From positions 1 through 25,579 of the IMG/VR virus record IMGVR_UViG_3300035438_000506: a stretch of 25,579 nt of DNA; one strand, given 5' to 3'. This document shows, piece after piece, positions 1 to 25,579 of this stretch. The translations under genes were made by a program, and so were the position numbers. The DNA comes from a virus. Numbering within the stretch: position 1 is the first letter of the stretch; every line of letters begins with the position of its first letter. Below the pieces are notes generated by a model. That model saw nothing but the letters and a program-made list of their open reading frames with translations. It searched no databases and was not told where the DNA came from.

Positions 1-1
1 T

Positions 2-520
2 AAACTCAAAATTGATGGACTAGAAGATTTAGTAAAAGCTTTATCATACTTCCCCAGAGAGATGAAAAATGCTATGCGTGCAGCTGCCAGAAAAACTGGT
101 GGTGCTGTTAAGAAGACTGCTAAACAGAAAGCTCCAAAGCGAAACTCGACCTTACGCATCGGTAAACAAATTCATAAAGTTTACGGCGGGTCTGGAACCC
201 TTAAAAAGGCAATAGTATTCGTGGTAAGAACAAACCCAAGGACTGGAAAAGTCTACGTTTTGGTTGGTGCTGACCGAGCAGTTACTGGTAAGGTTACAGT
301 AAAGCTATGGAAAATAAACGAAACCCATACTGTTAAACCGTCTAAGTATTCGCATCTAGTTGAAAACGGTTTCACGGCTAAAGTATTTAACGGAAAAACG
401 GTACGTGTTTCAGCAAAACCATTTCTAAGACCTGCACTAGATGCTTACTCAAATCAGATTGAAAGCGTAACCAGAGCAGAGATAGAAAAAGCACTCAATA
501 AAGTATTAGGAGAAAAATAA
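2..520 (+). CDS. HK97 gp10-like head-tail joining/tail completion protein (5' partial)
   Basis: The reading frame is open back to base 2, so the gene starts left of the window; the internal ATG at 62 is probably not the real start. Upstream codons read LKIDGLEDLVKALSYFPREM, which matches the usual N-terminus of the HK97 gp10 family (G-L-x-x-L-x-x-x-L followed by a long basic helix with Ala, Arg and Lys and a K-x-x-A-P stretch). This family sits at the head-tail interface or helps complete the tail of siphophages. It is followed with a 1-base stop/start overlap by a tail-terminator-like gene and then the tail tube gene, the classic order of a siphophage neck module. The C-terminal RPALDAYSNQIE stretch fits the family. 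Family membership is recognised by eye from motif and context. Confidence 0.8.
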   Translation, partial: KLKIDGLEDLVKALSYFPREMKNAMRAAARKTGGAVKKTAKQKAPKRNSTLRIGKQIHKVYGGSGTLKKAIVFVVRTNPRTGKVYVLVGADRAVTGKVTVKLWKINETHTVKPSKYSHLVENGFTAKVFNGKTVRVSAKPFLRPALDAYSNQIESVTRAEIEKALNKVLGEK

Positions 521-933
521 TGAGCGTACTGGGTAAGCTATTGCGAACATATTTAAGCGGTAGACCTAATTACGCTACTACAATCCCGGGCGGTATCTCT
601 CCTGAAATAGCTGCCGTTGGTGTGGAACAACCGCATATTATCTATCAAGGGATAAGTAGAACTAGAGATATGTTATTATCGAATGTTCCAGCCGTGTATA
701 CGGAGCGCATTCAACTGCTGGTTATTGCGGATACTAGATCTGAGGCACAAACAGTTAGTGACTGGATTGTCGCATCGATTCAAGCTTCGCCAGCAAGGCA
801 AACTATAGATGGAGTTCAAATTCATTTGCTGCGTGTTGACGATGAAATTGATTCCAGTGAATTGGCGATTGACGGTAGTGATGAACAGAGTCGTGTTACT
901 ACTATTGATGTGATCGGTGTCTACCAAAATTAA
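520..933 (+). CDS. Tail terminator/tail completion-like protein (DUF3168-like)
   Basis: This 137-residue protein begins in a TAATG overlap with the previous stop and has TAGGAG about 8 bases upstream. It shows the pattern of small tail-completion proteins: an N-terminal helix, a segment on input values or geometry (PHIIYQGISRTRDMLL), a central strand VYTERIQLLVIADTRSEA, a helix with an Asp/Trp (VSDWIVASIQ), then two strands ending in VTTIDVIGVYQ. That alternation and the position between a gp10-like protein and the tail tube fit the DUF3168/lambda gpU-like fold that caps the tail tube and contacts the connector. No single diagnostic residue settles this, so the call rests on fold pattern and gene order. 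Confidence 0.6.
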   Translation: MSVLGKLLRTYLSGRPNYATTIPGGISPEIAAVGVEQPHIIYQGISRTRDMLLSNVPAVYTERIQLLVIADTRSEAQTVSDWIVASIQASPARQTIDGVQIHLLRVDDEIDSSELAIDGSDEQSRVTTIDVIGVYQN

Positions 934-944
934 GGGGGTCTCTC

Positions 945-1379
945 ATGGCTTACGTTCTTCCAGCAGGTTCTTCTGCAACTGCAAACACTCTAGCTACAGG
1001 CACCACATCAAGCGGTGCGGCTGTTGCTCTTAACTTTTTAGTTACCATCGGTGGTTCTACATTCAGTACCGCTATGTCGGATGTTACTGGAGTGTCTGAT
1101 ACAACAATTCAGCGTCTTCCAGCTCGTTTTGATAAAGGTACACTACAGTTGACCATGTTCCTTGATGATACTGCTACAGCTACCAACCAATGGACTGTAC
1201 TCAGGACACGTCAAACAAATAAAACACACACACGTATTAGTGTTGGTCTCCCGGGATCTAGCATTGATGACATGTATAACTATGACGGCTACATCAGCGA
1301 AGTATCAACTCCAGAAGTCGGTACTACGGATGAAGCTTTGCGATATACTGTTACGCTTCAGCTTTCGGACAAATATTGA
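945..1379 (+). CDS. Major tail tube protein
   Basis: A 144-residue protein with a GGGGG ribosome binding site just before its start. It has a Thr/Ala-rich N-terminus, then a tail-tube-like core: an IGGSTFSTAMSDVTGVSDTT strand-turn region, RLPARFDKGTLQLTMFLDD (residues about 57-76) and a late beta hairpin ending VTLQLSDKY. The segment describing substitution from a base state (F-D-K-G-T-L-Q-L-T-M-F) recalls phage tube proteins that polymerise as stacked hexameric rings around the tape measure. It lies exactly where tube genes lie, between the tail terminator and the tail assembly chaperone. It is short for a tube protein and has no extra Ig-like domain. A related virion protein of unknown role is the main alternative. 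Confidence 0.72.
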   Translation: MAYVLPAGSSATANTLATGTTSSGAAVALNFLVTIGGSTFSTAMSDVTGVSDTTIQRLPARFDKGTLQLTMFLDDTATATNQWTVLRTRQTNKTHTRISVGLPGSSIDDMYNYDGYISEVSTPEVGTTDEALRYTVTLQLSDKY

Positions 1380-1396
1380 TCTAACGGAGGTTTATT

Positions 1397-1666
1397 ATGC
1401 CGATTGTTGATAATTTTGATAAGCATACCACGGGGCTTTCGGGTCCATACTCAAACGCAGCTGAAGTCACACCCTCAGATAGTGCTGATTTAGGCTACGT
1501 AACCCGTGGATTGTGGTGTGGTACGACCGGAAATTTGAAGGTTACGATGCTTAGTGGTGATGTTGTAACCTTCGATCACGGAGTACACACCTTTCTTCCT
1601 ATTCGTGTTGTTAGAGTTTGGGCTACTGGAACAGCAGCTACTCCTAAGATTGTGGCACTTTGGTGA
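1397..1666 (+). CDS. Small conserved phage virion-module protein of unknown function
   Basis: An 89-residue, beta-rich protein without signal peptide or membrane segment. The C-terminal two thirds carry a pattern I recognise from many phage structural modules: D-L-G-Y-V-T-R-G-L-W-x-G, G-N-L-K-V-T-M, G-D-V-V-T-F and P-I-R-V-x-R-V-W-A-T-G-T-A-A-T. No function has been fixed for these proteins to my knowledge; a small spike, capping or decoration role is possible. The gene has a very good ribosome binding site (ACGGAGG) 10 bases before its ATG. The same leader string ATCTAACGGAGGTT precedes the gene at 12623. It sits between the tail tube and chaperone genes, so it is expected to be made with the late tail proteins. 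Confidence 0.65.
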   Translation: MPIVDNFDKHTTGLSGPYSNAAEVTPSDSADLGYVTRGLWCGTTGNLKVTMLSGDVVTFDHGVHTFLPIRVVRVWATGTAATPKIVALW

Positions 1667-1674
1667 GGTGATAT

Positions 1675-2013
1675 ATGGCATTTTTAGATAAAGCGACGAT
1701 ATTGAGCAGAGCAAAACCAAAGGTACAAGAAATTGACGTACCTGAATGGGGTGGCTCCGTGTTTTTGCGTGAGATTACAGCAGGACAACGAGACAGATAT
1801 GATGCGTGGCAGATCGAACAATCTGGTGCGTCAAAGTATTATGACATTCGTGCCCGTCTGTTAGTCCTATGTATCTGCGATCCAGATGGAAACCGTCTGT
1901 TCTCCGACAATGAAATGGTAGAGATCACTAATCTACCAGCTCAAGCGATTGATAAGTTGTGGGATTCAGCCTGTCACATTGTAGGACTGCGGGGAGATGT
2001 AGAAAAAAACTGA
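1675..2013 (+). CDS. Tail assembly chaperone, short form (gpG-like)
   Basis: A 112-residue protein with features of siphophage tail assembly chaperones: VPEWGGSVFLREITAGQRD near residues 22-40, an acidic/aromatic helix, RARLLVLCICDPDGNRLFSD around 60-80, and a late helix ALDKLWDSA-type segment (AQAIDKLWDSACHIVGL). In lambda and relatives the G protein coats the tape measure during tail assembly and is also made in a longer G-T form by frameshifting. That fits here: the gene directly precedes the tape measure and its last codons, GAA AAA AAC, form a slippery site just before the TGA stop. Start ATG 1675 has GAGGTGAT upstream at 1664-1671. Confidence 0.8.
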   Translation: MAFLDKATILSRAKPKVQEIDVPEWGGSVFLREITAGQRDRYDAWQIEQSGASKYYDIRARLLVLCICDPDGNRLFSDNEMVEITNLPAQAIDKLWDSACHIVGLRGDVEKN

Positions 2014-2312
2014 TGCGCCGACCGTTGCGAAGGATGATGTTCAGATTAGCTGCACATCTATCTATGACGGTCGGAGAGCTTGAGGAGCGAATGACCTCAA
2101 ATGAGTTAGCGGAATGGCAAGCGTTGATTTATGTCGATCCTTGGGGAGCATATAGAAGCGATATCCAGCACGCACTTAATGCTTGGTCGCCTCTTGTTGC
2201 AGCAGGAGCAAAAAGCAAGGTAGAGGACTTCCTTCCGCATGATCCTTGTGCGGAGAAACGAGATGAAGTCAAAGACCTGAAGAGTTTCTTAACCATTATG
2301 GCGAGGGCTTAA
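1675..2312 (+). CDS. Tail assembly chaperone, long frameshift form (gpGT-like)
   Basis: A -1 slip at A AAA AAC (2004-2010) joins the 112 residues of the short chaperone to about 100 residues read from 2010 to 2309, giving a fusion of about 212 residues. The added part reads LMRRPLRRMMFRLAAHLSMT and then the typical T-domain text VGELEERMTSNELAEWQALI, followed by VDPWGAYR. The E-L-x-E-W-x-x-x-Y/x-x-x-P-W-G pattern is what is seen in minor tail protein T domains of siphophages. The T frame has no convincing start of its own: the nearest ATGs lie inside the chaperone gene without a ribosome binding site. In lambda, T binds the tube protein while G binds the tape measure, and the G:GT ratio sets correct tail assembly. 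Confidence 0.8.
2004..2074 (+). promoter_or_regulatory. Programmed -1 ribosomal frameshift signal
   Basis: The slippery heptamer A AAA AAC lies at 2004-2010 in the zero frame of the chaperone, immediately before its TGA at 2011-2013. Seven bases downstream begins CCGACCGT (2018-2025), exactly complementary to ACGGTCGG at 2067-2074. This gives an 8-bp Watson-Crick stem, extendable by two G-T pairs, closing a 41-base loop. Distance and strength suit a stimulatory stem-loop or pseudoknot. The slip moves ribosomes from frame 1675 into the frame ending at 2312. Confidence 0.8.
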
Positions 2313-2316
2313 AACT

Positions 2317-4839
2317 ATGACAAGTGTCGCCAAAATGAATGTAGCTGTCGGGTGGTCTGGCGGAGAAGCCGATAAAGGTGTCGCTGGACTATCCAATAAA
2401 CTAGAATCTACAGGTAAAACTGCGTTAAAAACTGGTGCAAGCGTAACTGAAGGTATGAAAGAAGCCAGTGATGCGTCCAAAAAAGTAGAAGAAGCGTTTG
2501 AAAAATCCCTCCTTAAGATGAATGCGCTTGAGCAAAAAAATGCTCGTGAAAAAAAGGCGACCAAAGAACGCCGAAGTACTATGTCAGCAGAAGGTATCGA
2601 AGCAGACATAAACAAAGAAAAAATCAAGTATGCGCAGAAAGACATGAACGCCCTCGAGAAATTAGAGGACGATAAAAAGCGTAGGGATAAAGAACGACGA
2701 AAAAACATGACGGCTGAAGAACTTAGGGCTGAGGATGAAAAACTAAAAAAGAAGGCAGACGCAGAGAAACGCTGGGAGTCACAAAGACCAGTATTGGGAT
2801 CAAAGCGGTTGGGTGCTGTAGTAGATTCCGCTGCCAATATTAAAGCGACATTCGATATGGCTTCCAAAGCTATCGATTTGTTCATCGTCAAACCAGTTCA
2901 AGCTATTTGGGAAACGATGAAGCTTGCGTCTGAGTTACAAGAAATTTCCCTTGTTGCAAATATGATCTCAGGCAGAAACTTTGATGCGTTTGGCAATGCT
3001 GCTCAACGTGCTGGTGAAAATGTATCCACGGCGAACTCAGCAGTAGAGACATTGCGGGATACAAGCAAATCACTTGGCGTACCACTAACCAACTTAACAA
3101 AAGCACTTATAGAATTACAGGCTGTTGGCCAATCAGAAATTGGCGCAATGAATTTAATTCAGGGTATGCAAAACGCTATCGTCATTCTTGGTGGATCTGC
3201 TGCTGCTGCTGATACTGTAAAGAATTCTCTTATCGCTCTTAATGAAACTACACAAGCTAATAAGGCTTCTCTGCGTTCACTACAGATGGGCGGAATAAAC
3301 GTATATAGAGCTTTAGCCGAAGAAATGACCCGCACTTATGGTAGAGCTGTCTCTCAGCAAGAAGCAATGCGTTTGTTAGAAGCTAATGCGGTAGATTCAG
3401 CACTAGCTCAACGTGCTTTACTCATGGCATCAGCAACACCAGAGGCTGCGGCAACAGCAAAAGCACTCGGCAATCAGTTCAACAATTTAATTGAATCACT
3501 ATTCCGTCAGTTTGAAGACATTAAACGTGACATCGGTAAAACTATCCTGCAAACATTCTCCGTGGAAAACATCGTTAGCGGCATAAAAGGGTTTGTTGAT
3601 GGTGCTCAAACCGTCATCAAAGAAGCTATGAAGCTAATGGAAATAACGGATCAAGCCCTTAAAAACATGAGTATTGAAGAAGCCTTCTCCAAAGGGAAGG
3701 TTATGGCTATTGAAATCACGGCTACTCTCGTAGAAGCAGCGATGAGCTTTAGCAAAATGTTAGAAGTCGGCGTGAATAAATTTATAGCTACGATAAAAAC
3801 GTGGATAGATGAGTTGAAAGGTTTGATTGGCGACTACGAAGAAGTAAAAAAGAATGTAGCAGCCGTACCAGAAGCTACTGGGAATATCTTTTCGGATGCG
3901 TTTGCATTTATTAACCAAAGTCCATACGCAGCTCCTGAGGGAGCCAGCAAACTGGTTCTTCCCGCTCCAACACCAGCAGAGAGAGCAGCAGCAGCAGCTA
4001 AAGGTAAAGCTGCTCAAGAGGCTATAGCTGCGGAGAAAAAGAAGGAAGAAGAGAATCCTATGGTTAAGTTTGTCGCAGGACTACGTGCGGCTGCTGAAGC
4101 TGAAAAGATTCGTATGGACAAAGTTAAAAAGGATGCTGAAGCTAATAACGCTAAAAATAATGACGCAAAGAATAATCAGGCAAAGCTTGAGCTAGAAAAT
4201 CAGGCAAAGCTTAAAAATGCAGCTGATGCCGTAGCTAAAAGTGTTGAAAACGTAAGTCTTGCAGCCCGTAATGCGGGTGAAAGAGCGGCAAAGCTTTTAA
4301 CAGAAATAGGAACTGATCAAGAAAAGTTCCAGTTGCTCATGAAATCAAGTAGCGATGCACTGGCTGGTAATGAGGCTGCAAGCAAACAGGCAATGCAGCT
4401 TCGGCTTGATCAACTCGCAGCCGCACTAAAAACATTTGAAGAAGACTTAGCTAAACCGAACGCTAATCCAGTCGATATCAACGAACGATATACAAAAGCA
4501 AAAGCGTTAATTGAAAAACAGTTTGATGAAAACTTCCTTAACAGGTTTAACGAAAATCAGATGTTGCTCAGGCAAAGAGCTGGTGCTGTGAAGGATGTTA
4601 TGGAGAAGCATGGATTAGCATCTGAAACTGGAACATCAAGTGCGACTCTTGGATCTTCAGCAGTAGCGGAGATGCAGATTAGGTCACGAATGGAAGCTCA
4701 GAAAATGGATGTCGATGCTGCTATGCTTGGTGCGCTTAAAAATCAGGAACGACAGGGAGCTGAACAGATAAAGATTTTGAACAATATAAATATAGCTATA
4801 GAGAAAAATAAACCTGCAATCAGAGCGATAGGAAAGTAA
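2317..4839 (+). CDS. Tail tape measure protein
   Basis: An 840-residue, strongly helical protein placed right after the chaperone pair, as expected for the tape measure that sets tail length and fills the tube. Residues about 40-150 are highly charged coiled coil (many Lys, Glu, Ala). Residues about 190-430 form the tape-measure domain, with SELQEISLVANMISGRNFDA and a series of helices rich in Ala, Gly, Thr and Asn (GQSEIGAMNLIQGMQNAIVI, MGGINVYRALAEEM). Residues about 560-650 are again Ala/Lys/Glu-rich coiled coil, and the end is helical. At roughly 0.15 nm per residue it predicts a tail of about 125 nm. No peptidase motif was seen. The ATG at 2317 follows the T-frame stop by 4 bases, so translation is probably coupled to the GT product. 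Confidence 0.9.
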   Translation: MTSVAKMNVAVGWSGGEADKGVAGLSNKLESTGKTALKTGASVTEGMKEASDASKKVEEAFEKSLLKMNALEQKNAREKKATKERRSTMSAEGIEADINKEKIKYAQKDMNALEKLEDDKKRRDKERRKNMTAEELRAEDEKLKKKADAEKRWESQRPVLGSKRLGAVVDSAANIKATFDMASKAIDLFIVKPVQAIWETMKLASELQEISLVANMISGRNFDAFGNAAQRAGENVSTANSAVETLRDTSKSLGVPLTNLTKALIELQAVGQSEIGAMNLIQGMQNAIVILGGSAAAADTVKNSLIALNETTQANKASLRSLQMGGINVYRALAEEMTRTYGRAVSQQEAMRLLEANAVDSALAQRALLMASATPEAAATAKALGNQFNNLIESLFRQFEDIKRDIGKTILQTFSVENIVSGIKGFVDGAQTVIKEAMKLMEITDQALKNMSIEEAFSKGKVMAIEITATLVEAAMSFSKMLEVGVNKFIATIKTWIDELKGLIGDYEEVKKNVAAVPEATGNIFSDAFAFINQSPYAAPEGASKLVLPAPTPAERAAAAAKGKAAQEAIAAEKKKEEENPMVKFVAGLRAAAEAEKIRMDKVKKDAEANNAKNNDAKNNQAKLELENQAKLKNAADAVAKSVENVSLAARNAGERAAKLLTEIGTDQEKFQLLMKSSSDALAGNEAASKQAMQLRLDQLAAALKTFEEDLAKPNANPVDINERYTKAKALIEKQFDENFLNRFNENQMLLRQRAGAVKDVMEKHGLASETGTSSATLGSSAVAEMQIRSRMEAQKMDVDAAMLGALKNQERQGAEQIKILNNINIAIEKNKPAIRAIGK

Positions 4840-4840
4840 T

Positions 4841-5770
4841 ATGGCATACACACACTGCATTGAGGTCGCTGAAGGTCGCCAAGCTTCGATTGATAATAAG
4901 TATCAACGAAGTTATACCCGTGTATTCTTAGTCAGAACTTCAGCTGCAACTTATGGTGCTGCATATGCCGCATCTCATCCCTCACTTCCAATCATATTCT
5001 CCGCCCATCCTGACGATGTTATAGCTAGGTGTGTATCGATAAAGCCTACTCAAGATCAGGGTGACCCACTACTCTGGCGCATAACCTACGAGTATTCTTA
5101 CAACGTAGATTCTGGCGGAGGTGGTGAAGATCCAGCAATTGATGAACAGCAGCAAGGTACGGACCCAGCTGATCGTGTAGAGAGTCCGCTATCACGTCCG
5201 AGAGATTATCAGATCAGTACCACGACATATCCGTGGGCTATTATGACTGATCGTCTTGGTAATGCAATTCTTAACACGGCAGAAGATCCATACCTTCCAG
5301 CTTTAGAGCGCATTTATGGTGGTGCTCTCATTACGGTCGGATTAAATTCAGCTTCTTCTCCTAGCTCTGCGTGGATTCAAGCAATCGGCTACGTTAACTC
5401 TGCAACATACACGCTAGGAACGTACGCCATTGGAGCGGGTCTGGCGAAACTAAACTCTATAAGTGCTAATAGGGTGTTTGAAAACAATGTATTTTATTGG
5501 CGGTGGAGTCTCGTGTTTGAATACCGTCCTTTAGGCTGGCTTGCCGTAATAGCGAGCAACGGATTAAACGAAATGCCTCTTATTGGCGGCGCTAAAAAGA
5601 AGCAAAGGATTATGCTTGAAGGTGGAGCTTACGCATCTACTCCTGTCTTGCTCAACGAATACGGACTGCGACTGAATGGACCTAGAGATGTTGGCGCACT
5701 TAATCCATCTAATCCACCCTATTATCAAACATTTGATATCTATCCGAGAGTAGCTTTTCCATCCCTTTAA
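4841..5770 (+). CDS. Putative distal tail/tail tip structural protein
   Basis: A 309-residue protein starting one base after the tape measure stop, with AGGAAAG upstream. Position and the beta-rich, Tyr/Trp/Asn-rich composition fit a distal tail or tail-tip protein. Readable segments are a strand block with YTRVFLVRTSAATYGAAY, a part on FSAHPDDVIARCVSIKPTQD followed by DPLLWRITYEYSYNVDSGGG, an acidic disordered loop (residues about 95-125), DYQISTTTYPWAIMTD and a long C-terminal region with VFYWRWSLVFEYRPLGW. I recall DPLLWxxTYEYS-like text from other phage tail modules annotated as unknown, but I cannot assign a named family. No membrane segment or signal peptide. Confidence 0.55.
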   Translation: MAYTHCIEVAEGRQASIDNKYQRSYTRVFLVRTSAATYGAAYAASHPSLPIIFSAHPDDVIARCVSIKPTQDQGDPLLWRITYEYSYNVDSGGGGEDPAIDEQQQGTDPADRVESPLSRPRDYQISTTTYPWAIMTDRLGNAILNTAEDPYLPALERIYGGALITVGLNSASSPSSAWIQAIGYVNSATYTLGTYAIGAGLAKLNSISANRVFENNVFYWRWSLVFEYRPLGWLAVIASNGLNEMPLIGGAKKKQRIMLEGGAYASTPVLLNEYGLRLNGPRDVGALNPSNPPYYQTFDIYPRVAFPSL

Positions 5771-5785
5771 GAAAGATAAACAAAT

Positions 5786-6334
5786 ATGCAAGGTTTTCTC
5801 CTAGATTCTGATACCATCGAAAGGTTAGCAAAGATGTTGCTCGCCTTTGAGGGTGGAAAGCTAGGAGGAGCTGCTCCTAAATCTATACCGTTAGATTCTA
5901 CGGCTCCAATACTGCACTTAGTAAGAATCACGTCAACAACAAAAGATGGTCAAGGAAATTATCCAGCAAAGATTCAATTTTACGACGCCTACTCAAACTC
6001 ATATACAGACGTAGAGGGAGATGTATCAGTAAAGGAAATAACAGGTCAGAATCTGCTTGCGCAACGATATATTGGTCGATTAGCTGGATATAATTCTTAC
6101 GGAGCAAATATATATCAGGTTTCTGCGACTGGTACAGCTGGCGCAACCTCCACGACAACAACTCCATCATACCTTTCTGTCGATTTTGTTGCCGCAATAT
6201 CCTGCAATGATGGAGAAATCCTGCCAATATACACAAATATCTGTATTCCCGGCGCTTATTACTGCTACGCCACCACAACGACCAGTACCGCAGCACCGAC
6301 GACGACTAGCACAACATCGACGGGAGGTGGCTAA
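5786..6334 (+). CDS. Tail-module surface protein with Thr/Ser-rich C-terminus, function unknown
   Basis: A 182-residue protein. The N-terminal part is a short helix (IERLAKMLLAFEGGKLGG); the middle is a beta domain (HLVRITSTTKDGQGNYPAKI, FYDAYSNSYTDVEGDVSVKEI and GRLAGYNSYGANIYQV). The end is low-complexity TTTT/TSTT sequence closing in TSTGGG. The last residues run into the same Thr/Ser/Gly style of linker used throughout the next gene, whose ATG overlaps this stop at 6334 (TAATG, with GGAGG just upstream). The two proteins are probably made together and may share a structure at the tail tip. I recall similar DGQGNYPAxIxxYDA text in metagenomic phages but know no assigned function. Confidence 0.5.
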   Translation: MQGFLLDSDTIERLAKMLLAFEGGKLGGAAPKSIPLDSTAPILHLVRITSTTKDGQGNYPAKIQFYDAYSNSYTDVEGDVSVKEITGQNLLAQRYIGRLAGYNSYGANIYQVSATGTAGATSTTTTPSYLSVDFVAAISCNDGEILPIYTNICIPGAYYCYATTTTSTAAPTTTSTTSTGGG

Positions 6335-9300
6335 TGTCGTGTGCAGGTAATTGCGTTTATCGCTGGACTGGTTCTGTCTGGTCTCTCTACACAAATTCAT
6401 GTGAGGGTGGTGGTGGCTGTATATGTGACGTAGCTCCATCCGAATCTGGATCAGAAGTAGACGAAGAATGGATGGTCGATTGCATTGAAGGTGGAACGAC
6501 AACAAGTACAAGCTCTACTGGCGGTGGAACGACAAGCTCAAGTTCAACAGGTGGCGGAACAACAAGTACAAGCTCTACTGGCGGTGGAACGACAAGTACA
6601 AGCTCTACTGGCGGTGGAACGACAAGCTCAAGTTCAACAGGTGGCGGAACAACAAGCTCAAGTTCAACAGGTGGCGGAACGACAAGCTCAAGTTCAACAG
6701 GTGGCGGAACAACAAGCTCAAGTTCAACAGGTGGCGGAACAACAAGCTCAAGTTCAACAGGTGGCGGAACAACAAGCTCGTCAACTACAAGTTCGTCAAC
6801 CACAAGTTCAACAACCACAACAACAACTACCAGCTCTACGCCTGATTGTGGTCCAGCCTACTGTGCATACGTAGGTAATGGTGTTGGTGGTTGGTCTTTC
6901 CTTATAGGAACATGTGCTACGGGTATTGGTTGTAATTGTCCTGCTCCTCCGACTGAAACAAGCTCAGGCTTTGAAATTGTGTTGAGGGGGTGCATCTATG
7001 GGTCTACTCCTACCACTACAACAATATCAGGACAGTGCCTTGGTTATTGCAGTTATGCTTGGAACGGGACAGGATGGACAGCAGGCGTAAATACGTGTGG
7101 TACTGGCTGTGGATGCAATAACCCACCTACCGATTCAGGTGGTTATATTGGTCAAAACGTAATAACTGGTTGTTCCACAAATCCTTCAACAAGCAGTACG
7201 ACGAGCAGTAGCACGACAAGCAGTACGACGACAAGTACGACACCATGCCCGGGGTCTTGTAATTACCAATACATCAGCGGAGTTTGGGTTTTCATATCCT
7301 CTGATTGTTCGGAAGAATGTCCTTGTGCTGAAGGTCCAACTGGACCGCCAGATCTTGGTACATTTATATCTGTTCCTTGCGGTAATATTACGCCAGTAAC
7401 AACAACCAGCACTACTCCCAGCGTTTGTGGCGCAAATATGTGTCGCTATGTTTGGGAAGGTTCTTTGGAATTAGGTAGATGGGTCAGCATTACGGCTTGT
7501 CCTCCTCCATGCTTCTGTTCTTATCCAACAGCAATGGCAACAGCATTAGATCAGATATACGAAGCACCATGTAAAGAGAGTCAGCCGCCATATTGCTCAG
7601 GTGCTTGCCTATACCAATGGTCAGGATCTGCGTGGTCATTAATTTCTTCGATGGATTGTGTAACTGGGTGTTACTGTCATCCTCCGCAATGGGCTGGCAC
7701 AACATCTGGTGAATATGCATCAACTGTCTGCTCGACCTCAGCCACCACTACGACACCTACCCCCACAACGACCACGGCTGCTCCATCCACAACCACTACC
7801 ACCACAGGGACTGGAACAACAGCGACGACCCCAGCACCGACATCAACTACTCCAAATGGCCATTATCTATGTTCACGTCTCGCATGTTGTTTTACAGTTG
7901 AAGAACATAATGTCACGTATGCGAAAAGTGACTGTGGTCAGGGTGCATGTAATTGTTATCCTGATTGGATGATTATCGATGCAACAATAGATACATCTTT
8001 TTATGCAAATTTATATTACTCACACAGAGGAATTGTAGGATATAACGGTAGAAATAAATCGTACGTTTATCAAGCTTGTCAACCCACTATTTCTGGTTAT
8101 TGGGGTACTACAAGCAGCACTTCAAGCAGTCCACCGTTTGACCCTCAGTGCGGATCAATTACGTGTCAATGGCAGTGGCATTCAGCAAATTCTACTTGGA
8201 CACGCTACGCTGGTGAAGGTGTTGCGATGAACCAGTATTGCCGCTGTGAGTATCCTCCCGTATCAGGCAGTGTTGATAACGAGATTTATTCAAATCCAGC
8301 CGTATCAGCTTCTTGCGGTTCGTGTATGCAGGGTGCTGATAAATTCCAGTGGTATTTTATTGGTGACGATCCGTCTGACCCCTTTGTGCGTGCTCCGCAA
8401 GAGCTTACAGTAACATTCCATGATCCAAACGGAGTTTGGCCAGCCATAGACGGCACTTCATTGACTCTTTACCGTGATAATGGAAACATGAAACAGTTTG
8501 CCAACTGGCGCACTGATCCCGTAACTGGATTACAGACGTGGTATAGTCCAGAAAATCTAACATACCCTGCAATAACCTACCAGACCGTAAAAAGAACACT
8601 CGGATCAAACGGTGGTTCTGCCGTAAAAGTACCATCCCTAAATGGTACTGGAAACTTCATACCAATTTTTGACCCTAGAATAACTGCGGATCAAAGAAAT
8701 CAGTTTGTGGGTAAGGTGACATGTCCTCCCTGTAACGCTGATATTGACATGAAGAAATTGCTTAAAGCTACAACAAATTTTAATGAACTTATTTGTAAAG
8801 ATATATATTTTGATTTTCGTGCCACTATCGCTTTAGGTAAATTTATCAAGTATACGGGTGCGGCTGGTATAGGAAACTGGCCATGTTCAAATTGTTTTGA
8901 ATATAGTTCAATCATACGTGATCAGTACGTAAAGTATTCTCAGGGATTAAATACGATAGAACCTACTAAATCGATGCTCATAGACACAGGCAATCCTTGG
9001 TATGATGCCTACAACAGAAATTGGACTTCGCCGATGGAGGATAAATATTTCGGGGAAATTTATCCTTACAATCTGCTCTACACCGGGTACTGGGCACTCA
9101 ATGCTTTTAGGCAGCACGCAAAAACTCTGTGTACTAACTGTGCTTCTATGGGTAGGGATAAAGCTAAATTTAATGTTCAATGTTCTTACGGCACATTTAC
9201 AGGGGAAAGGGTACCGTCTGTCTATGACTGGCAATGGAATGACGCTTGGAAAAAAGAGACACCGCTAAGAAAAATTTGTTTTCTGCGCATGTATAATGAG

Positions 9301-9537
9301 TATAAAGACAAGATGACAGATTTCCCCGATAATACTCGTACTATGTATGACTTTGACAGTTTTGCACCGATTCAAATGTCTGGCGAACTTAAGGTCAAAA
9401 AACTATTCTGGGACATCAGCAACAACTACATTAACGGGTGGTGGGGAACACCTTATTATAATGAAATACTGGCATCAATACTTTGGGATTGCGGGGCTGA
9501 TGGAGACGGCGTAATAACATATACCATTACCGAATAG
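6334..9537 (+). CDS. Giant tail/surface protein with eight six-cysteine modules on Thr/Ser linkers
   Basis: A 1067-residue protein. Residues 3-661 hold eight modules with the pattern C-x(3-4)-C-x-[YW]-x(n)-W-x(n)-C-x(3-5)-C-x-C-x-x-P-x(n)-C, at about 3-50, 172-220, 235-280, 305-349, 365-413, 421-466, 513-582 (degenerate, with insertion) and 606-661. Most modules are joined by Thr/Ser-rich linkers; the first linker (53-171) is a decapeptide tandem repeat. Residues 662-1067 are a different domain rich in Trp, Tyr and Asn with scattered C-x-x-C pairs (CPPC, CSNC, CTNC). Six cysteines per module suggest disulfides formed outside the cytoplasm or metal clusters. Position after the tape measure and tip genes suggests a tail tip or fibre protein; two glycosyltransferases follow downstream, and the linkers look like O-glycosylation targets (inference). 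No known family recognised. Confidence 0.6.
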   Translation: MSCAGNCVYRWTGSVWSLYTNSCEGGGGCICDVAPSESGSEVDEEWMVDCIEGGTTTSTSSTGGGTTSSSSTGGGTTSTSSTGGGTTSTSSTGGGTTSSSSTGGGTTSSSSTGGGTTSSSSTGGGTTSSSSTGGGTTSSSSTGGGTTSSSTTSSSTTSSTTTTTTTSSTPDCGPAYCAYVGNGVGGWSFLIGTCATGIGCNCPAPPTETSSGFEIVLRGCIYGSTPTTTTISGQCLGYCSYAWNGTGWTAGVNTCGTGCGCNNPPTDSGGYIGQNVITGCSTNPSTSSTTSSSTTSSTTTSTTPCPGSCNYQYISGVWVFISSDCSEECPCAEGPTGPPDLGTFISVPCGNITPVTTTSTTPSVCGANMCRYVWEGSLELGRWVSITACPPPCFCSYPTAMATALDQIYEAPCKESQPPYCSGACLYQWSGSAWSLISSMDCVTGCYCHPPQWAGTTSGEYASTVCSTSATTTTPTPTTTTAAPSTTTTTTGTGTTATTPAPTSTTPNGHYLCSRLACCFTVEEHNVTYAKSDCGQGACNCYPDWMIIDATIDTSFYANLYYSHRGIVGYNGRNKSYVYQACQPTISGYWGTTSSTSSSPPFDPQCGSITCQWQWHSANSTWTRYAGEGVAMNQYCRCEYPPVSGSVDNEIYSNPAVSASCGSCMQGADKFQWYFIGDDPSDPFVRAPQELTVTFHDPNGVWPAIDGTSLTLYRDNGNMKQFANWRTDPVTGLQTWYSPENLTYPAITYQTVKRTLGSNGGSAVKVPSLNGTGNFIPIFDPRITADQRNQFVGKVTCPPCNADIDMKKLLKATTNFNELICKDIYFDFRATIALGKFIKYTGAAGIGNWPCSNCFEYSSIIRDQYVKYSQGLNTIEPTKSMLIDTGNPWYDAYNRNWTSPMEDKYFGEIYPYNLLYTGYWALNAFRQHAKTLCTNCASMGRDKAKFNVQCSYGTFTGERVPSVYDWQWNDAWKKETPLRKICFLRMYNEYKDKMTDFPDNTRTMYDFDSFAPIQMSGELKVKKLFWDISNNYINGWWGTPYYNEILASILWDCGADGDGVITYTITE
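6490..6783 (+). repeat. 30-bp tandem repeat encoding GGTTSSSSTG
   Basis: One 33-bp first unit (6490-6522), eight in-frame 30-bp units (6523-6762) and a partial unit. They encode GGTT[ST][ST]SSTG-type decapeptides (residues 53-150), then decay into TTSS/TTTT text to residue 171. Two DNA variants alternate (AAGTACAAGCTCTACTGGC and AAGCTCAAGTTCAACAGGTG), suggesting expansion by slippage or unequal exchange. Copy number can change without shifting the frame, so linker length may vary between relatives. Confidence 0.95.
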
Positions 9538-9545
9538 GGGTGGTT

Positions 9546-9941
9546 ATGCTGCGCTGTGGACACATCACGTACAAAGAAGGTTGCAGGATTTGCCACCTTA
9601 ATAACACTGATCCACGGTATAAGCACTTATTTGAAAACGCACCCGGCAAACCGACATTAACGCCAACAAGCGTAGCTACTCCACCACCACCAGCAGCCTT
9701 ACCGATGCCAAGCGAAGTCAAGGAGATAGTCAGGGTTATGAAAAATCCCTGCTATCATCTGGGAATCGCTCTGGAGGACGTACCTAGTTGTGGTTGCGGT
9801 GGTAAATCTGCCGTAAAGCATGAATGCAAGATTTTTGGTGTGTGTCGTCCGTATGCCCGTGACAAAACGATCCAGAACTGCGTAGGATGTCCTCAATATA
9901 AACAGAAACAGGAACAGGAGAACGAACTTGAAACAGCCTAA
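9546..9941 (+). CDS. Small cysteine-rich, probable metal-binding protein
   Basis: 131 residues from ATG 9546, chosen because AGGGG lies at the right distance; a GTG at 9540 is in frame but sits inside that ribosome binding site. Two cysteine clusters flank a Pro/Thr linker (residues about 34-56). The N-terminal C-G-H-x6-7-C-x-x-C-H (C4, H5, C13, C16, H17) resembles a small zinc finger. The C-terminal part has C69, H71, CGCGG at 82-86, C94, C100 and C112-x-x-C115 in the order C-x-H-L-G ... C-G-C-G-G-K ... C-x5-C ... C-V-G-C-P-Q-Y. I recall a very similar C-terminal pattern beside glycosyltransferases in planctomycete-type phages. It overlaps the glycosyltransferase gene by 14 bases, so the two are translationally coupled. 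Function unknown; partner of the glycosyltransferase is an inference. Confidence 0.65.
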   Translation: MLRCGHITYKEGCRICHLNNTDPRYKHLFENAPGKPTLTPTSVATPPPPAALPMPSEVKEIVRVMKNPCYHLGIALEDVPSCGCGGKSAVKHECKIFGVCRPYARDKTIQNCVGCPQYKQKQEQENELETA

Positions 9942-10797
9942 ATTAACAATCGGTATGGCGTGCTTTGATGATCCACAGGGAGTATGGTGGACGCTATCCG
10001 CAATCCGACAATATCACGTAGACATTGCAAGAGAAGACGTTGATCTACTTGTAATCAACGACCATCCATCTTTTTCTCAAGATCTGATGAACATGTGCGC
10101 TTTGACCAAAACGAGATTAGTTCATAAGCCTAAAAATAGGGGACCAGCGCACGCAAAAAACAGCATCTGGGAAAATGCTATAGGATCTCACGTTCTGATG
10201 CTTGATTGTCACGTATTGTTGGGCAAAAACAGCGTCGATTATATTCTTGATGCCATTGATAAGGATGAGATTAAGCAGGACATGTGGTGTGGACCTTTAC
10301 GGGGTGAGGGTGGATCTGTCATCGCTACAGAGTTAGATCCAGAACTTCGTGGTGACTTTTTCGGCGTCTGGAACGTAAAAGATGCAGATAAAATTCACGA
10401 AATCGGAGCACACGGGTCAGCTTATGCCCTAATGAAGAAAGAACATTGGCCAACTTTCTCCAATAATTTCCGTGGATTTGCTGGAGAAGAGATCTATATT
10501 CACGACAAAGTTAGGAAAAATGGTGGAAAAGTAGTGTATCACCCAAGTTTAAGCTGGGTTCATCGCTTTCCACGCTTCGGTCCCGTGCCGTATACCCTGA
10601 CACTCAACGACAAAATGCATAATTATTGCATCGCTGCGTATGAATCTGGCTGGAATGTACAACAGATGCGGGACTATTTTGGTCGTCGGCTACCTCAAGA
10701 TCAAAAAGATGTGATTGAGAAGGGTTTGACGGACATTTATCCTGATATTTTTGCTGATGCACACTCTTGGGCTGAAAAGGTAAAAACACACGACTAA
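9928..10797 (+). CDS. GT-A glycosyltransferase (family 2/27-like)
   Basis: Starts at TTG 9928 with AGGAG at 9916-9920; the next in-frame ATG would remove the first beta strand (LTIGMACFDDP), so TTG is preferred. The 289 residues show a GT-A fold: N-terminal nucleotide-binding strand at 6-13, V-D-L-L-V-I-N-D-H (38-46), N-R-G-P-A-H-A-K-N (70-78), the metal-binding DxH in V-L-M-L-D-C-H-V (89-96), G-A-H-G-S-A-Y-A-L-M-K-K (160-171) and a late acceptor/catalytic block F-R-G-F-A-G-E-E (181-188) followed by H205 and H212. DxH plus G-[FW]-x-x-E-E resembles polypeptide GalNAc-transferase-like enzymes. Substrate unknown. It follows the Thr/Ser-rich tail genes, so a virion protein acceptor is plausible, but modification of the host surface cannot be excluded. 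Confidence 0.85.
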   Translation: MKQPKLTIGMACFDDPQGVWWTLSAIRQYHVDIAREDVDLLVINDHPSFSQDLMNMCALTKTRLVHKPKNRGPAHAKNSIWENAIGSHVLMLDCHVLLGKNSVDYILDAIDKDEIKQDMWCGPLRGEGGSVIATELDPELRGDFFGVWNVKDADKIHEIGAHGSAYALMKKEHWPTFSNNFRGFAGEEIYIHDKVRKNGGKVVYHPSLSWVHRFPRFGPVPYTLTLNDKMHNYCIAAYESGWNVQQMRDYFGRRLPQDQKDVIEKGLTDIYPDIFADAHSWAEKVKTHD

Positions 10798-10810
10798 AAA
10801 GGGATATTCA

Positions 10811-11065
10811 ATGCCTACAAATTTCGCAGAATATGGTCCATTATGGTTGCTCGTCTTCACCCTGATAAGTGGGGCTGGTACATGCGCATGGTGGATCGGC
10901 ACAAACATCTTGATACCAATAAAAAACGACCACAAAGACTTTTTGGACAAACTTGACGGTCACATCGAAAAGATAGCGGACACACAGAACATGATTTGCG
11001 ACAGGCTCAATAATGTTCCATGCCTACAGACTCCAGCACCAGCAACAAGGACAACACGATCATGA
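10811..11065 (+). CDS. Small single-pass membrane protein (holin-like candidate)
   Basis: An 84-residue protein with one hydrophobic helix at about residues 10-33 (PLWLLVFTLISGAGTCAWWI), followed by a charged helical tail (NDHKDFLDKLDGHIEKIADT) and a Pro/Thr/Arg end. Start ATG 10811 has AAGGGAT upstream. Gene order (small membrane protein, secreted protein, peptidase) suggests a lysis or envelope-associated cassette, and the protein could be a holin or membrane anchor. Sequence alone does not prove pore formation. Its stop overlaps the next start as ATGA (11062-11065), so the two are co-translated. Confidence 0.55.
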   Translation: MPTNFAEYGPLWLLVFTLISGAGTCAWWIGTNILIPIKNDHKDFLDKLDGHIEKIADTQNMICDRLNNVPCLQTPAPATRTTRS

Positions 11066-11730
11066 TCTACTACGCACTTATTTTTCTTTTATCAGGACAA
11101 CTCACCGTACCACCAGAAATTAAGGGTGACCCTGCATCATTCATTGTCATCGAGGCAAAAACTGAAGGAAAAACAGTTAAATTTGTTCCACTTGATGCAG
11201 GTATTCAAGTTTTTCCAAGTCGGTTACTGAGTGATCCTAAATCTACTGTAGTGGTCGCTCAAAAAGCGGGTAAATATCGTGTTTTGTGCTACTCTGCTCT
11301 GCCTTCAGGAGAGCCTACAGATCCCGTAATCACGACAGTTATCGTGGGGGACTACACACCACCACTCCCACCTAACCCACCTCCAGCACCAAACGATGAA
11401 CTAAAAATGGCTATAGAAGCAATCTACGGAGCAAGCCAAGAACAAGGCAAAGAGGCGTCAATTGTCAAATTATTTAATACGTATAGCGAGATTAAAAAGA
11501 TAATCAGAGACCCAAAGTTTACCGAAACAGAAGCATTATACGAAAAAATGCATGAGATTCGGGTCAACAGTGGACTTGATGATAAAGCTCTGATGCCTAT
11601 TCGGGAACGGTTGATGATCGAATGGGGGATGATTATGGGAGCTATACCAGTTCCGCTCACCCAAACCATGCGTGACAACGGAGAAAAGTTTGCTGAAAAA
11701 GTCACAATTATACTAGGGGGCATACGATGA
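11062..11730 (+). CDS. Predicted secreted protein with beta domain, Pro linker and helical C-terminus
   Basis: 222 residues from ATG 11062, chosen over an upstream in-frame ATG (11020) because it gives a signal-peptide-like N-terminus (MIYYALIFLLSGQLTVP) and an ATGA overlap. Residues about 17-95 form an Ig/PKD-like beta domain (IKGDPASFIVIEAKTEGKTV, FVPLDAGIQVFPSRLLSDP, STVVVAQKAGKYRVLCYSAL and TDPVITTVIVGDY). A proline run (PPLPPNPPPAP, about 96-108) links it to an alpha-helical domain. I recall this architecture (beta domain ending in V-G, Pro-rich spacer, helices) from planctomycete prophage-like genes, always without known function. It lies between the small membrane protein and the papain-like peptidase, overlapping the latter as ATGA, so a joint extracytoplasmic role is likely. 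Confidence 0.65.
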   Translation: MIYYALIFLLSGQLTVPPEIKGDPASFIVIEAKTEGKTVKFVPLDAGIQVFPSRLLSDPKSTVVVAQKAGKYRVLCYSALPSGEPTDPVITTVIVGDYTPPLPPNPPPAPNDELKMAIEAIYGASQEQGKEASIVKLFNTYSEIKKIIRDPKFTETEALYEKMHEIRVNSGLDDKALMPIRERLMIEWGMIMGAIPVPLTQTMRDNGEKFAEKVTIILGGIR

Positions 11731-12611
11731 ATATTGACGGATGGATCAACGATAAAGATGCAGTAGACGAGGTAGTAAGCACCTTAGAGTTTGCCGATGT
11801 CTCTCTCACACCCATTGGATCTGTACCAGTAGGAGCATTACCCGAAAATGTATACCTATGGGACATCGCTAAAAAAGTAACGGGATCACTGCTACCCCCA
11901 AAAAATCAGGGTAAGGTAGGCTCCTGCGTGTCATTTGGCACTGCAAGGGCGATTACTTATACTATGTTGGCAGAAATTGCATCGGGAGAAAAAGAAAGCT
12001 ACGTCGATATCTGTGAAGAAGTCATTTATGGCGGTAGCAGAGTGGAAATTGGTGGCGGTATGCGTGGCGATGGTAGTGTCGGCGCATGGGCTGCTAAATG
12101 GGTTTCATGCTACGGACTTGTGGCACGGGGAATATACGGCGATATTGATTTGTCTTCATATTCAGAACCTAGATGCAGAGAGTACGGGGCAAAAGGTGTA
12201 CCTCCAGAACTTGAACTAGAAGCAAAACTACATCCAGTCAGTAGCGCAACACGTGTACGAAACTGGGATGACGCAAAACGTGCATTAGCAAACGGTTACG
12301 GCATATCTTTGTGTTCCAATCAGGGCTTTACAATGGCTCGGGATAAGGATGGCGTAGCTTCAAAATCAGGAAGCTGGGCGCACTGCATGTGTCTATGTGG
12401 TTACGCAAAAATTGGATCATACGAATACGGTAGGATTGATAATAGTTGGGGTTCATCAGCACATACAGGTCCAGTTGGTCCGGGCAATCCGGGTCCAGAA
12501 GGTTTTTATGCTCGTGCTGACATCATCCACAACATGCTGAATTCTGGTGACTGTTGGATTTATGCAGACGTTACTGGATTCAAAAAACGAGAACTTAACT
12601 GGTTAATCTAA
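11727..12611 (+). CDS. Papain-like (C1-type) cysteine peptidase
   Basis: A 294-residue protein with the papain catalytic set in order: the oxyanion Gln and nucleophile in K-N-Q-G-K-V-G-S-C-V-S (Q61, C67), the catalytic His in S-W-A-H-C-M (H219) and the Asn in R-I-D-N-S-W-G (N239), followed by a Gly/Pro-rich loop and G-F-Y-A-R-A-D. That is complete for C1 peptidases of the bacterial/phage type. There is no signal peptide and no long inhibitory propeptide; the first 45 residues are only a short lead. The gene overlaps the secreted protein by ATGA. Possible roles are an endolysin-like or host-surface peptidase on the virion, or processing of phage proteins. No cell-wall binding domain is visible, so the lysis role is an inference. 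Confidence 0.85.
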   Translation: MNIDGWINDKDAVDEVVSTLEFADVSLTPIGSVPVGALPENVYLWDIAKKVTGSLLPPKNQGKVGSCVSFGTARAITYTMLAEIASGEKESYVDICEEVIYGGSRVEIGGGMRGDGSVGAWAAKWVSCYGLVARGIYGDIDLSSYSEPRCREYGAKGVPPELELEAKLHPVSSATRVRNWDDAKRALANGYGISLCSNQGFTMARDKDGVASKSGSWAHCMCLCGYAKIGSYEYGRIDNSWGSSAHTGPVGPGNPGPEGFYARADIIHNMLNSGDCWIYADVTGFKKRELNWLI

Positions 12612-12622
12612 CGGAGGTTATA

Positions 12623-12928
12623 ATGGAATTCATTGATCATATGAAGCTAGTACGCAGGTATGCCCGAGGACAGGAAGCTTGGACGGCACAAGTTCTCGAT
12701 TCCATCCATGCCGTACAGATTTTTTCACTTAAAAATAGCGAAGAATTAAAAAATATGCGTGCTGGATTTACGGGGATACCAGATCCAAAAGAGTTAAGGG
12801 TATGGGCTGAAGATGTGATCGATTCCTATATCGAAAACTACGACTTTGCAATGACCGACAAGAAGGGGTGGCGTATGCTTGCTGAATATTGCATGGAGAC
12901 GATCCAAAAAAAGGTGATGCTAGTATGA
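12623..12928 (+). CDS. Hypothetical helical protein
   Basis: A 101-residue, mostly helical soluble protein with no recognised family. Start ATG 12623 has the strong leader CTAACGGAGGTTATA, the same 14-base string (ATCTAACGGAGGTT) used before the gene at 1397. The C-terminal half (DPKELRVWAEDVIDSYIENY and WRMLAEYCMETIQKKV) is amphipathic. The stop overlaps the next glycosyltransferase start as ATGA. Between a peptidase and a glycosyltransferase, it might be an assembly or regulatory partner, but nothing in the sequence shows this. Confidence 0.7.
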   Translation: MEFIDHMKLVRRYARGQEAWTAQVLDSIHAVQIFSLKNSEELKNMRAGFTGIPDPKELRVWAEDVIDSYIENYDFAMTDKKGWRMLAEYCMETIQKKVMLV

Positions 12929-13650
12929 GCAAACTGCCTAAAATATCCTGTTTCTGCGCAACGTACGGTCGTCCATACCTACTCGAAGAAGCTATCTACT
13001 CATTTCTCCAGCAAGATTACGCAGGAGAAAAAGAACTCGTTATCCTAAATGACCTCGCCGATCAAACACTGATCTTTGACCACCCCGAAGTAGTAATCGT
13101 TAATACTAAGGATAGGATCACACCACTAGGCAAGAAATTTAACTCTACAGTAGCGTTATGCAGTGGCGAGTACATCACGCCTTGGGAAGATGATGATATC
13201 TACCTAAAGAATAAGCTATCAGTACAGCATAAATATCTAAACGCTGACGGTATTTTTCATACGTCTATGGGATATATCGAAGAATCACACCAATATATCA
13301 CACGCACAAAAAACTTATTTCAGTGTAATATGCTTTTAAGGCGTGATGTATTTGATGAGATGGGTGGATATGAGGAGATAAAGGATCGTGGCACAATCGA
13401 TTCACATCTGATATCCCGCTTGATCTTAAAATATGGTCATTTTACCCGAGATATCCCAGATAGAGATCAATTCTACGTGTATCGTTGGGGGACTGCGGAC
13501 AATTATCATGCATCTGGATGGGGTTCTGGAGACGTTTCAGCTCTTGCCGCACAAGTAGTGTCCCACAGATTGACTGCTGGTCAGATGGCTAGCGGAGAGA
13601 TCCAACTTAACCCCCGATGGAAATACGATTATGAAAGGTTCATCCCGTGA
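12925..13650 (+). CDS. Glycosyltransferase family 2-like protein
   Basis: 241 residues from ATG 12925 (AAGGTGATG upstream, ATGA overlap with the previous gene). GT-A features are clear: the first strand P-K-I-S-C-F-C-A-T-Y-G-R (5-16), a helix LLEEAIYSFLQQDY (19-32), E-L-V-I-L-N-D (37-43) and the metal-binding acidic motif T-P-W-E-D-D-D-I-Y (85-93) preceded by G-E-Y-I. Later, NMLLRRDVFDEMGGYEEIKD (135-154) is the usual acceptor-side segment (LxRRxxFxxxGGY). No membrane helix, so cytoplasmic. Together with the enzyme at 9928 and the methyltransferase at 13647 it could build a short methylated glycan on virion proteins or modify host glycans; the substrate is unknown. Confidence 0.88.
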   Translation: MSKLPKISCFCATYGRPYLLEEAIYSFLQQDYAGEKELVILNDLADQTLIFDHPEVVIVNTKDRITPLGKKFNSTVALCSGEYITPWEDDDIYLKNKLSVQHKYLNADGIFHTSMGYIEESHQYITRTKNLFQCNMLLRRDVFDEMGGYEEIKDRGTIDSHLISRLILKYGHFTRDIPDRDQFYVYRWGTADNYHASGWGSGDVSALAAQVVSHRLTAGQMASGEIQLNPRWKYDYERFIP

Positions 13651-14198
13651 AATCGATACAAGACTACCTATATGAAGCAATAAATACACCATCTGATATA
13701 TCAGAGCATATACAGTTGCTATATGATTTAGCTTCAAAGTGTAAACACGTTACTGAATTTGGGTTTCGCCGTGGTGTGTCTACGTGGGCACTACTAGCGG
13801 GAACAAAAGAACGATTGGTATCTTATGATATACACCCGTGTTACGTAGCAGATCATTTCTCCGCAGCGAAAGAAATAAATAAGTCTTTTTCTTTCATTGT
13901 AGATTCTTCCATTGGGACAAAAACGGATATAGAAAAAACTGATATGCTTTTCATAGATACGCTTCACGATTATGCTCAACTCTATGCGGAGCTATCCAAG
14001 CATCACCACAAGATAAATGATGGTGGCTGTATCGCTATGCACGATACGCACACATTCGGCAGTAGGGATGAATCAGGATCTGGTCCCGGGCTAAAAAAAG
14101 CTATCATTGATTTTTGCACGGAGAACCCAGTCTGGAAAGTTATTTTTCACACTGACGTAAACAACGGGATGACAGTACTGGTGAGATATGGCGGATAA
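13647..14198 (+). CDS. Class I SAM-dependent methyltransferase-like protein
   Basis: 183 residues starting at GTG 13647 in a GTGA overlap with the glycosyltransferase stop. The SAM-binding fold is readable: motif I H-V-T-E-F-G-F-R-R-G-V-S-T (34-46), an acidic end of strand 2 at D61 (S-Y-D-I-H-P), motif M-L-F-I-D-T-L-H-D-Y (100-109), and G-G-C-I-A-M-H-D-T-H-T-F-G (126-138). The E-x-G-x-x-x-G-x-S form with F-I-D-x-x-H-x-Y resembles the CmcI/cephalosporin hydroxylase-like and Methyltransf_24 groups, often sugar O-methyltransferases. Neighbouring glycosyltransferases support a glycan acceptor. Motif I has F38 and F40 where Gly is more common, so activity is probable but unproved. Confidence 0.75.
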   Translation: MKSIQDYLYEAINTPSDISEHIQLLYDLASKCKHVTEFGFRRGVSTWALLAGTKERLVSYDIHPCYVADHFSAAKEINKSFSFIVDSSIGTKTDIEKTDMLFIDTLHDYAQLYAELSKHHHKINDGGCIAMHDTHTFGSRDESGSGPGLKKAIIDFCTENPVWKVIFHTDVNNGMTVLVRYGG

Positions 14199-14481
14199 AA
14201 TACCAAATCATAACCCGGGGAATCGACGACAGCAGAAACGTAGTGTCGATATGAGACCATCTTCGACGCAAAGGGGGTATGGAGCCTCGTGGCAGCGTTT
14301 AAGGTTGATGATCCTCCGTAGGGAGCCATTGTGCAGAATGTGTGGCGCAGCAGCCGTAGCGGTCGATCATATCATACCCCTAAAACAGGGCGGAAAAAAT
14401 ACTGAAGAGAATCTGCAAGCTCTATGCCATTCGTGCCACTCAAAGAAGACACTGTCAGACGGTAGCCATCGGAGGCAGTGA
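14188..14481 (+). CDS. HNH endonuclease (packaging-associated type)
   Basis: 97 residues. Typical small phage HNH: R-G-Y-G-A-S-W-Q-R-L-R (29-39), the first zinc knuckle C49-R-M-C52, the HNH core V-D-H-I-I-P-L (59-65) with G-G-x-N-T-E-E-N-L-Q-A-L (68-79), and the second knuckle C80-H-S-C83-H-S-K-K. In HK97-like phages such proteins act with terminase in cleaving concatemers and usually lie near the terminase or cos site. Here the gene closes the late module instead, before the control region. It starts inside the methyltransferase gene (11-base overlap) and its last 27 bases overlap, tail to tail, the minus-strand gene 14455-14718, with no terminator between them. Confidence 0.9.
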   Translation: MADKIPNHNPGNRRQQKRSVDMRPSSTQRGYGASWQRLRLMILRREPLCRMCGAAAVAVDHIIPLKQGGKNTEENLQALCHSCHSKKTLSDGSHRRQ

Positions 14482-14718
14482 CCAGACGATGTGCCTACCT
14501 CTTAGCTCAGACAGCACGCACAAGTGGTCTCTAGCCGCATATAACCGTTTGGTCGATATGGAGCAGGCATCTGATAAGACACGCACCTCAGCCAGTAAAC
14601 GGCAACCGTGCTGCAAAACTACTGATAGCCACTCTGAGTCGTCAATGAGGTGGGATGCAGTGACTTTCCTTACCTTTTTTCCCAAACCGATAATTGTAAT
14701 TTTTTGATGCTTTTTCAT
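14455..14718 (-). CDS. Stand-alone winged-helix protein resembling the C-terminus of the phage primase-helicase
   Basis: The only minus-strand gene seen: 87 residues from the CAT at 14716-14718, with AAGGAG four bases upstream on that strand. A longer in-frame start at 14850 exists, but its extra N-terminus is translated inverted repeat. The basic N-terminus (residues 1-19) is followed by T-A-S-H-L-I-D-D-S-E-W-L-S (20-32) and S-T-K-R-L-Y-A-A-R-D-H-L (55-66) with G-R-x-x-W-S-L (74-81). The primase-helicase at 18005 has T-G-H-L-L-A-D-M-E-W-L-S and K-R-L-Y-K-A-K-N-R-L ... G-R-K-W-W-R-L in the same order in its C-terminal wHTH (residues about 642-708). This shared order on an otherwise empty strand makes it a real gene. 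It lies next to TTGTGC repeats, so a repressor or replication regulator is likely (inference). Confidence 0.65.
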   Translation of the reverse strand: MKKHQKITIIGLGKKVRKVTASHLIDDSEWLSVVLQHGCRLLAEVRVLSDACSISTKRLYAARDHLCVLSELRGRHIVWSLPPMATV

Positions 14719-14798
14719 GGCACTCCTTAGCATACTTACGCTTGTGCATGGTATGACGCTGACAAACAAAAAATGGAAAGTTGATCGATGAAAAAACA

Positions 14799-14881
14799 GC
14801 AAAAACATGCAGTTGTGCAACTTGTGCGCTTGTGCACAAGAGAAAATCACTACACCCCAAACTCATAGCTTTTTTGTTGAC
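14799..14881 (+). repeat. Inverted cassette 1: three TTGTGC iterons plus TTGAC element
   Basis: The outer 37 bases (14799-14835) match the reverse complement of 15242-15278 at 36 of 37 positions. They contain TTGTGC at 14813, 14822 and 14830 (spacing 9 and 8 bases), the last being half of the perfect palindrome CTTGTGCACAAG (14829-14840). After a diverged stretch of exactly 31 bases comes AGCTTTTTTGTTGAC (14867-14881), also shared. The equal spacing in both copies shows an 83-bp functional unit rather than chance similarity. Confidence 0.9.
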
Positions 14882-14905
14882 GCACTCGACGTAAGTCATT
14901 TTAAT
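14877..14905 (+). promoter_or_regulatory. Rightward sigma-70-type promoter
   Basis: TTGACG (14877-14882), a 17-base spacer, then TTTAAT (14900-14905): one mismatch in each hexamer from TTGACA/TATAAT. The -35 box lies at the inner end of cassette 1, with the TTGTGC repeats 40-65 bases upstream, a place where activators or repressors act. Transcripts would start near 14912 and meet the terminator at 15121-15158. Confidence 0.6.
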
Positions 14906-15042
14906 TGCAACGGCATAAAGTGTAACTTTAATCGGTAGGTTAGTGGGGTGGTCGTGGTAATAACTTAGGACAAATGCCTACGGTCCGTATACCATAGGTC
15001 TAGCTGCACAGCTTTTCTTTTTATAATAAAAAAGAGAGAAAC

Positions 15043-15079
15043 ATTAATTTATATATATATATTAAAATATAAATATATA
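15043..15079. other. AT-only tract, possible DNA unwinding element
   Basis: Thirty-seven consecutive A/T bases, mainly TATATA runs, within a broader AT-rich stretch (15011-15095). It lies almost at the centre of symmetry of the two inverted iteron cassettes. Such a tract melts easily and would suit a replication origin; it could also be a simple AT-rich leader. Confidence 0.6.
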
Positions 15080-15120
15080 GAATGAAATAATACCACATTG
15101 AAAATTGAATGCAGTACAAG

Positions 15121-15158
15121 ACACTGCCAGACCCACAAATCTGGCAGTGTTTCTTTTT
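15121..15158 (+). terminator. Intrinsic transcription terminator
   Basis: Perfect 11-bp stem ACACTGCCAGA (15121-15131) / TCTGGCAGTGT (15140-15150) with an 8-base loop CCCACAAA, followed by TTCTTTTT (15151-15158). The T tract exists only on the + strand, so it stops rightward transcription from the promoter at 14877-14905. It lies about 220 bases before the first early gene and could act as an attenuator of early expression. Confidence 0.88.
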
Positions 15159-15195
15159 GTATGGCTATGTGCCTAAGTCCATACGTTTTACTCTT

Positions 15196-15278
15196 GTCAA
15201 CAAAAAAGCTAAACAAATCGGGTCTAGGAAAATTGTCGTTGGCACAAGCGCACAAGCTGCACAACTGCATGTTTTTGC
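15196..15278 (-). repeat. Inverted cassette 2: mirror copy of the TTGTGC/TTGAC unit
   Basis: On the minus strand, 15278 to 15242 repeats the iteron block of cassette 1 with one substitution. GCACAA hexamers on the + strand stand at 15242, 15250 and 15259, giving the same 8 and 9 base spacing in mirror order. After 31 diverged bases, the minus strand reads AGCTTTTTTGTTGAC (15210-15196), followed by A, a perfect TTGACA. No good -10 box is seen 16-18 bases further left, so this copy may be a binding site only or an activator-dependent promoter. Confidence 0.9.
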
Positions 15279-15341
15279 ACTTTTCTCTCATACACCACCA
15301 CCACCAACTAACATACCTATTGTATTTTTACTGGAGGACAA

Positions 15342-15377
15342 ATGTCAATAAAAGTAATAAGACTCGTTCGGAGGTGA
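15342..15377 (+). CDS. Possible 11-codon leader peptide MSIKVIRLVRR
   Basis: ATG 15342 has CTGGAGGAC directly upstream (GGAGG, 4-5 bases before the start), and the frame ends at TGA 15375-15377. The stop lies inside the GGAGGTGAT ribosome binding site of the next gene (ATG 15382). Ribosomes finishing the leader would therefore cover or free that site, a typical arrangement for translational coupling or attenuation. The peptide is basic (four Arg/Lys). Too short for coding statistics; the strong ribosome binding site is the main support. Confidence 0.4.
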   Translation: MSIKVIRLVRR

Positions 15378-15381
15378 TGAG

Positions 15382-15789
15382 ATGATGACGAAGAATGAAT
15401 ATGTCTCTGGGTTGCTGCCCGATGGAGTACCTGATAGCTTTGTGCGTTTCCCTGCTATATTGGCTCGTAATGATGATTATTCAGCCCTGCTGCCCTTCTT
15501 TGTTGGCGATGGAGGAGTATGGCGGATGAAGCATAAAAAGCTGCACAGGCTCACTCCCAATGCGCAAGGATCAATCCCACTAACCAACGGAGGAAGAACG
15601 GTGATGTGCGTCAGACTATCTTCAGTACTGGCTGCTGTAGAAGGGAAGAAAACGAAGCTGGAGAAAGTTTCTAAAGAAGAAAAAATAAATATCCGTGAAC
15701 TTTTTTTATCAGGGGAAAAAGTGCGTGATATATGCAGGATATACCCACAAATCTCACGTCAGCGTGTCCATGCGATTTGCAGACGATAA
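15382..15789 (+). CDS. Early DNA-binding protein (NUMOD-like N-part, helix-turn-helix C-terminus)
   Basis: 135 residues with a near-consensus ribosome binding site (GGAGGTGATGAG) before ATG 15382. The C-terminal 42 residues (KVSKEEKINIRELFLSGEKV, then RDICRIYPQISRQRVHAICR) form a homeodomain-like helix-turn-helix of the resolvase/transposase type. The middle part, G-D-G-G-V-W-R-M-K-H-K-K-L ... L-T-P-N-A-Q-G-S-I-P-L ... R-T-V-M-C-V-R-L-S-S-V-L-A, resembles the NUMOD4/AP2-like DNA-binding modules of homing endonucleases, but no nuclease motif is present. As the first early gene after the control region, a transcription regulator is the simplest reading. The next gene starts after a promoter-containing gap. 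Confidence 0.65.
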   Translation: MMTKNEYVSGLLPDGVPDSFVRFPAILARNDDYSALLPFFVGDGGVWRMKHKKLHRLTPNAQGSIPLTNGGRTVMCVRLSSVLAAVEGKKTKLEKVSKEEKINIRELFLSGEKVRDICRIYPQISRQRVHAICRR

Positions 15790-15827
15790 AGTTTTTTTTG
15801 ACGCTGTTGGGAACTTTTTCAAAAAAA

Positions 15828-15850
15828 CGTCGTATTATATTTTGTCTGAG
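15828..15850 (+). promoter_or_regulatory. Early promoter core with conserved GTCGTATTATA box
   Basis: The string GTCGTATTATAtT (-10 TATATT at 15836-15841), followed by TTTTGTCTGAG, closely matches the promoter region at 16644-16666. No good -35 hexamer lies 16-18 bases upstream; TTGGGA (15807-15812) is 23 bases away. The core is therefore recognised by its similarity to the second promoter, and transcription would begin near 15848 and serve 15876-16615. Confidence 0.45.
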
Positions 15851-15875
15851 TGAAAAATAACAAAGGAGAAAGAAA

Positions 15876-16118
15876 ATGCAGACACGATTGACGCAGCAGT
15901 TAGATTCTATTTTCGGTCACTTACAAACAATGACGGAACGACGAAAAGCTGTGACCGCTTACCTCGACGGGCATAACTTAACTATGGCAGGAGAGATCAC
16001 TGAGCTGTTTTCAGAGTATGACAGCAGCAGCAGAGATATATGCCGATTGAAAACTGGAAACAAACTATATTGGGCTGGGACTATGGCTGGATATAGGATC
16101 GGCGGCTATTGTGGGTAG
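15876..16118 (+). CDS. Hypothetical small early protein
   Basis: 80 residues with AAAGGAGA eight bases before ATG 15876. The first half is helical and Gln/Thr-rich (RLTQQLDSIFGHLQTMTERR), the second contains SSSRDICRLKTGNKLYW and a Gly/Tyr-rich end (AGYRIGGYCG). No family recognised and no membrane segment. It is the first gene behind the promoter at about 15836 and overlaps the following gene by 8 bases (GTGGGTAG), which points to coupled translation. Confidence 0.65.
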   Translation: MQTRLTQQLDSIFGHLQTMTERRKAVTAYLDGHNLTMAGEITELFSEYDSSSRDICRLKTGNKLYWAGTMAGYRIGGYCG

Positions 16119-16368
16119 ACGAACAGAATGGGCTACGTATGCGATAGTACCCGCTCAGATCGATATATCAAACGGACATGAACCTAGTACGTTTGGGGGA
16201 GTATGGCTATTGCAGGTGATGATGAGAGCTAGAGGGACATGGGTCTGCCGCATAGCTCAGAAAAATAATGACCGCATCTACTTCGGCAATCCGACCGTGA
16301 TATCGAACGAAAAAGGGATAGAACTAAGAGATATGGCGTTGACGTTTGGAGATAAAAACGATGTATGA
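16111..16368 (+). CDS. Hypothetical small early protein
   Basis: 85 residues from GTG 16111, overlapping the previous stop; there is only a weak upstream AGGATC, so expression probably depends on coupling. The sequence looks like a compact beta protein (VPAQIDISNGHEPSTFGGVW, ARGTWVCRIAQKNNDRIYFG). No recognised family. Its stop overlaps the next ATG (ATGTATGA, 16361-16368). The case for a real gene is tight packing on both sides and absence of any competing frame. Confidence 0.6.
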   Translation: MGRRTEWATYAIVPAQIDISNGHEPSTFGGVWLLQVMMRARGTWVCRIAQKNNDRIYFGNPTVISNEKGIELRDMALTFGDKNDV

Positions 16369-16615
16369 ACCGATACCCGTAGTAGATGCCGATACCTGTT
16401 TTATCGTTGCGCATGAGATGTCAGGTACTTATGTCCCCAAGTGGATGAACCGTCTGGCAACCGACCAACCCGTAATCCACGAATGGCTGGAAAGATCAGT
16501 CAAAAAGTCAAGTCCGAAAGTATGTGCTGAGATCCTAACGTGTGCTATCGTCGTATATCACATGATTGTAGCACAGAAAGAAAAAGAAGACCTTGAAAAA
16601 GATTTTTCGGAATAA
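16361..16615 (+). CDS. Hypothetical small early protein
   Basis: 84 residues from ATG 16361, preferred over an in-frame TTG at 16346 because GGAG (16348-16351) is correctly spaced. An N-terminal P-V-V-D-A-D-T-C-F-I-V-A-H-E segment is followed by helices (ATDQPVIHEWLERSVKKSS, CAEILTCAIVVYHMIVAQK) and a charged end (EKEDLEKDFSE). The stretch ILTCAIVVYHMIV is moderately hydrophobic but flanked by charges and probably a buried helix. No family recognised. Last gene of the short early operon before the promoter at 16628-16656. Confidence 0.65.
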   Translation: MYEPIPVVDADTCFIVAHEMSGTYVPKWMNRLATDQPVIHEWLERSVKKSSPKVCAEILTCAIVVYHMIVAQKEKEDLEKDFSE

Positions 16616-16627
16616 TTAAAAAAAGTT

Positions 16628-16656
16628 TGGACAATTCCAAAAAGTCGTATTATAAT
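16628..16656 (+). promoter_or_regulatory. Strong early sigma-70-type promoter with overlapping palindrome
   Basis: TGGACA (16628-16633), a 17-base spacer and a perfect TATAAT (16651-16656). The palindrome TTGGA-CAAT-TCCAA (16627-16640) overlaps the -35 box and could be an operator. The spacer end GTCGTAT plus TATAAT matches the box at 15829-15841. Expected start is near 16663, driving 16696 onward (regulators, CsrA, SSB-like and possibly the replisome). Confidence 0.75.
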
Positions 16657-16695
16657 GTTTTGTGTCGGGGAGAGAGAAACCAAAAGGAGGACGAG

Positions 16696-17151
16696 ATGGG
16701 TAGTAGATTCGCAATCGAAGAAAAGAATAAGATGTGTGCTATCTGTGCTAGGTTTGGAGTAACAGAAGCGGCAGTGAGATTTCATGTGCGTCAAGGCACG
16801 ATCAATCTTACGACAGTTGAGCCAGAGGTCATGGCTTGGCCCACCCGAAAAAAGCAGAATAGAAAAATCAAAATCGGTAGTGCGCCAGCGGAAATTAATG
16901 CTGTAAGTATACCAGCACGTAGCGGCAGACCACGCAAAACGGAACCAAGAGATCTTGATATTGGTTGCTTTGCTGGTGAGAAAGCTGTCTATGTTCACGG
17001 AGCATGGGTTCGATTAACGGAGCTAGTACGAGTGGCTATGCCGTTTATCGTTTCTGAAAAGGAAAAAGAAAAGGAATTCATGCAGGAACTTAGTGAACTT
17101 GGTAATGAAGGAGGTGAGTCATGGGTTACGGTCCAGCAGCAGGTGGATTGA
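16696..17151 (+). CDS. Putative DNA-binding regulator with HTH and AT-hook-like motif
   Basis: 151 residues from ATG 16696, chosen for AAAGGAGG 6-13 bases upstream; an in-frame ATG at 16627 lies inside the promoter and is rejected. Residues about 5-35 resemble a helix-turn-helix (IEEKNKMCAICARFGVTEAA, then VRFHVRQGTI). Around residues 73-81 is a basic A-R-S-G-R-P-R-K-T stretch with the G-R-P core of AT-hooks. The following D-I-G-C-F-A-G-E-K-A-V-Y-V-H-G-A-W-V-R-L looks like a small beta unit, and the end is charged coil. A transcription or replication regulator is plausible. Its 3' end overlaps csrA by 31 bases. Confidence 0.6.
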   Translation: MGSRFAIEEKNKMCAICARFGVTEAAVRFHVRQGTINLTTVEPEVMAWPTRKKQNRKIKIGSAPAEINAVSIPARSGRPRKTEPRDLDIGCFAGEKAVYVHGAWVRLTELVRVAMPFIVSEKEKEKEFMQELSELGNEGGESWVTVQQQVD

Positions 17152-17321
17152 CCATCTTTCGGAGAGTCGGTGAGGAGATCGTGGTGGTGGGGAGTGATGA
17201 TGAGGAGACAGTCATCATCATCGAGCAGGCTAGCGGTGGCAGATGTACGCTGCGCATCGTGGCACCACCAGAGGTTAGTATCTATAGGGCAGAAACGATA
17301 GGAGGATCAAACGGTGGATAA
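17121..17321 (+). CDS. csrA: CsrA-like RNA-binding translational regulator
   Basis: 66 residues with GGAGG seven bases before ATG 17121. The CsrA fold is clear: L-T-I-F-R-R-V-G-E-E-I (10-20) matching LxLTRRxGExI, strand V-I-I-I-E-Q-A-S-G-G-R-C-T-L-R-I (31-46) and A-P-P-E-V-S-I-Y-R-A-E (48-58). The RNA-contacting residues equivalent to E. coli R6/R7 and R44 are present as R14, R15 and R56. Differences from cellular CsrA are a nine-residue N-terminal extension and a loop about five residues longer (GSDDEET). CsrA dimers bind GGA-containing hairpins near ribosome binding sites and block or stabilise mRNAs. A phage copy may redirect host translation or time phage genes. It overlaps both neighbours, so it is part of the early operon. 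Confidence 0.85.
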   Translation: MGYGPAAGGLTIFRRVGEEIVVVGSDDEETVIIIEQASGGRCTLRIVAPPEVSIYRAETIGGSNGG

Positions 17322-17925
17322 AGATATTGAGACGCTAAGACAGTTAAGGAATTTGCCGCCAACATCGGCAGCACCCAAACCAAAAGTAACAAATATAGCT
17401 GGGAGTGCCTCAAACACACCCATGAGTCAGACAACAACACAACAAGTAACCAACAGGAGTACGAGCATGAGTAGTATAGGCGGTTTAGGTCAATTTGATG
17501 GAAAAGTCAACTACCGAGAAGCACCGAGAAAAAACAATCTTGAAAGCATGGCGGATGGCGATTACACGCTGACTATCCGCAGCGCAAATCTAAAGGTGAC
17601 TCCAGCGACCCAAGAAACGATCCTGCAATGGGTATATACGGTAGAGAGTGGTCCGTCTCTTGTCGGCTGCGATGTTGATAACGCATCATTTTTCCGCAAC
17701 ATCGCAAATGCAAACGCAGTCGCAGCAGACTTAGTTTTGCTCGGGATTAATGTCGATGCTTGGGGAGACAAGTTTGCGGAACCGCTTGAAAAATGCTTAC
17801 CATCTCTGTCAGGTAGGACTTTTTTAGCGACAAAACGCACGACTGAAAAAGATGGCAAACGCTTCCATAATATTAAAATCAAAAGTCGAGTAGTACTCAG
17901 CCCAGTCCCAGACGATAACTTCTAA
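17314..17925 (+). CDS. DUF669-like probable single-stranded DNA-binding protein
   Basis: 203 residues from GTG 17314 (AGGAGG 8-13 bases upstream, overlapping csrA). Residues 1-50 are low-complexity Thr/Ser/Gln. An internal ATG at 17467 with its own AGGAG could give a 152-residue form. The main domain (about 55-195) reads G-D-Y-T-L-T-I-R-S-A-N-L-K, T-I-L-Q-W-V-Y-T-V-E-S-G, G-C-D-V-D-N-A-S-F-F, then a helical segment and T-E-K-D-G-K-R-F-H-N-I-K-I-K-S-R-V, the layout of phage DUF669 ssDNA-binding proteins. The C-terminus ends in acidic residues and Phe (V-P-D-D-N-F), like the partner-binding tails of SSB and T7 gp2.5. It precedes the primase-helicase, as expected for a replication protein. Confidence 0.65.
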   Translation: MDKDIETLRQLRNLPPTSAAPKPKVTNIAGSASNTPMSQTTTQQVTNRSTSMSSIGGLGQFDGKVNYREAPRKNNLESMADGDYTLTIRSANLKVTPATQETILQWVYTVESGPSLVGCDVDNASFFRNIANANAVAADLVLLGINVDAWGDKFAEPLEKCLPSLSGRTFLATKRTTEKDGKRFHNIKIKSRVVLSPVPDDNF

Positions 17926-17937
17926 TTTTGATCGACC

Positions 17938-17969
17938 ATGTGTGGGGTGTAGCGATATGCCCCACACAT
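17938..17969 (+). promoter_or_regulatory. Perfect 10-bp hairpin in the leader of the primase-helicase gene
   Basis: ATGTGTGGGG (17938-17947) pairs with CCCCACACAT (17960-17969) around a 12-base loop. There is no T run after it, so it is not a standard intrinsic terminator. It lies 35 bases before the ATG and 12 bases after the SSB-like stop, and could protect mRNA ends, slow transcription or bind a regulator. A GCACAA hexamer, the iteron core, follows at 17978-17983. Confidence 0.7.
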
Positions 17970-18004
17970 ATACCACTGCACAAATTTTATAAAGGAGATT
18001 AGAG

Positions 18005-20200
18005 ATGACGGATGAAGAGAAGATTTTACAGTATCTCAAGCTTTTTATTGCGGAAGACGCCATTACGGAGCTACGTGCGCTGCCTGTGTCTAGAGAGAGT
18101 GGGCAAACGATGACGGGTCTCTACGACTATGCTCATCTAGATTTAATGGCTGAACATGCGGTCGAACTAGAGAAAACGGGACAGTATAAGGGCATTTATT
18201 TCATGCCCAACCCGATCAAACGGGAAAAATATACGTCATGTGTGCGCCCAAACAGCGTAGTGCCAGCCAGAACGAGCATAAGTGATGTCGATATCGATGA
18301 GCGCAGATGGCTCCTTATTGATGTCGATCCGAAAAGATCAGTAAAAGGTGAAGTGAGCGCATCAAAAGCGGAGAAAGACGCAGCGTGGAATGTTGTTTGC
18401 CGTGTTCGTGGCATCATGGCGTCTGCTGGATACAGTGAACCAATCGTAGCTTCGTCGGGCAATGGCTGGCATCTCAGTTACCCGATCAGTCTGGACAGCA
18501 CAGAAGACAATAAGATCGCAATTAAAGCGATACTGACGGGTCTACATGACAGATGTTCGGAGACTGGTGTCGCTGAGGTAGATACCACAATTCATAACTC
18601 AGGACGAATATGGAAATTGTATGGAACTATAGCCAGAAAAGGTGTCGAAAGTGACGATAGAAGACATAGACGCAGCGGTGTAATCTCCAGTCCAGCCACA
18701 CCATCTCCGCTTGATGCCAATAAAAATAGCAATGCTTGTGCCGCACTACTATCCATGTGGGCAAAACAGGAACAGGAGCAAGCTGACATCGAAGCTAGGC
18801 TCGCCATGCCTGAAAACATAAGAAGAGCAGATGCATACTTGGCTGCTTATCCGGGCGCTGTAGAGGGAGACGGAGGAAATCTACACACCTATTTAGCGGC
18901 TCAAGCAGTTGTGGAAGGGTTTGCCGTTGATGACGATAACGCATTCCTACTCCTCAAAAAGTGGAATGACAAATGTGATCCACCGTGGGATGACGCAGGA
19001 CTGATTCAAAAAATAAAGTGCGCCAAAGATAGGATAAAAGATAGAGGATATCTGCTCAACCGTGACAAACCCGCCAATCAGGCTGCTACATCGATACCTA
19101 GACATTTGCAGCAGAGACAGGCATATACTGGTATAGCATCAGTACCAGAAGTTATAGCGGCAACAGAAGATGATCCAGATGCGACAGCGACCGATCTAGT
19201 AGCTCTTCACGCACAGATTGAATGGTTGTGGGAGGGCTGGATACAGGTAGGGACTCTTACATGTCTTGCTGCTGATGCTGGCTGTGGCAAAACAAGGTTC
19301 TGCGCAGACTTAGCGAAGAGGTTAGCTTTAGGATTGCCACTACCAGACGGCTCCACTAACCCACACCCTGTCGGGACAAAGTGTATGTTCATTGCTGCTG
19401 ATAGTCAGTGGGCAGAGCTAGGTTCTCTTCCAACTGAATTTGGTTTTTCTGGCGACTGTTTGTTATTGAATGGTCGAAGAAGTAACCCTTATGGCGGGAC
19501 AAACCTTGACACTCCAGAAGACTTGGCTGATTTTGAGCGACGAATAATCAGAACAAGACCAGCCATTATATTTATTGACACCTGCGGCAATGCGACAGAC
19601 AAAGATACATGTAAGACGAGTGACGCTAAAGCTTTTTTCAAACCTCTGGCGGAGATAGCGGTAAGGCAAAGGTGCGCAATCGTTCTTGTCACTCATCTGA
19701 ATCGGGGTGGTCAGGTACTCGGAGCTAGGATTGTGGGTGCGGTCCGTCAGGTGATTTCATTATCTTACGGAGAAGAAGGGTCACCGAAAAATTTAAGAAT
19801 TTTAGAAATTTCCAAAACAAATTCAAAAAAACCATCGTCGCTGCATACATATATGGGTGACAGCGGAAACGACTATACGGTGGTAGAGACTCAGAGCCGT
19901 ACCGTAATGACCCCTGTTGCACTCCAGACTGGACACCTGCTGGCTGATATGGAGTGGTTGTCGGCATATATGCGTGGAGGCAGAGAGGTCGGCACTATGG
20001 AGAGACTGGTCGGGTTATGCAGGCAAGAGGCTGATAGTGCTGGAATCGGAGCGAAAAGGCTATATAAAGCGAAGAATAGACTGGGACTTATTGAGTTTTC
20101 AGTCGAGGGAAGAAAGTGGTGGAGGCTTGATGAAGGCGACACCCGAGTGGAAGATGATGAAGAGAATGAAGGTGATGAAGGGGATTATACTATAGACTAA
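18005..20200 (+). CDS. Primase-helicase: prim-pol-like domain, RepA/AAA_25 ATPase, winged helix
   Basis: 731 residues with AAAGGAGATTAGAG before the ATG. Residues about 55-230 look like an archaeo-eukaryotic-type primase: the metal-binding L-L-I-D-V-D-P-K (103-110), S-G-N-G-W-H-L-S-Y (151-159) and V-D-T-T-I-H-N-S-G-R-I-W-K-L-Y-G-T (192-208). A linker (about 260-350) resembles primase C-terminal helical domains. Residues about 395-630 are a RecA-fold helicase: Walker A A-A-D-A-G-C-G-K-T (422-430), Walker B I-I-F-I-D-T-C-G-N (521-529) and V-L-V-T-H-L-N-R-G-G (560-569). Residues 642-708 form a wHTH matching the minus-strand protein at 14455-14718. The last 20 residues are very acidic. It would prime and unwind DNA at the phage origin; no DNA polymerase gene is in the window. 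Confidence 0.88.
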   Translation: MTDEEKILQYLKLFIAEDAITELRALPVSRESGQTMTGLYDYAHLDLMAEHAVELEKTGQYKGIYFMPNPIKREKYTSCVRPNSVVPARTSISDVDIDERRWLLIDVDPKRSVKGEVSASKAEKDAAWNVVCRVRGIMASAGYSEPIVASSGNGWHLSYPISLDSTEDNKIAIKAILTGLHDRCSETGVAEVDTTIHNSGRIWKLYGTIARKGVESDDRRHRRSGVISSPATPSPLDANKNSNACAALLSMWAKQEQEQADIEARLAMPENIRRADAYLAAYPGAVEGDGGNLHTYLAAQAVVEGFAVDDDNAFLLLKKWNDKCDPPWDDAGLIQKIKCAKDRIKDRGYLLNRDKPANQAATSIPRHLQQRQAYTGIASVPEVIAATEDDPDATATDLVALHAQIEWLWEGWIQVGTLTCLAADAGCGKTRFCADLAKRLALGLPLPDGSTNPHPVGTKCMFIAADSQWAELGSLPTEFGFSGDCLLLNGRRSNPYGGTNLDTPEDLADFERRIIRTRPAIIFIDTCGNATDKDTCKTSDAKAFFKPLAEIAVRQRCAIVLVTHLNRGGQVLGARIVGAVRQVISLSYGEEGSPKNLRILEISKTNSKKPSSLHTYMGDSGNDYTVVETQSRTVMTPVALQTGHLLADMEWLSAYMRGGREVGTMERLVGLCRQEADSAGIGAKRLYKAKNRLGLIEFSVEGRKWWRLDEGDTRVEDDEENEGDEGDYTID

Positions 20201-20211
20201 CAGGAGCCAAG

Positions 20212-20694
20212 ATGAACAATATAGATGAAATTTATTCGGGGAACATAGGAGCTATTTATTCAGGGGCTGACTCAGTACAGCCTAAAAATATAGAGAGAGA
20301 AGATTGGAGACAAGAAGCAGCAATGCACGTTTGGAAAGTGCGCCACCTTTTTGATCCAAGTCGAGGCGGATGGGCTAACTTTTGCTATGAAATCATTAAA
20401 AAGTTAGCCGCAAGACACCATCAACACCACAGCTACCTATGCAGAAAAGGCATAACAACAAGTTATGACCCACAGATGGAACGTGGATTAGATCTCTCGG
20501 AACAACTTGATAGGAAAATTGATCTGATGGCTGCGATAGATAGCCTACCAGAAGACAAAAGAGCGGTAGCGATGCGTCTTCTCCAACAGTACAGGATCAC
20601 TGAGATTGCTGCTGGAGACAGACGGCGGAACTGGGATGAAAAAGAAGAGGTCTTTGGTCTGATCAGGGACTACCTTTTTGTTGACGAAGCATGA
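20212..20694 (+). CDS. Sigma-70 family-like protein
   Basis: 160 residues. Residues about 29-78 read like sigma region 2: D-W-R-Q-E-A-A-M-H-V-W-K-V-R-H-L-F-D-P-S-R-G-G-W-A-N-F-C-Y, followed by a helix I-I-K-K-L-A-A-R-H-H, the usual core-binding and -10 recognition layout (D-x-x-Q-E ... F-D-P-x-R-G-x-F-x-x-Y). Residues about 104-155 fit a short region-4-like HTH beginning A-I-D-S-L-P-E-D-K-R-A-V-A-M-R-L. Regions 1 and 3 are absent, as in ECF-type or phage-encoded factors. It may direct host RNA polymerase to late genes or, like ArpU-type proteins, regulate late transcription. It follows the primase-helicase by 11 bases with CAGGAG upstream. Confidence 0.7.
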   Translation: MNNIDEIYSGNIGAIYSGADSVQPKNIEREDWRQEAAMHVWKVRHLFDPSRGGWANFCYEIIKKLAARHHQHHSYLCRKGITTSYDPQMERGLDLSEQLDRKIDLMAAIDSLPEDKRAVAMRLLQQYRITEIAAGDRRRNWDEKEEVFGLIRDYLFVDEA

Positions 20695-20733
20695 GTTTCT
20701 TTAGGTTTCTTAACTTTTACATGAGGTGATGAG

Positions 20734-20997
20734 ATGGATATTAGATTTTTGCAAGACTTTTGGACTCTACGCCACGAAGCAAGATGTTACGTAGCCACGG
20801 CGAACGTAAACACAAAAGAATTAAAACAGAAGGTAGATCAAGCAGACAGATGTCAACAGCTAGAGCGTGATTACTATGAGCTAGCCATAGCTATCGATCA
20901 ACACGTTGCTGACATGAAAGCTTTGAAAATTGAAACTGAGGAACTGAAAAAGCTGTATGACGTATTTCTGGAGATAACGCCAGATGAACCAGCGTAA
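20734..20997 (+). CDS. Hypothetical coiled-coil protein
   Basis: 87 residues, helical throughout, with heptad-like pattern in VDQADRCQQLERDYYELAIA and DMKALKIETEELKKLYDVF. No family recognised. Its ribosome binding region GAGGTGATGAGATG (20723-20736) is identical to that of the early gene at 15382, suggesting strong early expression. No promoter is seen in the 39-base gap after the sigma-like gene. The ORF ends 11 bases before the next gene. Confidence 0.65.
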   Translation: MDIRFLQDFWTLRHEARCYVATANVNTKELKQKVDQADRCQQLERDYYELAIAIDQHVADMKALKIETEELKKLYDVFLEITPDEPA

Positions 20998-21008
20998 TAC
21001 AATCCTTC

Positions 21009-21320
21009 ATGAGCAAGCCGATAGATCCAGAGCTGCAAAAAATAATTGACAACTCTGCTGACACACGGCATAACTGTGCCGATCTTATCAGCTTAATCAA
21101 CCGTGCCAATCAAAACGAACATATCCTCGGGGACGAGCTACTTGCTCTTCTCGAGGATTTTGGCATTTTACGGTATCGGATGACGTTGAGTAATGCTGAA
21201 CACAGCGTAGTAGAGCTACTGTCACGTGAATGGGATAATCCGTCTGAGGCTCTGGCTGACATACTACAGGCGAGAAAATTACTCAAGTGGATTTACGCAG
21301 AATACAAATCGATGCTATGA
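21009..21320 (+). CDS. Hypothetical helical protein
   Basis: 103 residues, helical and acidic: PELQKIIDNSADTRHNCADL, LGDELLALLEDFGILRYRM and NPSEALADILQARKLLKWIY. No recognised motif or membrane segment. The ribosome binding site before ATG 21009 is weak (CCTTCATGAG context), so it may depend on coupling with the coiled-coil gene. Its stop (TGA 21318-21320) overlaps the AGGAGA ribosome binding site of the RusA gene, which suggests co-translation. Confidence 0.6.
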   Translation: MSKPIDPELQKIIDNSADTRHNCADLISLINRANQNEHILGDELLALLEDFGILRYRMTLSNAEHSVVELLSREWDNPSEALADILQARKLLKWIYAEYKSML

Positions 21321-21330
21321 GGAGATAAAA

Positions 21331-21780
21331 TTGAAGAAGAAAAACGGTAAGAAGGGTTTAGCGAAGTTCGATGGTCACATCTCCGCTAACCGACTTGAGG
21401 TAGATTCTGTTAAGTTTTTCCTGACTATACCACCATCCGTCAATAAAATATGGGGTAGAGGAAGAAACGGTGTGCATCGGACAAAAGAGTATACAGAATG
21501 GATCAGGATAAACCATGAAAACTTAGGATGCCCGGGTTATGTTGGGGGTCAAGTAGCGATATCAGTAAAAATTACGGGTGGCATAGGGTGGAGACGTGGA
21601 CGAGACATCGACAACATTATCAAACCTGTATGCGATATGTGTACCAGTCTAGGGGTATGGGACGACGACAGATGTGAAATTGTTCGGTGTGTCCGCATAT
21701 CATTCTTTGATGGTAAAACCAAGAAATCACGAGCAAAGTGCAGCGTGGTAGTCAAGAAAATAGGGAAGACGGCAACATGA
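21331..21780 (+). CDS. rusA: RusA-type Holliday junction resolvase
   Basis: 149 residues from TTG 21331 (GAGGAGA six to twelve bases upstream). The frame stays open upstream, but that part lies over the preceding gene. The RusA signature is complete: I-P-P-S-V-N-K-I-W-G-R (about 32-42), R-T-K-E-Y-T-E-W, R-R-G-R-D-I-D-N-I-I-K-P-V-C-D (90-104) with the catalytic D-x-D-N-x-x-K-x-x-x-D, then G-V-W-D-D-D-R-C-E (110-118). RusA dimers cut Holliday junctions symmetrically, resolving recombination and replication intermediates before packaging. It ends the early module and overlaps the small membrane protein gene as ATGA. Confidence 0.9.
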   Translation: MKKKNGKKGLAKFDGHISANRLEVDSVKFFLTIPPSVNKIWGRGRNGVHRTKEYTEWIRINHENLGCPGYVGGQVAISVKITGGIGWRRGRDIDNIIKPVCDMCTSLGVWDDDRCEIVRCVRISFFDGKTKKSRAKCSVVVKKIGKTAT

Positions 21781-21860
21781 TTACAGCATTGATATTGTCA
21801 ATCTTGATCGTTATCGCTTTGTCTCACAGTTTCTATCTAATTTACTTCTGGGGGGATTGA
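21777..21860 (+). CDS. 27-residue single-pass membrane mini-protein
   Basis: ATG 21777 overlaps the RusA stop (ATGA) and the frame ends at TGA 21858-21860, four bases before the next gene. The peptide MITALILSILIVIALSHSFY ends in LIYFWGD. Almost all of it is a hydrophobic helix with no basic flank and an acidic end. GGGAAG lies upstream. It exactly fills the gap between rusA and the next gene, which is the main evidence that it is translated. It could be a small holin-like, antiholin or superinfection protein; nothing shows which. Confidence 0.5.
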   Translation: MITALILSILIVIALSHSFYLIYFWGD

Positions 21861-21863
21861 TCA

Positions 21864-22274
21864 ATGGCTACGTTCAACAAGTATAATAAGTTTACGGAAG
21901 ACTTGGCTGAAAAGGTTCATAACTTAGGAAGCGATACCCTAAAAGTATTGTTGACTACTACTGCTCCCGAGGCGTCTAATGGAGCAATCCCGTCTGACCT
22001 CGCTACTGGTGGTGGTTATACTTCGGGTGGTGCAACGACAGCGCAAATAACATCAATTCAGACTTCAGGTGTCTATAAGCTTGTACTGACAGACGTTGTT
22101 TGGACTGGTACTGGATCAGGCTTTGGTCCATTCCGTTACGTAGTCCTGTACAACTCAACGGCATCAAATGCTCCTATCGGCTGGTATGATTATGGTTCAT
22201 CCATAAGCTTAGGTCTTGGCGAAACCTTTACAGTTGACTTTGACGGATCGGCTGGCGTGCTTACTCTTACTTGA
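21864..22274 (+). CDS. Conserved phage virion-associated protein, function unknown
   Basis: 136 residues with GGGGG nine to thirteen bases before ATG 21864. The whole sequence follows a pattern I know from many tailed phages: F-N-K-Y-N-K-F-T-E-D-L-A-E-K-V-H-N-L-G-S-D-T-L-K-V-L-L-T at the N-terminus, G-G-G-Y-T-S-G-G-A, Y-K-L-V-L-T-D-V-V-W-T, G-P-F-R-Y-V-V-L-Y-N, G-W-Y-D-Y-G-S-S-I and E-T-F-T-V-D-F-D-G at the end. It is beta-rich and usually encoded among structural genes; its exact place in the particle is not known to me. It opens the second structural module of the window. Confidence 0.75.
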   Translation: MATFNKYNKFTEDLAEKVHNLGSDTLKVLLTTTAPEASNGAIPSDLATGGGYTSGGATTAQITSIQTSGVYKLVLTDVVWTGTGSGFGPFRYVVLYNSTASNAPIGWYDYGSSISLGLGETFTVDFDGSAGVLTLT

Positions 22275-22290
22275 TTTTGGGAGATGAATT

Positions 22291-22707
22291 ATGGAAATCA
22301 ATACTGGCGGAGAATCTACTTTTGATGCAACTAACGGGTCGATGAGTCAAGACGATCACGACAACAATGTTGCAATGGCAATCAAAAGTAGAGAAGAAGA
22401 ACTGTATCATTACAGGATTAATGCGCAGAATTATAAGGCGATGTATGACGCTTTGCCACATAAGTTAACACCGTGGCCACCCCATTTGCGGGGATATGCG
22501 ACCATGACACGTGACCAGATGGCTGCAAATATTATTGACGACGACGACCTCTATCTAGCATCGGATCTATCTTACAGGGATGAACTTAGATTCCGCATCC
22601 GTGCTGAAACGATGGAAGGAAATAAGATCGAAGTCATTTTGAAATCATTGGTCAGTCAGTGCGCAGATATCGAGAAAATAAGAGCGATTATAGCGGCAAA
22701 AAAATAA
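22291..22707 (+). CDS. Hypothetical protein of the adhesin module
   Basis: 138 residues, with GGGAG nine to thirteen bases before ATG 22291. The N-terminus is polar and disordered (GGESTFDATNGSMSQDDHDN); next comes a helix (MAIKSREEELYHYRINAQNY), then P-H-K-L-T-P-W-P-P-H-L-R-G-Y, an acidic IIDDDDLYLASDLSYRDELR part and a C-terminal helix. No recognised family. Between the conserved virion protein and the propeller adhesin, it may be an assembly partner or chaperone of one of them, on position only. Confidence 0.6.
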   Translation: MEINTGGESTFDATNGSMSQDDHDNNVAMAIKSREEELYHYRINAQNYKAMYDALPHKLTPWPPHLRGYATMTRDQMAANIIDDDDLYLASDLSYRDELRFRIRAETMEGNKIEVILKSLVSQCADIEKIRAIIAAKK

Positions 22708-22717
22708 AAGGTAATAC

Positions 22718-25570
22718 ATGCCTCAAGTACAAGATATATTAGTTGGAAATTCAACAACCCAATATATCTATGTATATACGTGGGTCAGCAGTACTGGATT
22801 TGGTACTCAACTGAGTAGTGTACCGACCACACCTACGGGAGAAATCGGTGATATTTCATTTGGTGCTGGTTGTGTTTTTTACACGCAGGCATCCACAACC
22901 ATCGGTCCACAAGCGCACACGTACACGCCTAATGTTGGTTTTGGGACAAAATTCTCGAATGTTTCACCAGCCTTCTCTAACACGGGAACAGCCCTAAACG
23001 GTTTAGCTTCGACTGATAAGGACGTTTTTGCTTCGGGTGCCGCATCTCCGTTTATAGCAGCTTGGCCATTTAATTCAACAACGGGATACGGCACTAAATA
23101 TGCTAATCCGTCTACAGCTCTTCCTTCAGTTGCTTTCGACATCGAGGTCACCAAAGAAAATGGAGTTGATGACTATTTTGTTGCTGTAGCCAATGCATCT
23201 TCATCCTCAACTGCTGGTGTCAATCTTTATTATTTCAAAACGGGAATTGGTTTTGGTACTAAAATCGCCAATCCAGCCACACTCCCACCAACACTAGGCA
23301 GTGGTATTACGTATAACCGCAACGGCAGCGGCGTAATGAGTTATTCGTGTACCACTTCTCCGTACATGGCTGGATACCAATTAAATAGCACGGGTTTTCA
23401 AACCAAGCTTGCCAATCCAACTAACCCACCGAATAGCACAGCCCGTGACGTCGATGAAAGCCCCGAAAATGCAAGCGGAACAAGAATGGTCGCATGGGCT
23501 GTATCTTCGTCTCCGAGAGTGAGTATGCACACATGCGATGGTTCCTCTTACGGAGCCAGAGTCGCCAATCCAGCAACTTTGCCACCAGCCGCAGCGTATG
23601 CTATTGACTTTACGGATAAAGACATTGGTATCGCCCACAACAATACGCCATTTTTAAGTGTGTATCCGTGGACATCCACTGGTTATGGCATTAAATATTC
23701 AAATCCATCTTCATTACCTTCAGGTTCAGGTAGAGCTGTTAGGTTTTTCTATTTTCCGTTTGCATATAAAATAGAAGATACTGGACGTAGTTTAGCTCTT
23801 AGTTTTAATGCTGCTACTCTTACAAAAACTTCGTCTACTGCGCTATCTCTCACCGCAACCGTAGCAACTTATGCGCTATCTGGGCAGGCTACTGGCTTAA
23901 TTGTTGGGCGTAAATTAGCGGCAACAGAAACAACTTATGCGCTATCTGGGCAGGCTACTGGCTTAATTGTTAATCGTAAGTTATCAGCAACAGAAACAAC
24001 TTATGCGCTATCTGGGCAGGCTACTGGCTTAATTGTTGGGCGTAAATTAGCGGCTGATGTTAGGACTTACTCATTATCGGGGCAAACTGCTGGATTAAGC
24101 ACAAGTCGTAAGTTAATAAGCGATGTCGCTACTTACTCCTTATCTGGGCACACCTTAGCGCTGACAAAACAAGGTGTTACATCACATATTTTAGGAGCGA
24201 TTGAGGGCACATTAGATTCAGTCGGGTTACCAGCAGGGTTAATCGTCGGTCGTAATCTTACTGCAACGGGAACAAGTTGCTCGCTGGTTGGGCAAGATAC
24301 AGGATTAATCGTAGCAAGAAAGCTTAGTGGAACAGTATCAGAGTACGCACTATCAGGTTCAGCCTCCAGTTTAAGCTCAGGACTCAAACTTACCGCTACT
24401 ATAAGTGGTTATACTTTATCTGGGCAAACTACTGGATTAATTGTTGGGCGTAAGTTATCGTCTGATGTCTCTACTTATGCGTTATCTGGTTCATCATCTA
24501 ATTTAATCGTTGGCAAAACATTAAGCGGAACCGTAGCAACTTATTCACTATCAGGTTCAGCATCTAGTTTAAGCTCAGGACTCAAACTTACCGCTACTAT
24601 AAGTGGTTATACTTTAGCAGGTTCAGCATCCAGTTTAATTGTCGGGCGTAAGTTATCGGCTGATGTCTCTACTTATGCGTTATCTGGTGCATCATCTAAT
24701 TTAATCGTCGGTAAAACATTAAGCGGAACAGTATCAGAGTACGCATTATCAGGTTCAGCCTCCAGTTTAAGCTCAGTTAGATTGTTAGTAGCATCGTCTG
24801 GAACATTAACATTAACGCTTTCGTCAGCATCCCTAGCAAAAGCTTCACCTACAGCTTATTCGATCTCTGCTGAATCCAATGCAATCAATTTATCTGGCAA
24901 TGCAAATCAATTAAAAACGGCAAGGGTTATGCCTTCAAGTGTGGCGACATACACACTCAACCTCCTAACCAACCAATTAAAGCTTGCGAAGAAGATTGTC
25001 GCATCCGTAAACGATCTGAGCGGTCAGTTTATTGATGCTTCGATTCGTAAAACGCATATAATGGCAGTCACTGTACAGTCGATAACTTATACTGGGATTG
25101 ATTCTGGGGCATATATTGGCAGGCGTACTGGAGCAGATCAGAGCAGTTTTAATCTTACTGGCGTTTCAAACCAACTTAAATCAGCAAGGAAGTCGATCTG
25201 TTCTGTTGGATCTTATCTTCTCAGCGGGATAAGTATTGAGTACGTTACCGTTCTGTCTCCATCGACTATAAGCGTAAATGATATAAGTGCTTATGCTGTT
25301 TCATCAAGCCATGCAAAGATAAACAAACCGAGCACGATAGTCTACTCAAACGTAACGAATGTTGTAGATTCTGACGCTGTTACTGTTGTTGCTGGAGATG
25401 CAAAAACGGGAAGTATTGTCCAGAATGCAAATTTAGTTAACTCTGTCGATACTGAGCAACAGAGTAATATCATCCTCTGTGTTCACGCTGCTGCCGCTAA
25501 TATAAGCACGGAAGTTAGCGATACGATAACGGTTAACAGTACAAATGTGGAGGTAAACAATGTCGTATGA
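22718..25570 (+). CDS. Large repeat adhesin: seven-bladed beta-propeller plus 22-residue repeats
   Basis: 950 residues. Residues 1-345 carry seven copies of a blade motif G-[FY]-G-[TI]-K-x-[AS]-N-P-x-x-x-P (first residues near 27, 75, 125, 185, 229, 278 and 324; some degenerate), which predicts a seven-bladed propeller. Residues about 365-720 are 22-residue repeats with consensus L-x-A-T-x-x-T-Y-x-L-S-G-x-A-x-x-L-I-V-G-R-K; degenerate copies continue to about 870. The C-terminus is Ser/Asn/Val-rich. Propeller domains with repeat stalks fit a tail fibre or receptor-binding protein. I recall both repeat types in phage proteins without known receptor. No signal peptide. Its stop overlaps the next start by 11 bases, with GGAGG preceding. 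Confidence 0.75.
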   Translation: MPQVQDILVGNSTTQYIYVYTWVSSTGFGTQLSSVPTTPTGEIGDISFGAGCVFYTQASTTIGPQAHTYTPNVGFGTKFSNVSPAFSNTGTALNGLASTDKDVFASGAASPFIAAWPFNSTTGYGTKYANPSTALPSVAFDIEVTKENGVDDYFVAVANASSSSTAGVNLYYFKTGIGFGTKIANPATLPPTLGSGITYNRNGSGVMSYSCTTSPYMAGYQLNSTGFQTKLANPTNPPNSTARDVDESPENASGTRMVAWAVSSSPRVSMHTCDGSSYGARVANPATLPPAAAYAIDFTDKDIGIAHNNTPFLSVYPWTSTGYGIKYSNPSSLPSGSGRAVRFFYFPFAYKIEDTGRSLALSFNAATLTKTSSTALSLTATVATYALSGQATGLIVGRKLAATETTYALSGQATGLIVNRKLSATETTYALSGQATGLIVGRKLAADVRTYSLSGQTAGLSTSRKLISDVATYSLSGHTLALTKQGVTSHILGAIEGTLDSVGLPAGLIVGRNLTATGTSCSLVGQDTGLIVARKLSGTVSEYALSGSASSLSSGLKLTATISGYTLSGQTTGLIVGRKLSSDVSTYALSGSSSNLIVGKTLSGTVATYSLSGSASSLSSGLKLTATISGYTLAGSASSLIVGRKLSADVSTYALSGASSNLIVGKTLSGTVSEYALSGSASSLSSVRLLVASSGTLTLTLSSASLAKASPTAYSISAESNAINLSGNANQLKTARVMPSSVATYTLNLLTNQLKLAKKIVASVNDLSGQFIDASIRKTHIMAVTVQSITYTGIDSGAYIGRRTGADQSSFNLTGVSNQLKSARKSICSVGSYLLSGISIEYVTVLSPSTISVNDISAYAVSSSHAKINKPSTIVYSNVTNVVDSDAVTVVAGDAKTGSIVQNANLVNSVDTEQQSNIILCVHAAAANISTEVSDTITVNSTNVEVNNVV
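23859..24790 (+). repeat. 66-bp tandem repeats with a 198-bp higher-order period
   Basis: Inside the adhesin gene, three adjacent units (from 23867, 23933 and 23999) share 39 identical bases each at 66-base spacing. Further on, blocks recur exactly 198 bases apart (three units): GGAACAGT/GGAACCGT at 24329, 24527 and 24725; TTTAAGCTCAGGACTC at 24370 and 24568; CTGATGTCTCTACTTATGCG at 24462 and 24660. The pattern shows recent duplication of three-unit blocks in frame and makes recombination between copies likely. Confidence 0.92.
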
Positions 25571-25579
25571 TAGAGGAGA
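25560..25579 (+). CDS. Start of next gene (3' partial)
   Basis: ATG 25560 lies inside the end of the adhesin gene, with GGAGG at 25549-25553 perfectly spaced, and the frame (MSYDRG) is open to the window edge. The 11-base overlap is like that at other junctions of this genome. Only six codons are visible, so nothing can be said about function. Confidence 0.7.

Follow-up and report, generated by a model that had tools for sequence, protein, structure and literature searches.

A pair of mirrored repeat arms enclosing DNA of extreme instability is, on balance of the evidence, probably the replication origin of a tailed phage, at which the phage's own helicase is proposed to bind. The arms lie in a 25,579-base IMG/VR contig (IMGVR_UViG_3300035438_000506; hereafter the window), a tailed phage fragment whose left part contains the neck, tail terminator and tail assembly chaperone gene families and whose right part contains replication and early genes. 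Nearly all genes of the window are transcribed rightward, the exception being 14455-14718 on the minus strand. Directly supported here are the anatomy of the DNA, the extreme instability of its centre, a domain homology between two of the encoded proteins, and an excess of mirrored repeats next to related helicases. A second origin may be located in the part of the genome that this incomplete contig does not cover. The features on which the argument draws are the following:

14455-14718, minus strand: gene of a stand-alone winged-helix protein of 87 aa, candidate arm-binding protein (BLASTP, HMM, AF2, Shine-Dalgarno sequence)
14799-14835, plus strand: left outer block with three TTGTGC iterons, at 14813, 14822 and 14830 (sequence comparison, shuffles)
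14866-14881, plus strand: left inner block, TAGCTTTTTTGTTGAC (sequence comparison)
15012-15091, no strand: least stable 80 bp of the window, containing the A/T-only tract, proposed DNA unwinding element (nearest-neighbour stability, -6.2 sd)
15119-15160, plus strand: terminator-like hairpin with T-rich tail (13-pair stem, CTTTTTG tail)
15196-15211, minus strand: right inner block, mirror of 14866-14881 (sequence comparison)
15242-15278, minus strand: right outer block with three mirrored iterons, at 15242, 15250 and 15259 (sequence comparison)
18005-20200, plus strand: proposed initiator helicase, with a primase-polymerase-like N-terminus, an AAA_25 helicase and a C-terminal winged-helix domain (Pfam, homologues)

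The two arms (14790-14881 and 15196-15287) are 78% complementary across 92 nt and form the sole inverted repeat of at least 22 nt reported in the window. A preliminary description of this DNA had given a match of 36 out of 37 bases between 14799-14835 and the reverse complement of 15242-15278, three TTGTGC motifs per arm with spacings of 9 and 8 on the left and their mirror image on the right, and an inner block at the end of each arm after 31 diverged bases; all of this was confirmed, the inner block AGCTTTTTTGTTGAC being exact in both arms. The identity of the inner blocks reaches one base further outward (TAGC...), so that they match at 16 of 16 positions, and the 31 bases between outer and inner blocks match at 15. 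An additional TTGTGC occurs at 14742, outside the triples. When 14700-15400 was shuffled 200 times with its dinucleotide composition preserved, the best inverted match over 37 bases reached at most 25 (mean 22), compared with the 36 observed, and the outcome was the same with or without the AT tract; the arrangement TTGTGC-N6-12-TTGTGC, expected 0.04 times in the window, was found twice. Conservation of two blocks and of the distance between them, with diverged filler, is the pattern expected of paired binding sites kept at constant spacing and not of a recent duplication. A coding explanation, based on a common reading frame (MQLC.LCACA...SFFVD) in both arms, was tried and rejected: since the sole outer-block difference is non-synonymous and the middle has diverged, constraint at the DNA level fits better.

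Between the arms, the A/T-only tract that had been described is present at 15043-15079, and the symmetry centre, at 15038.5, falls just beside it and not inside it. Further to the right, the hairpin at 15119-15160 probably stops rightward transcripts short of the early operon, whose genes start at 15343 and 15382, downstream of the right arm. A search of the element against Rfam returned no family and a tRNA search no tRNA. GC skew, which had been suggested as a check on origin function, displayed no clear switch at the element.

The gene at 14455-14718 starts (ATG 14718) 80 bp outside the outer block of the left arm and is preceded by a TAAGGAG Shine-Dalgarno sequence. Its 87-aa product aligns with residues 644-703 of the window's helicase at 35% identity over 60 aa (E 2e-7, BLASTP, single comparison); it is also recovered, with E 2.8e-5 in a set of 24,439 reading frames from all loci, by an HMM that represents the C-terminal domain of the helicase and was built without the 87-aa protein. 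The fold predicted by AlphaFold2 (AF2) is helix-helix-helix-strand-strand, the two strands forming a wing; pLDDT is >90 over residues 21-80 and about 97 over residues 31-80. Since the Foldseek/VIA matches are to generic winged helices of no single family (none with E <0.001, Z <=8.4), they support the winged-helix fold only. Given this homology, the element has on its left a gene, read leftward, for a detached copy of the helicase's winged-helix domain and on its right the rightward early operon. Another AAA_25 phage also has a stand-alone gene of this winged-helix family (L173:15052-15345, encoding 97 aa), about 1.2 kb from an AT-rich divergent intergenic region with repeats.

The helicase gene itself lies approximately 2.7 kb 3' of the element. 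AAA_25 (E 9.5e-20) is the sole significant Pfam match of its product, and the C-terminal winged-helix domain is supported by a C-terminal family alignment (A3). Its closest relative, encoded at locus L133, is 33% identical in an alignment of query residues 5-714. Tentative assignment of the N-terminus as a primase is based on motifs and homologues: the aspartates D106 and D108 are conserved and identity to L133 is 38%, with a weak LigD_Prim-Pol match (E 0.031) and an AF2 model too poor for use (pLDDT 46). Eleven bases separate the helicase gene from the next one (20212-20694), which encodes a sigma-70 region 2-like protein that may direct phage promoters missed by a sigma-70 scan. The gene at 22718-25570, further downstream, contains many 66-base repeats and encodes a protein of 950 aa that may be tail fibre-like.

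The same arms, which the preliminary description had proposed to seek in related contigs, were found in no searched phage, plasmid, genome or IMG/VR sequence. DNA searches of phages and plasmids with the element gave no matches; the 15-mer AGCTTTTTTGTTGAC occurs in 98 IMG/VR stretches, with a mirrored second copy in none of those fetched; and no TTGTGC triple elsewhere in IMG/VR was paired with a mirrored triple, several of them recurring in one conserved context that resembles coding sequence. The relatives of the tail module (L115-L117, L122) carry a replication module different from that of the window, and two of them (L115 and L117) possess iteron-like repeats inside a large ORF instead. 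The tail module of the window also includes a papain-family peptidase gene (11727-12611) with counterparts at 55-60% identity in eight IMG/VR contigs; several of these contigs have the same tail module but a different replication module. Ten 30-base repeats at 6429-6848 lie in the gene of a 1067-aa protein of the tail region, where they code for a threonine/serine-glycine stretch.

As no relative with the same arms was available, the survey question was changed to that of mirrored repeats near the AAA_25-winged-helix helicase genes of other phages. A profile-based scan yielded 80 such loci, reduced to 40 that were non-redundant and had enough downstream sequence, the window being excluded. In 8 of these 40, the 400 bp directly following the helicase gene on its 3' side was among the highest-ranking 5% of the locus for mirrored repeats, where 2 such loci are expected (binomial p 7e-4, a figure that involves no selection of examples and refers to one of the two repeat scores that were applied). 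None of the 40 reached this rank in the 400 bp upstream, direct repeats alone were not significantly enriched 3' of the helicase (4/40), and in most of the loci no mirrored array was seen in the 400 bp downstream. A test on intergenic gaps, with crude gene calls, was weaker but suggestive (6 of 11 top-ranked vs 2.4 expected).

The individual loci are selected examples of this pattern, and the arrays of several share a repeat spacing of 8-9 bp. Locus L135 displays a TTGGCAATG array with 9-bp spacing facing a mirrored array; the right triple of this locus (9244, 9252, 9261) and that of the window share the spacing 8,9. Facing arrays of GGCGAGTAC occur in L208, arms of 99 nt, 397 nt apart and around AT-rich DNA, in L201, and CTTGCACA repeats in L192, whose helicase is Prim-Pol plus AAA_25 by Pfam; mirrored TTTTGGGCGCAT repeats lie 3' of the helicase in L133, and L103 likewise belongs to the loci with mirrored repeats beside the helicase. 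Terminase and portal genes identify both L103 and L201 as tailed phages. In L133 the helicase gene and mirrored iterons are directly followed by a second, truncated AAA_25 helicase copy (5061-6377) with no recognisable winged-helix domain, possibly another way of uncoupling this domain from the helicase.

The preliminary description knew of no described phage element with this plan, a statement that fails in substance, the plan being that of PICI origins. In these, two iteron sets flank an AT-rich region (PMC6092414). SaPI Rep, and also Cch2 of SCCmec, recognise iterons with their C-terminal domain (PMC7581432). Like the PICI/SaPI origins of SaPIbov1 and EcCICFT073, the window possesses two iteron sets, here oppositely oriented and with three TTGTGC per arm; an AT-rich region between them, which at 15012-15091 has the lowest predicted melting stability; and a proposed initiator helicase whose C-terminal domain, in the window a predicted winged helix, may bind the iterons as it does in those elements. 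By contrast, the PICI ori lies immediately 3' of rep, PICI initiators are of the DUF927 or D5/Primase_Cterm type where the window has AAA_25, and PICIs are satellites without tail genes of their own, from which the tail genes of the contig set it apart. Given these differences in position, helicase class and tail genes, we do not claim membership of the element in the PICI/SaPI class. The putative origin of SCCmec Cch2 is similar in that iterons adjoin the helicase gene and are bound by the isolated C-terminal domain (PMC7581432), but there the helicase is of another class and three direct iterons matter for binding, while the window has two mirrored triples. Plasmid pRN1, with its primase-helicase-winged-helix protein ORF904 and a symmetric origin element near the gene (PMC4234260), resembles the window, where the primase part is putative. 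Unlike the element described here, that origin is a 100-bp stem-loop 3' of the gene, served by an SF3 helicase, and no mirrored iteron arrays have been reported for it. The alpha protein of phage P4 is a primase-helicase with a C-terminal origin-binding domain and iterons at its origins (ori1/crr), although these two sites are kilobases apart, unlike the arms of the window.

The main rival to an origin is a divergent regulatory region without origin function, on which the 87-aa protein would act as repressor or activator at both arms and control its own gene and the early operon. The arms are indeed placed upstream of the leftward gene and of the rightward genes, the spacing of the blocks is fixed in both arms, and winged-helix folds are common among transcription regulators. 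Regulation alone, however, explains neither the extreme AT tract between the arms nor the mirrored arrays beside related helicases, the homology of the 87-aa protein points to the helicase's own domain and not to a repressor family, and a promoter scan of the element found no convincing outward promoters. We regard a purely regulatory role as rather unlikely; a switch and an origin may also coexist. The preliminary description had offered an origin or, alternatively, a switch with two facing promoters. Its origin half gained support from the winged-helix gene, the AT melting tract and the enrichment of mirrored repeats, but the other half is weak. A pair of facing promoters, each with a TTGAC -35 box and giving rise to inward RNAs, would accord with TTGACG followed by TTTAAT at 17 bp in the left arm and with the strong rightward terminator at 15119-15152, yet downstream of the TTGACA of the right arm neither reading of the sequence nor the promoter scan recognised a -10 element at 16-18 bp, no equally strong terminator was found for the leftward direction, and the lack of an Rfam family likewise speaks against this arrangement, which we consider very improbable.

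Two further explanations have little to recommend them. A packaging (cos/pac) site, or an attP site with paired arm-type sites, is suggested by the HNH endonuclease gene that adjoins the element, such genes being often found near cos, but neither a terminase nor an integrase gene was recognised among its neighbours, which are the winged-helix gene and early genes, and the probability of such a site is correspondingly slight. The arms, being long and imperfect inverted repeats that are best conserved in their outer part, could also be the termini of a small non-autonomous transposon (MITE). Against this origin of the arms, the least probable of those weighed, no credible target-site duplication exists at any boundary (two 4-mers were detected, both of them palindromes within the arms that match), and neither a second copy in the window nor a match in phages, plasmids or genomes was detected. 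Among the points that count against a replication origin are the absence of a clear GC-skew switch, the lack of a mirrored array in the 400 bp downstream of most related helicases, and the position 5' of the helicase gene, while in the relatives, as in PICIs, the origin lies directly 3'.

If the element is a replication origin, the C-terminal winged-helix domain of the helicase would bind the TTGTGC iterons in both arms, and helicase bound on both sides would melt the A/T-only tract and load for two divergent forks. The inner TTTTTTGTTGAC blocks, at their fixed distance in each arm, may serve as a second binding or bending site. The 87-aa protein, sharing the domain of the helicase, probably competes for or modulates the iteron sites and would thereby control initiation, the expression of the two divergent transcription units, or both; competition with the helicase, its recruitment, or transcription regulation only are alternative roles for this protein.

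The data suggest, but do not prove, that the twin-iteron design is wider than PICIs. Tentatively, and with the odds somewhat against it, twin mirrored-iteron origins, described in the literature as peculiar to PICIs, could be a general design of AAA_25-winged-helix replicons in tailed phages, the origin in the present phage lying away from the helicase and being paired with a detached origin-binding domain as a dedicated regulator of initiation. Replication origins are rarely known for uncultured phages, and with the detached winged-helix gene it becomes possible to test whether a phage controls initiation by a free copy of its own origin-binding domain.
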